Source: Methanobrevibacter sp.
Lineage (GTDB): Archaea; Methanobacteriota; Methanobacteria; Methanobacteriales; Methanobacteriaceae
Direction: 5' to 3'
DNA length: 64,000 bases
Assembly (NCBI GenBank): GCA_022775905.1
Contig: JALFJX010000024.1
Coordinates: 1-64,000, forward strand
Part shown: in pieces, positions 1-64,000 of the stretch
Layout of the letters: each line of letters begins with the position of its first letter
Position numbering within the stretch: position 1 is the first letter of the stretch
Made by a program: the position numbers and the translations under genes
The notes under the pieces: model-generated
The model's database searches: none
Told to the model about the DNA's origin: nothing
Seen by the model: the letters and a program-made list of their open reading frames with translations, nothing else

Positions 1-669
1 AAGTTTCTATAATCAAATTTCACCACATCTACAAAACGTACATCATACCCGAAAAAAACTCAGGTACTCACAAGCACATTCATTAATAATCTAATAAACA
101 TGATAAATTATAGCTACATGTGGAAAAGCAGTCATCATAGTTAACATTGCTCAATGCAATAAACTTAGACCATCGCCATAAACACATAGCACATCTTATA
201 GATACAGAAATTATACTAACAAAATCAATTAAAAAATATTGCAAAAATAAATAAAAAATAAAAATAAAAATAAATAATCATAATAATAGTAAATTAATAA
301 TTTATAACTAATTAATTAAAATAATATTTGATTAAAACAAAAATAAATTATAAAATTATCAAATAATTCCACAAATAATTCTAAAAAATCAAAGTAATAA
401 AAAAAATAAAATAGTTAATAAAAACTTGAAATTTAGCATATCTCAAAATGAGCAAACACAAACACTATATAAAATTTTCTATTTAAACAAAAAATTTTCA
501 AGAATATATTATCTTAAATTTCAATAATGAGAAATAAAATTATTTAAAAATAGCTAAAATATAAAATAAATTATAATTAAAATAAAATAAACAGAACAAT
601 ATAAAATTAATAAAATTAAACTAATTTAAGATTATTAATCCATATTGAACAAAATACATTGAAAAATAG
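1..669. other. Non-coding region, left edge
   Basis: I see no convincing gene. The first 235 bases are noticeably less AT-rich than the rest and could be the remnant or tail of something to the left, but every frame closes quickly. From about 236 to 669 the sequence is extremely AT-rich and looks like an intergenic spacer. I found no repeat-spacer pattern, tRNA or clear hairpin here. Confidence 0.5.
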
Positions 670-1215
670 TTAAAAATTAGAAATTAACCAATCCATGAAG
701 TCAACCTCACCAACTGGAAAATCTAGTTTATCTTCAATAACATATGAAATTACATTAACTGCTTCTTCAATTGATAATTTACTAACATCAATTTCAGAAA
801 TCTTGTCACCATACTCATCAAAAGCTTCCGCAGTACATACTCCCATTGCTTCAGCTTCCAAGTTTTCACGAATCTTGCTTTCAGAGTAATTACGGGCTTC
901 AAGTCTTGGACGTAGAATATTTGGATTTACTCTCAAAACTATTACCTTATCCGCCCCAGAACATAAATGAGCCAAATGACCTTCAAATATGATTAACTCA
1001 TCACTTTTTGAAATAATCTCTGAAACTTTTTCATCAAGCGCATCAATATCAATGATTTTATATCCTTTCTTATCATCAATTCCTAAAACAAAATCATTTT
1101 CAATAGCTAAATCATTGATTTTAATTAATTTACAATTCAATTTAGAAGACAATACTTCACTAATAGTTGTTTTACCAGTACATGGAGTACCAGTTATAAA
1201 AATAGTATTATTCAT
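670..1215 (-). CDS. AK6/Fap7-type adenylate kinase-like NTPase
   Basis: A 181-residue P-loop protein. The Walker A motif GTPCTGKTT lies at residues 9-17, right after the first beta strand, as in the AK6/Fap7 group of small NMP kinases. A later segment (about residues 67-86, DELIIFEGHLAH) fits the family's second conserved stretch. Members phosphorylate AMP, and the eukaryotic Fap7 also helps mature the small ribosomal subunit; which role dominates here is not visible. The gene follows the DRG GTPase by 20 bases on the same strand, so they may be co-transcribed. No strong ribosome binding site precedes the ATG. The family call is firm, the substrate is inferred. Confidence 0.85.
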   Translation of the reverse strand: MNNTIFITGTPCTGKTTISEVLSSKLNCKLIKINDLAIENDFVLGIDDKKGYKIIDIDALDEKVSEIISKSDELIIFEGHLAHLCSGADKVIVLRVNPNILRPRLEARNYSESKIRENLEAEAMGVCTAEAFDEYGDKISEIDVSKLSIEEAVNVISYVIEDKLDFPVGEVDFMDWLISNF

Positions 1216-1235
1216 AATATCAAAAAAAAGAAGAA

Positions 1236-2330
1236 TTATTTTTTAAGAATAATTCTTAAAACATCTTCATCGTCAAGTACATGATCAGGACCTACTTTCT
1301 GACCTGGGAATTTAACTGATGTTCCCCAAACCTTAGCATGACGGAAATTTTTCACAAACTCACGGTGAAGTTTACGGCATGCACCAATTACAGTAGTACC
1401 CTTCTTAATAACCAAAGGATCATTCATGTCTGCTTTTCTACCTTGCGGTTTTAAATAAACCCTAACCAAGTTAAGATTATCAAAAATAATATCCTTTAAC
1501 TCATCGATATTAGTTTTCTTGTCAGCAGAAATTGGAATGAATTCTGGAATGTATTTCTTGAGTTCTTCAAGGTATGCATCATCTACAAGATCAACCTTAT
1601 TTAATAAGATTTTCATTGGAACATATGATTTATTTCTATCAAGAACATCAATAAATTGATCCATAGTTACATCATCACGGAAAAGTATGTCTGCATTATG
1701 CATACCATACTCATTAATGATTGATCTAATGATTTTTTCATCCAAATGAGTAAGTGGGCAAGTTGATGAAATGTGAATACCACCAAGCTTTTTTCTTTTA
1801 ACAGTTACATCAGGCTCTTTTTCATTAGGTCTGATACCAATATTTCTTAATTCATTTAAGATTACATCCAAGTGTTGTGGATTTAAAGTATCTAAAACAA
1901 TTAAAATTAAATCTGCAGTTCTAGCAACGGATAAAATTTCTTTACCTCTTCCTTTACCACTACTTGCCCCTGTAATAATACCAGGAATATCAAATACTTG
2001 TATTTTAGCATTTTTATGTTCCATTACACCAGGAACAATATCTAATGTTGTGAATTGGTAAGCTCCAACTTTACTTTCAGCGTTAGTAATTTCATTTAAG
2101 AGAGTAGATTTACCAACAGACGGAAATCCAACAAGCACAACTGTTGCATCTCCAGTTTTTTTAACATGAAATCCTTGACCTTTATGGCCACCACTACTTC
2201 TTTGTAATGATTCTTCTTTTAATTTTGATAATTTAGCTTTAAGCTTACCGATATGATGTGAAGTAGCTTTATTATATGGTGTCTTTTGTATTTCATCTTC
2301 AATATCTTTTATTTTCTCCTCTATCCCCAT
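1236..2330 (-). CDS. DRG-family GTP-binding protein (Obg superfamily) with TGS domain
   Basis: A 364-residue protein of normal length for archaeal DRG GTPases. The N-terminus is a basic coiled region with a glycine-rich turn. The GTPase motifs follow: G1 GFPSVGKST near residue 68, G3 DIPG near 114 and G4 NKVD near 245. The last 75 residues ([13 protein letters not shown] onward) are a TGS domain ending in the typical [10 protein letters not shown] stretch. The family acts in ribosome-associated translation control. A good site (GGTGAT, three bases before ATG) fixes the start. The upstream aglB transcript is closed by a hairpin terminator in the gap, so this gene probably has its own promoter in the AT-rich 2335-2362 stretch. 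Confidence 0.93.
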
Positions 2331-2364
2331 TAAATCACCATATTTAATTATAATAAAAAAATAA

Positions 2365-2384
2365 GATTAGGAAAAATCCTAATC
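2365..2384 (-). terminator. Hairpin plus T-tract terminator of aglB
   Basis: A perfect 8-bp inverted repeat (GATTAGGA / TCCTAATC) with an AAAA loop lies just after the aglB stop codon. On the transcribed minus strand it is followed by a TTATTTTTTTATT run, the form of an intrinsic terminator. Confidence 0.75.
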
Positions 2385-2397
2385 CAATAACTGCCAG

Positions 2398-5076
2398 TTA
2401 AGCTCCGGCAGTAGTTTTATCAAAGTTTACTTTAAACAGCATTACTCCATTTTCAGTGTGGACGTTTTCAAAGATGTCTTGACCTGCTCCACCATACAAG
2501 TATAATTTAGTAAACATTGAGTCTGCTAGTTCATTACTCATTAAGATTGGAGTGTACTGATTCTTTTCACCTATTAATAAAAGGGTGTAGTTTGCATCTT
2601 TTACATGTCCGACAGTTTGGTTTTTCATTACATATCCATCTTCAATAACAATTAAGTTTGAAATATTCAATGGATTATATGTAGTGTTGTTAACCATTAT
2701 TTGTTCTCCACTGTCTGTATATACTGCTTCAGTATATGCAGTAGTTGAGTTGTTTCCTGAACCTCTTTGGATAACTGCATTTATAGTCATACCTTGATCA
2801 TCAAGCAAGGACAATTTACCGGTTGAACCAGGATTTACTTTTACCTGTTCAGTTGGAATATAATAGTTGTAGTTTACAGAACTTTGATTTGTGAAGTTCC
2901 ATGCACCGAAGTAACTCCACCAGCCAGCTTTTTGAAGCATATCGGAAGATGCAACAAATATTACCGGACGTGGGTTTTTAGGGTGTGTATAGCTAACAAC
3001 CTCTTTTGCCTGAGCAGAAGTTAAATGGTACTTGCTTTGTAATGTTTTTTGAGCATCAGCAGATTTCATTGGTAAAATATCAATTAAGATATCAGTTGAT
3101 TTACCAGTATCACCTGTGATGTTCACTAATGAATCAACAGCCTTTTCACCAGTTGTATCAAGCATTCTAAATATTCCTGCAGACAATTCCAAATCATCTG
3201 TTGTCATTGCCTTACCAAGCCAGAATGCACGGTCACCAGACTGTGAACCTCCATCGAATGTTACTTGTTTATCAGCAGCAATCTCAAAGAGGTAACCGAA
3301 GTCCCACCAGGATGTCAATACAGTATCATTACTTTGAGTTTCATTTACCCAAGTCATTGCATTCCACATTGAATCGCTTGTACCTGGAACAACAGTTTCT
3401 GAAGTCAAGTAAGCTCCACAAACACATGGAGTTACTAAAGCGAGTAAAATCGCTGCAATTGCAATTTGTTTTTTAAGTGGAATTGCCCTACCAGATGTTG
3501 CTTTAGGTTTGAGCACATAAATAGCTGCCGCACCAGCTGCAACAATTATTACAAATGCTAAAATTCCAAGAACAGTGTTTATAGTAGCGATTGGAACTGC
3601 AACAAAGATAGCTGCAATTGCAGTGATAGCTAACAATATTCTATCATCTGTGATTTTATTTCTGATATACTCCATTACGATACCTACAAAGATACCGGTT
3701 AAAAGAGCAAACGGCAATACAATTGTAGTAATGAATCTTGAACCTCTAGTTACAGCAAGAGCAGTTACAATAAGCCATACAACAAACAAAGTACCGTATA
3801 AGAGTGTTAATTTGTTATCAGACAATACATCAGATACAAATTCTAAATTATATTTGCTCAAATCAATTTTAAGTTTACGGGTATTGTCAAGTCTTTTAGA
3901 TGATGACAATCTTTCAGATTTGTGTGGTTTAGCATTTGAATCTGTTTTGACTGAATCTCCTCTGAGTCTTAATATGTTTCTTACGAACAAGTATGCAACA
4001 GTTAAACCAGCAAATAAAACACCAATACCACCAATACCGTTTACAGCACCATTAGTGTTAGCTAGGAATAATGAGTTCATACCGCTTCCAAGCATGGATG
4101 GAATTTGCATCTCAGCAACAGATACGAGTACGTTAGGGAAACCAGAAATAGTTCTGGATGCAGATTGCAATGAAAGTAATGAAAGTAAACTTCCAAATAA
4201 TCCAGTTACACCATCTAAACCTTTGAATATCGCAAGACCTATAAATCCTATAACTCCTAAAAGTACAATGGATTTCAAAGCATCTTGATGGATAAACCAT
4301 TCCCATTTACTTGGATATTGTGAAGAGTCATCTTCACCAACATTAAAGTAATAGCAAGCAATTAGATAGACAACTGAGAATATTCCCATAAGACCTACAT
4401 AAAATATGTAACCTGTCCATGATTGAGAGAATAGACCAATTGATACAATAGATAAAATTGCAAATAGAACTTTATACTTGATGTCTTCCGCCCTTATACA
4501 TTCTATGAAGAAGAATATAAAGAACAGTGAAAATATGTAATAGAACATATCTGTATCGAAAAATCCTGGGAAAGTGTGCGCAAAGTAGTTTGGAGCAAGA
4601 GCTATAATCAAAGTTGCAACAATCGCACCATATGTATTTGTTAATCTTCTTGAGAAAATATATGCTGGAATTACTGCAAGAGTTGATATGATTGCACCGG
4701 TCCAGAATGCAACTTCTCTAACTGTATGATCTCCTCCAAAGACATCGTGCAGGAATGAAGTTACATATACAATTCCCAGTTCATAGTTAATCTCATTACC
4801 TGTAGGAGCATATCTATGCATATCCCACGCACTAACATTAATTATCTGATCACCAACATAACCATGATCAACATAATCTTCAGTCAACCTTAAGTTATAA
4901 TATGAATCCATTTCACTGAAATAAGGAAGACCAGAAGAATCAACATATTCTCCTTTAGCCTCATCAGTAATTAATGGTAAATCTGCAGCAGGCATTTTTA
5001 AAGCAAAAACAACTGCGAGCAAAATTAAAATAATAAAAACTGATTTGACTATTGTCATTTTTGTTTCTTTATTCAT
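2398..5076 (-). CDS. aglB: Oligosaccharyltransferase STT3/AglB subunit
   Basis: Membrane enzyme that transfers a lipid-linked glycan to Asn in N-glycosylation sequons of exported proteins. One N-terminal membrane segment is followed by a loop with the acidic MDSYYNLRL motif, many further membrane segments, a DTD motif in FFDTDMF, and then a soluble C-terminal domain that starts with the signature WWDFGY. The length (about 892 residues) suits archaeal AglB. I place the start at the ATG at 5076 because GAGG lies six bases upstream of it; the ATG at 5100 has no such site. The many N-x-S/T sites in the surface proteins at 46-53 kb are plausible substrates. Confidence 0.93.
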   Translation of the reverse strand: MNKETKMTIVKSVFIILILLAVVFALKMPAADLPLITDEAKGEYVDSSGLPYFSEMDSYYNLRLTEDYVDHGYVGDQIINVSAWDMHRYAPTGNEINYELGIVYVTSFLHDVFGGDHTVREVAFWTGAIISTLAVIPAYIFSRRLTNTYGAIVATLIIALAPNYFAHTFPGFFDTDMFYYIFSLFFIFFFIECIRAEDIKYKVLFAILSIVSIGLFSQSWTGYIFYVGLMGIFSVVYLIACYYFNVGEDDSSQYPSKWEWFIHQDALKSIVLLGVIGFIGLAIFKGLDGVTGLFGSLLSLLSLQSASRTISGFPNVLVSVAEMQIPSMLGSGMNSLFLANTNGAVNGIGGIGVLFAGLTVAYLFVRNILRLRGDSVKTDSNAKPHKSERLSSSKRLDNTRKLKIDLSKYNLEFVSDVLSDNKLTLLYGTLFVVWLIVTALAVTRGSRFITTIVLPFALLTGIFVGIVMEYIRNKITDDRILLAITAIAAIFVAVPIATINTVLGILAFVIIVAAGAAAIYVLKPKATSGRAIPLKKQIAIAAILLALVTPCVCGAYLTSETVVPGTSDSMWNAMTWVNETQSNDTVLTSWWDFGYLFEIAADKQVTFDGGSQSGDRAFWLGKAMTTDDLELSAGIFRMLDTTGEKAVDSLVNITGDTGKSTDILIDILPMKSADAQKTLQSKYHLTSAQAKEVVSYTHPKNPRPVIFVASSDMLQKAGWWSYFGAWNFTNQSSVNYNYYIPTEQVKVNPGSTGKLSLLDDQGMTINAVIQRGSGNNSTTAYTEAVYTDSGEQIMVNNTTYNPLNISNLIVIEDGYVMKNQTVGHVKDANYTLLLIGEKNQYTPILMSNELADSMFTKLYLYGGAGQDIFENVHTENGVMLFKVNFDKTTAGA

Positions 5077-5349
5077 CGAATTCCTCGTTTTCGTTTTCAT
5101 AATATTGTTTCGAATTTCAAAACAATGATAATAATTATTAAAGTAAATTTAATACAAAATAAAAATATAGAAAAAATATTTTTATTAGATTATATGTTTA
5201 TTTTTCAACATTATTAAGCATTATGCATATCATAAATGTTAACAAAAATGATTATAATTTAAAAAATTGTTAAAAAAATAAAGAATAATTCTAAAAATAG
5301 TAAAAAACATCATCAAAAAATATGATGACAATGTAAATTGATTAAAAAT

Positions 5350-5383
5350 AAAGTAAACTTAAAAAGTTATTTTAGTTTACTTT
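5350..5383 (-). terminator. Hairpin terminator at the end of topA
   Basis: A perfect 10-bp inverted repeat (AAAGTAAACT / AGTTTACTTT). The upstream arm lies inside the last topA codons, and the downstream side is followed by TTATTTTTAA on the minus strand. The remaining bases up to the aglB start (5077) are AT-rich and show no gene. Confidence 0.7.
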
Positions 5384-7523
5384 GAAGTTCATCAACAGAA
5401 CATGTAAACCTGCATTTCGGAAAACCCTTACAACCGATGAATTCGCCATAACGTCCAGAACGTTTTAAAAGAGGTTTACCACATTCAGGACATTTTCCAA
5501 CTTCAGTAGGCTTATGAATCTTGGTTTTATCTTTCCCACAATTTGGATCCAAACATGCACGTTGGCGAGGTTTACCAAATGATATGATTGGAAGGCCACA
5601 TTTTTCACAGGTTTTCTTAAGGAAATTAGTTCCCTTTGGAATTGAATAACTAGTAGTACAGTCAGGATAGTTAGCACAACCGACAAATGAACTTTTAGTT
5701 TTCGGAGAATATCTTTTTACAAGATTTCCACCACAGGCAGGACAAGTCCCAACAATATTACTTTCCTGATATGATTCATACAGTTTAGTACCTATTTCTT
5801 TTGAGTTTTTAGTAATATCATCCAAAATAACCTTAACTTCCTTTTCACCTTCATCGATGATTTCAACACGAGTTGACTTATTGTTGCTTATTCCATCAAG
5901 TTTAAGCTGCAAGTCACGAGTAAGTTCCTCTGAAGTTAAATTATTACAATATGTACTCAATGTATCGACCATATTTTCCCCTAACTGATTTACTTCAATT
6001 TGCTGAGTACCAGTTATGTATTTACGGTCATATAACTTATCAATAATATCCGCACGAGTTGCTTTAGTACCAAGTTCCCTTTTTTCAAGTTCCTTGATAA
6101 GTGAAGCCTGATTGTATCTTGCAGGAGGTTTGGTTTCTTTTTCATCGGAAATTAACTCCAAGACTTTCATCAAGTCTCCTTCCTTAACATCAGGAAAAGC
6201 TTCATCATCAATTTTTCTAAATGGATAATGTTCCATCCATCCTTTATGAGTAACTCTTCTGCGTTTGAAACGGAATTTTTCACCTTCAATGTCCAAAGTA
6301 GTACTCATGGTTTCGAATTTAGCAGCTTCAAAGAAAACTGAAATAAATCTATAAACGATGAGTTCATAAATCTTTTTATCATCTTTAGACAAACCTTGAG
6401 GCAATATTCCGGTTGGGTGGATTGCAGGATGAGCTGCATCATCTTTTTTACCATTGTTAGGTTTTAATTTGGATGGAAGCTGATTAATATGTTTTTTAAA
6501 CTCTCCATCATGACTCAATTGACCGAAAATTGATTTGAAATCAAGACTTTCAGGCAATTTTTGTGAAGATGTACGAGGGTAAGATGTATATCCTGAAGTA
6601 TAAAGGTTTTGAGCAATTGTCTGTGTCTTTTTAGGTGAAAAACCAAAGACATTATATGCCTCAGACTGAAGACCACCTAAGTTGAATGGTACTGGAGGCT
6701 TGGTTGTGGATTCAGACAATTTAATATTATCAACTACAGCATCTTTTCCTTGACATTTAGTCATGATCTCTTCAGCTCTAGCCTTATCAAATATTTTGCC
6801 GTCAACATGATTTACTTCAATGTCACCTTCAACAATAGCTTTGATTAGCCAGTAAGGTTCAGGAATAAAATCTTTGATTTCTTTTTCCCTTTCGACTAAA
6901 ATGGATAAAGTAGGTGTTTGAACACGTCCTGCAGATAATTTTAAAAATCTGTGTTTAGCATTGCTTACAGATTTCATTAATGCTTTGGAAATGTTTACAC
7001 CAAAATAATAATCCAAGACATGCCTTGCAATACCAGTATCAACCTGATTCATGTCCAATTCTATTCTATTGTCATAAGCCTCAAGCAAATCCTTTTTAGT
7101 TAAAGTGGAAAATTTCATACGAGAAACTTTGCTTAAATTTTCTTGACCGCAAGCGTATTTTAATACATTATAACCAATTAAAGTTCCTTCAGTATCGTAA
7201 TCGCAAGCATGAATATAGGAATCTGCATTCTTTCCGAGTTTTTTAATAGCTCTTACATAATCTTTAGTAAATCCACTGCCTTTTTTATTAACTTCATAAG
7301 CAGGAGCCCAGTGAAGATCAAAGTAGACCTTATCTTTAGGATTATTAGGAGTAAGTGAATAAAGGTGTCCAACAGCAGATACAACAGTGATATCCTTTGA
7401 ATCCTTTTTAAGTTCCCAATATTTTACTTTTTTATTATATACTTTCTTTTTTGCACTTGGAGAAAGTGCTTTTGCAATTTTCTCAGCAGACGTTGGCTTT
7501 TCACATACAATTACTTCATGCAT
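5367..7523 (-). CDS. topA: DNA topoisomerase I (type IA) with C-terminal zinc fingers
   Basis: Relaxes negative supercoils through a covalent 5'-phosphotyrosine. The Toprim domain occupies the first 150 residues (EKP near residue 9; acidic motif [10 protein letters not shown] near 108-117). The catalytic tyrosine is in [10 protein letters not shown] around residue 310. Three C-terminal four-cysteine zinc fingers follow (CPACGG...CANYPDC, CEKC...CLDPNC, CPEC...CKGFPKC). Length 718 fits archaeal TopA. A GAGGGT site upstream supports the start. Confidence 0.96.
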
Positions 7524-7632
7524 TTTATACTACCCTCACAGTTTAAAAAAAATAATACTGAATATAATATAAACTAAGACATTATATAAAAATATTTTGA
7601 AAAAAAGTTGAGATTAAAAAATTAAAAAAAAA

Positions 7633-7779
7633 TTATAATTCTTCATTATAAAAACGGTAAAAATCAGCACAAAAATCACAAATCGGATATTTTCCATTAC
7701 GGTAGTATCCAAGTTCGGCCTTATTCATATCAAATTTTTTACCACAAATAAAACAAGTTTCGATTTTTTCTTCTGCCAT
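7633..7779 (-). CDS. Small double-CxxC zinc-ribbon protein (48 aa)
   Basis: A short gene. The translated product has two CxxC pairs, CFIC at residues 9-12 and CDFC at 34-37, spaced as in a single zinc ribbon, plus an acidic C-terminus. An AGGTC sequence lies about eight bases before the ATG. It sits between serB and topA on the same strand, but a hairpin terminator closes serB before it, so it may depend on read-through or its own promoter. No function can be assigned; a nucleic-acid or protein-binding zinc ribbon is the simplest reading. Confidence 0.7.
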   Translation of the reverse strand: MAEEKIETCFICGKKFDMNKAELGYYRNGKYPICDFCADFYRFYNEEL

Positions 7780-7807
7780 GTTAAGACCTGAAAAAAATAA
7801 AAAAAGA

Positions 7808-7829
7808 ATAGGTTAAATGCTTAACCTAT
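7808..7829 (-). terminator. Hairpin terminator at the serB stop
   Basis: A perfect 9-bp inverted repeat (ATAGGTTAA / TTAACCTAT, loop ATGC). One arm overlaps the final serB codons, and ATTCTTTTTATTTTTTT follows on the minus strand. Confidence 0.75.
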
Positions 7830-9362
7830 GTTGTATTTTTGTAAGAGTAAAATCTCTTCGGTAGATACTTTTCCACCTTGTTTAAATTTAGCGAAGATTT
7901 CTTCAGCTCTTTCTTTTTCTTCACGGTTTCTGGTAGGTCCGTTAGAAGGTTTGTTATCAGATCTTTTTTTCTTAGGTCTGTTGGAACCTAATTTTTTGTT
8001 GATTACATGAATATCACTTAAGATAGCTTTAAATTCTTCATGTTTAGCAGATGCATTTTTACGTGCTTCGATGAATTTTTTGTGTGCTTCATCAGCTGCG
8101 GTTCTGATATCATCAGTTTTTCTGAAGTAAACAAGCATTTCTTCGTGAGCTGCTTGAGCTTTTTCGGAAAGAGTGATAACTTTTTCGTGTTCTTCTTCAG
8201 ATAATTTTTTGAGTTCTTGAGATTCACCTTGAATAGATTCATCTTCATGAATTTTCATTAATTGTTTTCTGAGATCGTTTGCATTTTTAACAAGCTGATT
8301 TTCTTTTTTAATGTCTAAAACACGAGTTTCAATGATTTTATCAATTTTTTTGATTTCATTTACTATTTTAATTTTATCGCGTTTACCAGAAGACCATTCT
8401 AAACTTTTAATTTTGTTATTAGCTTCATTACGAGCTTTTTTAGCAGCTTCAACAGCTTTGTTAATTTCATTACGTTCGTTTCTGAACTCAATAGCTTTGT
8501 TTAAGTTTTCTTTTAAAGATGCATTTAATTCATCTCTAATTTTACGTTGTTCTTTAGCTATTTTGTTGAAGTTTTCTCTTTCATCAGCAACTTTGGAGAT
8601 TTCAGCTTCTTTTTCATCTTTTTGTTTTTTAACACCTTCCATGGTGTCAGCGAGAACAAAATCAGATTTTGGAAGAGTGTTTTCTTCTTCAGCTTTTTCT
8701 TCTACAGTTTCAGTTTCAGCATCATCAGTGGTTAATTGATTAAGGATTTTTTCTGAGACTTTAGTTAAGTCTTTTTCATCTATTACAACATCAGCAATTT
8801 CTTTTACGGAATCTTTTGCGTTGAATGCAATTCCGTAACCTGCTGATTCAATCATGGAAATGTCGTTAGCGCCATCTCCAACAGCAACTACTTCATCTAA
8901 AGCAATTCCTGCTTCTTCAACTAATCCGTTTAAAACATCTAATTTAGAACCAGATACTAAAGGACCAGTCACTTCACCAGTTAATTTACCATCTTCGACT
9001 GTGAAACTATTAGTGTAAACTTTGTCTACTCCAAGTTTTTCACTAATTTTTTCAGCCACTGCATCAAAACTACCACTAATGATAGCTACATCTACGTCAT
9101 TATCTTTTAAAGATTTGATAGTTTCTTCAGCACCAGGCATTAAAGAGAGCTCATCAGCAACTTTTTCGATGTCTTCGATTGCGACACCTTCAAGAAGTTG
9201 AACTCTGTCTTTAATAGAAGTCTCAAAGTCAATTTCACCTTGCATAGCTTTTTCAGTAATTGCAGCTATGTCTTCTTCAACATTTGCTAATTTTCCTATC
9301 TCATCTATTGCTTCACCATCAATAATAACGTTATCTAAGTCAAATACTACAAGTTTAATCAA
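7821..9362 (-). CDS. serB: Phosphoserine phosphatase-like HAD protein fused to a long coiled coil
   Basis: The first 210 residues are a complete SerB-type HAD phosphatase: motif I FDLDNV (second Asp kept), motif II ISGS, the lysine in SGSKLD, and motif III VGDGANDISMI. This part would hydrolyse phosphoserine, the last step of serine synthesis. The remaining 300 residues are charged heptad-rich coiled coil ending in a basic patch (RPKKKR) and a short tail. Bacterial SerB is only about 210-320 residues and lacks such a tail. I choose the TTG at 9362 (protein begins MIKLVVFDLD) because GGTGGT lies just before it; the TTG at 9374 has no site. Only 12 bases separate it from tbp, so the two are one operon. 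Role of the coiled coil is unknown. Confidence 0.85.
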   Translation of the reverse strand: MIKLVVFDLDNVIIDGEAIDEIGKLANVEEDIAAITEKAMQGEIDFETSIKDRVQLLEGVAIEDIEKVADELSLMPGAEETIKSLKDNDVDVAIISGSFDAVAEKISEKLGVDKVYTNSFTVEDGKLTGEVTGPLVSGSKLDVLNGLVEEAGIALDEVVAVGDGANDISMIESAGYGIAFNAKDSVKEIADVVIDEKDLTKVSEKILNQLTTDDAETETVEEKAEEENTLPKSDFVLADTMEGVKKQKDEKEAEISKVADERENFNKIAKEQRKIRDELNASLKENLNKAIEFRNERNEINKAVEAAKKARNEANNKIKSLEWSSGKRDKIKIVNEIKKIDKIIETRVLDIKKENQLVKNANDLRKQLMKIHEDESIQGESQELKKLSEEEHEKVITLSEKAQAAHEEMLVYFRKTDDIRTAADEAHKKFIEARKNASAKHEEFKAILSDIHVINKKLGSNRPKKKRSDNKPSNGPTRNREEKERAEEIFAKFKQGGKVSTEEILLLQKYNIG

Positions 9363-9374
9363 TAATACCACCAA

Positions 9375-9920
9375 TTATATTAAATCTAGCTCACTTAATC
9401 TATCGTAAGCTCTTTCGACACCTAATTTAGCGTCGCTTTTAGTTTTAGCTCCGGTACATACTACTTTACCTGAGCCAAATAATAATAAAACCACTTTAGG
9501 GTCAGATAATCTGTATACTAAACCAGGGAATTGTTCCGGTTCATATTCAGTATCTTCGAGTTCTAAAGCTACGGCTTCTAAGTTTAATGTGGATTCTAAG
9601 TTAGCAGAAGCCACAATGTTTTGAATTTTAATTTCAAACTCATGAGGAATTTCAGTATCAATAGTCCTCATTAAATCTACAGTTTTTTTGATTGCCAATT
9701 TAGAATCATCTATAGATTTTGCTCCAGTACACACAAGCTTACCAGAGCTAAATATTAATGCTGCTGTTTTAGGATCTTTTAGTTTAAAAACTAATCCTGG
9801 AAACTGTTCACGATTAAAATTAACCCCTTCTAAAGCTTGAGACACTTCAGTAAGAACAATGTCTTTACCAATGCTTGCAGAAGCAACAATGTTTTCAATT
9901 TTTATTTCAACATCGGTCAA
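9375..9920 (-). CDS. tbp: TATA-box-binding protein
   Basis: General transcription factor that binds box A and recruits TFB and RNA polymerase. Its 181 residues form the usual two direct repeats of about 90 residues: each has a KIENIVASA / KIQNIVASA strand, an EQFPGLV(F/Y)(K/R)L segment and a (F/S)SGK(L/V)VCTGAK segment. The start codon is TTG at 9918-9920, preceded by a near-perfect AAGGAGGT site seven bases away. It heads an operon with serB. Confidence 0.97.
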   Translation of the reverse strand: MTDVEIKIENIVASASIGKDIVLTEVSQALEGVNFNREQFPGLVFKLKDPKTAALIFSSGKLVCTGAKSIDDSKLAIKKTVDLMRTIDTEIPHEFEIKIQNIVASANLESTLNLEAVALELEDTEYEPEQFPGLVYRLSDPKVVLLLFGSGKVVCTGAKTKSDAKLGVERAYDRLSELDLI

Positions 9921-9999
9921 TTTAAAACCTCCTTAATTATTAAAAGTAGAATAGTAAAATTTAAGAAAACAAAAAATTAGTTAAATTTTTACTAATAAA

Positions 10000-10024
10000 C
10001 TATTTACTTTAAATAGTATATAAA
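10000..10024 (-). promoter_or_regulatory. tbp promoter with palindrome
   Basis: On the minus strand a box A (TTTATATA, complement of 10017-10024) lies about 100 bases before tbp. Immediately downstream of it, at 10000-10016, is a perfect inverted repeat CTATTTA-CTT-TAAATAG, between box A and the expected transcription start. The rest of the 9921-10233 gap is AT-rich promoter sequence, including a TTATATATAAAA box at about 10098-10110 that could serve the plus-strand gene. Confidence 0.55.
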
Positions 10025-10233
10025 GGTATGTTTATTTAAATGATATATTGAAAATTTAAAAAAAATCATGATTTTTTTAATTTTGAAAATAAGATTTTAT
10101 TTATATATAAAATTTAAAATAATAATAAGATAATAGTTATTTATAAATGTTACTAATTTTCAGTAACTTTTTTAAAAAAATATTAGATTATAAAGATTAA
10201 CTTAAAAATAAAACATATTAGTTAGATGATAAA

Positions 10234-10782
10234 ATGATAGAAGTTGAAGTAAAAGCTAAAATTGCAAGTTTTGGTGAGATGGAAAAAAGACTAGAAAGTA
10301 TTGGTGCAACAAAAAGTAAAAAAGAATTCCAAGAAGACATCTACTTTAATAGCCCTATTGTTGATTTCGCTGAGAGTGATGAAGCACTAAGAATTAGAAC
10401 AACTAAAGAAAATGATGAGGTTAATATTTTTATAACCTATAAAGGTCCAAAAATAGATAAGGAATCAAAAACAAGAAAAGAAATCGAAATGGGTATTGCA
10501 GACTCCGAGAAATGTTCTGACATATTTGAAGCAATCGGTTTTAAGAAAGTGAGAACCGTCAGGAAAAACAGACAATATTATACTTATGAAAACTTCGAAA
10601 TATCATTAGATGACATTGAAGGTCTTGACCCGTATATGGAAATTGAAATCGGATTAGAAGATGGAAAAGACTATTCAAATGCACAAAAAGCTATTTTTGA
10701 ATTATTTGAAAAATTAGGCATCACTGATGGATTTGAAAGAACTTCATATTTAGAACTATTAGAAAACTTAAATAATAACTAA
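10234..10782 (+). CDS. CYTH-domain protein (CyaB/thiamine-triphosphatase-like)
   Basis: The 182-residue protein opens with MIEVEVKAKI, which contains the ExExK signature of the CYTH superfamily. Further alternating charged strands follow (ALRIRTT, IFITYKG, KTRKEIEM, EISLDDIEGL, YMEIEIGLE), matching the family's acidic and basic residues that bind triphosphate and metal inside a tunnel. Members hydrolyse organic or inorganic triphosphates or, less often, make cAMP; the substrate here is not visible. It may be co-transcribed with aksA 47 bases downstream. Confidence 0.85.
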   Translation: MIEVEVKAKIASFGEMEKRLESIGATKSKKEFQEDIYFNSPIVDFAESDEALRIRTTKENDEVNIFITYKGPKIDKESKTRKEIEMGIADSEKCSDIFEAIGFKKVRTVRKNRQYYTYENFEISLDDIEGLDPYMEIEIGLEDGKDYSNAQKAIFELFEKLGITDGFERTSYLELLENLNNN

Positions 10783-10829
10783 CTAACATATATTTATATT
10801 CAAATTAATTTTTATAAGAAGTGATGATA

Positions 10830-11999
10830 TTGCAATATTTTATTAGTCATTATAATAAAGAAAATGAGTTAAATTTCCCTGAAGATTTACTCATTTACGA
10901 TACAACCTTAAGAGATGGGGAACAAACTCCAGGAGTTTGTTTTAGTTTTGATGAAAAAATGGAAATAGCAAGAAAACTTGATCAATTTAAGATTCACCAA
11001 ATTGAAGCAGGTTTCCCAATAGTTTCTGAAAAGGAAAAGGAAACCGTAAAGGCTATTGCTAATGAAGGTCTCGATGCTACAGTAATTGCATTAACAAGAA
11101 CCAAAAAAGAAGATATTGATGTAGCACTTGACTGTGATGTAGGCGGAATCATTACTTTCGTTGGAACATCAGACATTCATTTAGACCACAAAATGCACAT
11201 TACACGTCAAGATGCAATCAACTTATGTGAAACTGCTGTTGATTATGCTAAGGATCATGGATTATATGTTGCATTTTCAGCAGAAGATGCTACAAGAACA
11301 GATATTGAATTCTTAAAAAGAATCTATTCAAAAGCTGAAGAATGCGGTGCAGATAGAGTGCACATTGCAGACACTACTGGTGCTATCACACCACAAGGAA
11401 TTGATTACCTCGTGCGTGAACTCGTAAAAGATTTGGATGTAAACCTTGCGCTTCACTGTCACAATGACTTTGGTCTTGCAGTTATCAACTCAATTACCGG
11501 TATCTTAGCAGGTGCAAAAGGTATTTCAACAACAGTCAACGGTATTGGAGAAAGAGCAGGTAACGCTTCATTAGAAGAATTAATTATGGCATTAAGAATC
11601 CTTTATGGAAAAGACTACGGATTCAAAACCAAATACATTAAGGAATTATCCGACCTCGTATCAAAAGCTAGCGGACTTCCAATCCCATACAACAAACCTG
11701 TTGTTGGAAACAATGTATTCAGACATGAATCTGGAATTCACGTTGATGCTGTTATTGAAGAACCTTTATGTTATGAACCGTATCTTCCTGAATTAGTTGG
11801 GCAAAAAAGACAACTTGTTTTAGGTAAGCATTCAGGATGCAGAGCAGTAAGGGCTAAATTAAATGAATGTGACATTGATGTAAGTGATGATCAACTTATC
11901 CAAATTGTAAGAGAAGTTAAAAAGTCCAGAGAAGAAGGAAAATACATCAACGATAAAATATTCAAAGAAATTGTTAAAAAAATCAGCAAAAAGGAATAG
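10830..11999 (+). CDS. aksA: Homocitrate synthase AksA (2-isopropylmalate synthase family)
   Basis: Condenses acetyl-CoA with 2-oxoglutarate and then longer homologues to build 2-oxosuberate for coenzyme B. The TIM barrel shows the family signatures LLIYDTTLRDGEQTPGV at the start, the metal ligands in LHCHNDFGLA, and GIGERAGNASLEE; the tail (about 389 residues in total) lacks the leucine-binding regulatory domain of LeuA. Choice of AksA over LeuA or CimA rests on length and on the homoaconitase large subunit starting six bases downstream. The GTG at 10821 and ATG at 10824 are possible starts, but the AGTGAT sequence is spaced like a ribosome binding site for the TTG at 10830. Confidence 0.85.
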   Translation: MQYFISHYNKENELNFPEDLLIYDTTLRDGEQTPGVCFSFDEKMEIARKLDQFKIHQIEAGFPIVSEKEKETVKAIANEGLDATVIALTRTKKEDIDVALDCDVGGIITFVGTSDIHLDHKMHITRQDAINLCETAVDYAKDHGLYVAFSAEDATRTDIEFLKRIYSKAEECGADRVHIADTTGAITPQGIDYLVRELVKDLDVNLALHCHNDFGLAVINSITGILAGAKGISTTVNGIGERAGNASLEELIMALRILYGKDYGFKTKYIKELSDLVSKASGLPIPYNKPVVGNNVFRHESGIHVDAVIEEPLCYEPYLPELVGQKRQLVLGKHSGCRAVRAKLNECDIDVSDDQLIQIVREVKKSREEGKYINDKIFKEIVKKISKKE

Positions 12000-12005
12000 A
12001 TTACA

Positions 12006-13259
12006 ATGAATATTACTGAAAAAATATTATCTGCAAAAGCAGGCCATGAAGTAACTCCTGGTGAAATCATTGAAATCCCAGTTGATCTTGCAATGTCCCA
12101 TGATGGAACATCCCCCCCAGCAATCAAAACATTTGAAAAAGTAGCTGAAAAGGTATGGGATCCAGAAAAAATAGCTATTATATTTGATCATAACATTCCT
12201 GCAAATACAATCGGTTCTGCAGAATTTCAAAAAGTCTGTCGTGAATTTATTAAAACTCAAAATATTAATAAAAACTTCATTCACGGTGAAGGAATATGCC
12301 ACCAAGTTGTCCCTGAAATGGGATTAGTTGAACCTGGAATGGTTGTTGTTGGTGCTGACTCACACACATGTACTTATGGTGCATTTGGAGCATTTTCAAC
12401 AGGTATGGGTGCAACTGACCTTGCAATGGTTTGGGCAACTGGTAAAACATGGTTTATGGTTCCTGAAGCTATCAAAATGGAAGTTGAAGGTGAATTAAAC
12501 CCACATATTGCACCAAAAGATGTAATATTAAACATCATTGGAGAAGTAGGAATTGCAGGTGCAACCTACAAAACCGCAGAATTCTGTGGTGAGACCATAG
12601 AAAACATGGGAGTTGAAGGAAGAGCAACCATGTGTAATATGGCAATTGAAATGGGTGCTAAAAATGGTATAATGGAGCCTAACCGTGAAGTTATTGATTA
12701 CATTTGCCAAAGAACCGGCAAAAAAGAATCTGAATTAAATATTGTAAAATCTGATGCAGATGCAGTTTATTCAAAAGAAATGCACTTTGACATTACAGAT
12801 ATGGAACCACAAATTGCATGTCCAAATGACGTGGACAATGTAAAAGCAATTTCTGAAATTGATGGAACTGTTATAAACCAATGTTTAATCGGATCATGTA
12901 CCAATGGTAGACTTTCTGATTTAAAAGATGCAGCAGAAATATTAGAAGGTAAAAAAATTAACGAGGACATTAGATTAATCATTCTCCCAGCTTCAAGAGA
13001 AATCTACAAACAAGCAATGCATTTAGGATACATTGACACATTCATAGATGCAGGAGCTATTATTTGTAATCCTGGATGCGGTCCATGTCTTGGAGGACAT
13101 ATGGGAGTATTATCTGAAGGAGAATCATGTATCTCAACTACAAACAGAAACTTTAAAGGTAGAATGGGTGACCCTAAGTCTTCAGTATATTTATCTAATT
13201 CTAAAGTAGTTGCAGCTTCAGCAATTGAAGGTGTTATTACAAATCCAAAAGATTTATAG
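12006..13259 (+). CDS. aksD: Homoaconitase large subunit (AksD/HacA, aconitase family)
   Basis: A 417-residue protein with the [4Fe-4S] cysteines of the LeuC/aconitase family: C in IGSCTNGR and the pair in CNPGCGPCLGG, plus the substrate-binding HxCTYGAFG region. With a separate small subunit (not in the window) it would isomerise homocitrate and longer homologues to the homoisocitrates. The family cannot be told from isopropylmalate isomerase by motif alone; the tight pairing with aksA argues for coenzyme B synthesis. Confidence 0.88.
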   Translation: MNITEKILSAKAGHEVTPGEIIEIPVDLAMSHDGTSPPAIKTFEKVAEKVWDPEKIAIIFDHNIPANTIGSAEFQKVCREFIKTQNINKNFIHGEGICHQVVPEMGLVEPGMVVVGADSHTCTYGAFGAFSTGMGATDLAMVWATGKTWFMVPEAIKMEVEGELNPHIAPKDVILNIIGEVGIAGATYKTAEFCGETIENMGVEGRATMCNMAIEMGAKNGIMEPNREVIDYICQRTGKKESELNIVKSDADAVYSKEMHFDITDMEPQIACPNDVDNVKAISEIDGTVINQCLIGSCTNGRLSDLKDAAEILEGKKINEDIRLIILPASREIYKQAMHLGYIDTFIDAGAIICNPGCGPCLGGHMGVLSEGESCISTTNRNFKGRMGDPKSSVYLSNSKVVAASAIEGVITNPKDL

Positions 13260-13268
13260 TGATAAAAA

Positions 13269-13832
13269 ATGTCTGAGCCAAAAAATGAAGCAAATAGAGG
13301 CCTTATTGATAAAATAAATCAAGTTGAAAAGGAATATGGTAGAAATTTCTCAAATACCCAGAAGATTTTAATGACAACTGATGGGTCAATTACCGCAATT
13401 TTAGATGTGTTGTATGGAAAGATTACTCTTTCCACTCTTGACCAACATTTCGAAGATGCAGATAAAGATCATGCAAAATTAGTAAATGTTGATGAAGGAG
13501 AAGAGATTAATTACCGTGAAGTTATAATGCACAGAGACGGAAAACCTTTAATTTATGCAATATCACACATTCCGTTATCCAGATGTACAAAAGATGTTTG
13601 TGCTGATTTAATCAGAGCAGACATACCAATCGGTAGAATCTTAAAGAATTACCATATTGAATCCAGAAGAGAAATCAAGAACATATGGATTGAAAAACCT
13701 AACGAGACTTTAAAAGAATTATTTGGCACTGATGAAGATATGCTCGCAAGAGATTATGTCATCATTAACCAGGACAGAATCCTAATGTGGATTAAGGAAG
13801 TATTCCCAATCAGCTATTTTACAGAAATATAA
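13269..13832 (+). CDS. Chorismate pyruvate-lyase-like protein (DUF98)
   Basis: 187 residues resembling the archaeal DUF98 group, distantly related to UbiC. Recognisable parts are the N-terminal segment ending in LMTTDGSITAILD, a YREVIMHRDGKPLIYAIS strand pair and IPLSRCTKDVCADL. In methanogens a chorismate lyase is needed to supply 4-hydroxybenzoate for methanopterin, so this is a reasonable role, but it is inference. A GTGAT site precedes the ATG. It lies 9 bases after aksD and 13 before fen, in one tight run. Confidence 0.65.
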   Translation: MSEPKNEANRGLIDKINQVEKEYGRNFSNTQKILMTTDGSITAILDVLYGKITLSTLDQHFEDADKDHAKLVNVDEGEEINYREVIMHRDGKPLIYAISHIPLSRCTKDVCADLIRADIPIGRILKNYHIESRREIKNIWIEKPNETLKELFGTDEDMLARDYVIINQDRILMWIKEVFPISYFTEI

Positions 13833-13845
13833 TCAAGGTGAAAGA

Positions 13846-14829
13846 ATGGGTGTTAAACTAAAAGATATAATTGAACCTGAATCAATTAGTTTTAAAGATT
13901 TAGAAGGAAGAACCGTATCAATAGATGCATTCAACACACTTTTTCAATTCTTATCTACAATTAGACAAAGGGATGGAAGACCACTAACAGATGAAAATGG
14001 AAACATCACATCACATTTAAGTGGAATATTATATAGAAACTCTTCAATGGTTGAAAAAGGCATTAAGCCTATTTATATCTTTGATGGTAAAGCACCAGAG
14101 CTTAAAAGTGAAACCCAAGCTAAAAGAAGAGAAGTAAGAGATGAAGCTGAAAAAATCTATAAGGATGCATTAGCTAAAGGTGATACCGAGAAGGCACGCA
14201 AATATGCGATGAGATCATCTAAATTATCACCTGAAATCATTGAATCTTCTAAAAAACTGTTAACCTTGATGGGAATTCCATATGTTGATGCAAAAGGTGA
14301 AGGTGAAGCACAAGCAGCTTATTTAGTTCAGAATGGAGACGCATATGCTGTTGCATCACAAGATTACGATTGCCTATTGTTCGGAGCTAAAAGAGTTGTT
14401 AGAAACCTTGCAGTTAATTCCAATCTTGGAAATCTAGAATACTATCAATTAGATAAAGTCTTAAGAGAATTAGACACAACAAGAGAAGAATTAATCGATA
14501 TGGGAATCTTGATTGGAACTGATTTCTGTGCTGGTCTAAAAGGAGTCGGTGCTAAAACTGCCCTTAAATTAGCCCATAAAGGACAATTGAAAGAAAAAAT
14601 AGCTGAACTTCAAAAAGAATCAACCCATGATTTGGATGAAGTTCGTGAAATTTTCTTAAACCATAATGTAAATACAGATTACAAAATCAAATGGGAAAAA
14701 CCTAAAAAAGATAAAATTATCGAATTTTTATGTTACGAACATGGTTTTTCCGAAGATCGCGTATCCAAAGCATCAGACAAACTTAAAAACTTGACTTCAT
14801 CTCAAGGTAGTCTTGATGCATGGTTCTAA
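13846..14829 (+). CDS. fen: Flap endonuclease 1
   Basis: Structure-specific nuclease for Okazaki fragment maturation and repair. 327 residues, normal for archaea. N-terminal XPG domain with VSIDAFN (metal Asp) and IFDGKAPELK; internal domain with EGEAQAAYL and SQDYDCLLFGA carrying the acidic metal ligands; helix-hairpin region TDFCAGLKGVGAKTALKL. The C-terminal SQGSLDAWF is a PCNA-interacting peptide. AAGGTGA precedes the ATG. Confidence 0.96.
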   Translation: MGVKLKDIIEPESISFKDLEGRTVSIDAFNTLFQFLSTIRQRDGRPLTDENGNITSHLSGILYRNSSMVEKGIKPIYIFDGKAPELKSETQAKRREVRDEAEKIYKDALAKGDTEKARKYAMRSSKLSPEIIESSKKLLTLMGIPYVDAKGEGEAQAAYLVQNGDAYAVASQDYDCLLFGAKRVVRNLAVNSNLGNLEYYQLDKVLRELDTTREELIDMGILIGTDFCAGLKGVGAKTALKLAHKGQLKEKIAELQKESTHDLDEVREIFLNHNVNTDYKIKWEKPKKDKIIEFLCYEHGFSEDRVSKASDKLKNLTSSQGSLDAWF

Positions 14830-14846
14830 AATAAAAAAAGTTGTTA

Positions 14847-14862
14847 GAAGAAAATTTTCTTC
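14847..14862. terminator. Bidirectional hairpin between convergent genes
   Basis: The 16-base perfect palindrome GAAGAAAATTTTCTTC sits between the fen stop (plus) and the stop of the zinc-ribbon gene (minus), with A-runs upstream and T-rich sequence downstream, so it can serve both transcripts. Confidence 0.55.
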
Positions 14863-14867
14863 AAATA

Positions 14868-15539
14868 TTATTCATTTTTAATCGCATTAGCAATAGCTTC
14901 TGCATTTTCTATTCTTTTTTCTTTTTCAGATATTTCTACCTGATTGAAAATATCATTATAGAATGTTTGACCATCACGCACATACCTAAATTTAAAATGA
15001 GAAGAAGTAGTTGCAATTTCAACAGTTCCATAACCTATAATTTTACCAATTAAACCATTACTGTATGATACTGAGTCAATTTTATTTAATGGGCTTTGCA
15101 TTTGAGTGGTGGAAATTAAACCACATTTACCAAATACTCTTTTATTTGTTAAAATTAAATCATTATTTTTATAACCATAGTATCTAATTAAGAACCATAT
15201 CAAACCGACTACAGTAAAGACATTAATAAAACCTAATAGAACAAAAGCTGGGAAAAATCCTGCTGAAGCAGACAATATCATTTCAAAAATCCAAATTGCA
15301 ATTCCTATCCCAATAACAATTAACGGAAGATATAAACATCCGACATGAATCTGAGAACTCCTAATAACCTTTTCACCAGGAATCATATCAATTTTATATT
15401 CACTGAATGGACCATTAGCAGAATTATTATAATTTCTATTAGTTGAAGGTCCACTTTCACCAGATTTAGTTCCACATTCATTACAGAAAACAGAACCCTC
15501 TTCTAATTTGGTTCCACAATTTTTACAAAATTTAGCCAT
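14868..15539 (-). CDS. Zinc-ribbon membrane protein with bacterial PH domain
   Basis: The protein (223 residues) begins with a zinc ribbon, CKNCGTKL then CNECGTKS (residues 5-26), followed by a polar linker. Two strong membrane segments at about residues 70-90 and 97-117 come next, then a bPH_2-like domain beginning YGYKNNDLILTNKRVFGKCG and containing the typical ...SPLNKIDSVSY... strand. Such proteins are common in archaea and of unknown function. GGTGA is found before the ATG. Confidence 0.75.
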   Translation of the reverse strand: MAKFCKNCGTKLEEGSVFCNECGTKSGESGPSTNRNYNNSANGPFSEYKIDMIPGEKVIRSSQIHVGCLYLPLIVIGIGIAIWIFEMILSASAGFFPAFVLLGFINVFTVVGLIWFLIRYYGYKNNDLILTNKRVFGKCGLISTTQMQSPLNKIDSVSYSNGLIGKIIGYGTVEIATTSSHFKFRYVRDGQTFYNDIFNQVEISEKEKRIENAEAIANAIKNE

Positions 15540-15600
15540 ATTATCACCGAATAAAATATATTACTAATAATATATAAACAATGTTGATATACGACAATAT

Positions 15601-15930
15601 TTAAATTGATTCCCAGGTCAATTCTTCAATTTCAAGATCATACCATTCAGAATAATAAAATTCTAAGCCATCACAATCCAAAAGAAATGATATAAAATCT
15701 TCATCAGGTTCAAATTCTCTGCATAACATTTGATAAGCAACATATTCTTTTGTTCCTGCACGATAGGGATTTTGTGGAATCTTCCAAGTTAATTCCTTAT
15801 TTTCATCAAAGTATTGTATCGGATCTTCTACTTCTCCAAAATAATCCATATCCAATACTCCCTTAATTTGAACATCACGATAGAATTTATGAGTAATGTA
15901 AAAAACAACCATACAATTATTAAAATCCAT
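15601..15930 (-). CDS. Hypothetical acidic protein (109 aa)
   Basis: I do not recognise the family. The reading frame is open further upstream, overlapping the neighbouring gene, but AAGGAG sits nine bases before the ATG at 15930, giving a 109-residue protein rich in Asp, Glu and aromatic residues with no membrane segment or signal peptide. It begins 13 bases after the DUF2119-like gene ends, so the two form a transcription unit. Confidence 0.7.
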   Translation of the reverse strand: MDFNNCMVVFYITHKFYRDVQIKGVLDMDYFGEVEDPIQYFDENKELTWKIPQNPYRAGTKEYVAYQMLCREFEPDEDFISFLLDCDGLEFYYSEWYDLEIEELTWESI

Positions 15931-15943
15931 TAAATTCATCTCC

Positions 15944-16594
15944 TTAATATGGTGGGAAATCCTTACCAAATACTTTTTCTGCATATCTCATAGCCATATG
16001 AACCTGATCAGCATGCTTTTTTAGCATTTCTTTTTCAAAGTGTTCCCTTGATGGAGAACTTAAAATTAAATTAAGCAATTCTTCATAAGTTTCAATAGCT
16101 AAATCTTTATTAAAATTATATTTTTCAACAGATTCAGAGTTTAATTTTTCAAAACAAGGAAATTCCAATGTTTTACACACAGTTTCTGTTGAAAAGTAAG
16201 TCATCCTAATTAATGGAGATACTGATGAGACCAAAACATGATTCCCCAATTTAATAAGAGGTGGAATACCTGTTTTTTTATATCGCTCCATTGAAGTTAA
16301 CTTATCATAATTCTTAAGGTCATAACAATGAAGTTCCGTGTAAAAATCAGGACGTAAATCTTCAATCAAATCCAAAACTTTCAGCCCTATTTCGGATTTA
16401 TAATATTTCTTATCAACAGTTGAAATATACGGAGTTTTATCAAAATTATAAAAGTAAAACTGACCATTTGATAAATTTTCATCTTTAATTCTTTTAATGA
16501 ATTTTAAAGATGTTACACCTTCATTACCGTGAAGTCCTCCGATAAATAGCTTAGTTGGACCTTCACCATTATCGATGTATTTAAAAAAAGACAT
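15944..16594 (-). CDS. DUF2119-like protein with zinc-deacylase features
   Basis: 216 residues matching my memory of the archaeal DUF2119 family. The sequence shows GGLHGNEG at about residues 19-26 and TELHCYDL at about 86-93. HGNE followed later by a histidine after a strand is the zinc-ligand pattern of the succinylglutamate desuccinylase/aspartoacylase branch of M14 carboxypeptidases. ETVCKTLEFP near residue 137 resembles that family's third region with the catalytic Glu. I infer a metal-dependent amidohydrolase; no substrate can be named. Confidence 0.65.
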   Translation of the reverse strand: MSFFKYIDNGEGPTKLFIGGLHGNEGVTSLKFIKRIKDENLSNGQFYFYNFDKTPYISTVDKKYYKSEIGLKVLDLIEDLRPDFYTELHCYDLKNYDKLTSMERYKKTGIPPLIKLGNHVLVSSVSPLIRMTYFSTETVCKTLEFPCFEKLNSESVEKYNFNKDLAIETYEELLNLILSSPSREHFEKEMLKKHADQVHMAMRYAEKVFGKDFPPY

Positions 16595-16615
16595 AAAAAT
16601 AAAAAAATGAAGGAA

Positions 16616-17866
16616 TTAGGTTCCTTCTTGCCAGTTGGACATGTAAGCTTTTTGTTTATCAGTTAATGAATCGATTTCAATTCCCATAGCTTTTAATTTC
16701 ATTGTAGCTACATTGTAGTCGATTGCATCTGGTGCTTTGGTTACGCCTACAGGCAAATCATTTTCCAAAATATGTTTTGCAGATAATGCTTGTACAGCAA
16801 AACTCATATCCATAATTTCAGCAGGGTGTCCTTGTCCACGTGCTGCAGATAAGTTTACTAAACGACCGTCTGCAAGCAAGTAGATTTTACGTCCATCTTT
16901 GGTAGTAAATTCTTCAATACTTTCACGTACTTCTTTTACGCCAGTTGAAATAGCTTCAAGGTCAGGTCTGTTAATTTCTACATTGAAGTGTCCAGAGTTT
17001 GCAAGCATACATCCATCTTTCATGTATTTGAAGTCATCACCTGAGATGATATCTGCATTACCAGTTACTGTAATTATTAAGTCAGACTGTTTTACAGCTT
17101 CACGAATAGTCATTACTCTGTATCCATCCATTCTTGCTTCAAGTGCTCTGATTGGATCTACTTCAGTTACGATAACATCTGCACCGAGACCTGCTGCTCT
17201 CATAGCAAGTCCTCTTCCACACCATCCGTATCCACAGACAGTTACAGTTTTACCAGCAATTACCATATTGGTAGTTCCCATGATTGCATCGAAACTGGAT
17301 TGTCCTGTTCCATATCTATTATCGAACAAGTATTTTGTGTATGCATCGTTTACTGCAATAACAGGGAATTTTAATGCACCATCAGCATGCATTGCTTGAA
17401 GTCTGTGTACACCAGTAGTGGTTTCTTCACAAGCTCCTTTAATATGAGATAACAACTCAGTTCTTTCATTGTGGAGAACCATAATCATGTCTGCACCATC
17501 ATCAATGATTATGTCTGGTTTATGGTCAAGTACCATGTTAATGGTTTGGTAGTACTCTTCATCGTCTTGTTCTCTCCAACCATAAACGTTTAATCCTAAA
17601 TCAGCTGCTCCTGCAACTGCATCGTCATGAGTGGATAATGGGTTACAGCCAGTCATTGCAACTTCAGCTCCACCAGCCATTAATGTTAAACCTAAGTTGA
17701 TGGTTTTAGGTTCTAAATGTAAACATGAACCGATAGTAATTCCTTTGAAAGGTTGGGTTTCTAAGTATTCTTGTTTGATGTGTTCTAAAACAGGCATGTG
17801 TTTTTGAACCCATTCAATTTTCCTAACACCTTCAGGTGCTAAAGACATATCTTTAACTTTACTCAT
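16616..17866 (-). CDS. ahcY: Adenosylhomocysteinase-type protein
   Basis: Hydrolyses S-adenosylhomocysteine, or S-inosylhomocysteine in methanogens, clearing the product of methylation. The NAD-binding fold shows VCGYGWCGRGLAMRAAGLGADVIVTEVDP; other marks are MTGCNPLSTHDD, FDNRYGTGQSS and NSGHFNVEI. Length is 416 residues. The frame is open 32 residues further upstream, but that extension is hydrophobic and AT-biased; TAGGAG lies seven bases before the ATG at 17866 and settles the start. It diverges from the DGC-type gene. Confidence 0.93.
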   Translation of the reverse strand: MSKVKDMSLAPEGVRKIEWVQKHMPVLEHIKQEYLETQPFKGITIGSCLHLEPKTINLGLTLMAGGAEVAMTGCNPLSTHDDAVAGAADLGLNVYGWREQDDEEYYQTINMVLDHKPDIIIDDGADMIMVLHNERTELLSHIKGACEETTTGVHRLQAMHADGALKFPVIAVNDAYTKYLFDNRYGTGQSSFDAIMGTTNMVIAGKTVTVCGYGWCGRGLAMRAAGLGADVIVTEVDPIRALEARMDGYRVMTIREAVKQSDLIITVTGNADIISGDDFKYMKDGCMLANSGHFNVEINRPDLEAISTGVKEVRESIEEFTTKDGRKIYLLADGRLVNLSAARGQGHPAEIMDMSFAVQALSAKHILENDLPVGVTKAPDAIDYNVATMKLKAMGIEIDSLTDKQKAYMSNWQEGT

Positions 17867-18019
17867 AAAAATTACTCCTAATAAGAATGATATGATAATA
17901 ATTATATTTTTTATAACCTTTATAATTATAGTATTTTTTATAAAATTTATACAAAAAAACAAAACAAAACAATAAAATAATAATTAAAAAAATTAAATAC
18001 CAATTAAAAAGGTGATAAC

Positions 18020-18398
18020 ATGACTCAAAAAATAGCTTTAGCATCATATGATGGAATGAGTCCAAACGGTTTAGTTGGACGTGTTGCATGTGGTGACTCC
18101 AGAAAAACTAATGACAATATAATTTCAATATGCATGGGATCCACTTCTGCAGACATTGAAGGGAAAAATAATGAAATGCTCAAAAAATACCCTATAATTG
18201 CGGTTAATGGATGCAGTGGAAATTGTGTCAATAAAATCTTAAATTCAAAAGGAATTAATTGAAGATACAATTAAAGTTCATGAAATTCTTGAGGACAGCG
18301 ATTTTATATCAACAGATCCCTTTAGATTAGGGGAAGCTGGAGAAGAATGTGTTAAGTTAGTAACTGAAGAAATAAACAATAGAATTAAAAATATTTGA
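18020..18398 (+). pseudogene. DGC-type putative zinc-binding protein, frameshifted
   Basis: The first 75 codons encode the DGC cysteine-protein pattern: C..GS...A at MGSTSAD and NGCSGNCVNKIL. The frame then closes with TGA at 18260-18262. From 18252 the next frame continues with family-like acidic helices (VHEILEDSD, then GEAGEECVKLV) and ends at TGA 18396-18398. A one-base insertion in the AAAAGGAATTAATT stretch (18247-18260) would explain this. It could be a true lesion or a sequencing error. AAGGTGAT precedes the start. Confidence 0.7.
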
Positions 18399-18407
18399 GA
18401 GATATTA

Positions 18408-18756
18408 TGCCCATGTTGAAAAATCCTTGAAATTATTTGAATCTAAATTTAATTGTGCCCAATCAGTATTTGCATCATTTAGTGAAGAATTGGGTCTTGA
18501 TGAAAAACAAGCACTCAAAATTGGAGGATGCTTTGGAAGTGGAATGAGAAAAGGCGAAGTCTGTGGGGCGTGTACCGGTGCATTAATGGTATTAGGTTTA
18601 AAATATGGTCAAAATGAAGTTGGAGATATTGAAAACAAATTAAAATCAGATAAAGCATCATTGAAAACAGTTATCTGCAAAAATTGTGGTAAAACATTTA
18701 AAACAAATAAAGAAACTGAGTACTGTTCAAAATGCAGAAAAAAATTAAATGAATAA
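18408..18756 (+). pseudogene. C_GCAxxG_C_C-family cysteine protein, start region out of frame
   Basis: From about 18403 one frame reads HVEKSLKLFESKFNCAQSV and on through GGCFGSGMRKGEVCGACTG, the C_GCAxxG_C_C pattern, followed by an unusual C-terminal four-cysteine ribbon (CKNC, CSKC). No ATG, GTG or TTG opens this frame before the TTG at 18427, which would cut off the conserved first helix. An ATG at 18408 is one base out of frame; restoring one C in ATGCCCATG would give M-P-H-V-E-K. So either the gene starts at TTG 18427 or it carries a one-base deletion. It follows the frameshifted DGC gene by ten bases. Confidence 0.6.
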
Positions 18757-18792
18757 TAAAAATTATATGAAAATTCCAAAAAAAGCAAAAAG

Positions 18793-18800
18793 TATAAATA
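18793..18800 (+). promoter_or_regulatory. Box A for tRNA-Met
   Basis: TATAAATA lies 38 bases before the mature tRNA 5' end, a normal distance for an archaeal tRNA with a short leader. Confidence 0.6.
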
Positions 18801-18830
18801 TAATAGTACAGTAAAATTATATTGTTAGAT

Positions 18831-18940
18831 GCCGGGGTGGCTCAGCTGGTTAGAGCGCACGGCTCATAGGGTAATAATGCAGTGCTCTGACATATTCCTG
18901 GGATACCGTGAGATCGCGGGTTCGAATCCCGCCCCCGGCA
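18831..18940 (+). tRNA. tRNA-Met (CAU, elongator) with 36-nt intron
   Basis: Acceptor GCCGGGG (18831-18837) pairs with CCCCGGC (18933-18939), discriminator A, no encoded CCA. The D arm GCTCAGCTGGTTAGAGC, anticodon stem CACGG/CCGTG and T arm GCGGG-TTCGAAT-CCCGC are intact. The anticodon loop CTCATA is split after position 37 by an intron at 18869-18904. Around the junctions a bulge-helix-bulge can form: helix CTCA with TGGG (one U-G pair), bulges TAG and ATA, giving cuts exactly after 18868 and 18904. Spliced length is 74. The G-C first pair and body indicate elongator rather than initiator. Confidence 0.95.
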
Positions 18941-19059
18941 TCCTAAAATCCCAGGAATCCATCTAACTTACTTTTTTTAAAAATTTATTTAAAATAATAA
19001 TAATTTTATACTTATTTTATCAAAGTTAATAATACTTATTAGAATTATTGAGGTTTGAA

Positions 19060-20226
19060 ATGTTATATAATACACTTGGAAAAACTGGCCTTGAAGTATC
19101 AAGACTCGGTTTTGGAACAATGAGACTACCTACAACCAATTCCAATGCAGATATTGATGAAATGGAAGCATCAAAAATGTTAACATATGGAATTGAAAAT
19201 GGAATAAACATAATTGATACAGCATATCCTTACCATAGTGCAGGAATTGACGGTAATGGAAACAGTGAAAAGTTTCTTGGAAAATACTTGAAGGAAAATA
19301 ACTTAAGAGACGAAATTTTATTACAGACAAAATCACCATCATGGTTAATTGAAGAAAAGGATGATTTTGATAAATATCTTGACATTCAACTTGAAAAATT
19401 GCAAACCGATTACATTGATTTATACTTACTTCATTCATTGACAGTTCCAGATTGGAATAAAGTACATGACTTAGGTGTTTTAGACTTCTTGGATGACTGT
19501 TTAAGCAGTGGTAAAATCAAACACATAGGATTTTCATCACATATAGAAGTGGACTATTTGATTGAAATACTGGACGAATATCCTAAATGGGAAGTTGCAT
19601 TAACACAGATGAACTACCTCGACGAATATTACCAATCAGGAGTTATGGGACTTAATTACTTAAAGGAAATCAATGTCGGCAGTATGATTATGGAACCTCT
19701 TCGTGGAGGAAGATTAGTAAACAACATTCCAAAAGACATTCAGCAATTATGGGATACTGCAGAAAAGAAAAGAACCCCTGTTGAATGGGCACTACAATAC
19801 TTATGGAACAGAGATGATGTTGACTGTGTCTTTAGTGGTATGACCAGCTTGGAACAGGTTAAGGAAAATGTTAGAATCGCATCTACTGAAGATATCATAA
19901 GTGAAAATGACCATGAATTGATCAGAGAAGTTGCAAGAACCTACAGGAGTTATCTTGGAAACAGCTGCACCAGATGCGGTTACTGTATGCCCTGCCCTCA
20001 TGGTGTTGACATCATAAACTGCTTAACCGAATATAATATCGCACATATGATGCAAGATCCAAAAGCAAGTGCAATGCAGTACTTCGCATTGATTGATGAT
20101 GATTCAAGGGCAGACAGCTGCGTGAGTTGTGAAGAGTGCATACCATTTTGTACTCAAATGTTGAATATTCCAGAAGAACTCCAGAAAGTATACGAATACT
20201 TCGGTAGTGAATTCGATCATTTCTAA
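19060..20226 (+). CDS. Aldo/keto reductase with C-terminal ferredoxin domain
   Basis: The first 280 residues are an aldo/keto reductase barrel: GFGTMRLP, the catalytic Asp/Tyr segment NIIDTAYPY, and a K in LLQTKSP. The C-terminal part holds two Fe-S motifs, CTRCGYCMPCPHGVDI and CVSCEECIPFC, as in the archaeal and bacterial YgaF/MTH907-like oxidoreductases that can link to ferredoxin. I start at ATG 19060 because GAGGT sits six bases upstream; an in-frame TTG at 19048 lacks a site. Physiological substrate unknown. The ThiF-like gene starts 12 bases after. Confidence 0.9.
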   Translation: MLYNTLGKTGLEVSRLGFGTMRLPTTNSNADIDEMEASKMLTYGIENGINIIDTAYPYHSAGIDGNGNSEKFLGKYLKENNLRDEILLQTKSPSWLIEEKDDFDKYLDIQLEKLQTDYIDLYLLHSLTVPDWNKVHDLGVLDFLDDCLSSGKIKHIGFSSHIEVDYLIEILDEYPKWEVALTQMNYLDEYYQSGVMGLNYLKEINVGSMIMEPLRGGRLVNNIPKDIQQLWDTAEKKRTPVEWALQYLWNRDDVDCVFSGMTSLEQVKENVRIASTEDIISENDHELIREVARTYRSYLGNSCTRCGYCMPCPHGVDIINCLTEYNIAHMMQDPKASAMQYFALIDDDSRADSCVSCEECIPFCTQMLNIPEELQKVYEYFGSEFDHF

Positions 20227-20238
20227 AAAGGTGAAAAA

Positions 20239-20991
20239 ATGCCGACTAGATACATTGGAGACGGATATTGGGAAATTGCTTCCCGTCAGATGAGCATTGT
20301 TACAAGAAGCAAACAGCAAAAATTTAAAGATTCAAAAATTACAATAATAGGTTGCGGAGGTATCGGAGGCCAAACCATTGAAATGCTTGCAAGAATGGGT
20401 GTTGGAGAGCTTATTTTAGTTGATGAGGATGCTTTCGACATGTCAAATTTGAACAGACAGAATTTTGCAACCTTGACTGATGTCGGAATACCTAAAAGTG
20501 AAGTTGCAAAAGATAAAGTCAGACTAATAAACCCATATGTTAAAGTAACAAGTTTTAATGAACATGTCGATGAAAGCAACATTGATAAAATCATTTCAGA
20601 CTCAGATATTGTTATTGATGCATTGGACAATGTATTGACAAGAGTTATTGCATCAAGAAAAGCAAATGAGAAAAAGATTCCATTCATACATGGTGCAATT
20701 CATGGAACCTTAGGTCAGATTACAACATTTTTACCAAACACAAAAAGCTATGAAGAAATGTTCAACCTACCTTCCGTCGGAAAAGAGCTTACCGAAGAAG
20801 TCATTGAAAGTTTAAAAAATGTTACATCCGGCACACCCCCAGTTATTGGTCCAACACCAAATTTAATTGGTTGTATTCAAGCAATGGAAGCTTATAAAAT
20901 CATAACTGGAATTGGAAAGGTTACTGTGGCTCCAAAAATTTTAACTTTTGATTTATTAGATTTAGGTTCATTTTTTATGAATGAAATCTAA
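20239..20991 (+). CDS. ThiF/MoeB-family E1-like adenylyltransferase
   Basis: 250 residues with the ATP-binding Rossmann motif GCGGIGGQ at residues 36-43, the Asp of LVDEDAFDMSNLNRQ, and the SDIVIDALDN helix, all diagnostic of the ThiF/MoeB/HesA family, which adenylate the C-terminal Gly of a ubiquitin-like sulphur carrier. The double CxxC zinc site of MoeB is absent. The loop SGTPPVIGPTPNLIG replaces the usual cysteine region, so sulphur transfer chemistry may differ. AAAAGGTGA precedes the ATG. The partner is unknown; operon with the Fe-S reductase upstream. Confidence 0.85.
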   Translation: MPTRYIGDGYWEIASRQMSIVTRSKQQKFKDSKITIIGCGGIGGQTIEMLARMGVGELILVDEDAFDMSNLNRQNFATLTDVGIPKSEVAKDKVRLINPYVKVTSFNEHVDESNIDKIISDSDIVIDALDNVLTRVIASRKANEKKIPFIHGAIHGTLGQITTFLPNTKSYEEMFNLPSVGKELTEEVIESLKNVTSGTPPVIGPTPNLIGCIQAMEAYKIITGIGKVTVAPKILTFDLLDLGSFFMNEI

Positions 20992-21151
20992 ACATTAAAT
21001 CAAATTTTCACTCTTTTTTTTATATTGATTTGAACAAAAGCATATTTTGTTTCATAAATAAATACAATTATTTTAATTAAAATATACAAAATCTATACAT
21101 TAATATAGTAAAAATTGCATAATACAAATATATAACTATTTTCTACAAATG

Positions 21152-21159
21152 TTTATATA
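21152..21159 (+). promoter_or_regulatory. Box A of glnA
   Basis: TTTATATA about 95 bases before the glnA start predicts transcription from around 21180-21186, right at the edge of the NrpR-type operator. The rest of 20992-21151 is AT-rich spacer with a T-run (21014-21022) that may end the thiF transcript. Confidence 0.65.
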
Positions 21160-21186
21160 CTACGAGATTAAGATATAACACTCGAT

Positions 21187-21200
21187 GGAAAGTATTTTCC
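21187..21200 (+). promoter_or_regulatory. NrpR-type operator upstream of glnA
   Basis: GGAA-AGTATT-TTCC matches exactly the GGAA-N6-TTCC operator known for the methanogen nitrogen repressor NrpR. It lies just downstream of the predicted glnA transcription start, as operators do in the characterised methanogen cases, and the nrpR gene itself follows glnA. Confidence 0.85.
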
Positions 21201-21247
21201 GACTATGTTAAATTAATCATGATTAATTTATTATGGAGCTTGATTTG

Positions 21248-22606
21248 ATGAGCGATATTCCAGAAGAAAAAATTGAAAAAATAACCGAAATTATGAAAGA
21301 GGATAATATCAAATTTATCCGTTTACAATTTGTTGATATTAACGGTACCGTGAAAAACATTGTAATTCCATTCAATCCAGGAGATGATATGAATGAATTA
21401 TTCAATGAAGGTATGTTATTTGACGGATCATCCATTGCAGGATTCGTTGGAATTAATGACAGTGATTTAGTCTTAAAACCAGATATCAATACTTACTCCA
21501 GACTCTCTTGGAGACCAGAAGAATCTGCAACCTGTAGATTTATCTGTGACGTATGGACCCCTGAGAAAAAACCATTTGCAGGAGATCCAAGAGGAGTTCT
21601 TAAAAAATCATTATCCCACATTAAAGATATGGGATTACAATACAACATTGGTCCTGAACCAGAATTCTTCATTGTAGATATTGATGAAAACGGTTACCCA
21701 ATGCCTTACGATGATGCAGGATACTTTGATGTAGAACCTCTCGACAAAGGACCTGATTTCAGAAGAGAATTAACTTTAAACTTAGAAGACTTAGACTTTG
21801 AAGTAGAAGCTTCCCACCACGAAGTAGCTCCAGGTCAAAACGAAATTGCATTCAAATTCAAAGATGCGCTTAAAACTGCAGATGCAGTAATTACATTCAA
21901 ACAAGCTATTAAAGCTATTGTAGACAATATGGCTACTTTTGACCAATTAGACTACAGAGTAACATTTATGCCAAAACCTTTCTTCGGTGTAAGTGGTAGT
22001 GGAATGCACTGTCACCAATCCGTATTTAAAGGAGACAAAAATCTCTTTTCAGACCCAGATTCTGAAACTGGACTTTCCCAAGATGCACTTTACTTCATGG
22101 GAGGATTATTAAAACACGCTCCAGCAATTACGGCAATTACTAACCCAATTGTAAACTCATACAAACGTTTAGTACCAGGTTATGAAGCACCAGTTTACAG
22201 AGCATACGGATTCAGAAACAGATCCGCTTTAATCAGAGTTCCAGCAGCACGTGGAAAAGCAACCCGTATTGAATACAGATCTCCAGACCCTGCATGTAAC
22301 CCATACTTAGCATTTACCGTAATGCTTGAAGCAGGTATTGACGGTATTGTCAATAAAATTGACCCAGGTGACCCTGTGGAACTTGATATCTACAGTATGA
22401 GCGAAGAAGAAAGAATTAACAGAGGAATTGAAGTCTTACCAACAAGTTTATGGGAAGCATACCACTCACTTGAAGAAGACCCATTAATCCTTAATGCATT
22501 AGGTTCCCACGTAAGTGAAAAGTTCTTAGAACTCAAATACCAAGAATGGGACGAATATCGTGTTCAAGTATTTGGATACGAACAGAAAAAATATTTAGAT
22601 ATCTAA
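21248..22606 (+). CDS. glnA: Glutamine synthetase type I
   Basis: Makes glutamine from glutamate, ammonia and ATP. The active-site landmarks are [26 protein letters not shown] (metal and glutamate binding) and the flap/ATP region [16 protein letters not shown] and [10 protein letters not shown]. The length of 452 and lack of the insertion and adenylylation tyrosine region indicate a GSI-alpha form. I use the ATG at 21248, with GGAG about ten bases upstream, rather than the ATG at 21233. Regulation: an exact NrpR-type operator in the leader. Confidence 0.96.
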
Positions 22607-22617
22607 ATCTAAATATT
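22590..22617 (+). terminator. Hairpin terminator across the glnA stop codon
   Basis: A perfect 11-bp inverted repeat (AATATTTAGAT / ATCTAAATATT) whose six-base loop contains the TAA stop, followed by ATTTTTTATTTTTTT. It separates glnA from nrpR. Confidence 0.8.
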
Positions 22618-22663
22618 ATTTTTTATTTTTTTAAATTAATATTAACTGTACGAGGCTTTTTTT

Positions 22664-24346
22664 ATGTCAGAATCTGAACACCGAATGATTGAAATTTTAA
22701 GAATATTAAGCGAACAAGAAAAACCAACCGGTTCTAAACTAATAGCTGATGAACTAAAGAACAAAGGTTTTAATCTTGGAGAACGTGCAGTTAGATACCA
22801 TATGCAAATCTTGGATGAAAAAGGATTTACTGAAAGAATAGGAAATTCCGGAAGAAAAATCACAAAACAGGGCCGTGAAAAATTAGAAAAAGGATTAATT
22901 TACGATCAGGTTGATTTCATTTATTCAAGATTTGAAGAAATGATTTATTTAACTGACTTCAACTATATGACACAAGAAGGAAAAGTAGTTGTAAATACAT
23001 CAACCATTTATAATGAAGAGTCAGTTGATATAATTAAAAAAGTTACTGGAAGTGGCCTTTCTGTTAGTCCTTATGTTAATTTAAATAGTACTAGCAATGA
23101 TGGCAAGATAGAGGTAACAACATTATGTGGAACAACAATAGATGGAGTGCTACTTAATGAAGGAATTCCTTCCCAACCAAAATATGGTGGCCTTCTAAAA
23201 ATTGAAGATTCAGAACCAATAAACTTCACTCAATTAATATCCTACAAGAAAACTTCAGTATCCCCTCTCGATGCTTTCTCAACAAAAGGATTTACATCAA
23301 TTATGGATGTTCTTGAAAATGGTGATGGAATTATCCCTGCAAACTTCAGACTGATACCTGGAATAGGACGTGAAAAAGCTGCAAATATCATCAACAAATT
23401 GGACAAGATAGGAATTGGTGGAGTAATAGGTATTTCTGATGAGGGGAAAGATATTTTAGGAGCACCAGTACCTAGAGGAATGGTTGGAATAGTTGTTGTT
23501 GGTGGAATTACACCATTTTGTGCTGTTCAAGAAGAAAATCAAGATATTGAAATAAGGATATCTGAAGAAACAAGAGATTTTGCAACATTATATCCAATTA
23601 CCTCCAGAATCAATCCAGTATTAAAAGAAGTGCAACATGTCCCTAGACCAAAAATATCATTCTTACTTTCAAAAACTTGGAATTTAATCCAGCAGGTTAA
23701 CTTTGATATTGAAAAAAGAAAAGGAGACATCATATCAAACGTTTCATATATGGATAAAGATGACATTGACAGAGCATTGGATATAATGGAAGAAACATAC
23801 AATGACAATCCAAAATACATTAATCCATATTATAAAATAATTAATCATCCAACCGATGATTCAAGAATTGGTCTTGCTACAATTTGTAGTTTGAGCATTG
23901 ATGGAATTTTAATAGACAATGGAATAATGAGTAACCCAAAATATGGTGGATTGCTTGAACTTACAGAACCTCCATTATTTATTGACTTAATTTCATACAA
24001 CGGGTCAACAGAAGATCCACATAAACTATTTATAGCTAAAAATATGACATCCATAACTAAGAATAATGGACCTAATAAAATTTTAGCAAGTTTTAAAGAG
24101 ATACCATATATATCTCGTGAACAAAGTGTCCAACTTTTAGATATTTTAAACAATGTAGGATTTTCAATATACAAAATTGGAAAACCTAGAGAAGTAACCT
24201 ACAATGCAAAAGCAGACAATTATAACTTTGGTATCGTAACTGGTAGTGGTTTGAATACTATTGGTGCAATAAAAGAAAAAGGAATAAAAGTCAAAGTTAA
24301 AGCTATTGAAAAACTATTGCCTTTTGAAAAAATGGATAGGTTATAA
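22664..24346 (+). CDS. nrpR: Nitrogen repressor NrpR (HTH plus two NRD domains)
   Basis: 560 residues. Residues 1-75 are a winged helix (KLIADELKNKG, ERAVRYHMQILDEKG). Two homologous DUF128/NRD sensor domains follow, each with a LCGTTIDG or LCSLSIDG strand and a NPKYGGLL-type loop (PKYGGLLKI at about 167 and PKYGGLLEL at about 425). The family represses nitrogen assimilation genes through GGAA-N6-TTCC and is released by 2-oxoglutarate. GAGG lies eight bases before the ATG. Full-length single-chain form, unlike methanogens that split the protein. Confidence 0.94.
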   Translation: MSESEHRMIEILRILSEQEKPTGSKLIADELKNKGFNLGERAVRYHMQILDEKGFTERIGNSGRKITKQGREKLEKGLIYDQVDFIYSRFEEMIYLTDFNYMTQEGKVVVNTSTIYNEESVDIIKKVTGSGLSVSPYVNLNSTSNDGKIEVTTLCGTTIDGVLLNEGIPSQPKYGGLLKIEDSEPINFTQLISYKKTSVSPLDAFSTKGFTSIMDVLENGDGIIPANFRLIPGIGREKAANIINKLDKIGIGGVIGISDEGKDILGAPVPRGMVGIVVVGGITPFCAVQEENQDIEIRISEETRDFATLYPITSRINPVLKEVQHVPRPKISFLLSKTWNLIQQVNFDIEKRKGDIISNVSYMDKDDIDRALDIMEETYNDNPKYINPYYKIINHPTDDSRIGLATICSLSIDGILIDNGIMSNPKYGGLLELTEPPLFIDLISYNGSTEDPHKLFIAKNMTSITKNNGPNKILASFKEIPYISREQSVQLLDILNNVGFSIYKIGKPREVTYNAKADNYNFGIVTGSGLNTIGAIKEKGIKVKVKAIEKLLPFEKMDRL

Positions 24347-24637
24347 CTAAATTACAGTTATATCCACTTCTTCACCATTTTTTGGATAATGAGTAAACTC
24401 AATTATATCCTCTTCAACTTCATAAATATCAATTTCAACTGTAGCGCCTAAACGACTTTCATCAAGAGTAACTAACATTTTAAAACCTGGTTTTCCAAAA
24501 TACTCTGAAAAATCCATATTCAATACTTCACCCTCAGCAAAAATTCTATTATATGAAATTTCAATCCTATCATGAATTTCAACATTTTCTTTTAAGTAAT
24601 TTACTGCATCTTTTGTTGTTAATTGTAATTCTTTCAT
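24347..24637 (-). CDS. DUF2098-like protein, paralogue 1
   Basis: 96 residues after choosing the ATG at 24637, which follows GAGGATGA; the open frame runs 23 hydrophobic codons further up without a site. The core ...HDRIEISYNRIFAEGEVL... is nearly the same as in the neighbouring 96-residue gene, so they are duplicates. A small beta-rich fold is likely; I believe these belong to DUF2098, of unknown function. Its stop codon touches the nrpR stop codon with no base between. Confidence 0.7.
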   Translation of the reverse strand: MKELQLTTKDAVNYLKENVEIHDRIEISYNRIFAEGEVLNMDFSEYFGKPGFKMLVTLDESRLGATVEIDIYEVEEDIIEFTHYPKNGEEVDITVI

Positions 24638-24762
24638 GATAATCATCCTCGTAAAATATAGTATAAACGTTATCATATATAAACTTGTTTGTATTATCAC
24701 GAACAAATAATTTTTTTATGGGAAATACAACAAGAAAAAATAAATAGGAAAAAAGAGAGAAA

Positions 24763-25053
24763 TTACAAAATTTCTATAATAAGTTCTTTTTCGTCAGTAA
24801 TATGACGCATTTCAATTAAATCATCTTCAAGCTCGTTGAAGTCTAGTTCAATAGATTGATTTAAAATTTCACCAGTTAATTGAAGCCCAACTCTAAAACC
24901 TTCACCAGTGACTTCATCTGGTTCTGTGAATCCTAAAACTTCACCAGGAGCAAAAATACGATTGTAAGATAATTCTAAAAGATCACCAACTTCCACGTTG
25001 GTTTTAACATAATTTAATGCTTCTTCAAAGCTCATTTCTACTTCTTCTACCAT
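24763..25053 (-). CDS. DUF2098-like protein, paralogue 2
   Basis: 96 residues from the ATG at 25053, with AGGTG upstream. It shares the pattern VGDLLELSYNRIFAPGEVLG with paralogue 1 and has the same length. It is the first gene after the fwd operon on the same strand, 48 bases past the fwdC stop but behind a hairpin. The repeated linkage to fwd suggests, without proof, a role connected with the dehydrogenase. Confidence 0.7.
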   Translation of the reverse strand: MVEEVEMSFEEALNYVKTNVEVGDLLELSYNRIFAPGEVLGFTEPDEVTGEGFRVGLQLTGEILNQSIELDFNELEDDLIEMRHITDEKELIIEIL

Positions 25054-25101
25054 TCTATACACCTATATTAATTTTTAAAAAAAAAGAAAAAGAGAGAGGA
25101 A

Positions 25102-25968
<867 letters not shown>

Positions 25969-25979
25969 ACTAAACACCC

Positions 25980-27695
25980 CTATTTACCTTCAACGTCTAC
26001 TCTAATTGGGTTGGATACGTAGTGATCGTGTACTGGGTAGTTTTCCCATTTGACTGAGTAATATTGAGTGAAGAACGGCATAATGTTGTCGATAACTTTT
26101 TGCTCGTTTTGTTCCCAACCTTTTACGTTAACCCAAATGTTTTGACTTTCTTTAACTTTTACAATTTCTTTGTCTTTTACTAAGATTTGACCATCTTTAA
26201 TAGTGTATTGAGCAATATCGAAACCTTTTTCGATTTCAGCAGCTTGTCTGGATGGGTCAATTTCATTAGGATTTATGTCATATACAGCAATGTCTGCTCT
26301 GTAACCAGGGGTGAGTGCACCTCTGTCTTGGAATCCGTAGATTTTAGCAGGAGCAGATCTTGTAATAGTTGCAATATCGTAGAAATCGTATTCTCTGTCG
26401 AGAGTTGCAAGGGTGGTTCTTTTTTCTGCCCATTTGTGAACTTCTCTGTTTTCAATCATTTCCATTCTTCTTTGGTTACTCATTAACCAAGAGATAATTC
26501 TAGGATATCTAGTGAATGGACCTGCGTTAGGGTGGTCAGTGGTTAAACATACTTTCCATGGGTCATCAATGTGTAAGAACAATTCAAGACCAATAGCCCA
26601 TTGTAAAGTGTTAACAGGGTTTTTAGCTGAGTAAATACATGGAATAATACCTGCTGCGGTTTCACATTCAATATCTTTGTTGGTCCATTTTAAACCAGAT
26701 AATTTGAATAAGTCGTATTCCATAGGAGCGTCAGCAGTCATGGTAGTAGTTTCATCAAAAGTAACTTGTCCTACATCACAAGTAACGTGGTCGTTTTTGT
26801 TAATGTATTTAGCAACTTCTTCAGCACCAGATGCAGCATCTTTCCAACTGTTACCAGTGTAAGAGTGGAATTGTAAGTGACAAAGGTGCATAATTTGATC
26901 TCTGACATCAGCAGCGCCTGAACCTTTTTTGATACCTTTTACTGCTTCCATGGTTTCGAGAGTAGTAGGTACGTTTCCAGGGTGTCCTAAGTCATTAGGG
27001 TGAATGTGGATAGAGTGAGGTAAGTTTAACATTTCGTTAGCTTTTGCTAAAGCAATAACAACTTCTTTAGAAGTTACGTCAAAGTATGGTGCTTTATCGT
27101 TAATACCATGTACGTTCATACCCCAACCCCATGCTTCACTTCCACATGGGTTTACGATTTTAATTCCGTAACCTTTTGAGATTTTTAACCATGCAGATAC
27201 AAATGCTGCAATGTCTTCAATATTGTTATCTTTTGCGTATTCCATTACAAACCAGTTGTTACCGAATAATGGTAAAGCTGGAATGTCTAATTGAGGAATA
27301 GTTGCAATTTCTTCGTGAGTGTGTTTTGCTTCAAGAGGCGGCATAGCTGCTTCAACAACAGTACCGTAACCTAATCTTGAGTATCTGTAACCAGTTGCAG
27401 GACAACTTGGGATAGAGAATCCAGATTCAGATCTTAATACTTTAGTTTTTTGAGTAACACCTCTTCTGGAATCTTCAGGCCTGTATAATCTTCCGACTAC
27501 AAGTTTTGGACCTGCAACGTGAGCGTGAGGGTCAATACCTGCTGGCATGACTATTTTATCGGTAACGTCTAAGACTTTAGCATCTGCAGATACATCATCT
27601 ACAATAATACCATCTTTGAACATAACGTCTTTTTTCTCACCGTTAATTTCATTAGCTGGGTCGTAGACAATACCATTTTTAAGAATATATTCCAT
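25980..27695 (-). CDS. fwdA: Formylmethanofuran dehydrogenase subunit A
   Basis: Binuclear-metal amidohydrolase subunit that joins formate, delivered from FwdB, to methanofuran. 571 residues. Metal ligands include HAHVAG near residue 58, [12 protein letters not shown] near 228, LCHLQFHSY near 270 and TTDHPNAG near 390. AAGGTGAT is placed three bases before the ATG. Nine bases after fwdB. Confidence 0.97.
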
Positions 27696-27704
27696 TATAT
27701 CACC

Positions 27705-29081
27705 TTATAATGCGTTTGGATTTGGTACGAATTTTGGAGCTACGTTAGGCTCTTCTCTGAGTTTCATTACTCTTTCTTTCAATTCACGGACAATCCATTC
27801 GTCGTCACGACAAGTTTCAGGTTTGTCGATTGCTTTTTTCATGTATATAGGAACTCCATCCATACGGTAACTTGTACCAGCACATTCAACAGCAATGAAT
27901 GAACCTGGTAATACTACGTCAGCGAGTTCGGTGGAAGGTCCCCAGTGAATATCGATTTGGATAACAGGAATGTTAGCTAAGTGTTGGTTTGCTCCATTAG
28001 GGAAGTGAGCACCAGGGTCCGCTGCAATAACCATGAAACAGTCAGGTTCTTTTCTGACTAATAAATCGATAGTGTTGGTTTCACCTAACATATATCTTGG
28101 GTATCCTCTACAGTAGTCAACACCGAAAGCGAATCCACATTCAAATGCCATGAAGATGTTGAATCCGTTTACGTTAAAGTGACCTCTCATAGGAGTGAGT
28201 CCCCATTTACTGTATTTGTTTAAGTCTTGTACCATTTTAATAGCAATATCAATGTTTCTTTGTTTTGATAAAGTGTGGGTTAAACCTAAACCGAAGAAGA
28301 GAACACCAAATTCAGCTTGTTTCATTTCTTCTGCTAATTCGTAAATATCTTCTTTAGGAATTCCAGAAATTACATCTTGGTATAATTCTTTTCCTCTGAG
28401 TACAGCTCTAATAGCGTTGTAGAAACCGTAGTCCCCGTTTTGTTCGAATCCAATCCATTTATCAGAACATTTTGCAGTATCTGAGAATTTAGGATCCATA
28501 GTTACAACAGTTCTGTCGAATCTTCCTCTTTGTCTGAAGTATCCACGACAGAAAGCAGCGTATCTAGCTAAGTGTCTAGGGTGAGAGTTCATAGCATTAC
28601 TTCCAGAGTAAACAATCATATCAGCTCTGTTTTGAACTTCCCCTAAAGTTTGGATAGGGTAACCTGCGTTTTGTACAGCTTGGAGAGAAGGACCGTGACA
28701 GATAGTAGCTTGGTTATCTAATACAGCACCGATGTACTCACCTAATGCTACACCTTCTTTCATACATTCAGTAGAAGTTTCAGACCAACCGTAGAATACA
28801 GGCCTAATTGAGTTTGCAATGTATTCAGCAGCAGTGTCTAAAGCAGTATCCCAGTCAACTTCTTTGAGTTCTCCGTTTTCATCCCTAACCATAGGCACAA
28901 GTAATCTTTGGTCCATATCTTCCATGATTTTACTTGCTCCTAATCTGCATGCGTGTCTTACAGCAACAACGTGATTATCTTTTACTAAGTAATCTAAATC
29001 GTCACAGTTACAACCACAGAATGCACAAGTACAATTTTCAACAATGTGATCGTAATCAGTTACAGGTGGTTCATAAGTCAT
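27705..29081 (-). CDS. fwdB: Formylmethanofuran dehydrogenase subunit B (W/Mo catalytic)
   Basis: Molybdopterin-type catalytic subunit that reduces CO2 to formate. The N-terminal [4Fe-4S] cysteines are in [13 protein letters not shown] (residues 16-28) with C45; the metal-ligand cysteine is C128 in ATICHGPS, encoded TGT, so this is not a selenoprotein. 458 residues from the ATG at 29081 after GGAGG. It overlaps the fwdD end by 11 bases, showing translational coupling. Tungsten or molybdenum use cannot be told from sequence. Confidence 0.96.
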
Positions 29082-29640
29082 GATCAATCAACTCCTCCCA
29101 TTTACGTCCGTGATAAACAGGTAATTCACCTAAAGATTCCATGTTTTCAACAACATCATCATCTTCTTCATCAACGTATTTTTTGTACACCCATCTCATT
29201 AAGTCAGCCATGAGTAATACTTTTCTATCAGTTTTTTCTACAGTACATTTAATACCTTTGTAAGTAGGGTCGGAACAACAGTAGGTATCGTGGCTTACAA
29301 TAGTGTTAGCCCATGGACCTTTACAAATGAATACAGTACCTTCGTGAGGTGCATCTCTTGATACAGCACAGTTTACAACAACTTCACCGAAATCGGTTTT
29401 TACAAGAACAGTATCCCAGTTGTTTACACCTAATTTAGCCATGTCCCTAGGGTCCATGTAACAGGTACCAGATACGTTTTTATATTCTTCTTTTAAAGTG
29501 GATCCTCTTTTTTTACAAGCACCTTGGTAGATGTCAGATCCAGTGTTTAACATACATTTAAGAACATCAGTAGTTCCTTCACCAGTAATTTTTACATCAG
29601 GTACTACAGGTTTTTCTAAATAAGTATTAGCGTAATGCAT
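29071..29640 (-). CDS. fwdD: Formylmethanofuran dehydrogenase subunit D
   Basis: Molybdopterin dinucleotide-binding domain that completes the FwdB site. The barrel includes [27 protein letters not shown] and [12 protein letters not shown]. At 189 residues it is longer than the roughly 130 I expect for the family; the extra part is a C-terminal acidic tail from about residue 135 with no motif I can name. GGGGGAT precedes the ATG. Confidence 0.92.
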
Positions 29641-29653
29641 TATATAATCCCCC

Positions 29654-29884
29654 TTATTCTAACCATATAGCATTTACTGGGCAAAACATTTGACATGTTC
29701 CACACAATTCACATTTTTCAGGACTGAAGAGTTTGATAAATCCGTTTTCGACCATCATAACAACTTCTTCGGTCTTTGCACCATTACCACCAGCATTTTC
29801 TGGACTGATAGCTGCATTAACAGGACATGCGATAACACAAATACCGCATCCTAAACAATTATCTTGATTTACTTTAAGTTCCAT
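29654..29884 (-). CDS. fwdG: Formylmethanofuran dehydrogenase subunit G (2[4Fe-4S] ferredoxin)
   Basis: 76 residues with two four-cysteine motifs, [12 protein letters not shown] and [12 protein letters not shown]. Carries electrons to the FwdB centre. GGTGATAGG before ATG; 8 bases after fwdF. Confidence 0.93.
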
Positions 29885-29892
29885 CCTATCAC

Positions 29893-30990
29893 CTAATCTT
29901 TAATAGCGTCTAAAGCTTCTTTCCAAGTAGCGGAGTTAATAGGAGTGTGGTCAACTTCAGTTCTTTTTACAGTAATAGCATCGTTAGGACATGCTTTTGC
30001 ACATGCTTTACATTTTACACAGTAATCACTGTAAGCAACAACGTGTGCCATTCTGGAACCAGGACCAGTAGATACAGGGAATGCTAAAGCATTACATTGA
30101 CAGATATCTACACAAGCACCACAAGCTTGACATTTTTCATCATCAACTTCAATACTACCTTCAAATGGTTTTTTAACTTTTGCAGCATCGGTAGGACATA
30201 CGCCTTCACACCATCCACAGTAGACACAAAGGTCAGAGTCGATAATGGAGTTACCTTTAACAGCTGCTTTTGAAGGATCTAAATCATATTCTCCGTAGTT
30301 ACATGCTCTACAAATTGCTTTAATAGCGTTGGTAGGGCAGGATTTTTTACATACGAGACAATATACACAAGCATCTTTATCAATAACAATGGATTCTTTA
30401 CCAGTTTCGTGATCAACGATGATTGCTTCTGCAGGACATAATTCTTCACATACACCACAGTAAATACATTCGTCTTCATCAACATCGATTTCACCAGTTA
30501 CTAAATCAGCACGGTCTGGTAAAACTCTGTCAATAACGATTGCATCACGAGGACATGCGATTTCACATCTTTTACAGTAGATACATTCATCATCATCAAT
30601 TTCTGAGAAAGCGTTGTAATGAGGATATGCTTCAATTTCTTTAATTGGTGTGCCGTCAATAGTTAATACTAATGCATCTACAGGACATAATCCACTGCAC
30701 ATACCACATAATACACATTTACTTTCGTCAATGCTTACTCTTTGAACATCAAAGTCTTCATGGAAGTTTTGAGCAATCTTTTCGTGTCCACTGAAGTAGA
30801 TGTCGTTAGAAAGTCTGTGACGAGCATCGATAGCAACTGCATTTAATGTAATTGCTTCTACAGGACAAGTAGATTCACAAATCCCACAACCTAAACAAAC
30901 ATGGTCATTGAATGACAAGTTTCTTACTTCATCAGCAGACCTTGTAATGTCAAAGTTATTGTCTTTAACCTCTTTTAAATTTCTAATCAT
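29893..30990 (-). CDS. fwdF: Polyferredoxin subunit F of formylmethanofuran dehydrogenase
   Basis: 365 residues containing eight CxxCxxCxxxC motifs (CLGC, CVLC, CIYC, CIYC, CVYC, CVYC, CQAC, CVKC), so eight [4Fe-4S] clusters, forming an electron wire into the complex. An extra CRAC pair near residue 232 lacks the other two cysteines. The ATG begins one base after the upstream regulator gene ends. Confidence 0.95.
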   Translation of the reverse strand: MIRNLKEVKDNNFDITRSADEVRNLSFNDHVCLGCGICESTCPVEAITLNAVAIDARHRLSNDIYFSGHEKIAQNFHEDFDVQRVSIDESKCVLCGMCSGLCPVDALVLTIDGTPIKEIEAYPHYNAFSEIDDDECIYCKRCEIACPRDAIVIDRVLPDRADLVTGEIDVDEDECIYCGVCEELCPAEAIIVDHETGKESIVIDKDACVYCLVCKKSCPTNAIKAICRACNYGEYDLDPSKAAVKGNSIIDSDLCVYCGWCEGVCPTDAAKVKKPFEGSIEVDDEKCQACGACVDICQCNALAFPVSTGPGSRMAHVVAYSDYCVKCKACAKACPNDAITVKRTEVDHTPINSATWKEALDAIKD

Positions 30991-30991
30991 A

Positions 30992-31441
30992 TTAAATCTC
31001 CAAAATTTTTATCGAATTAGTTGGGCATTCATCTTCACAAAGCTGACAACCACAACATTGCATGGAGTCTGCATGCGCTTGCAATGAAACTAATTTAATT
31101 GCCTTCATAGTGCATGCATTTACACATAAGCCGCAACCAATACAAGAATCTTCTACTTTTGCTTCAAAATTTCTTTCTCTGCAAATATTCACAATTTTAC
31201 GACTCTGTTCTGGATTATGAAATATTGCCTCTGTCATCATTAAAAAATCTCTGGGAGATAAGTCGATGATTGTCCTTGCAACATCAATTGAGTTCCAAGA
31301 CAAGTTTCTACCATTCAAGTAGTGTGAAATAGTAGATCTATCAACGCCTAACTCATCAGCAATTTCTTGATGACTTCTACCAGCCATTTTTAATTTGACT
31401 GCTGCAATATATTTTAAACCAGACGCAATATGTTTTGGCAT
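30992..31441 (-). CDS. HTH-ferredoxin protein heading the fwd operon
   Basis: 149 residues from the ATG at 31441, preceded by TTGGTGG; a longer open frame upstream lacks a site. Residues 1-60 form a helix-turn-helix (GRSHQEIADELGVDRSTISHYLNG). Residues about 96-148 are a two-cluster ferredoxin (CIGCGLCVNAC and CCGCQLCEDECP). It occupies the place of fwdH in Methanothermobacter and may correspond to it. A DNA-binding domain joined to Fe-S clusters suggests a redox or metal-status sensor regulating its own operon; a 19-bp palindrome sits 11 bases before its start codon. Regulatory role is inference; the domains are clear. Confidence 0.85.
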   Translation of the reverse strand: MPKHIASGLKYIAAVKLKMAGRSHQEIADELGVDRSTISHYLNGRNLSWNSIDVARTIIDLSPRDFLMMTEAIFHNPEQSRKIVNICRERNFEAKVEDSCIGCGLCVNACTMKAIKLVSLQAHADSMQCCGCQLCEDECPTNSIKILEI

Positions 31442-31452
31442 TTGAACCACCA

Positions 31453-31471
31453 ATGTGTAATGATTACACAT
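31453..31471. promoter_or_regulatory. Palindromic operator candidate, fwd side
   Basis: Perfect inverted repeat ATGTGTAA-TGA-TTACACAT. On the minus strand it lies 10-30 bases downstream of box A, covering the predicted transcription start, a position where a bound protein would block initiation. It ends 11 bases from the regulator start codon. Confidence 0.7.
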
Positions 31472-31776
31472 ATGTTTCTTTATATAAATATAGTTGCTTA
31501 CTAGATTTAAGACACAATACTTATATACTACTATGGGAATACTACACAATTTTTTTAACAAAAATTAATATACGCTCTTTAAATAATAAAATAAAATATA
31601 AATGAGAATTATAGAATAAAATAAAAGTAAATATTTTAAATTAATAAAAATTAATTAATAATAATACGTAAATACCCAAAAAAGTATCAAAAATAACAAA
31701 AATTAGTAATAAAAATAATAATAAAAAGTATTACAAAATTAAGAAAAATAACCCATAATTTTTTTGTTAACCTAAA

Positions 31777-31795
31777 ATGTGTAGTAACTACACAT
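31777..31795. promoter_or_regulatory. Palindromic operator candidate, mobB side
   Basis: Perfect inverted repeat ATGTGTAG-TAA-CTACACAT, the same as the fwd-side site except for the innermost base pair of the arms and the spacer. It lies 64 bases before mobB. Confidence 0.7.
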
Positions 31796-31859
31796 AAATC
31801 ATTTAGAAATTCTTAATTAATACCACTTACAATATATAATATTATAAGGGGAGAATATT

Positions 31860-32894
31860 ATGAAAATAGTATCTATAGTCGGAAGAAAAAATACTGGAAA
31901 AACTTCATTAACTGTAAAAGTTATTGAAGAACTTACAAAAAGAGGCTACAATGTAGCATCAATTAAGCATTCCCACCACACTATGGAAATGGATAAAGAG
32001 AATACCGATACCTGGAAACATAAACAGGCCGGATCCAATGTGGTTGTTGGTATTGGCTCAACAACTTTCTTCAATGTGAGAAAAGAAATGGATTTGAATA
32101 GATTACTATTTTTAATAAAACATATGGATATCGTTGATTTCGTTGTCATAGAAGGATTTAAAAGATACAACTACTCAAAAATTGCAACATCCCCCGATGT
32201 AGTTGATGAATACACAATAAAAGAAGTAGATTCATTTACCATTGATTATGATGGTTTAAAAGAATTGGTGGATCTTATTGAAGAAAGGTCACATGACATT
32301 GTAGATACATTATTTGCAAACAACTGTGGTTTTAACAATGGAGAAACTATCGCATCTGAAATTCGTAAAGGAAACCTAACCGTTGATCAGTTAGATAAAG
32401 TTCACAGTTACTTGTCAATTGATGGTAAAGTAGTTGGATTAAACAGATTTGTAAGCGATTATTTAAAACAAAATGTGCTTGGTGTGATTAATACCTTAAA
32501 TCTTGATGAATATAATGTTGAAAGCATAGCAAATATTGAGTTAATAATCCCTGGTGAATCCTCTGAAAAACCAATTGATGCAAAATGCACAATTTTAATT
32601 AATGACAAGAATTTGGATATAAACCACTTTACAGAAAATATTGTTGCAAACTCAATAAAAGGAATGATCAATTCCATAAAAACCGAAGACAACGTCAAGA
32701 CAATTGACATAGCAATTTCAAATATTGAAAATAATAAATTAGAAAATGCTGAAATTGAACTTAAAACAAATGACCATAATGTTGAAATTAATAAATTCAC
32801 ACAAGGAATCTTGAAAGAAACTATTTTTGCAATTATAAATTCCTTAAAAACCAATGAAAAAATTACAGAATTAAAAATCAAAGTGGAAGAATGA
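31860..32894 (+). CDS. mobB: MobB-type molybdopterin cofactor GTPase with repeat extension
   Basis: Residues 1-150 match MobB, the GTP-binding partner in attaching GMP to molybdopterin: Walker A GRKNTGKTS at 8-16, KHSHH near 36-40, and VVIEGFKRY near 95-103. The protein then continues to 344 residues. The extension holds three copies of a roughly 40-45-residue unit (186-230, 247-288, 304-342), each with a DGK/NDK turn, (N/H)xFx helix and I(N)(S/T)L then a closing strand. Four bases separate it from moaA, so the two form an operon. GGGGAG precedes the ATG. Confidence 0.88.
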   Translation: MKIVSIVGRKNTGKTSLTVKVIEELTKRGYNVASIKHSHHTMEMDKENTDTWKHKQAGSNVVVGIGSTTFFNVRKEMDLNRLLFLIKHMDIVDFVVIEGFKRYNYSKIATSPDVVDEYTIKEVDSFTIDYDGLKELVDLIEERSHDIVDTLFANNCGFNNGETIASEIRKGNLTVDQLDKVHSYLSIDGKVVGLNRFVSDYLKQNVLGVINTLNLDEYNVESIANIELIIPGESSEKPIDAKCTILINDKNLDINHFTENIVANSIKGMINSIKTEDNVKTIDIAISNIENNKLENAEIELKTNDHNVEINKFTQGILKETIFAIINSLKTNEKITELKIKVEE

Positions 32895-32898
32895 TATC

Positions 32899-33834
32899 AT
32901 GTTAGAAAATGTAGTTAAAGATAAATTTGAAAGACCTATCCTTTCACTAAGAATCACAATAACAAATAGATGCAATGAAAACTGCATTTACTGTCATCAC
33001 GATGGAATGGTTTCATCAAAGGAAGAAATGACACCTGATGAATTATACACAATAAGTAAAATAGCTAAAAAAATTGGCGTTAAAAGAATGAGACTTTCAG
33101 GTGGAGATCCATTAGTTAGAAAAGACATTGTGGAAATTGTTGAAAAAATCGCAAGCCTTGATTTTAAAGATATTTCATTAACAACCAATGGAGTATTACT
33201 TGAAAAGTATGCTCAAGGTCTTAAAGATGCAGGACTAGATAGAGTCAATGTTAGTTTAGATACATTAAACAGAGACACATACAAATATGTAACAAACATG
33301 GATTATCTAAACCAGGCAAAGGCAGGAATCCTAAAAGCTGTTGAAGTTGGATTATATCCTGTTAAAATCAACATGGTAATAATGAAAGATATTAATGAAC
33401 ATGAAATAAAAGACATGTTCGAATTCTGTAAAGAACATGGAATTATCCTTCAGTTGATAGAATTAATAGAAAGTGAAAACTGTGAAGACGACGAATTCAC
33501 AATTGAACACCACTATCCATTGGAATCTCTTGAAAATAAATTAACTGATATAGCTGATAAAGTACATGAACGTAAATTTATGCAAGGGCGTAGAAAATTT
33601 TACATTGATGGTGGAGAAATCGAGATAGTTAGACCAGTTGATAACGCTAAATTCTGCGCAAGTTGCTCCAGATTAAGGATAACCCCTGATGGAAAAATTA
33701 AACCTTGCTTACTTAGAAACGATAATCTTGTAGAAATAATTTCACATATAAGAAATGGCGAAAGTGAAGAAGAACTTGTAGAACTATTTTTAAATGGAAT
33801 TAATAATCGTGAACCATTCAATAAAGAGGATTAA
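32899..33834 (+). CDS. moaA: GTP 3',8-cyclase
   Basis: Radical SAM enzyme starting molybdopterin synthesis from GTP. 311 residues. The N-terminal cluster motif is CNENCIYCHHDG, followed by LRLSGGDPL (SAM binding). The second cluster is held by CASCSRLRITPDGKIKPC near the end. Located next to mobB and between the fwd and fdh enzymes that need the pterin. Confidence 0.95.
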   Translation: MLENVVKDKFERPILSLRITITNRCNENCIYCHHDGMVSSKEEMTPDELYTISKIAKKIGVKRMRLSGGDPLVRKDIVEIVEKIASLDFKDISLTTNGVLLEKYAQGLKDAGLDRVNVSLDTLNRDTYKYVTNMDYLNQAKAGILKAVEVGLYPVKINMVIMKDINEHEIKDMFEFCKEHGIILQLIELIESENCEDDEFTIEHHYPLESLENKLTDIADKVHERKFMQGRRKFYIDGGEIEIVRPVDNAKFCASCSRLRITPDGKIKPCLLRNDNLVEIISHIRNGESEEELVELFLNGINNREPFNKED

Positions 33835-33842
33835 TTCTCTTT
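33823..33842 (+). terminator. Hairpin terminator at the moaA stop
   Basis: AAAGAG and CTCTTT arms flank the TAA stop (closed further by a G-T pair), followed by TTTTATATTTTTTT. Confidence 0.55.
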
Positions 33843-33901
33843 TTTATATTTTTTTAAAAGAAGAATATAACATTGTTATATTAAATGAGTAAAAAAATAA
33901 T

Positions 33902-33935
33902 AAATGGATAAAGGGGAGAACCCTTAAATCCATTT
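33902..33935 (-). terminator. Long hairpin terminator of the fdh operon
   Basis: Outer arms AAATGGAT / ATCCATTT with an inner AAGGG / CCCTT-type pairing; one arm lies inside the final fdhB codons and the loop contains the stop. TTATTATTTTTTT follows on the minus strand. Confidence 0.75.
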
Positions 33936-35129
33936 AGCTTTGGATACGTGGTCAGTGAATGGGAGAGGTTCGTCAGTGCCCATACCTGGGATGTATCCGT
34001 AGATTTCTCTTACTTTGTTGTTTACAGTACTCCATACTTTAGCTACAGGGATTTCACATGGACATACTTCGGAACATTGTCCACAGTTGGTACATGCGTC
34101 GACCATGTGTACTAAACGAGTTAAGTGGAAGAAAGGAGCTGCAGGAGTGTATCCACCAGGTACCCATTCAGGACCTTCAGTTTCGAGACAGCAGTCTTCA
34201 CAGAAACATAATGGACATGCTTCGCGGCAACCGTAACATTTCATACATTTGGAGAATTCATCTTCATACATGTGGAATACATCAATAATATCTCCAGTAG
34301 TACCTGCGTAGTCAACTTCTTTTTTCTCTTGGGACTCTTTGAGCATGAAGTTGTTAATGTTTTCTCTGATTTTGATTCCCTTTTCGAGAGGTTCTTCGGT
34401 AGCGATTAAACCAGCATCGATAACTTTTCCTAAAGCGTCAGCACCTTTTTCGGTGAATACTTCAACGAAAGTTGCTTTACCTGCTAAAGGTCCAATTACT
34501 CCCCAGTTACCTAAAGCCATATCAGCGTTGGAAGGGATTTTAAGATTACATCTTTGACAGTTTTCTCTTCTACCTAATCCTTGTGCTTCTAATTCACCGA
34601 TAGCGATTCCTTTTTCACCGTCAGCGGTTTCCATAATGAGTTTTCCTTTGGAAATTTCTTCTTTAACAACATCTTTAGGATCTAATTCGTATACATCTCT
34701 AATCATGTTCATAGTTGGTACAGGGGAGAAAGTACCTCCACAGTTTACACCAATCATAATAACGTTGTCTTCGATGATTTTTCCTTTTTTCATTAATTCT
34801 CTGATGGTCATTGCATCACAAGGTTTACATGCAACTGCGAGTTTCATATATCTTGCACCATCTAAGTATTTGGATACAAATTTAGCAATGTTTAAAGTAC
34901 CACAGTGTACGGAACCAGCGGTTTTAATTACATCTGCAGGATCGGTTACGAGAATAGGTACACCATCATACATATCGTGACCTTCGGTTACACCGACAAC
35001 ACCGTCAACGATGCCTTCTTCTAATAAGTATTTCATGATAGTGGTTACTACTCCACCGTACTCTCCTTTTTCTTTGATATCTTCGATAGCAGAGTATGCG
35101 TAGTACATATCGTTAATTTTTGCGCTCAT
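33924..35129 (-). CDS. fdhB: Coenzyme F420-dependent formate dehydrogenase subunit B
   Basis: Transfers electrons from the FdhA site to F420. 401 residues of the FrhB/FdhB family, with [15 protein letters not shown] near the N-terminus and CKPCDA and QRCNLK in the middle. Near the C-terminus are Fe-S motifs [12 protein letters not shown] and [19 protein letters not shown] precedes the ATG. 17 bases after fdhA. Confidence 0.95.
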
Positions 35130-35146
35130 TTAAATCTACTCCTTGT

Positions 35147-37312
35147 TTATTTACCTACTTTAATGGTGGTAGTAGCCATGTTTTCAGCTTTAATTTCAGT
35201 GTCGGTACCATTTTTGTAGACTTCTCCTTTCATTTCTAATACTTCAGGGAGTTTTTCTACGTTAATAGCACAAGCTTTTAATTCAACCATTTTAGATTTA
35301 GGGTCGAAAGAATCGGAGTTAGTTAATACGTTTGCAGCACATTCTACAAAGTGCATTGGGATGTTTACAATACCTTCTCTGATGTCATCAGTTACACGTG
35401 CAGGAATTGCAATTTCTCCTCTTCTGGAGTAAGCTTTTACAACTTCACCATTAATAATTCCTCTTGCTTCAGCATCTTTAGTGTTGATTTCGATGAATCC
35501 GGTTTTTACCTCATTACTTAAGGTTTCACATCTTCTGGTCATTGCAGCGTGATAGTGGAATAATACTCTAGTAGTAGTTAAGAGTAATGGGTATTCTTCA
35601 TCTACAGTTTCAACAGGTCCTTTGTGTTCTAATGCTTGGAAAATTCCTAATCCGTCAGGGTGAGCGAATTTTTCTTTGTGCATTAATGGTTGACATGGGT
35701 CGTCTTCAGAAGGACAAGGCCAGTGGAGAGCTTCAGGAGTGTCTAATCTTTCACGGTTCATACCTGCCATGATAGGAGCACATTCTCTGATTTCGTTGAA
35801 GATATCTTCAGAAGTTTCGTAGTGGAAGATGGATCTAGGTACGCCCATTCTAACTGCGATTTCTTCCATGATTTTCCAATCTAACCATGCGCCTTCAGGT
35901 GGTTCTTGAGCTTTGTGTAAGCATTGTACTCTTCTTTCACCACTGGTGAAAGTACCTTCTTGTTCACCCCAACCTGCTGCAGGTAATACAACATCAGCAC
36001 ATTGTGCAGTATCAGTTAAGAAACATTCTTGAACAACTAACATTTCTAAGTTTGCGAGTGCTTCTTTGGTGTGTTGTACGTCAGCATCGGAGAGTACAGG
36101 GTCTTCCCCGTGGATGTATAATACTTTTAAGTCACCAGCGTGAGCTGCGTTCATCATTTCAACTAAGGTTAAACCAGGAGTGGTTGGTAAGTTTACTTCG
36201 TAACCTTCAGCACTGTAGTAGTCGTTGAACCATGCAGTGGTTTCAGGATCTTTAACTTTTCTGTAACCTACGTAATCTGAAGGTAATGCACCCATATCAC
36301 AAGCACCTTGTACGTTGTTTTGTCCTCTTAATGGGTTTACTCCAGTACCTTCTCTTCCGATATTACCAGTTAACATTGCGAGGTTTGCAGTGGACATTAC
36401 GTTGTCTGCACCGTGGGAGTGTTCAGTAATACCTAAGGAGTATACGATAGCTGCTTTTTCAGCAGATGCGTATTCTACAGCTAAGTGTTCAATAGTTTCA
36501 GGTTTGATACCAGTAATTTCGGAAACTTTGTCTAAAGTGTATTTTTGGACGGTTTCTTTCATTTCTTCGAAACCTTTGGTTCTGTTTGCAATAAACTCAT
36601 CATCTTGCAAGTCTTTGTCGATGATGACTTTAATCATAGCGTTCATTAAAGCTACGTCAGTACCAGTTTCAAATTGAACATATTCGTCTGCAATTTTAGC
36701 AGTAGGAGTGAATCTTGGGTCCAATACTACTAATTTAGCACCGTTTTGTTTAGCTTGGATTATTTTACGTCCGAATAATGGGTGAGCTTCCATGTTGTTG
36801 GATCCAATACAGAAGATGTAATCAGCTTCTTTAATACTGTCGAATCCGTTGGTCATAGCACCTGATCCGAAGGTGTTTGCTAAACCTGCTACAGTAGGTC
36901 CGTGACAGATACGTGCACAGTGGTCTACGTTTTGGGTTCCACAAGCTACTCTTGCTAATTTTTGAGTAATGTAAATGTTTTCGTTAGGTGAACGAGCACA
37001 TGCATAGAATCCTACTTTGTTAGGATCTTCGTCAGATACTTCTTTGAGTTTGTTAGCAACAAGGTCTAATGCTTCATCCCAAGATGCTTCTCTAAATTCA
37101 CCGTTTTCTTTTATTAAAGGAGTAGTTAATCTGTCTTCCCTATTAATAAATTGGTATCCAAAGTTTCCTTTTGGACATACTTTACCCTCGTTTACAGGGC
37201 TTCTTTTTAAAGGTTCTACACCAACAATTTTTCCGTCTTTTACAACGAAATTGAGTCCACAACCAGTACCACAGTATGGACAGATTGTTGGAACATATTT
37301 AATTTCAACCAT
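35147..37312 (-). CDS. fdhA: Formate dehydrogenase catalytic subunit A
   Basis: Oxidises formate at a molybdopterin (W or Mo) centre. The [4Fe-4S] motif is C11, C14, C18 and C46 (CPYCGTGC then VCPKG). The metal ligand is C136 in RICHGPT, encoded TGT, so a cysteine rather than selenocysteine form. The C-terminal dinucleotide-binding domain has [10 protein letters not shown]. At 721 residues it exceeds the roughly 680 usual for methanogen FdhA; the extra part is a short charged tail. Confidence 0.96.
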
Positions 37313-37358
37313 TTTATAATCTCCAAAATATATATCTTTTTAAAATATTTAAAATTTA

Positions 37359-37385
37359 AAAGAAGCTTAAATTATAAGCTTCTTT
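37359..37385 (-). terminator. Intercistronic hairpin between fdhC and fdhA
   Basis: A perfect 10-bp inverted repeat (AAAGAAGCTT / AAGCTTCTTT, seven-base loop) 17 bases after the fdhC stop. The sequence following on the minus strand is TTAAATTTTAAATATTTT, a weaker T-run than elsewhere, so partial termination or RNA processing is as likely as full termination. Confidence 0.6.
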
Positions 37386-37401
37386 AAAGTTCATAACGAG
37401 C

Positions 37402-38205
37402 TTATTCTTTAAGGTAAGTGTACCAGTAAATACAAGCTACAAAGAGTCCTCCACCAATAATGTTACCAATAGTAACTGGGATTAAGTTGTTTACAATAAT
37501 AGTAGACCAAGTTACACCTTTAGCTCCTAAGAACATACCTAATGGGATGAAACACATGTTTGCAACACTGTGCTCAAATCCGATGGTAACGAAAGCCATA
37601 ATTGGGAACCAAATACCAACGATTTTACCGATGATATCATCAGATGCGTTAGCTAACCATACTGCTAAACATACTAACCAGTTACAACCGATAGCTTTAA
37701 TCATAGCAACGGTGAATGGCATAGTTACTTTACCTTCTGCTACTGCAATAGCTTTAGCAGAAATAGCGTAAGCAGGTGCGGTTGCGTCAGTAGGACAGAT
37801 ACCACCCATGAATGCTAAAACGTATGCAACGAATAAAGCACCAACAAAGTTGAAAATCCAACTGATAACCCAGTTTTTAGCGAGACCGCCAACAGAAGCG
37901 GAACCGTCTAAAACACCAATTGTCATAAACATAACATTTCCAGTGAATAATTCAGATCCTGCAAGTACAACAATAATTAAACCTACAGGGAACACTGCAC
38001 CAAATACGAATTTTTCTAAACCGAGTGGAGCACCAGCTTTTAACATGCCTGCGCTTGCTACTACAGCTAATAATCCACCAAATGCAATATATGCTCCTGC
38101 TAAAAAGGAGAGTAATATTACATTAACAATATTTGCAGAGTCTTTTGCTCCAGCTGTTTTAGATATTGCTTTTGCAGTATCTACTGGACTTTTAAATGAA
38201 CTCAT
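37402..38205 (-). CDS. fdhC: Formate transporter, FNT family
   Basis: 267 residues from the ATG at 38205, which follows AGAGGTTGAT; the open frame before it has no site. Six membrane segments alternate with the FNT signatures GSELFTGN near residue 85 and GFEHSVANM near 205. Supplies formate to the FdhAB enzyme encoded next. Confidence 0.95.
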
Positions 38206-38584
38206 TTTATCAACCTCTTTATTCCCTTTATAAATTAATTTTATAATACTTGATGAATTCCACATATAAGATGTTTCATAGTATTATGGTTCTATATTAC
38301 TGGTTTAATATATAAAGGATTTGTCATTAGAAAATAAAAGAAATATTTAAATATAAAGAATATCAGAATAATCTTAATGATAAATCATGATGAATGTTAT
38401 TAACATCGTGGTAAAACTCTTTTTTATTTATTTTAGATTATATAATTATTAATTTTAATATAATAATTATAAAATCGATGGAAATTTAAAATAGCGTGAT
38501 TTAAATTTATAAAATAATTTTTAAATGATTTTAAGTGGAATTATAATTTTACATTTTGTAAAAAAAGTAAGTAGGAAGTCATTT
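38206..38584. other. Intergenic region with fdhC promoter and AT palindromes
   Basis: Holds the fdh box A on the minus strand (TTTATATA, complement of 38309-38316), giving a leader of about 80 bases. Further right are two inverted repeats of unknown role: ATGTTA-T-TAACAT (38394-38406) and ATAATTATTA...TAATAATTAT (38442-38470). No gene is visible. Confidence 0.5.
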
Positions 38585-38596
38585 TTAGATGACTTC
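38575..38596 (-). terminator. Hairpin terminator at the fmdE stop
   Basis: GAAGTCAT / ATGACTTC with six-base loop; one arm is the last codons of fmdE. On the minus strand CTACTTACTTTTTTTAC follows. Confidence 0.65.
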
Positions 38597-39151
38597 ATAA
38601 TATGATTCATTAGCACATGATTCACAAATAGGTTTACCTGCCCTAATTAAATGGTAATCATCTGTAATTTTTTCACCACAGACACTACACCAGGAAGTAG
38701 TATGTTTTCCTCCTGGTTGCTGAGCTTCTTTGAATGGTCTGACTTTAACTTTTTCAACATTGAACAATTCTTCAGCAGGAGTTTCCCTGAATCTTTTAAC
38801 CATTTCTTCCCTTGTTTCCTTAGGTTTATCTTTTATATTTGCATCAGCATCGGAAACTCTATATGCTTCACCAGTATCCATATTCATAAAAGTAGCTGCA
38901 AATCTTCCATAATAGACTAACTTTAAAGATCTTTTACCAATACTGCATTTAGTTACAGCCTGAATACCATCTGAAGTACATCTTTCACTTTCCAAAATTA
39001 CAATTAAATTCTTATGCCTCTTGTTCAGTTCCATGCCCAAAAGTTCAAGACCATACATACCAAGTTTTGTTCCAATAGCTATACCACCACAAAGTTCACC
39101 ATGGAACTCAACAGCTTTTTGCAATTGTTCATCATAATCTTCAATATTCAT
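38585..39151 (-). CDS. fmdE: FmdE-family protein with zinc finger
   Basis: 188 residues. The N-terminal FmdE domain shows FHGELCGGIAIGTKLG and the cysteine in ERCTSDGIQAVTKCSIGKRSL, which bind metal or a cofactor in this family. The C-terminal part has a CxxC...CxxC zinc finger (CSVC, CESC). FmdE co-purifies with molybdenum formylmethanofuran dehydrogenase in some methanogens but is not part of the core. GAGGTGA precedes the ATG. It diverges from fdhD across an AT-only region (39170-39205). Confidence 0.88.
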   Translation of the reverse strand: MNIEDYDEQLQKAVEFHGELCGGIAIGTKLGMYGLELLGMELNKRHKNLIVILESERCTSDGIQAVTKCSIGKRSLKLVYYGRFAATFMNMDTGEAYRVSDADANIKDKPKETREEMVKRFRETPAEELFNVEKVKVRPFKEAQQPGGKHTTSWCSVCGEKITDDYHLIRAGKPICESCANESYYEVI

Positions 39152-39243
39152 ATTTTTTCACCTCGTCAATATGTTATATTATAATATAATATATTATATA
39201 ACTTAAGGAATAGTAATATAACTACAACATTGAGGGAGATAAA

Positions 39244-39993
39244 ATAAAAATTGAAGAAATCGATGCGATCAAATATAAAAATGACCAACACGAAGAAGTT
39301 CGTGAAAATGTTGTAAAAGATGAAACCATTACATTAACAATAAATGGAGACATATCCCGTAGTTTATCTGCAATTGAAGACTCACTTAAAGAGTTTGCAG
39401 TAGGATACTTGTTTAATGAAAATATGGTAAGGTCTTTAGAGGACATTAAAAAAATAGAAATTGACGGCATACAAATCAATGTAGAGATTGATGATACATT
39501 ACTTAAAACCAATGAAACAGTTTTATGTTCCGATTCCGCAGGCGGATGGAGAAGTAAAATAAAAACTGTAAATCCTGTTGAATCTGATTTTCAAGTTTCT
39601 GTTAAAGAATTAATTGATAGAATTGAAGAATTAAGAGAAAATGCAGAAATCTGGCAGGCTACCGGTGGAACACATGTTGCTGGAATCGTATATGACGGAC
39701 AGTTTGTTGTAAAAGAAGATGTGAGCCGCCACGTTGCAGTTGACAAAGTAATTGGATACGGAATATTAAACGGCTTTGACTTAAACCATTCCTATGTAAT
39801 TTACAGTGGAAGAATGCCTGCAGACATGGTAATCAAAATGACCAGAGCAGGTGTGCCTCTTTTAGCATCAAATGCATCACCAGCAAATTCCGGATATAAT
39901 ATTGCAAAAAAAGGAAATATTACTCTTGTTGGATTCCTAAGAGGCCAACGTTGTAATATATATAATAATCAAAATAGAGTAATTTTTGACTAA
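39244..39993 (+). CDS. fdhD: FdhD sulphurtransferase for formate dehydrogenase, apparent ATA start
   Basis: Delivers sulphur to the pterin cofactor so that FdhA becomes active. Conserved parts are ETVLCSDSAGGW (cysteine region), ATGGTHVAGI, EDVSRHVAVDKVIGYG and SGRMPADMVIKMTRAGVP. The first ATG in frame is at 39409, but it would remove the conserved segment LTINGDISRSLSAIEDSLKEFAVGYLF in halves. The frame is open back to 39217 with no ATG, GTG or TTG. A GGGAG site (39234-39238) points to ATA at 39244, giving I/M-K-I-E-E-I-D, where one base change from ATG would be enough. Confidence 0.8.
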   Translation: MKIEEIDAIKYKNDQHEEVRENVVKDETITLTINGDISRSLSAIEDSLKEFAVGYLFNENMVRSLEDIKKIEIDGIQINVEIDDTLLKTNETVLCSDSAGGWRSKIKTVNPVESDFQVSVKELIDRIEELRENAEIWQATGGTHVAGIVYDGQFVVKEDVSRHVAVDKVIGYGILNGFDLNHSYVIYSGRMPADMVIKMTRAGVPLLASNASPANSGYNIAKKGNITLVGFLRGQRCNIYNNQNRVIFD

Positions 39994-39994
39994 A

Positions 39995-40585
39995 TTACTC
40001 TAATACAGTATGTCTTGCTTTTAGGTCGCTTTCAGTTTGTTGCATTTTTTCCATCAATTCAGAAACAATAGCATCTAAGAATACTAAAGTAGTCAATTCA
40101 AATGCAGTACCTAAAGGTGTTAAAGATGTATAGTTACCATGGATTTGACGTTTCATATAGTTTTCGTCATCCACTTCTTTTTTAGTTCTTCCTTTAACAA
40201 GAACATAAGCATCACATAATTGTCCTAAAGTGGATTCAGGGTAAGATGTTAAAGCTAAAACTTTTGAACCTCTATTTTTAGCAATTTTTGCAGCTGAAAC
40301 AATAGTGTTTGTTTCACCGGAACCTGAAATAGCAATAATACAATCATCTTCATAAATAGCCGGAGATATAGTTTCCCCTACAACATAAGCACTTAAACCT
40401 AAATGCATTAATCTCATTGCAAAAGCTTTAGCAGCGAGTCCAGATCTTCCAGCACCAGTAACAAATATATTTTTTGAATTAATAATTATTTCCTCAAATT
40501 CATCAATTGCTTTTTCATCTAAAAATTCTTCAGCGTTTTTAATATTATCTAATATAGCTTTAATAGAAGTTTTCATTATTTCCAT
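39995..40585 (-). CDS. hxlB: 6-phospho-3-hexuloisomerase
   Basis: Interconverts hexulose 6-phosphate and fructose 6-phosphate; in archaea without the oxidative pentose pathway it works with hexulose phosphate synthase to make pentoses. 196 residues with the SIS-domain signatures FVTGAGRSGLAAKAFAMRL and AISGSGETNT, and SLTPLGTAFEL near the C-terminus. I take the ATG at 40585, nine bases after GGGA. Its stop is one base from the fdhD stop (convergent). Confidence 0.92.
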   Translation of the reverse strand: MEIMKTSIKAILDNIKNAEEFLDEKAIDEFEEIIINSKNIFVTGAGRSGLAAKAFAMRLMHLGLSAYVVGETISPAIYEDDCIIAISGSGETNTIVSAAKIAKNRGSKVLALTSYPESTLGQLCDAYVLVKGRTKKEVDDENYMKRQIHGNYTSLTPLGTAFELTTLVFLDAIVSELMEKMQQTESDLKARHTVLE

Positions 40586-40642
40586 TTTATCTAATCCCAA
40601 AATCGATATTATTAATTATGATTAAAATTTTATTTATAATTG

Positions 40643-41512
40643 ATGGAATTTGAAAGTAAAGGATTGATAAGTTTAGAGATAAATGGTGAAGTTTACGGAT
40701 ATAGACTATATGAAAGTCTTGATTCCCTATCAAAAACCAAATCTCAAAGAAGGTCTGCAAAAGAGCTAAATATTTCTCATACAGTATTTAATAGAAGAAT
40801 ACTCAAAGCAGAAGAAAAGTTAGGATTTAAGCTTACAAAAAAAGTGGGAAATGGAACTGCACTTACACAAGAAGGGTTGGATTTACTGGAAGAATTTAAG
40901 AAATATGCAATCCAAATCGAAAAAACTTCCACCATCAACATTGTCGGAGGCCACATAAGCACTGGTCTTTTGGAAAGTATAGATCTTCCATTCAAAACAA
41001 ATATTTATAGTAGCAACGATGAAGATGCATTTGAACTTGCTAAAAGAGGAGTTGTTGACCTATTAACACTTGATGATCCTTTAATAGCATTTGAAAGGGA
41101 CATAAATTTCTACCCAATAGCTTACGATTATTTGGTTCTTGTATCAAGCCCAAATTCCAAAAAAATTGAAACAATTTCAGACCTAGAAAACCTTGATTTT
41201 GTAAGTGTATCCGGATCTGCACAAAGGCTTGCATGGGACAGTTTGAGGCACTATGATATACATGTAAACATTAAAGAAAGTGTAAGTTCACAATTTGATG
41301 CATACAAATTAGTCAGAGACTCAAAAAATTTGCATACTTTTTTAAATGCAAGCTATTTTAAAGGCAATGAACTTTTAAAATTCGATACACAACATGTAAT
41401 CAGTTTAGTTAAAGTTAATGAAGACAAAACAGAAGTGAATGATTTCATTAAATACTTAACTAATGAAGAAGGTCAGAAAACCATTGAAAAACAAGGTTTT
41501 ACCCCAATGTAA
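40643..41512 (+). CDS. ModE-like HTH regulator with substrate-binding-protein domain
   Basis: The first 85 residues are a ModE/LysR-type winged helix (SLSKTKSQRRSAKELNISHTVFNRRILKAEEKLGFKL). From about residue 95 a periplasmic-binding-like domain follows (INIVGGHISTGLLESI), but without a signal peptide, so it senses a ligand inside the cell. By analogy it could respond to molybdate or tungstate; the nearby fdh, fmdE and fdhD genes make that attractive. A TTTATAAT box is only about ten bases before the ATG, so the start may lie slightly further in. Confidence 0.7.
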   Translation: MEFESKGLISLEINGEVYGYRLYESLDSLSKTKSQRRSAKELNISHTVFNRRILKAEEKLGFKLTKKVGNGTALTQEGLDLLEEFKKYAIQIEKTSTINIVGGHISTGLLESIDLPFKTNIYSSNDEDAFELAKRGVVDLLTLDDPLIAFERDINFYPIAYDYLVLVSSPNSKKIETISDLENLDFVSVSGSAQRLAWDSLRHYDIHVNIKESVSSQFDAYKLVRDSKNLHTFLNASYFKGNELLKFDTQHVISLVKVNEDKTEVNDFIKYLTNEEGQKTIEKQGFTPM

Positions 41513-41681
41513 TATTACTTTCCAAATGCTCTAAGAAAAACTAAAATTATATTATATAATATATTATTATACATCACTCATATGACCACATTATTTTGTG
41601 ATTTATCACATTATTTGATTTTTCAAAACATTAAATAATGATAAGAAACAATATAAAATTAAAGTATTTGAAGGCGATATT

Positions 41682-42596
41682 ATGGCAAAAAACAGAGATT
41701 TACTAGCGATTGGTCACTCTGCTCATGACTACATTATTAGAGTGCCTGAATTTCCAAAAGCAAACTTTTCAGCCCCAATAACCAATATGAAAACATTTAA
41801 TGGTGGAGCTGCAGCAAATGTTGCTTGTGTTGGGGCCAAATTAGGATTAAAAACTTCCTTGGTTTCAGCAGTTGGTGGAGATTTCAAAAAAACCGAATAT
41901 TATGAACACATGCAAAATTTAGGTATTGACACTGATTCATTAATCATTGTTCCGGGAGAATCAACACCTACAGCATTTGTTTTAACTAATGATAATGATG
42001 ACCAAATAAGTTATTTCTATTGGGGTGCTGCACGTGAATTTGCAGAAAGTAAAGTACCAGCATCTGCAATTAAAAATACTGAAGCAGTTCATTTAGCAAC
42101 AGGAGACCCTGAATTCAATTGGAAATGTTCAGAAGAAGCTAAAAATGAAGATTTACTTATTTCATTCGACCCAGGTCAAGACCTTGGAATGTACGACATC
42201 AAAAAATTAAGGGACGTAATTGAAAACACAACTATTCTCTTCGGTAATCATCATGAAATTGGAAGAATCTTGGAATCACTCGAAGTAGATTTAGATGGTC
42301 TTAGAGCATTAGGTCCAAAAATAATTGTTAAAACATGCGGTGCTAACGGTACTGAAATCTACTCAAATGAAGAAAAAATTAAAATCGATGCAATTGAAAC
42401 CACTGTTGTCGACCCAACAGGTGCAGGAGATTCATTTAGAGCAGGATTCTTATCAAGATTCTTAAATGGAGAATCATTAGAAGCATCCGCTAAATTCGCA
42501 TCAACCGTTTCATCATTCATTATTGAGCATCAAGGTTGTCAAACCAACATGCCTACTTTTGATGATGTATTTGAAAGAATGAATAGATTCTACTAA
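41682..42596 (+). CDS. PfkB-family sugar or nucleoside kinase
   Basis: 304 residues with the ribokinase-fold marks FNGGAAANVACVGAKLG near the N-terminus and the anion hole DPTGAGDSFRAGF with the catalytic Asp near residue 250. Closest in my memory to the methanococcal MJ0406-type nucleoside kinase, but the phosphate acceptor cannot be decided by sequence. AAGGCGAT lies before the ATG. Confidence 0.88.
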   Translation: MAKNRDLLAIGHSAHDYIIRVPEFPKANFSAPITNMKTFNGGAAANVACVGAKLGLKTSLVSAVGGDFKKTEYYEHMQNLGIDTDSLIIVPGESTPTAFVLTNDNDDQISYFYWGAAREFAESKVPASAIKNTEAVHLATGDPEFNWKCSEEAKNEDLLISFDPGQDLGMYDIKKLRDVIENTTILFGNHHEIGRILESLEVDLDGLRALGPKIIVKTCGANGTEIYSNEEKIKIDAIETTVVDPTGAGDSFRAGFLSRFLNGESLEASAKFASTVSSFIIEHQGCQTNMPTFDDVFERMNRFY

Positions 42597-42604
42597 ATCT
42601 ATTC
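42581..42604 (+). terminator. Hairpin terminator across the pfkB stop
   Basis: GAATAGATT / AATCTATTC, perfect 9 bp, loop CTACTA, the stop codon inside; followed by TTTTTTTAACTTTTTTT. Confidence 0.8.
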
Positions 42605-42844
42605 TTTTTTTAACTTTTTTTAAAGTATACTTTATTTTTATCAATATGACTTTATTTCCTTATTTAGAAACTAAAAACACTATTTTTTCAAAAACACTTG
42701 ACACATATCAATAATATTTTAATTAAAAGATAACCTATTAATTTAAATACTAATAAATAAATATAAGAGATTATCAAATTGATATGAAAGTTAATTAAAT
42801 TAAATTTGACTGTTTTAAATCTTATTTGAAAATGGTGTGATAAC

Positions 42845-44143
42845 ATGACTCAAATTAGTGATGCTAAAAAAGGAATTTTAACTGAAGAAATGAAACATGT
42901 CGCAAAAATAGAAAATGTTTCAGAAGATTTTATTTTAAGATCAGTAGCAGAAGGTACTATTGTAATACCAGGTAACGTAAACAGAGATATTGAAGCTTCA
43001 GGTATTGGTGCAGGACTCAGAACTAAAGTAAACGCAACCGTCGGAACTTCAACTGATCTTGTTGACTTTGATGAAGAAGTATTAAAAGCACAAATTGCAA
43101 TCGACAATGGTGCAGACTGTTTAATGGAATTAAGTATTGGTGGAGACTTAGATGTAATCAGAAGAAGAGTTCTCGACATGTCCCCATTACCAGTAGGATC
43201 AGTACCAGTATACCAAGCATCCATTGAAAGTATCAGAAAACATGGTTCCGTAGTGGATATGACTGAAGATGACTTATTCAATGCTATCGAAAAACAAGCA
43301 AAAGATGGTATTGACTTCATGGCAATTCACAGTAGTATCAACATTGAAACCTTAACCAGACTCAAAAGACAAGGTCGTGTAACAGGACTCGTATCCCGTG
43401 GAGGTTCTTTCATGTCTGGATGGATTGTTGAAAACGAACAAGAAAATCCATTATACTCAAACTTTGATTATGTTTTAGAACTTGCTAAAGAACATGATGT
43501 TGTTCTTTCACTTGCAAACGGTATGAGAGCAGGATCTATTGCTGATTCAACCGACAGGGCTCAAATCCAAGAATTGATCATTTTAGGAGAATTAATCGAT
43601 AGATCTCGTGAAGCTGGAGTACAATGTATGATTGAAGGACCTGGACACATCCCTATTAACGAAATCCCAACAAACGTTATGATTCAAAAGAAAATGTGTT
43701 CCAACGCTCCTTTCTACATGCTCGGACCTATTGTATGTGATGTAGCACCAGGTTACGACCACATTGTATCTGCAATCGGTGCAGCATCTTCTGCAAAAGC
43801 TGGAGCAGACTTTATCTGTTACGTAACTCCTGCTGAACACCTCGCTCTCCCTGACCCAGACGATGTAAAAGAAGGTGTAATTGCAACTAAAATCGGAGCT
43901 TACGCTGGTGACCTCGCAACCGGTATAATCGATGGTTCCCAAGATTTAGCAATGGCTGAAGCTCGTAAAAGATTAGACTGGGAAGCACAATATGAATGTG
44001 CAATGTTCCCTGAAGCTGCACGTGCAAAAAGAGATCAAAGACCACCTGAAGATGAAGACGCATGTACAATGTGCGGTAACTTCTGTGCAGTAAAAATCGT
44101 TAACGAATGGTTAGACAAATCTGATTCTGACCTAATCAAATAG
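42845..44143 (+). CDS. thiC: Phosphomethylpyrimidine synthase ThiC
   Basis: Converts aminoimidazole ribotide to the thiamine pyrimidine. 432 residues, the short archaeal form. Visible motifs: [17 protein letters not shown], the metal site region [15 protein letters not shown], and the C-terminal cluster cysteines [19 protein letters not shown] precedes the ATG. The 247-base upstream gap is AT-rich; I looked for a TPP riboswitch and see none. Confidence 0.95.
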
Positions 44144-44161
44144 ATAGATTTTCTATCTATT
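44139..44161 (+). terminator. Hairpin terminator across the thiC stop
   Basis: AATAGATAG-ATTTT-CTATCTATT (9-bp arms) starts in the final codon and contains the TAG stop; CTTATTTTTTATA follows. Confidence 0.78.
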
Positions 44162-44361
44162 CTTATTTTTTATATTCATTTCCCAAAATATGATGTAATA
44201 AACCACGTGTTTTACATCATATACTAACTATTTTTTAAAAACTTTGAAAAAATAATCATCAAATCACTTAGTTTTACTAATCTTTTTATATAAATAACAA
44301 CAAATATTATTTTAATATAACTTATTTTATGATAATTTTTTTATTAAAACGGTGAATATAA

Positions 44362-45945
44362 ATGACACATTGGATTGAAAACATAGCTACTGAATTAGCA
44401 GAAAGAGATGTAGAAGAACATGTTATTGCAAGTGGAACCTCCATTTCAGGTTCAATTCACATTGGAAACTCATGCGACATATTTATTGCTAATGCAATTG
44501 GAAAAAAATTAAGGGAACTCGGAAAACAAGCAAAAACCATCTGGATTGCAGATGACCACGATCCATTAAGAAAAGTTCCATTCCCACTTCCTGAAGATTA
44601 CGACAAATACTTAGGTATGCCATACTCCGTTATCCCATGTCCTGACGGCTGCTGTGCAAACTTTGTAGAACACTTTGAAAAACCTTTACTTTCAGTAATG
44701 GACGATTACGGAATTGAAATGGAAACCAAATCCGGTTTTGAAATGTATAAAACTGGAGTTTACAACGACTACATTAGAACCTCTCTCGAACACGTTGATG
44801 AAATCAAAGAGATTTTCAACGAATACAGAAGAGAACCATTAGCAGATGACTGGTTACCATACAACCCGATTTGTGACGAATGTGGACGTGTAAACACAAC
44901 TTATGCTTATGACTTTGACGGCGACATCATCAAATACAGATGTGAATGTGGCCACGAAGGTGAAATGGATATCAAATCAGGTAACGGTAAACTTACCTGG
45001 AGAGTAGAATGGGCTGCAAGATGGAAAATCTTCGGAACCACATGTGAACCATTCGGAAAAGACCACGCAGCTAGTGGCGGATCCTACGATGTAAGTAGCA
45101 TTATTTCAGAAAAAATCTTTGATTACCCTGCACCATTCCCAGTACCATACGAATGGATTACTCTCGATGGTGAAGCAATGAGTAAATCTCACGGAGTATT
45201 CTTTGCTCCAGAAGAATGGTTAAAAATTGGACCTGCAGAAAGTCTTAACTACTACTTGTTCAGATCCAAACCAATGAAAGCAAAAGACTTCTCACCAAAA
45301 ATGTCTTTCTTAGACTTTATCGACCAATTTGATACCGTTGAAAAAGTATTCTACGGTGAAGAAGAAGCACCATCTGAAAAAGAAGGTAAAAAATTCAAAG
45401 AAATCTATGAAATCGTACAAATCAACGAAGGTAGTCCTTTACCATTCAGACCACCTTTCAGATTCCTCGTTAACGCTTACCAAATTGCTGGAGACGACTT
45501 AGAAAAAATCTTTGGAATTTTAAAAAGAAACTCCCAATTATCAAAAAGCTTTAAAGACAAAGAATTTGGCGACTTAAATGAAACTGAATTAGCTCAATAT
45601 CGTGAAAGAGTTGACAACGTAATTTACTGGTTAGATACTTATGCACCTAAATTCGTAAAATTCCAAGTGCAAGAGAAAAACATTCCAAAATTACCGTTGA
45701 CCGAAGATCAAGACAAATTCTTAGCTGACTTAGCTGACTTGATGGAAAACAATGAATTCTCAGAAGCAACTGAATTGCACGATGCAATGTATGAAATCTT
45801 AGAAGCACAAGAATTAAAACCTCAAAAAGGATTCCAAGCCATTTACAAAATGATTCTTGGTCAAAAACAAGGTCCAAGAGCAGCTTCATTCTTGCTCAGC
45901 TTAGACAAAGATTTCGTTGTAAAAAGATTAAGAAAAGAAGCTTAA
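44362..45945 (+). CDS. lysS: Lysyl-tRNA synthetase, class I
   Basis: Archaeal class I LysRS of 527 residues. HIGN motif in [11 protein letters not shown] near residue 36, MSKSHG near 276, and a zinc-binding region CDECGR...CECGHEG near 172-198. ACGGTGA precedes the ATG. Confidence 0.96.
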
Positions 45946-45951
45946 TCTTTT
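45922..45951 (+). terminator. Hairpin terminator across the lysS stop
   Basis: Perfect 11-bp arms AAAAGATTAAG / CTTAATCTTTT; the left arm is coding, the right arm contains the stop. AAATTTTCTTTTTTTAC follows. Confidence 0.78.
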
Positions 45952-46089
45952 AAATTTTCTTTTTTTACTCATTTTTATATCCATTTAAATTAAAGATATG
46001 AAAAATAATTTTTATCAATTTTATAACAACTTAAAAATAAAAATAGCTATCTTCGATTATTTCAATAGCTTAGAAAAAAAATAAAAATA

Positions 46090-46114
46090 AAGTGAATGAG
46101 ATATAGATTCACTT
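46090..46114 (-). terminator. Hairpin terminator of the large surface protein
   Basis: AAGTGAAT / ATTCACTT around the stop codon region; on the minus strand TTATTTTTATTTTTTTT follows. Confidence 0.7.
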
Positions 46115-49100
46115 CTTAATTCTTATGGTGTTTGTAATTTTTGAATAACCATATGTGGATTTGACAGTATATTTTCCAACTTTAAGATTTTTCAAAATCA
46201 AACAGGCATATCCTTTGCTGTTGGTTTTTACCTTGTAAGTTTTGCCCTTAAACTTAATAGTTATTTTTTTACCTTTAACGATTTTACCGTTCTTATTAAC
46301 AAGCTTAACTTTGAATGTGACCTTTTTAACTTTTATGCCCACAATATTCTTAGCAGAAATAAGTGATTTTACAGTTATCTTATTGGATACTTTAGTTCCA
46401 TTATAAGTTGTAGTTATTGTATATTTGCCCGGTTTTAAACTAATTTTTAATGATGCATATCCATTTTTATCAGTTTTAACCGTGTAGGTTTTTTTATTAA
46501 CTTTGAATACAACCTTACAACCAGCACCTACAGGATTATGGTTTGTTGTATTGTAGATACGCACTTTGAAATACTTTCCTGCACCATAATATTGTGTCAA
46601 ATCCTTATTTCCCATTATTTTTGTATAAATCCTGATTGTATTTACAACTTTTTCACCTGTTTGCGGATTTACCGCAGTTATTTTGTAGGTTCCAGGATTT
46701 ATATTAATGTTTAATCTCACAATACCATTTGCAAGAGTTTTGACTCCATATACTTTTCCATTGATAGTGAACTTAACCACTGTATTGGCCAAAGCCTTAC
46801 CTTCTGATGTAAAGAACATTGCAAAGTATTGAGTTCCTGACCCATAGAGCTTTACCACATCTGTTGAGTTTATTGTAGATAAGACTGTAATTTGTGCAGT
46901 AGCATTAGCTGCCTTGTGAGACAATGTCTCTTCAAAGATTACTTCTGCAAGATATTTCCCAGGATTCAAATCAACATCCAATACTGCTTTTCCTTCATCA
47001 TCAGTTGTTAGTTCATATTCCTTGTTTCCGATTTTAACAATGACAATTGCTCCTGAAATAGCTTTATTGTTTGAATTCAATTTTATTTGAAGTGATTGTG
47101 ATCCTTTATAGTATGAAGTAACATTACCCACAATTAATTCTGATTCCAACAAACCGCTGGCAACTTTGAAGCTTCCACTAACAGAGGTTGTTGAGTAATC
47201 ATCATCCCCAGAGCATACTGCTGAAAATATATAATTTCCAGGTTTTAATTTACCAATTACCAATTTACCTATGCCCTTTTTAACATCAACATTATAGGTT
47301 TTACTGTCTATAGTTAAACCAACTTTACCAGTTATTGCTTCCCCATTGATGTCAGTTAACTTAATGTTTGCAATTACCCTATCATTTACGGAAGCATCAT
47401 TGATTGAAACTGACAATACTGATTTTATCTTAGATACCTTGAGTACAAATGTCGCACTTGAAGAATTATAGTTTGCATCACCCGCATAACTTGCAATTAT
47501 TGTATATTTACCTGCATCAAGCGGTGAGATATACCAGAAAGCAATTCCATTATCAATTTGTTTAATCCTTTTTGAGTACTGCCCGATCATTTCAAAAGAG
47601 ACTTCACCGGTTGCATTTTGCGGTAGATATGCATAAATCATTATGTTTTCGCCCAAAGTAACCTCACCGGTTACAATGTTAATTGTTGAGTTTGCCTTTA
47701 GAACATTTGCAAATCCATAAATACTGGATGCTATGAATGTTGAATCACCACTATAAGTAACATCCACCCTATAGGTTCCAACATTTAAACTTTCAAATTC
47801 ACAAATAGCTTCCCCATTGATTATATCCACTGTTTTTGAAATATCATTTATGTTGAAAGTAACATATCCAGTAGCAGCATTATTCAATATTGCTTTGATT
47901 ATCAAGTCCTGTCCATAATATGAATCATTAATATCCAATGAAATGGTTGTGGTTTCATTTCTGACTGAAAATGAAACTTGACAGCTTACATTGGTATAAT
48001 TTTCATTTCCATCATATGTAACAATTACATCATATTTTCCGATTTCCTGATTGTTAAGTGCCAATATAGCTTTTGAATCATTTATTTCAACAATATAAAT
48101 TGAATCATTGACTTTAATTGTAACTTCACCATGAATGTTTTCGGAAAATGATACTTCAATCATTTCCTCTTCACCAGGGAGAATATTTTCTGTCTTAACT
48201 GTTATAGTCGGAACTGCCTTTTTGACTTCAAATGTTGAGTTTAAATTCTTTGAGATAATTTCATTTTGATACGTTGCACTAACATCATATTTTCCTATTT
48301 TAAGACTAGAAATATTTATTGAAGCTTTAGAGTTGACTACATCAACACTTTGAATAATATCACCAATTTTAAAAGTAACAGTGCCTGTAACATTGCCTTC
48401 AAAAACGACAGTTATGATTTCATCTTCACCATATGAAATATTATTTGAATTCAATATAAAATTCAATTGTTTTACAATGATATTACTTGTCACTGTTTGA
48501 TTTAGATAGCTTGCAGATATTGTATAAACTCCACTAGCCAGATTTAGAGTGATTCCAGCCATTCCATCATTGTCTGTAGTCAAATTATATATTTGATTAT
48601 TGAATCTGATAGTGACATTACGGTTTGGCATTGTAATTCTATTCTTTTCAACTAGAACAATAGAATATGTGAAATTGTTGTATTCAACAGCTTCAACATC
48701 CTCACAGACAATTATGAAATCCTCATCTATTATTATTGTTGTGTTGTAGGTTGCATTTTCAAAGTTTCTGTCCCCTTCATAAAATGCAAAGACATAGTTT
48801 GTTCCGCTGTCAAATGTGACATTGAAAGTTGCACTGCCATTTGTTAAATTCAAATAGACAACTTCAAAATTGACATATACTCCAACACGACCAGTACAGT
48901 TTGCATTTGTATTTATCTGTATTATTCCAGTTCTATTTTCTCTTGTAATATCAATATCAAATTCCGGATTGTTTTTCAATACATTGAATGATGTTGATGC
49001 AATTGATGGTGAGTATAGATTATCACCTTTAAAGATAATTGAAACATTATATTTACCGCCACCAAGATTTGAAATAGAAATATTTGTATTGTTCTTAATC

Positions 49101-51049
49101 AAAACAGTTGAATTGACACCGTTTATTGACAATACAACATTTCCAGTGAAATTATAAGCAGAAATTTGTGCAACTGCATTTTCACCTACATTTATGTCAT
49201 CCACTTTAATGCCAATTTTTGGATCATACCTTCCAACACTGAAAAATGCAGATGCATTTGCTGAGAAATAGTTTTCAGTTTCAGAAATCATGAGAGTAAT
49301 ATTGTATTTACCTTCATGGAGATTTCTAAAAGTTAAGTTATTAACAGAATCATTTAGATAAATTGTTTTATTGAATATTCCATTGATGTAAAGATTTGCT
49401 GTGACAGGACTTACGTTTGGATTCAATATAATTTTTGCATCTATTCCTTCATCTGCCTTAATGTCTGAAACATTTTCAATTGCAAGTGTTACATGCATCT
49501 TTGCTACAGTGATTTTTGTCTGGTTGAATGCCTTGAAATGGTCAGCATCTCCTGTATACTCCACATTTAAATCATATGTTTTTGCATCCAAATCATCGAA
49601 AGTGATTGTTCCTTTACCATTGATGATTTTCACAGTATAATTTTTGTTGTTTAGGGCAACTGTGATTTCTTGATTAACATTACATGTAAATTCCACAACA
49701 ACATCATTAGGATATGTAACATTACCTGTGGTGAGATATATGTATACTGGGATTTTGCCAACATCAATTGTTGCCTGTTTTGTAAATCCACATGAAGTTG
49801 CAGATACTGTATATGAACCTTTATTTTGGGTTTTGTCAAACATGAAAGGACCATTGATGACAGTTGTTTTCCCATCTGTTAAAGTTATGTTAAATTCTGG
49901 GAAGACATTTTCTTTTATATATTCACCATTGCTAAGTTTAAATGATGCTTCAATGGATACTGACTCATTGATATTTAATGCTGAGTATTCAGGAGTTATA
50001 TCCAAAACAATCCATGTATTAACAGTGTTTCCAGTGTTTACCTTGTTTGTAGCTAACGGATCATCTCCACCCCACCAATTGTTATCAAGTGAAATGTATT
50101 TTGCACCATTGTTAAAAAGGTCAATTGAAATACTATTGAAGTAAACATTTCCAATGAATGCATTATATGATAAATTTAGATAACTACCAACATTATAAAT
50201 TGTAGGAGATCCTTCATACCAAGTGTTTGGCTTTACATATTTACCAGTGTTATTCCTGAATATGTTTCCAACAGCAGTTAAATTTCCCTGATTGTATACA
50301 TTTCCACCAATATAATTAAAGTTAAACCTCTCAATAGTATTATTTTCAATTATTGAATTTAACATAAAACATTTACCATTGTTGAATAATGCTGCTCCTT
50401 TTGATTCTTCTTTAGCATATGCATTAGCTATTGTTGTCTTGTTTATTGTCAAATCACCATTGTTGAAGATTGTAGCGCCGTTAGTGTGTGTGCACCCATT
50501 AGAGTTAACAAATACTGAATTTTCTACATATAAATTTCCTTCATTTGAGATAGCTCCTCCTTGAGTATACTCATCGACTAAGTTATTGTTATTAAAATAA
50601 GAATCATAAATTTCCAAATGGCCAAGATTATTGATTGCCATTATGTTATCTGTAAATGTACAGTTTTGAAGAATTACTGTACTTGACTTTTCAATATCAA
50701 ATACCGCACCGTTTCCGGATTTATAAAAATTAGTAAATTTGATATTCTTAAATGTGACTTGGGAATTGCCTTTGATTGTAAATAAAGAATTTTTAGATTC
50801 ACCATCAAATGTAGTATCATAATCCCCAATTATTGTTAAAGATTTATTAATTGTAACATCACTGTCTGTATATGTTCCATTAGACAATTGTATTGTATCC
50901 CCATCGTTTGATGTGTCCAATTGGTCAGTGAATGTTATTGTATTATCTTTGAGGGTATCAGTTTCGTTAATGTTTGCACTTACCGCTGAAATCATCATCA
51001 TTACTATTACTAATGAGACGAACATTAACACAATTCTATTTAATTTCAT
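46109..51049 (-). CDS. Giant adhesin-like surface protein with Ig-like repeats
   Basis: 1646 residues. A signal peptide (residues 1-25, hydrophobic, ending SAVSA) leads a right-handed beta-helix region (about 40-340, with many short N/G turns). Then at least ten, probably fourteen, Ig-like units of about 80-95 residues, each closing with a pattern like GKYxVxxTYxGDxNY. The last 250 residues are Lys/Tyr/Gly-rich units ending in KYTVKSTYGYSK, typical of Methanobrevibacter adhesin-like proteins thought to bind pseudomurein. No C-terminal membrane helix, so wall attachment is likely non-covalent. Many N-x-S/T sequons. TTGGAG precedes the ATG. Binding target unknown. Confidence 0.88.
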   Translation of the reverse strand: MKLNRIVLMFVSLVIVMMMISAVSANINETDTLKDNTITFTDQLDTSNDGDTIQLSNGTYTDSDVTINKSLTIIGDYDTTFDGESKNSLFTIKGNSQVTFKNIKFTNFYKSGNGAVFDIEKSSTVILQNCTFTDNIMAINNLGHLEIYDSYFNNNNLVDEYTQGGAISNEGNLYVENSVFVNSNGCTHTNGATIFNNGDLTINKTTIANAYAKEESKGAALFNNGKCFMLNSIIENNTIERFNFNYIGGNVYNQGNLTAVGNIFRNNTGKYVKPNTWYEGSPTIYNVGSYLNLSYNAFIGNVYFNSISIDLFNNGAKYISLDNNWWGGDDPLATNKVNTGNTVNTWIVLDITPEYSALNINESVSIEASFKLSNGEYIKENVFPEFNITLTDGKTTVINGPFMFDKTQNKGSYTVSATSCGFTKQATIDVGKIPVYIYLTTGNVTYPNDVVVEFTCNVNQEITVALNNKNYTVKIINGKGTITFDDLDAKTYDLNVEYTGDADHFKAFNQTKITVAKMHVTLAIENVSDIKADEGIDAKIILNPNVSPVTANLYINGIFNKTIYLNDSVNNLTFRNLHEGKYNITLMISETENYFSANASAFFSVGRYDPKIGIKVDDINVGENAVAQISAYNFTGNVVLSINGVNSTVLIKNNTNISISNLGGGKYNVSIIFKGDNLYSPSIASTSFNVLKNNPEFDIDITRENRTGIIQINTNANCTGRVGVYVNFEVVYLNLTNGSATFNVTFDSGTNYVFAFYEGDRNFENATYNTTIIIDEDFIIVCEDVEAVEYNNFTYSIVLVEKNRITMPNRNVTIRFNNQIYNLTTDNDGMAGITLNLASGVYTISASYLNQTVTSNIIVKQLNFILNSNNISYGEDEIITVVFEGNVTGTVTFKIGDIIQSVDVVNSKASINISSLKIGKYDVSATYQNEIISKNLNSTFEVKKAVPTITVKTENILPGEEEMIEVSFSENIHGEVTIKVNDSIYIVEINDSKAILALNNQEIGKYDVIVTYDGNENYTNVSCQVSFSVRNETTTISLDINDSYYGQDLIIKAILNNAATGYVTFNINDISKTVDIINGEAICEFESLNVGTYRVDVTYSGDSTFIASSIYGFANVLKANSTINIVTGEVTLGENIMIYAYLPQNATGEVSFEMIGQYSKRIKQIDNGIAFWYISPLDAGKYTIIASYAGDANYNSSSATFVLKVSKIKSVLSVSINDASVNDRVIANIKLTDINGEAITGKVGLTIDSKTYNVDVKKGIGKLVIGKLKPGNYIFSAVCSGDDDYSTTSVSGSFKVASGLLESELIVGNVTSYYKGSQSLQIKLNSNNKAISGAIVIVKIGNKEYELTTDDEGKAVLDVDLNPGKYLAEVIFEETLSHKAANATAQITVLSTINSTDVVKLYGSGTQYFAMFFTSEGKALANTVVKFTINGKVYGVKTLANGIVRLNININPGTYKITAVNPQTGEKVVNTIRIYTKIMGNKDLTQYYGAGKYFKVRIYNTTNHNPVGAGCKVVFKVNKKTYTVKTDKNGYASLKISLKPGKYTITTTYNGTKVSNKITVKSLISAKNIVGIKVKKVTFKVKLVNKNGKIVKGKKITIKFKGKTYKVKTNSKGYACLILKNLKVGKYTVKSTYGYSKITNTIRIKK

Positions 51050-51075
51050 TTTAACACTCCAAGATTAAATTAAAA

Positions 51076-51107
51076 CAGTTAAAAGATAAATTTACATCTT
51101 TTAACTG
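51076..51107 (-). terminator. Hairpin between the two surface-protein genes
   Basis: Perfect 12-bp arms CAGTTAAAAGAT / ATCTTTTAACTG with an eight-base loop just after the stop of the upstream gene. The following T-run is short (TTTTAATTT), so termination may be incomplete. Confidence 0.65.
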
Positions 51108-51111
51108 AGTT

Positions 51112-53241
51112 TTATTCATAATTTGAATCACGACGTTTATAACCAATTATTAATAAAATTAAAGCAATTATAACCATGAATACTGATGGAATGAAATCTT
51201 GAGTATTTTTCATTGCTTCCTCAATTTCAAATGCTTTTTTACTAACACTTGGCTGATTTGATTGACTTACTTGACTGCCACCAATAGGACCATCGTTTCC
51301 ACTTAAATCAGGTGTTGCATCAGTGTCATTTGACAATGAATTCACATTTGCACCATCCATAAAAGAAGAATCCTCTTTTTGTATCTCAGTATTGGTGGTC
51401 TTGTTTGATTTTTGATTGTTGTCAAATACCTCATCAGAATTTATATTATAAACTTCATCAAATTCTCCATTTTGAGAACTTGTGCCATCTCCTAATCCAG
51501 TATTATCAGACTCTCCGGACTTGTCAGTTATTCCATGAGTGTCAAAATAACCCGGAATCAATGGATTGGAATCATATTGAGTTGTTGGTTGGGAGTTATA
51601 TGAACTTCCGTCAACATTAGAAGTTGACTCACCACTTGGCCTTGAATTATCTGTATTTCCACCATCAACATTGTTCAAGGTAGCCAAATAATCCCTGATA
51701 TTTATAACAACATTATTGTTGGCATTGTCATTATCATGTGAATAATAACCTCTGCCGTAAGCATCAGATCCTGTTTGAGCATTTTCATTATATGAAATTA
51801 ATGTATTTCCAGATATATCCGAATCGGTAGAACTCAATAGATAAACTCCAACATAACCGTCAGTAAATGCAGTATTGTTTTGAATCACATATGTATGGTC
51901 ACCTGCAGTGAATTGACGATAGCTAATTGCATAAAGATTATCGCCAACATTTACTTCACCTACGCTGTGAACTTCAATCTGATTATTTACAATTTCTGCA
52001 CTTGAGTCTTGAGATTCAATACCTGTTACCAACGCCCATTCATGAGTTCCTGCAAGTCCAGTTACATTAATGGTATTGTTCGCAATTAAAATGGATGTGT
52101 CTCCATAAAAATTTTGAGAATAAATACCAATGTTCGGCCCATTTGAAAAGGAGTATAAGTCATTGTTTGTTACTTTAACATCCTCCATAGGACCATTTAG
52201 CTGAATTGGATATGCAGTACCCAAAGCCAGTTTACCTCCAGTCGTAATTATGGAGATATTATTTGAGTCCATAGTCAAATTATTTAATGAATGAACATTA
52301 ACACCATACAAATAATTCTCAACACCAGGATTTGTGACAAAATCCGTCATGTAAATTGTGTTATTATACATCAAGACATCATCAGACCTGCTCAATACCA
52401 CACCATCAAGGGTAGGGTACTGGTAAGCCGGCCTTTTATTGACATCCGAAATTATTTGATTTCCCTTCAAAACAAAATTGTTACAGCCTTCAATTCCAAA
52501 ACTGTAGACAAAAAGACCATCTAAAGTGGCCCCATCTACACCGTATTGAACTTCATTTAATGGATATGAACCTACAATTGTAGTATTTTCCATTGAACTG
52601 TCGTGGAAATTAGTTAATTTAACTGCACAATTATATTTTTGAACTTCATCATTGTGAGCTTCAAAGTAAAAAGTGGAATTTATAATCTTAAGATTTCTTA
52701 ATGGGTACCATTCGTTTGCTTCGCCACAGACGACGTAAGCATTAACATTGTATGGAACTACATAATTTACATACAAATTAATTAAATTAACATTATCAGC
52801 ACCAACATATATTGCTGCACCATCAACTTCTTCATAACTAGTATCTAAATCCATTGTAATGTCCATTAAAGTGACATTATTACCTGAAATATCAAATACT
52901 GTATTTTTTAGATGAGCCCCAGGAGCTTTAATAGTGACAAAATCTGATTTAATTTTTAAAACACCAATGTCTGTGAATTCCCCACTGAACACCAATGTCT
53001 TATTCTTATACTTGTCATCTAGAGTATTATCTGGAAAGTAAGTATTAACATTGTTCGAATTAACGTAGAATGTATCATTACCTGCCAAATCTGGAACATC
53101 AGGAGTTAATGTAGTATTAATTGAAAAAGTTTCCCCAATTTCAGTTGAAGAAACATTTGTATCATTCATTTGTGCAAATACACATGATACATTAAGTATA
53201 CAACATAATAATACCAATGCACATATTAATTTATAATTCAT
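51112..53241 (-). CDS. Membrane-anchored beta-helix surface protein
   Basis: 709 residues from the ATG at 53241 behind AGGGAGGTGG. Signal peptide (residues 1-24, ending CVFAQ), then a NosD/parallel beta-helix region of about 450 residues with repeated NN(T/V)I and SGN turns, a Ser/Asn/Gly-rich low-complexity stalk (about 535-670), and a C-terminal membrane helix with basic stop (VFMVIIALILLIIGYKRR). This architecture places the helix outside the cell on a stalk. Similar to other methanogen adhesin-like proteins; ligand unknown. Upstream of, and on the same strand as, the giant adhesin. Confidence 0.85.
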   Translation of the reverse strand: MNYKLICALVLLCCILNVSCVFAQMNDTNVSSTEIGETFSINTTLTPDVPDLAGNDTFYVNSNNVNTYFPDNTLDDKYKNKTLVFSGEFTDIGVLKIKSDFVTIKAPGAHLKNTVFDISGNNVTLMDITMDLDTSYEEVDGAAIYVGADNVNLINLYVNYVVPYNVNAYVVCGEANEWYPLRNLKIINSTFYFEAHNDEVQKYNCAVKLTNFHDSSMENTTIVGSYPLNEVQYGVDGATLDGLFVYSFGIEGCNNFVLKGNQIISDVNKRPAYQYPTLDGVVLSRSDDVLMYNNTIYMTDFVTNPGVENYLYGVNVHSLNNLTMDSNNISIITTGGKLALGTAYPIQLNGPMEDVKVTNNDLYSFSNGPNIGIYSQNFYGDTSILIANNTINVTGLAGTHEWALVTGIESQDSSAEIVNNQIEVHSVGEVNVGDNLYAISYRQFTAGDHTYVIQNNTAFTDGYVGVYLLSSTDSDISGNTLISYNENAQTGSDAYGRGYYSHDNDNANNNVVINIRDYLATLNNVDGGNTDNSRPSGESTSNVDGSSYNSQPTTQYDSNPLIPGYFDTHGITDKSGESDNTGLGDGTSSQNGEFDEVYNINSDEVFDNNQKSNKTTNTEIQKEDSSFMDGANVNSLSNDTDATPDLSGNDGPIGGSQVSQSNQPSVSKKAFEIEEAMKNTQDFIPSVFMVIIALILLIIGYKRRDSNYE

Positions 53242-53415
53242 ATTTCCACCTCCCTTGAAGTTATTTGAAGGCATCATGATTCAAATCACATGATTGAATA
53301 AACATGAATAAAAATTAAAGTTAAATTAATCATTAATTATTTATTAATCATCAAATTATCTTTAATAAAAATAAGTTTGTTGTTCAACATTAATAAATAT
53401 ATTTAAAAAAAAGAG

Positions 53416-53793
53416 TTATATTAAACTTTTAAATTCCTTTTTCATTAAAAGTTCATCTACGAATTTGTAATCCAATTTTTCAAAAATTTCAATTAGAATA
53501 TCCTCATCACTGTCAAAATTGACAACTACACTTTTAAATTCATAGTCCATAGCTATCTTTTCTAGCTGTCTTATTAATTTATATGCTATTTTTTCACGGT
53601 CATCATATGAATTTAAGAACAATGTAGTGATTTCAGCAGATTCTGCATCATAGACCTTAAAACTGGCACACCCAATGGTTTTACCGAAGCTATTTAATAA
53701 TAAAACAACCTGAGGATCATCCAAAAAGCATTCAAAAGATTTACAAAATTCAATAAATCTTTCATCCATTTCATTAGTTACAATAATCTCCAC
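53416..53793 (-). CDS. GNAT-like acetyltransferase, small
   Basis: 125 residues. The order of strands and helices (VVLLLNSFGKTIGCASFKVYD, AEITTLFLNSYDDREKIAYKLIRQLEKIA, KSVVVNF, IFEKLDYKFV) suits a short GNAT fold, with the acetyl-CoA loop poorly conserved. Starts at a GTG overlapping the deaminase stop, with GAGGTGA upstream, so it is translationally coupled. Activity is uncertain. Confidence 0.6.
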   Translation of the reverse strand: MEIIVTNEMDERFIEFCKSFECFLDDPQVVLLLNSFGKTIGCASFKVYDAESAEITTLFLNSYDDREKIAYKLIRQLEKIAMDYEFKSVVVNFDSDEDILIEIFEKLDYKFVDELLMKKEFKSLI

Positions 53794-54263
53794 TATTTCA
53801 CCTCAGTAGTATTTCCAACTTTTTTAAGTTCATCTTCCCATACACCAGGATTGTCTTCGACGAATTTTAAAAATAAATCTTTGCACTTCAAATTATTTAA
53901 TACTACTACTTCAACATCATTATCCTGAAGAAAATTTTCAGCACCCATCAATGTTGTATTCTCACCTATGACAACTTTTGGTATATTATATAATATTATA
54001 GCGCCTGAACACATAGGGCATGGAGACAGTGTTGTATAAATGGTGCATTTAGTATAATCTTCATAGTTTAGACGACCCGCATTTTCAATTGCATCCATTT
54101 CAGCATGCAAAACTACAGAACTCTTTTGAATTAATCTATTATGGCCTCTAGATATTATTTCCCCATCTTTAACGATAACTGCACCAATAGGAAGTCCACC
54201 TTCATCTAAAGATTTTTGAGCCTCAATAATGGCTTCACCCATAAAATAATCATCATTTGTCAT
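53793..54263 (-). CDS. Cytidine/deoxycytidylate-type nucleoside deaminase
   Basis: 156 residues with the zinc signature HAEMDAIENAG near residue 51 and PCPMCSGAI near 79. Related to tRNA adenosine and guanine/cytosine deaminases; the substrate cannot be chosen. The ATG lacks a ribosome binding site and follows the T-run of the previous gene's terminator by only about nine bases. Confidence 0.85.
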   Translation of the reverse strand: MTNDDYFMGEAIIEAQKSLDEGGLPIGAVIVKDGEIISRGHNRLIQKSSVVLHAEMDAIENAGRLNYEDYTKCTIYTTLSPCPMCSGAIILYNIPKVVIGENTTLMGAENFLQDNDVEVVVLNNLKCKDLFLKFVEDNPGVWEDELKKVGNTTEVK

Positions 54264-54283
54264 GTTAAAAAAAAAGAATAGAT

Positions 54284-54303
54284 TAGATGAAATTAATCAT
54301 CTA
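54284..54303 (-). terminator. Hairpin terminator of the coiled-coil gene
   Basis: TAGATGA-AATTAA-TCATCTA overlaps the stop; TCTATTCTTTTTTTTT follows on the minus strand. Confidence 0.7.
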
Positions 54304-55320
54304 TTTAAATCGTTTGAATAATCCTTTGTTGGATTCTTTTTCCAAATCTTCTTCAAGTTTTGCAACTTGTTTTTTCAAATCAGCAATAGTTTTGCCAGAT
54401 TCATTGGATAATTTATCATAGCTGCTTTCCTTAACTTTAAGTTTTGCAGTAAGTGATGAAATTTCCTCTTTTAGACCTTCAATTTCTTTTTTGTTTTGGC
54501 TATCAACTTCATCTTTGTAATTGCCAATTTCTATTATTTCATCTCTTAATGTTTTAACTTCACTGGAAAGTTCAACATTTTCTTTTTTAGCTTTATCCAA
54601 TTCAGTTTTGACCTCATTTAATTCAACAGACAAGTCATTGTTTTCTTTTTTCAACTCATCAATATTTATTGAATCAAGCTTTTCTTTGTACTGATCTATT
54701 TTAGCTTGTAATTCCTCCTTAATGGAGTTGAGTTCATTTTCCAATTTATCTGCTCTTACTTTGTTTACCGCACCTTCAGCACCAAGCTTTCCAATTTGAT
54801 TGCTCAAATCTGCATTAATGTCTAATTGGTCAAAGTATTTTCTGGTACTTTTTTCAAGTGCATCAGTCAATTCTGTTTTAAGACCCTTTAATTTAGCATT
54901 TTCCTTTTTAAGGTTAGGAATTATTTTATTAGTTAAGTAGTTAAGTTCACTAGACTGATTAGATAATTTCTTCTCTCTTTCGCTTAATTTAGTTTTTAAA
55001 CCATCCAATATACTGGAATCAATTTTTTTGGAAGGTTCTTCATCAGGCGTTTCATCTTCTTCAGGAATTTCCTCAACGATTTCATCAGCAGGTTTTTCTA
55101 CAATATTTTCTTCAGAAACATCATCAACTGGTTCTTCGATGATTTCTTCACTAACCTCTTGTGAAACTTTTTCAACCGCAGTCTCTTCAACTACTGGTGC
55201 TTCTACAGTTTTTTCAACAGATTTTACTTCAGTATTTTCTTTGCGATTTCTTTTGAGCTTATCTAAGTCTAATTTCATTTTGCTACCGTACATAGCATTG
55301 ATTGGTTTATCGTTTGACAT
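54301..55320 (-). CDS. Cytosolic coiled-coil protein
   Basis: 339 residues from ATG 55320, with GGTGAT upstream. An acidic Glu/Val/Pro-rich stretch (about 30-100) is followed by continuous heptad coiled coil from about 105 to 330 and a basic end (GLFKRFK). No signal peptide or membrane segment. Possible structural or DNA-associated role, not determinable. Confidence 0.75.
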   Translation of the reverse strand: MSNDKPINAMYGSKMKLDLDKLKRNRKENTEVKSVEKTVEAPVVEETAVEKVSQEVSEEIIEEPVDDVSEENIVEKPADEIVEEIPEEDETPDEEPSKKIDSSILDGLKTKLSEREKKLSNQSSELNYLTNKIIPNLKKENAKLKGLKTELTDALEKSTRKYFDQLDINADLSNQIGKLGAEGAVNKVRADKLENELNSIKEELQAKIDQYKEKLDSINIDELKKENNDLSVELNEVKTELDKAKKENVELSSEVKTLRDEIIEIGNYKDEVDSQNKKEIEGLKEEISSLTAKLKVKESSYDKLSNESGKTIADLKKQVAKLEEDLEKESNKGLFKRFK

Positions 55321-55513
55321 TAAAATCACCAAAACAGCAACATTAATTAAAAAAATTCAACTACACTTTACACTTAAAAATTTGAATTTTTCAATATTTA
55401 AGTATTATTAAATTATGAATATCAATAGTGATTTTTAAAAATTACAAACATTATTAAATTAGTAAAATCAATAGATTATATGTTAAATTAATTTTGTAAC
55501 TTGTGGCGATACC

Positions 55514-58500
55514 ATGGATTATTTTGATAGATTAGAAGCTGATACCCATCACCTATACGAAATAGCTAATGAAGCAAGATCTAAAGGACTGGATGTTGAA
55601 TTGGAAACAGAAGTGCCTCTTGCAAAGGATTTAGCTGAGAGAGTGGAAGGGCTTGTTGGTCCTGAAGGTGTGGCTAAAAGAATTAAAACATTAGAACAAG
55701 ACATAACTAGGGAAGAAGTTGCTTTTGAAATTGCAGCAGAGATTGCTTCAGGTAAGTTCGAGCTTACTGGTGAGAAAGCAGAATGGGACACAGAACAAAG
55801 ATGTGACCAAGGTCTTAGAACTGCACTTGCTATCCTTACAGAAGGAGTAGTAGCAGCACCTCTCGAAGGAATTTCTGATGTTAAGATTAAAGACAATTTT
55901 GATGGAACAAAATACATCGGAGTATATTTTGCAGGACCTATCAGAAGTGCAGGTGGTACTGCAGCCGCATTAGCCGTGCTTTTAGGAGATAAAATCAGAC
56001 GAGCTATCGGTATTGATGCATTCAAGCCTATTGATGATGAAATTGAAAGATATGTGGAAGAAGTCGAATTATACGAATCAGAAGTTACAAATTTACAATA
56101 CTCACCAACACCAGAAGAAGTGAGATTTGCAGCAAACCACATTCCAGTAGAAGTTTCAGGAGAACAGACTGACAAGGTAGAAGTATCCCACCGTGATTTA
56201 GAACGTGTTGAAACAAACAACATTCGTGGTGGAGCATTGCTTGCGATGGTTGAAGGAGTTATCCAGAAATCAAAGAAAATCAAGAAGATTTCAAACAAAT
56301 TAGGTCTTGATTGGGATTGGCTTGAAGAATATTCCAAACCAAAAAAGGATGACTCAAAAGAAGAATCAGATTCAGACATCGTTCACGAGCCAAAATACAT
56401 TCAAGATATTATTGGTGGAAGGCCCGTTCTTGGATATCCCTCTGAAAAAGGTGGATTTAGATTAAGATATGGAAGATCAAGAAATACAGGTCTTGCAACT
56501 ATGGGAGTTCATCCAGCAACAATGGCATTACTTGATTTTTTAGCAGTGGGAACCCAACTTAAAATTGAATACCCTGGAAAAGGTAACTGCGTAGTACCTG
56601 TAGACTCAATTGAAGGACCTACAGTTAAACTTAAAAATGGTGATGTATTAATCCTTGATTCAGTTAAAAAAGCACGTGAAGTCAAAAAGGACGTTGTTGA
56701 AATCCTGTTTTTAGGAGACATGCTTGTTGCATTTGGAGAATTCTTAAGAAACAACCAACCTTTATACCCATCTGGATGGTGTGAAGAATGGTGGATTCAA
56801 TTGTTAATGAGAAGTGAAGACTTCGATGCAGACAATACTAATTTGGATTTACACAAACTTGAATATGAATACTTAACAGCTATCGAAGCATTTACATTAT
56901 CCAAAAAATATGACATTCCTCTTCACCCTAAATACACATATTGCTACAATGACGTGACCATTGATGATTTAAATTCATTGATTGATTTGATTGAAAGAGG
57001 AAAATCAACATTCAACCAAGATGAAGGAATGCAACTTGATTTATCATATGAAAAAAGAGTTCTTGAAATCATTGGCGTTCCCCATATCATACGTGACAAT
57101 AAAATAATCATTGATAAAGATCATGCTTACTCACTTTTAGTAACATTATCTGGAAAGTTACCTGAAAAAGAAACCACAATTGAAGCTGTAAATGAGGTTT
57201 CACCTGTTGAAATTAAAAATAAAGCTCCAGCATACATCGGTACTCGTGTGGGTAGACCTGAAAAATCAAAAGAAAGATTAATGAGACCTGCTCCTCACGG
57301 ATTGATTCCAATTGGAAATAATGGGGGAGCTAGAAGATTAGTTGCAACAGCTGCTAAAAAAGGCAGTATAAAAATAGAAATTTCCAGAAGAAAATGTACA
57401 AACCCAGAATGTGGAATCAGCTCATTTGGAGCACTTTGTCCTAAATGTGGCAGCCCCACTGAAATGGGAAAACCATCCCAAAAGACAATTCCACTTGCAG
57501 CCATGCTTAAAAAAGCATCTGACAATGTCAAAGTAAGACGTGTCGATGAAGTTAAAGGTGTAGTAGGTATGATTTCCGAGTCCAAATTGCCAGAACCTAT
57601 TGAAAAGGGAATCCTCAGAGCAAAACATGAAGTATTCACATTTAAGGATGGAACCATCAGACACGATTCAACTGATTTGCCACTTACTCATTTCATACCA
57701 AGTGAAATTGGTGTTACAGTTGAAAAGCTACTGGAAATGGGTTATGAAAAAGACTGTTACGGCAACCCAATTGAAAATGAAGATCAAATTATTGAGCTTA
57801 AGGTTCAGGATATTGTTATTTCTGATAATTGTGGAGAATATTTGCTTCGTACTGCTCAATTCATTGATGATGAGCTTGAAAGATATTACCATATGGATAC
57901 ATTCTATAATGTTAAAGAGAAAAGTGATTTAATCGGACACTTGGTTGCAGGTCTTGCACCCCACACTTCAGCAGGAGTACTTGGAAGAATTGTAGGATTT
58001 ACAAAAGCATTAGGTTGTTATGCTCACCCTTACTTCCATTCTGCAAAGCGTAGAAACTGTGACAGTGACGAAGATGCAGTTATGTTGTTATTAGATGCAT
58101 TAATCAACTTTTCAAAATCATATTTACCAAATACTAGAGGAGGAAGTATGGATGCTCCTTTAGTTTTATCTTCAAGAATTGACCCTGAAGAGATAGATGA
58201 TGAATCTCACAACTTAGACATCTTTGAAAGATTCCCAGTTGAATTTTATGAAGAAACATATACTCCTCACAAGCCTGCAGAGGTTTTAGAATACATTGAT
58301 AATGTAGAAATGCATTTAGGAACCCCACAGCAATATAAAGGATTAATGTTTTCGCACCATACTTCAAGTATCCATGCTGGACCGACCGTTTGTCTCTATA
58401 AGAGATTACCTTCAATGAGAGAAAAGGTTGAAGCTCAAATTGCCCTTGCTGAATTAATTAGAGCCGTAGATCAAAGAGGAGTTGTAGAAAAAGTTTTATC

Positions 58501-58807
58501 ATCTCATTTCTTGCCAGATATCATGGGTAACTCAAGAGCATTTTCCAAACAAAAGGTCAGATGCCCTAAATGTGGTGCCAAATACAGAAGAATGCCACTT
58601 ACCGGAAAATGTAGATGTGGAGGTAGCCTGATATTATCTGTTTCAAAAGGATCAGTTACCAAATACCTTGAAATATCACAAGAGCTTGTTAACAGATATC
58701 CTGTTTCACATTACTTGAAACAACGTTTGGAAATCCAAGAATTTGGTATTAATTCATTGTTTGAAAGTGATAAATCCAAACAGAGTTCTTTAGATATATT
58801 CTTCTAA
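55514..58807 (+). CDS. polC: DNA polymerase II (family D) large subunit DP2
   Basis: Catalytic subunit of the euryarchaeal replicative polymerase. 1097 residues. Visible are GPIRSAGGTAAALAVLLGDKIR near residue 135, zinc fingers CTNPECGISSFGALCPKCG and CPKCGAKYRRMPLTGKCRCGG, and the acidic catalytic NCDSDEDAVMLLLDAL region near residue 853. C-terminal QSSLDIFF is a PCNA-binding peptide. No intein. GTGGCGAT precedes the ATG. Confidence 0.97.
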   Translation: MDYFDRLEADTHHLYEIANEARSKGLDVELETEVPLAKDLAERVEGLVGPEGVAKRIKTLEQDITREEVAFEIAAEIASGKFELTGEKAEWDTEQRCDQGLRTALAILTEGVVAAPLEGISDVKIKDNFDGTKYIGVYFAGPIRSAGGTAAALAVLLGDKIRRAIGIDAFKPIDDEIERYVEEVELYESEVTNLQYSPTPEEVRFAANHIPVEVSGEQTDKVEVSHRDLERVETNNIRGGALLAMVEGVIQKSKKIKKISNKLGLDWDWLEEYSKPKKDDSKEESDSDIVHEPKYIQDIIGGRPVLGYPSEKGGFRLRYGRSRNTGLATMGVHPATMALLDFLAVGTQLKIEYPGKGNCVVPVDSIEGPTVKLKNGDVLILDSVKKAREVKKDVVEILFLGDMLVAFGEFLRNNQPLYPSGWCEEWWIQLLMRSEDFDADNTNLDLHKLEYEYLTAIEAFTLSKKYDIPLHPKYTYCYNDVTIDDLNSLIDLIERGKSTFNQDEGMQLDLSYEKRVLEIIGVPHIIRDNKIIIDKDHAYSLLVTLSGKLPEKETTIEAVNEVSPVEIKNKAPAYIGTRVGRPEKSKERLMRPAPHGLIPIGNNGGARRLVATAAKKGSIKIEISRRKCTNPECGISSFGALCPKCGSPTEMGKPSQKTIPLAAMLKKASDNVKVRRVDEVKGVVGMISESKLPEPIEKGILRAKHEVFTFKDGTIRHDSTDLPLTHFIPSEIGVTVEKLLEMGYEKDCYGNPIENEDQIIELKVQDIVISDNCGEYLLRTAQFIDDELERYYHMDTFYNVKEKSDLIGHLVAGLAPHTSAGVLGRIVGFTKALGCYAHPYFHSAKRRNCDSDEDAVMLLLDALINFSKSYLPNTRGGSMDAPLVLSSRIDPEEIDDESHNLDIFERFPVEFYEETYTPHKPAEVLEYIDNVEMHLGTPQQYKGLMFSHHTSSIHAGPTVCLYKRLPSMREKVEAQIALAELIRAVDQRGVVEKVLSSHFLPDIMGNSRAFSKQKVRCPKCGAKYRRMPLTGKCRCGGSLILSVSKGSVTKYLEISQELVNRYPVSHYLKQRLEIQEFGINSLFESDKSKQSSLDIFF

Positions 58808-58879
58808 AGAATTACTTTTCAAATGCTCTTGGACTTTTAATTTTTAATATTAAAATAATAATAAATATCATAGTATTAG

Positions 58880-59484
58880 ACTCTTTCAAAAACTTTGTTG
58901 ATTTGAAATTTTTTGATGAAATTGGTTTGGAATTTTTAATTTTATCTAAAAATAGTTAAATTTAATAAATAAATGGAGTAAAAGTTTTTATCATGCTAAA
59001 CCAAAAAACAAATACTCCAAATAGCATTTTAGATGTTGAACAATATATATTTTGCGATTCTAATGATGGATTAGTGCTTTCCGACCCTCGTTTTGTGAAA
59101 ATTTTTAAATCCTGTCAAAAGGCTCTGAAATCTTTTGATTTAAGTTTTAAAAAGGATGTTCCTTATTTTAAAATGAGTTTAGCTAGATGCCCACATTGTG
59201 GAACTCGCCATATTGTTAAATATGGTTTTACAAAAAAAACATAGGTATTTAAAGAAATTGGTAAAACAAAAGTGAAAGTTCAGCGCTATATTTGCAAACG
59301 TTGTGATAAAACCTTTCAAACAGATTTAACAAGTCTTGTTGATAAAAACAGCAATTTTACGAATGAATTAAAAAGTGAATCAGAACATTTAATTTCAGAT
59401 TACCTGGGAAGCTTAAAAAATGTTTGTAAATCATTTAAAAAATTCTTTAGAATCACAGTTTCACATCGATGGAAGAATATTTAA
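58880..59484 (+). mobile_element. Remnant of an insertion sequence with broken transposase
   Basis: From 58993 a frame resembles the N-terminal part of ISM1-like/methanobacterial transposases: a helix-rich lead, zinc ribbon CPHCG...KYGF and CKRCDKTFQTD, then the start of the HTH region. It is interrupted by an in-frame TAG at 59242-59244 and ends at 59484 before any DDE catalytic core. The sequence 58880-58990 looks like the element's left end (CTTTCAAAAACTTTG at 58883); I found no matching inverted copy on the right, so the right end is lost. Confidence 0.65.
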
Positions 59485-59607
59485 ATTTAGTACACCAACT
59501 ATCAAAGAATAAACTATAAGTATAATTACAAGTTCTCTGGCCCATTTAATTGAATTTTTTTCAAGCTCTTTATCAGCATATTTAATAAATAATTCTTCAG
59601 TATCCAT
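59461..59607 (-). CDS. Small membrane peptide, possibly a gene truncated by the insertion
   Basis: Minus-strand frame of 48 codons starting ATG 59607: a charged N-terminus then a hydrophobic stretch (LVIILIVYSLIVGVL, residues 26-40) and a stop inside the element remnant. The opening is reminiscent of small membrane-anchored proteins such as signal peptidase I, but too little remains. Its junction with the transposase fragment suggests the insertion cut a real gene. Confidence 0.35.
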   Translation of the reverse strand: MDTEELFIKYADKELEKNSIKWARELVIILIVYSLIVGVLNLNILPSM

Positions 59608-59661
59608 AAGTATCCAAACAAATTATTCTAATCCAATAAGTTAAACTGTGAACTTTAGTTT

Positions 59662-60015
59662 TTATAATAATTTTTCTTCCCATTCTTTAACTTTAAAACC
59701 GACCAAAACAGTATCTTCTGATACAATAATTGGCCTTTTAACAAGCATTCCATCAGTAGCTAAAAGATCAAACTGTTCATCTTCTGACATTTCCGGAAGT
59801 TTATCCTTTAATTTTAGTTCACGATATTTCATACCACTGGTGTTGAAAAATCTTTTAAGAGGTAAATCAGATATTTCCCACCATTTGCGCAATTCTTCAG
59901 CAGTGGGATTGTCTTCTACGATATGTTTTGACTCATATTCCAAATTATGTTCATCCAACCAGATTTTAGCTTTTCTACATGTGGAACATTTTGGGTACTG
60001 TACAAATAATAACAT
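59662..60015 (-). CDS. ArsC/Spx-family protein
   Basis: 117 residues with thioredoxin-like CSTCRKA at residues 10-16, the ArsC helix/strand order and RPIIV (Arg of the active site) near residue 93. The resolving cysteines expected for full arsenate reductases are partly absent, so it may be a YffB/Spx-type protein. No arsenic genes adjoin. Confidence 0.82.
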   Translation of the reverse strand: MLLFVQYPKCSTCRKAKIWLDEHNLEYESKHIVEDNPTAEELRKWWEISDLPLKRFFNTSGMKYRELKLKDKLPEMSEDEQFDLLATDGMLVKRPIIVSEDTVLVGFKVKEWEEKLL

Positions 60016-60089
60016 AATATTAACTTGAATTTACTATTAAAAATAGTTAACTTAAAATAATATTATTTTATAAAAAGAAAGAGAAAAAA

Positions 60090-60104
60090 AGGATATTTAA
60101 TCCT
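60090..60104 (-). terminator. Hairpin terminator after the surface pseudogene
   Basis: AGGAT-TAAAT-ATCCT followed by TTTTTTTCTCTTTC on the minus strand. Confidence 0.6.
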
Positions 60105-60110
60105 AAAATT

Positions 60111-61676
60111 TTATTTTTTATTTCTTCTAAATCTATTGCATCCAATCAATGAAATTGCTATTAATAATGCAAGCAATGGATTACCAGTAGCATTTCCATT
60201 TGATTTATTAGCAAATGCTTTTATAGTGTTATCAACATTATCAGAATCTACTATATCTTCAATAGTACCTAACTCTTCAATAGAATCATTAGTATCATTT
60301 TTAGTAGTATTATCTGTAGTATTAGTTGTTGTATTGGTTTGATTGTTAAGCTCATCTTTATTGAGAATACTGTTTTTAACTTCAACAGTGGCGTTTGAAG
60401 TTTTATTATTAGTATTATTAGATCCGCTTGTAATACAATTTGTTAAGTTTCCTAATTTCATAGCTTTAAATACAACGGTAAAGTTTGCAGATTCACTGAC
60501 TCCCAATGAACCGGAATAAGACCATTTGTTATTGCCATCAAAAGACCATTTACCTGTGGAATCTTTATAAGAAACATAATTCCAAACCGGAATATTTGTC
60601 TTCAGTTACAAATACATCATTTAGGTTAATATTACCAGTATTTTTAACATTAATGACAAATTCAACCAAATCTCCAACTTCAACTGTTTTGTTTAATGCC
60701 TCTTTTGAAACTGACATATTAAACACAATTTCAAAATTTTTAATATCCACATCAGTTACTTTAAATGCAAATAAATTCTACAAATATGAAACAGTTTCAT
60801 AAGCTGCAAAATCATAGGTTCTTACAGTCCCATTACTATAATTTTTAAATGCCTTATCAGGAATACAGACACCATTTTCGTAATCATTGACTACTCTATT
60901 TGTAAAATCAAGAAGAACATCAGTGATTTCTTTTTTAGAATCTATTTTATTATCCATAATCTTTTTATAATATACACCATTAACAAGATTTGGATATGAT
61001 TCCAAACTATTCAGTATCTGTTTATATGACGTATACATATAATCCAACAAGGAATATATGTTTTGATAACCATTAGGTAACAAGTCACCTGAAGTATTAA
61101 TATTCTTATACGGTGAGTCAGTTAACGACCAAACAAGACATGTCATAAGAAGATCACTATAAGTAAAATTATGATAAGATATAGTGAATCCGGATAACTT
61201 ATACACATCTAAATGAGTATCCTTTATTTCATCAAGATAATTATAAACAAGTATCTTTAATAATTCACCAGTACTGTTTTCATAAAAACTATTTGTTAAT
61301 ATGGAAACGTTACTGAGAACTAATCTGGTATTTTTAGTAGGACTAGACAAATCCTCATCAGCACAAAATACAGTATACCCCTGAGAAGTTACACCACCAT
61401 TCTGATTACCATTTACCAAATGGGCAACGTTATCATCAGATGAACTTCCATCAGCAGAAGTAAACTTGAATTTCTAATACTTGAACTGGAATTTTCATTA
61501 TTTAATGGAGTATCTACAGCCAATTCATTTTCAACTAAATTATTACTAGACAAATCATCAACCGAATCAATATCAGCAGACAGATTCCCATCCACATCAG
61601 ATGATGCGGACACTATACTACATGAAAGAATTAAAAATAAAAATGTTAATAAGAATTTAAATTTTTTATTCCTCAT
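60111..61676 (-). pseudogene. Broken secreted thioester-like surface protein
   Basis: One ancestral gene in at least four pieces. It starts at ATG 61676 (GAGGGAG upstream) with a signal peptide ending SIVSAS; a frameshift near 61465-61480 moves to a frame encoding GYTVFCADEDL...MTCLVWSLTDSPY (thioester-domain-like); an in-frame TAG at 60778-60780 interrupts; the frame resumes with a DUF11-like EFVINVKNTGNINLNDVFVTED; a one-base deletion near 60583-60590 shifts again; it ends with a Thr/Asn-rich stalk and C-terminal membrane helix with RRNKK. Continuity of sense across each lesion supports a recent loss. Confidence 0.8.
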
Positions 61677-61805
61677 ATTCTCCCTCAATCAGTGACACAT
61701 ATGTCACCATTATTAATTTTACATTTAGAGCATATATAAAAATTTATAAATGATTCTGAGAAGTATTAGTTTATTGAATATTGAAAATTTAAATTGCATT
61801 TATAA

Positions 61806-62450
61806 TTAAAAAAAGTTGAATATATCTGATGGTTTCTCAATAGCATCAAGAATATACTCATCCACATAATCTTCCGGATCCCCATAGCCCCATTTAACTA
61901 TTACACAATCAATTTCAGCATTTTTGGCTGTTTTAATATCTGTTGATGAATCTCCAATATAAATTGCATCATCTTTTGATACTTTTAACTTATGCAACAT
62001 CTTTTTAACACCACAAGGACGTGGTTTTGATGGATATGCAGGATTATGACCTTCAATAGCTTTGAAGTCAATATCTGAGTAATATTTTCCAATAAACTTT
62101 TTGATTGAATCATTTTTTCTGTTTGAATTTATTGCAAGCAATATTCCTTTTTTCTGCAATTCCAACAAAACTTCATGCATTCCATCGAAAGGAAGTGAAT
62201 TTTCTCTATTGGATGTGCCGTAAATTTCATCATAAGTATTTTTGACAAGCTCCATGTTTTCAGGTGTGTTTTTATCTTTCAAACTCAATGATACAAGTTC
62301 ATCAATATTTCCACCTAAAATCTCAATATATTCCTCATAAGTTAAAGTAGGAAAACCGTTAACGGACAATGCCTTGTTAAAACAGATTATTACATCAGTT
62401 ATTGAATTGAATATAGTTCCATCAAAATCAAAAATTGCAAGTTTTTTCAT
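61806..62450 (-). CDS. HAD-superfamily phosphatase (phosphoglycolate phosphatase-like)
   Basis: 214 residues from ATG 62450. Motif I FDFDGT, a helical cap, motif II SN (INSNRK), and motif III IGDSSTDIKTAKNA with the conserved Lys in SKPRP. Substrate unknown. The extra 18 residues possible upstream lack support. 35 bases from the divergent ABC gene. Confidence 0.85.
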   Translation of the reverse strand: MKKLAIFDFDGTIFNSITDVIICFNKALSVNGFPTLTYEEYIEILGGNIDELVSLSLKDKNTPENMELVKNTYDEIYGTSNRENSLPFDGMHEVLLELQKKGILLAINSNRKNDSIKKFIGKYYSDIDFKAIEGHNPAYPSKPRPCGVKKMLHKLKVSKDDAIYIGDSSTDIKTAKNAEIDCVIVKWGYGDPEDYVDEYILDAIEKPSDIFNFF

Positions 62451-62485
62451 AATATTATTATATATTAAAACTCTATTAAATACTG

Positions 62486-64000
62486 ATGAAAAAATTAATA
62501 GCACCTATAAAAAACAAGATAGGGCAAATATTTGCAATATTCCTGTTTTTAGTAGTACAAGTATACTGTGACTTGACATTACCACAATACACATCAGATA
62601 TCGTGGACATTGGAATTCAAAATACAAATTTCCAGTTTATCATTGATACTGGAATGATGATGCTTTTGATGGTTGCGATATCTGCACTTGCAACAGTTGG
62701 AGTTTCCTACTTTTCAAGCAGAGTTTCCTCTGGTTATGCTAAGGATTTAAGAAAAATTGTATACAGCAAGGTTTTAAGATTCTCAAACCATGAATTAAAC
62801 AAGATTTCAAGGTCTTCATTAATTACAAGATCAACAAATGACATTAACCAGCTCCAAAGTGTACTTGCAATGGTATTTACAACAATATTATTTGCACCAC
62901 TTCTTGGAATTGGAAGTATCATAAAGGCATTTGAACTTGGAACTAACCTATCATGGATTATCTTTGTCACATTTATTGGTGTTGTAATCCTTTTAGTTAT
63001 TGTTATTGTAAGAGTCCTTCCTTACTTTAAAGTAATTCAGGAAATTATGGATAAAATAAATAAAACATCAAGAGAAATTTTAATTGGAATTCCTGTAATT
63101 AAAGCATTTGTAAGACAGAACTATGAGGAAGAAAAGTTCAAAAATATCAATAAGGAATTTTATGATGTAAATATCTATGTTTTTAGAAATATGCTCATTA
63201 TGCTTCCATTGCTTACATTACTTATGAATCTAATGATTGTTTTAATATTGTATTTCGGAGCATACGACGCAATTGCGGGTTCAATATTGACCGGAGACAT
63301 AATAGCATTTATCCAGTATTCCACACAGGTTGTAACTTCCTTTTTAATGATAGGTGCATTTTTCATAATGCTTCCAAGATTCCTCGTTTCAGGAAGGCGT
63401 GTGAGTGAAGTATTAAATACTGAGCTGACAATAACTGACGGTGAGCTTGCAGATATTTCAGACAATCCCACAATTGAATTTAGGAATGTTTCATACAGCT
63501 ACCCGAACAGTGAAAAAGAAACCCTTAAAGACATTAATTTTTCACTAAAACCCGGTAAAACAACAGCAATAATTGGTGGAACAGGTAGTGGAAAGTCAAC
63601 AATTCTCAATTTGATTCCCCGTCTTCAAGATCCAAGCTCAGGTGAAATTCTAATCGATGGTGAAAATATTAAGAACTTTAAATTGAAAAGTATACGTGAT
63701 AAAATCAGTTTTACACCTCAAAAAGCAATTTTATTCCAGGGTGACATCAAATCAAACATGTTAACCGGAAAAAGTGATGCAACAGATGAGGAAATTAAAA
63801 ATGCTCTTGAAATAGCTCAAGTTGATTTTGTATCCAATCTTGAAGAGGAAGTAACTCAAGGAGGATCTAATTATTCAGGTGGTCAAAAGCAACGTCTGTC
63901 CATTGCAAGAGCAATTATCGGAAAACATGACTTTTACCTGTTTGATGACTGTTTTTCAGCACTTGATATGAACACGGAGAGAAAAATAAAGAACAATCTT
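62486..64000 (+). CDS. ABC exporter half-transporter (multidrug type), cut by the window end
   Basis: Frame open from ATG 62486 to the window end (505 codons seen). Five or six membrane helices fill residues 1-320; the ATPase follows with Walker A GGTGSGKST near 371, Q-loop TPQKAILFQGD, signature YSGGQKQRLSIARA, and Walker B FYLFDDCFSALD, where Asp replaces the catalytic Glu. This degenerate site is typical of one subunit of heterodimeric exporters, so a partner should follow. TTATATAT at 62458-62465 is about 26 bases before the ATG: the mRNA is probably leaderless. Confidence 0.9.
   Translation, partial: MKKLIAPIKNKIGQIFAIFLFLVVQVYCDLTLPQYTSDIVDIGIQNTNFQFIIDTGMMMLLMVAISALATVGVSYFSSRVSSGYAKDLRKIVYSKVLRFSNHELNKISRSSLITRSTNDINQLQSVLAMVFTTILFAPLLGIGSIIKAFELGTNLSWIIFVTFIGVVILLVIVIVRVLPYFKVIQEIMDKINKTSREILIGIPVIKAFVRQNYEEEKFKNINKEFYDVNIYVFRNMLIMLPLLTLLMNLMIVLILYFGAYDAIAGSILTGDIIAFIQYSTQVVTSFLMIGAFFIMLPRFLVSGRRVSEVLNTELTITDGELADISDNPTIEFRNVSYSYPNSEKETLKDINFSLKPGKTTAIIGGTGSGKSTILNLIPRLQDPSSGEILIDGENIKNFKLKSIRDKISFTPQKAILFQGDIKSNMLTGKSDATDEEIKNALEIAQVDFVSNLEEEVTQGGSNYSGGQKQRLSIARAIIGKHDFYLFDDCFSALDMNTERKIKNNL

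Follow-up and report, generated by a model that had tools for sequence, protein, structure and literature searches.

FwdH, a helix-turn-helix-ferredoxin protein encoded at the head of the formylmethanofuran dehydrogenase operon of Methanobacteria, is a probable autoregulator with conserved palindromic operators

The window analysed here is a stretch of 64,000 nucleotides from a Methanobrevibacter sp. (NCBI GenBank assembly GCA_022775905.1, contig JALFJX010000024.1, positions 1 to 64,000 of the forward strand). The fwdH gene lies on the minus strand (31441-30992), with the ATG at 31441 and a stop codon that ends at 30992, and encodes 149 amino acids; the assignment was supported by Pfam, AlphaFold models and orthologues, nearly all of which keep the start MPKHI. 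The protein was divided into an HTH_3 DNA-binding domain (residues 1-59), a helical linker (60-90) and a 2[4Fe-4S] ferredoxin domain (91-149). The gene for the polyferredoxin subunit, fwdF (29893-30990, minus strand; NCBIfam NF042909, 438 bits, above the cut-off), starts at 30990, one base past the fwdH stop, and fwdH is the first gene of the predicted fwd operon; it directly precedes fwdF in other genera too. The remainder of the predicted operon (25102-29884, minus strand) consists of fwdG, fwdD, fwdB, fwdA and fwdC. The products of fwdB, fwdA and fwdC scored above the cut-offs of TIGR03129, TIGR03121 and TIGR03122, respectively, fwdD matched NF042908 with a score below the cut-off, and fwdG was assigned because of where it lies and because its product carries two Fer4-type motifs. 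A 99-aa ORF on the same strand 3' of fwdC (24763-25062), without NCBIfam match, is possibly an unrecognised last gene of the operon. Divergent from fwdH are mobB (31860-32894, plus strand; molybdopterin-guanine dinucleotide synthesis) and, as the second gene of this unit, moaA (32899-33834, plus strand). MobB is 344 aa long and carries repeated modules (HFTENIVANSIKGMINSIK / KFTQGILKETIFAIINSLK) C-terminal of the MobB domain; the match of many of its relatives in other genera is confined to the first 230 aa.

The Pfam HTH_3 profile matched FwdH at residues 18-46 with 27.1 bits (gathering score, 23), over profile positions 6-35 of 55 only. From residue 96 on, two Fer4 matches passed the Pfam thresholds. 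The residues of the recognition helix (R35, S36, T37, S39, H40, Y41, G44 and N46) were invariant in 50 aligned FwdH sequences, and the eight cluster-ligand cysteines in 49. The AlphaFold model of the protein was confident (pLDDT 94, pTM 0.86), and fold comparisons were performed with VIA-align. Residues 91-149, which hold the two CxxCxxCxxxC motifs, have the ferredoxin fold: over 55 aligned residues they superposed on the clostridial 2[4Fe-4S] ferredoxin 1fdn with Z 8.3 and an rmsd of 1.4 A. When residues 1-91 were folded alone, most of the structural neighbours were HTH proteins that bind DNA, among them DeoR (Z 6.6), an HTH protein of a rudivirus (6.2), ParB and TrpR, a Z of 6.6 being middling for the HTH part. 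Foldseek gave no match below 0.001 with either model. Since the structural scores of the N-terminal model are middling, the case for the HTH relies chiefly on the sequence profile.

Three copies of a palindromic element lie around the divergent promoters. O1 (31453-31471) is a perfect palindrome of 19 bp (9+1+9), ATGTGTAATGATTACACAT, located 11 bases 5' of the fwdH ATG. O2 (31532-31548, minus strand) is a degenerate copy, TGTGTAGTATTCCCATA, with two mismatches in the window; it is at -107, a position kept across the class. O3 (31777-31795), again a perfect palindrome (ATGTGTAGTAACTACACAT), lies 64 bases 5' of the mobB ATG and 324 bp from O1. A preceding sequence-only reading had described the HTH joined to two [4Fe-4S] motifs one base before fwdF and a palindrome 11 bases before its start; both descriptions hold, the former by the Pfam HTH_3 match and the two CxxCxxCxxxC motifs and the latter as O1, while the perfect copy O3 and the degenerate copy O2 were absent from that reading. 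With at most two mismatches, the consensus ATGTGTANTNANTACACAT (ATGTGTA-N5-TACACAT) matched the 1.83-Mb genome at two places and no more, one 5' of fwdH and one 5' of mobB-moaA, and a reversed control pattern gave no match in the same 1.83 Mb; thus, the O1 palindrome is not a chance occurrence. In many sister species (for example, loci L012, L026 and L029), a second palindrome, TTTTAGGTTAACCTAAAA, adjoins O3, followed further on by a GTAATAC...GTATTAC pair; it is perhaps the site of another regulator. In the window, its counterpart (31757-31776) is degraded and not above chance.

A looser motif (TGTGT-N7-ACACA, at most one mismatch) was searched around 95 fwdH orthologues, which are non-independent, many being close relatives. 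Upstream there were 237 matches in 65 kb, versus one in 218 kb downstream of the starts. At least one match was present in all 95 orthologues, at the fixed positions of about -28, -105 and -352; O1 was found in 63 of the 95, O2 in 82 and the distal site in 65. Because of the non-independence, the figure for 22 genus-spanning representatives is more telling: 48 matches against 0.33 expected from Markov-resampled sequence. Of the 53 genomes that have O1 and O2, 49 keep the two sites 77-78 bp apart, and the mobB start lies about 60 bp beyond O3 in many species. Within the genus, the AT-rich spacer has diverged and O1, O3, the TATA boxes and the ribosome-binding site are retained. Even the most distant member, the Methanothermus-type genome G150, has an O2-like TTGTAGTAACTACAT at -105, a few bases 5' of a TATA box. 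In 60 genomes, perfect operator matches were, among the matches listed, almost exclusively at the fwdH locus.

Where extra DNA has pushed mobB out to -602, from -415, the site at -353 is retained and a second perfect one is present at -543. In three genomes a gene for a FwdF-like polyferredoxin is inserted between mobB and fwdH (L156 2518-3534, L157 1502-2515 and L128 1233-2567, the last with a small ferredoxin gene alongside); these have one perfect site near -352 of fwdH and another 5' of mobB. Since a site accompanies mobB when an insertion displaces the gene, the comparison argues that the fwdH-side and mobB-side sites are both real operators.

On the fwdH strand the order of elements is O2, TATATAAG, TTTATATA, O1, GGTGR and ATG. 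The predicted distal TATA box (TATATAAG; 31520-31527, minus strand), which was assigned from conservation and the archaeal promoter consensus, is just 3' of O2. The predicted proximal box (TTTATATA; 31481-31488, minus strand), also conserved, lies about 10 bp 5' of O1, and a likewise conserved mobB TATA box (CTTAATTAAT; 31812-31821, plus strand) is predicted 3' of O3. O1 would thus cover the start site expected from the proximal promoter, and O2 abuts the distal TATA box; so placed, a bound protein would block TFB or the polymerase. O3, about 20 bp 5' of the predicted mobB TATA box, would be compatible with repression, activation or looping.

Candidates for a wider regulon gave no coherent picture: the own genome has four further sites with one mismatch. 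One, before hdrA, is asymmetric (TGTGTATTTACTACATA) and conserved in the genus; it was kept as a weak candidate only, given its overlap with the hdrA promoter and a half-site that matches in no case. Three features mark the hdrA leader itself (L191-L220; contig C19 of the own genome, about 2836-2940): TATCTAA...TTAGATA, an inverted repeat that is conserved; CTTGTACAAGGTG, which precedes the start and hardly varies; and a half-matching TGTGTA...TACATA site. They may represent an RNA element or an extended regulon. In another genus (g17; L182 1-3500), two tandem operator-like sites (ATGTGTTCTTACCACACAT) lie 5' of a NiFe hydrogenase operon, a possible extra target.

A whole-genome search found full-length orthologues of FwdH (residues 1-149) across the order. 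In eight genomes of a second family (f2), one of which (G148) we take to be Methanothermobacter thermautotrophicus Delta H, FwdH was 56-59% identical over residues 1-149, and a more distant genome, presumably Methanothermus fervidus, also has it (E 3e-59). The architecture was found in every tested genus of Methanobacteria that retains fwdF. Because full-length orthologues span the order, including family f2 and the Methanothermus-type genome, the HTH-ferredoxin fusion is ancestral to the class and no oddity of this genome. Under family cut-offs, 11 of 26 genomes had FwdH, FwdF and MoaA, and 15 were without all three. The genomes in which the three are absent together are 13 of genus g12 and one each of g14 and g16 (G132 and G136); this joint loss fits methanogens that no longer use the Mo/W-pterin step of CO2 reduction. 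The concordance of all 26 genomes suggests that a regulator FwdH has been inherited along with its targets.

Outside the class, one other archaeal phylum and Methanopyrus-type genomes were covered. With the N-terminal profile (E 1e-6), a FwdH-like full-length protein was found in none of 294 genomes of 107 genera in that phylum, where the single match was an HTH inside a 479-codon frame. The Methanopyrus-type genomes encode a protein homologous over both domains and of the same length class (E 6.6e-12; L224 1222-1707, also L221-L223). It is not encoded with fwd but right after a flippase-like gene, and no operator was found near it. Because this homologue sits away from fwd, the architecture may have been recruited to fwd within Methanobacteria.

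FNR, IscR and NsrR are Fe-S cluster transcription factors in which an HTH is joined to a cysteine-ligated cluster, with other folds and one cluster; in FwdH, by contrast, the proposed sensor is a complete bacterial-type 2[4Fe-4S] ferredoxin domain. A closely similar system is that of Methanothermobacter, in which FwdH, the product of the first gene of fwdHFGDACB, has the HTH and 2[4Fe-4S] domains and the same operator is present at -27 and -105; the locus differs in that an fdhA-like gene, not mobB, is directly upstream of fwdH. The sequence-only reading had matched the position of the gene with this fwdH, which was an understatement: the full-length proteins are orthologous, about 58% identical and encoded at the equivalent place. 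Its suggestion to look for the HTH in other FwdH sequences was answered by the invariant recognition helix, and comparative genomics gives good support to its view that FwdH is a transcription factor and not an enzyme subunit: the HTH and its recognition helix are invariant, the operator is kept at fixed places across the class, the sites are nearly unique in the genome and FwdH is missing from the solved complexes. Methanothermobacter offers a further likeness in Tfx, a small DNA-binding protein whose gene adjoins a formylmethanofuran dehydrogenase operon (PMC3087415). Tfx is a regulator of fmdECB; FwdH differs by its XRE-like HTH, its Fe-S clusters and its tungsten-type operon, and no match to the Tfx family was found in it by the Pfam scan.

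Published lists call FwdH an enzyme subunit, with FwdA-DFGH as the enzyme (PMC3087415), although the present evidence points to a regulator. FwdH could be a loosely bound electron-transfer subunit or assembly factor, with its HTH-like head as a protein-protein module or a relic and the palindromes serving another regulator; that it is listed as an enzyme component, shares one predicted operon with fwdF and has a ferredoxin domain would agree with this. However, the recognition-helix residues rank among the most conserved positions of FwdH, and the operator is restricted to this locus, at which no DNA-binding protein other than FwdH is encoded next to it. Moreover, solved complexes are without FwdH: a search of the PDB with the FwdH profile gave no chain better than generic ferredoxin regions, and FwdF chains of several Fwd complexes are present there (5t5i, 9sw6 and 7bkb). 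Stoichiometric co-purification with Fwd, the result that the sequence-only reading had named as speaking against its own proposal, is not seen in these complexes, which is no proof for cells, since absence from a crystal is not absence from the cell. We regard a role as such a subunit or factor as unlikely.

The link between FwdH and the operators is drawn from location, and another regulator could bind there. The window encodes, near fdh genes, an LysR-type HTH fused to a solute-binding-protein-like domain (40640-41512), a candidate molybdate/tungstate regulator. That the palindromes are sites of a regulator of this kind, with FwdH incidental, would accord with their position at cofactor genes (mobB and moaA) and a Mo/W enzyme and with this LysR-like HTH and solute-binding protein 9 kb away; but sites would then be expected at transport and other cofactor genes, of which the own genome has none within two mismatches, and the sites track fwdH and mobB through rearrangement, which makes this explanation quite improbable. 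A further possibility concerns the mRNA: O1, which has GGTGA immediately 3' of it and in the window a folding energy of -9.7 kcal/mol, might act as a leader hairpin beside the ribosome-binding site in translational control, with or without FwdH. Yet the same sequence recurs in O2 and O3, neither of which is within the predicted leader; variation in the left arm (A or T) goes without compensation in the right arm, and the hairpin is lost in some species. We give this explanation very little credence.

We therefore favour, with good though not full confidence, the interpretation of FwdH as a DNA-binding autoregulator of fwd and of tungsto/molybdopterin synthesis that has been misnamed as a subunit, a view built on comparison of sequences. 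Note that some points stand against it: O1 is clear in only 63 of the 95 orthologues, the O2 of the own genome is degenerate and the Methanopyrus homologue is away from fwd. FwdH would probably contact DNA as a dimer through its XRE-like HTH, with TGTGTA-N5-TACACA palindromes as its targets. In its own promoter these are O1, which overlaps the predicted start site and the ribosome-binding region, and O2, next to the distal TATA box; the third, O3, belongs to the divergent mobB-moaA promoter. In this way it would couple the level of formylmethanofuran dehydrogenase to how much pterin cofactor is available. Because a repressor bound at the operators would stand in the way of TFB or RNA polymerase, we infer negative autoregulation as the most likely mode. 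The likely input is the C-terminal 2[4Fe-4S] domain: DNA binding would change when a cluster is gained, lost or reduced, and the clusters would act as sensors of redox or Fe-S state. Signalling of redox or metal state from the clusters to the promoter, as the sequence-only reading proposed, is plausible in view of the eight invariant cysteines and the ferredoxin fold. A metal on/off switch via FwdH is less likely, because the tungsten Fwd is stated to be formed constitutively in Methanothermobacter (PMC3087415); constitutive formation would still leave room for autoregulation of a homeostatic kind, or for a sensor of redox, iron or cluster supply. Only tentatively, we suggest that the ferredoxin domain trades electrons with FwdF or with the ferredoxin pool feeding CO2 reduction, so that its redox state would set the transcription of fwd and the tungstopterin pathway and the ferredoxin would be the repressor itself.

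In the literature searched, no description of FwdH as a regulator was found. In hydrogenotrophic methanogens, the opening step of CO2 reduction is also the most demanding in energy, and little is known of its control. According to a review, no H2 sensor has been found (PMC3087415). For methanogens of gut and rumen, the present analysis supplies a candidate regulator with a defined operator and a regulon of two promoters, and the regulator interpretation would correct the subunit name that FwdH has carried from the description of the operon onwards. Should its ferredoxin domain be the sensor, FwdH would be an unusual direct link from electron supply to transcription in archaea.

Follow-up and report, generated by a model that had tools for sequence, protein, structure and literature searches.

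A class-wide array of predicted operators at the formylmethanofuran dehydrogenase operon of Methanobacteria, with FwdH as its candidate regulator

Formylmethanofuran dehydrogenase catalyses the first step from CO2 to methane. At the locus considered here its operon stands back to back with a unit for its pterin cofactor, which raises the question of what controls the two promoters and through which sites. The window, i.e. the whole analysed stretch of 64,000 nucleotides from a Methanobrevibacter genome, carries the enzyme operon on the minus strand. Its first gene, fwdH (30992–31441, with the start set at the ATG at 31441), encodes an HTH_3 domain joined to a 2[4Fe-4S] ferredoxin domain and is our candidate regulator; it was named by gene order, not by sequence, after the fwdHFGDACB operon. 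It is followed by fwdF for a polyferredoxin (29893–30990; NF042909), fwdG for a ferredoxin with two Fer4 matches (29654–29884; order as in fwdHFGD), fwdD (29071–29640; Molydop_binding, NF042908 below its cut-off), fwdB for the pterin-binding catalytic subunit (27705–29081; TIGR03129), fwdA (25980–27695; TIGR03121) and fwdC (25102–25977; TIGR03122). The divergent cofactor unit on the plus strand is opened by mobB (31860–32894; TIGR00176) and continues with moaA (32899–33834; TIGR02668). FwdH of the fwdHFGDACB operon has been given as an enzyme subunit, and the W-enzyme of Methanothermobacter was reported to be constitutive (PMC3087415).

The initial annotation had claimed two perfect 19-bp palindromes, one at each of the divergent promoters, and inspection of the window sequence bore out both their coordinates and their symmetry: both are perfect inverted repeats with 8-bp arms and a 3-bp centre. 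The predicted proximal operator, ATGTGTAATGATTACACAT (31453–31471), lies ~12–30 bp upstream of the fwdH ATG, a position kept across the class Methanobacteria, with one end 1 bp away from the GGTGG of the ribosome-binding site (31447–31451). It also covers the transcription start predicted from the TATA box at 31480–31488, in agreement with the annotation. The predicted distal operator, ATGTGTAGTAACTACACAT (31777–31795), lies 65–83 bp upstream of the mobB ATG and 336–354 bp upstream of the fwdH ATG, and its mean column conservation in an alignment of 52 species of the window's genus is 0.98. In the whole genome (1,828,846 bp in 37 contigs) the pattern ATGTGTAR-N3-YTACACAT has two exact matches, both in this window, where base composition, by our own arithmetic and assuming 32% GC, predicts ~0.006 per genome. 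The next-best matches differ by two mismatches, and at up to three mismatches the total of 37 does not rise above the 39 of the reversed control pattern. The statement that the window holds no third copy stands for exact matches and fails for imperfect ones: the sequence TTGTGTAGTATTCCCATAG (31531–31549, minus strand), directly upstream of a TATA box, is such a copy and represents a predicted middle operator. The palindrome observation is thus real and stronger than first claimed.

The candidate sites flank the promoter of fwdH, the first gene of the operon. Two predicted TATA boxes, both conserved in the alignment and ~40 bp apart, lie in this region on the minus strand: TATATAA (31521–31527), directly downstream of the middle operator, and TTTATATAA (31480–31488), ahead of the proximal one. 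The window's own middle site has poor symmetry, and several relatives carry a near-perfect or perfect palindrome at that position; the left arm of the proximal site is missing in many species. In many species of the genus a second palindrome, TTTAGG-N4/5-CCTAAA, adjoins the distal operator, with a degenerate version at 31760–31776 of the window. It also occurs upstream of the TATA box of a ferredoxin–polyferredoxin operon inserted at five loci (L256–L260) and may bind another regulator.

FwdH is present throughout the class Methanobacteria, with homologues in 99 of the 139 genomes of the family, and the core GTGTA-N5-TACAC recurs at a few fixed places that precede the fwdH ATG by ~28, 106 and 353 bp, with other distal positions (~386 and ~410 bp) in genus g9. 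Summed over the 139 family genomes, strict motif matches number 149 versus 26 for a control pattern, and 117 of them lie no more than 700 bp upstream of fwdH. A weight matrix built from sites at these same loci finds ~190 sites in 103 fwdH upstream regions, nearly all at the fixed places, and five in reversed sequence; since the matrix was built from these loci, the count of ~190 is not independent, although the positions are still informative. Proximal and middle sites are found in Methanobacteriaceae and in three further families, at a spacing of 77–80 bp; for 56 of the 59 cases where both sites score, it amounts to 77 or 78 bp. Two of the three other families have the form TGTGTG..CACACA; judging from relationship, the three would be Methanothermobacter and its thermophilic kin. 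This FwdH-associated array of predicted operators across the class, together with the length-conserved spacer of the window's genus described below, constitutes the larger finding.

These counts agree with the earlier prediction that copies should concentrate before fwd and mob, and neither random scatter nor loss of the palindromes in close relatives that keep the gene order was found. The same prediction had extended to fdh and to tungstate or molybdate transport genes, and no concentration at such genes was seen among the matches examined. A wider regulon was rejected: among the matches listed and examined, those outside fwd and mob fall inside a coding gene (L265), lie beside a vWA-domain gene or resemble chance hits. 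The vWA-domain gene has, just upstream of it and near a small HTH gene, a different palindrome, TGTGTATAACTTACACA, which is conserved in several species (L262 2057–2075, L263 2283–2301 and L264 2203–2221; also in genomes G074 and G086) and is probably the operator of another regulator.

Which of the two units does the distal site serve? Where mobB has moved 0.6–2.4 kb away from fwd, both promoters usually retain a copy. At seven loci (L020, L136 and L256–L260), where the units are parted by an inserted ferredoxin–polyferredoxin operon or by ~190 bp of additional sequence, one copy is found at the fixed distance from fwdH and another upstream of mobB, and such retention at both separated promoters is what co-regulation predicts. 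At L261, with a large surface-protein gene between the units, the fwdH copy is kept and mobB has none. Copies at mobB are confined to the window's genus and one close genus; none was found at mobB in genera g6, g8 and g9 or in the thermophile-like families, though fwd sites are present there. The distal site therefore belongs to the fwd array and, in the window's genus, would also serve mobB. The view of one site each for fwd and mobB is therefore upheld in so far as separated copies speak for co-regulation, and corrected in that the right-hand palindrome is primarily the distal member of a three-site fwd array. Co-regulation of fwd and mobB–moaA in the window's genus thus appears partly supported by these sequences, and a 'balancing' of enzyme and cofactor, as the annotation had put it, may be inferred. 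The insert itself (L256 5452–7129, also at L257, L258, L259, L260 and L290) comprises a ferredoxin gene and a gene for a polyferredoxin of 336–338 aa, ~40% identical to FwdF, and stands between the mob and fwd operators with an operator copy on each side.

The 227-bp spacer between the distal and middle sites (31550–31776) is kept in length and mostly not in sequence. It measures 225–229 bp in 47 of the 52 species of the window's genus, 237–238 bp in four and 231 bp in one (L070), and outside its distal-side part the sequence is near random (ungapped identity ~0.35–0.5 versus 0.38 expected). Far more variable is the gap between the distal site and the mobB ATG (78 bp, SD 8). In four species an element inside the spacer is displaced by ~10 bp while the total length is unchanged, so that the internal shift is compensated; four other species carry an extra 10 bp that is uncompensated. 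On the fwdH–fwdF tree accounting for the +10 state takes three changes, of which well-supported branches impose at least two; length jumps of about one helical turn thus recur on the tree. The distal-side 110 bp of the spacer (31667–31776) contain A/T tracts phased at ~11 bp, with predicted curvature. Such phasing is found there in 34 of the 52 species at p ≤ 0.05, tested singly, in two of the 52 in the rest of the spacer, and in one of 12 further intergenic regions from the window. The distal spacings of genus g9, 281 and ~305 bp, are also fixed, yet they are out of helical phase with 246, and a simple helical rule therefore fails to cover all genera. To the extent that sequence can tell, the fixed spacing and phased tracts fit a loop or a wrapped complex under a helical constraint.

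A natural loss in one genus bears on the link between the sites and FwdH. In genus g12, presumably Methanosphaera, no full-length FwdH was found in the 20 genomes, a MoaA match above the cut-off is present in none of the 20, and motif matches occur at chance level only, whereas FwdB is kept in 19 of the 20. In five of these genomes (L308–L312) fwdGDBAC stay, and fwdH, fwdF and all sites are gone from the region. Loss of molybdopterin synthesis has been published for Methanosphaera (PMC6120340, PMC13135261), and the pattern in g12 agrees with it. Regulator and operators would therefore vanish together where the enzyme is thought to be nonworking and its genes stay; coming from a single evolutionary event, the pattern speaks for a connection between FwdH and the sites but is no proof of it.

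The HTH_3 match of FwdH itself (PF01381) scores 27.1 bits against a cut-off of 23, and the protein has weak sequence similarity to lambda repressors. The predicted structure has confident helices at residues 24–31 and 35–42 in an HTH arrangement and a ferredoxin fold at 92–148; a fold search gave good matches to the ferredoxin part and none covering the HTH alone. Across the FwdH alignment R35, S36, T37, S39, H40 and Y41 are invariant in the recognition-helix region, as are C100, C103, C106 and C110 and C129, C132, C135 and C139, which form two intact CxxCxxCxxxC motifs. The Fe-S part resembles the polyferredoxin modules of MvhB and FwdF, and FwdH may accordingly read the electron supply of the enzyme. 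Covariation between the recognition helix and the operator was set aside as a proof of binding, because the replacement of D34 by N34 tracks the operator change inconsistently (D with A in f1, N with G in f2 and f3, N with A in f4). Among openly readable papers we found none on FwdH as a regulator or on the motif. Other candidates encoded in the genome were rejected. A near-copy of the operator core does lie just upstream of a MarR-family gene (L269 2009–2027; genome G000, contig C12:43008) and is not conserved in relatives; a search of 41 genomes found the gene in 11, and no good site accompanies any of its four closest homologues. MsvR was set aside because its published operator is a different one, although the genome does encode a V4R protein.

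The sites, their class-wide positions, the constraint on spacing, the co-loss with fwdH and the co-occurrence with mobB can all be read from the sequences. Building on them, we consider it fairly probable that a FwdH dimer binds a fixed, probably looped array of three sites, mainly represses fwd and co-sets mobB–moaA. FwdH would bind TGTGTR-N5-YACACA at the distal, middle and proximal positions, where the middle site would abut the BRE/TATA of one fwd promoter and the proximal site would cover the start from the second TATA box, beside the ribosome-binding site. Spacings of 77–80 bp and of 227 or 237 bp would put the three complexes in a fixed geometry, the simplest being a loop of curved DNA that brings the distal site to the promoter. 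The main effect of bound FwdH would be repression: by obstructing TBP/TFB and access to the start site it would exert negative feedback on fwdHFGDBAC, and its ferredoxin clusters may report redox or Fe-S status. Because the distal site lies just upstream of the mobB promoter in the window's genus, FwdH is proposed to set mobB–moaA too. A bolder version seems possible but doubtful to us, namely that FwdH represents a new archaeal regulator family with a DNA-binding head fused to a ferredoxin, senses the low-potential ferredoxin pool that feeds CO2 reduction and, via a 227-bp looped complex over curved DNA, sets the first methanogenic enzyme together with its pterin cofactor.

If FwdH binds the array, it might still do so as an activator, in the manner of archaeal activators that recruit TBP upstream of promoters. 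A middle site just upstream of BRE/TATA and a distal one ahead of the mobB promoter, with its TATA-like elements, would suit that role, whereas a middle operator overlapping the BRE position and a proximal site over the predicted start and ribosome-binding-site region suit repression; we regard activation as somewhat unlikely. Less likely again is an unlinked transcription factor as the binder, with FwdH an electron-carrying subunit or assembly protein that uses its HTH otherwise. The literature does term FwdH an enzyme subunit (PMC3087415), and the helix–operator covariation among f1–f4 is inconsistent. Against such a factor, the sites and FwdH have disappeared jointly from a genus that keeps the enzyme genes, the sites stand at the fwdH promoter in the whole class, and the recognition-helix region ranks with the best-conserved parts of FwdH; MarR, encoded in the window's genome with a similar site at its promoter, is patchy in distribution and that site is not conserved.

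Two further explanations were considered. A fixed length without sequence conservation and the phased A/T tracts could reflect chromatin wrapping, with the palindromes organising the nucleoid or histones. Elements of that kind would be expected repeatedly along the genome, which has only two exact copies, and the family-wide matches are mostly at one regulon, making this reading very unlikely. Hardly credible at all is an RNA hairpin that would form in the 5' leader and cover the ribosome-binding site: by inspection the proximal palindrome, directly 5' of GGTGG, can pair as RNA, but seven or eight of the eight arm pairs are present in only 48 of 94 species, and the same motif also occurs upstream of TATA boxes. 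With pairing conserved in only half of the species, the hairpin reading was rejected, and we retain mainly repressive binding by FwdH as the preferred one.

How does the proposed system compare with known ones? LacI, GalR and AraC are bacterial looping repressors with a distant auxiliary operator and a helical-phase constraint; they differ from the present array in protein and domain of life, and the loop proposed here is suggested by spacing alone. IscR, FNR and SoxR are iron-sulfur regulators that combine a helix-turn-helix with an Fe-S cluster as the sensor; theirs is a single built-in cluster, whereas FwdH has a complete bacterial-type 2[4Fe-4S] ferredoxin domain. Among archaeal regulators, MsvR of Methanothermobacter and Methanosarcina is a V4R-domain redox regulator and, like the proposed FwdH, a redox-linked methanogen autoregulator that has several boxes in a divergent intergenic region and exerts repression by blocking TBP/TFB (PMC3729527). 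MsvR relies on its V4R domain and cysteines rather than on a ferredoxin domain; its boxes tolerate minor spacing changes, and its operator is TTCGTA-N4-TACGAA (PMC3729527), in contrast to TGTGTA-N5-TACACA, or more generally TGTGTR-N5-YACACA, here. In Pfam, FwdH matches HTH and Fer4 families only and lacks the V4R domain (PF02830), which resides in a separate protein of the genome. Tfx of Methanothermobacter, the regulator of the Mo-dependent fmdECB operon (PMC3087415), resembles the proposed FwdH in that it binds DNA, has its gene next to a formylmethanofuran dehydrogenase operon and acts on that operon. However, Tfx acts on the operon of the Mo isoenzyme, and its transcription is repressed by tungstate (PMC3087415). 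No Tfx family match for FwdH is among the Pfam matches and the listed NCBIfam matches, and Pfam detects no LysR-type HTH with a molybdate-binding (TOBE) domain of the ModE/TunR type in it.

Until now, the control of formylmethanofuran dehydrogenase in gut and rumen methanogens has been largely unknown. Our results offer a candidate regulator, FwdH, an operator code, a candidate regulon (fwd and, in the window's gut genus, also mobB–moaA) and a predicted geometry. For an archaeon, the inter-operator spacer, conserved in length and free in sequence, would be an uncommon mark of long-range promoter architecture.
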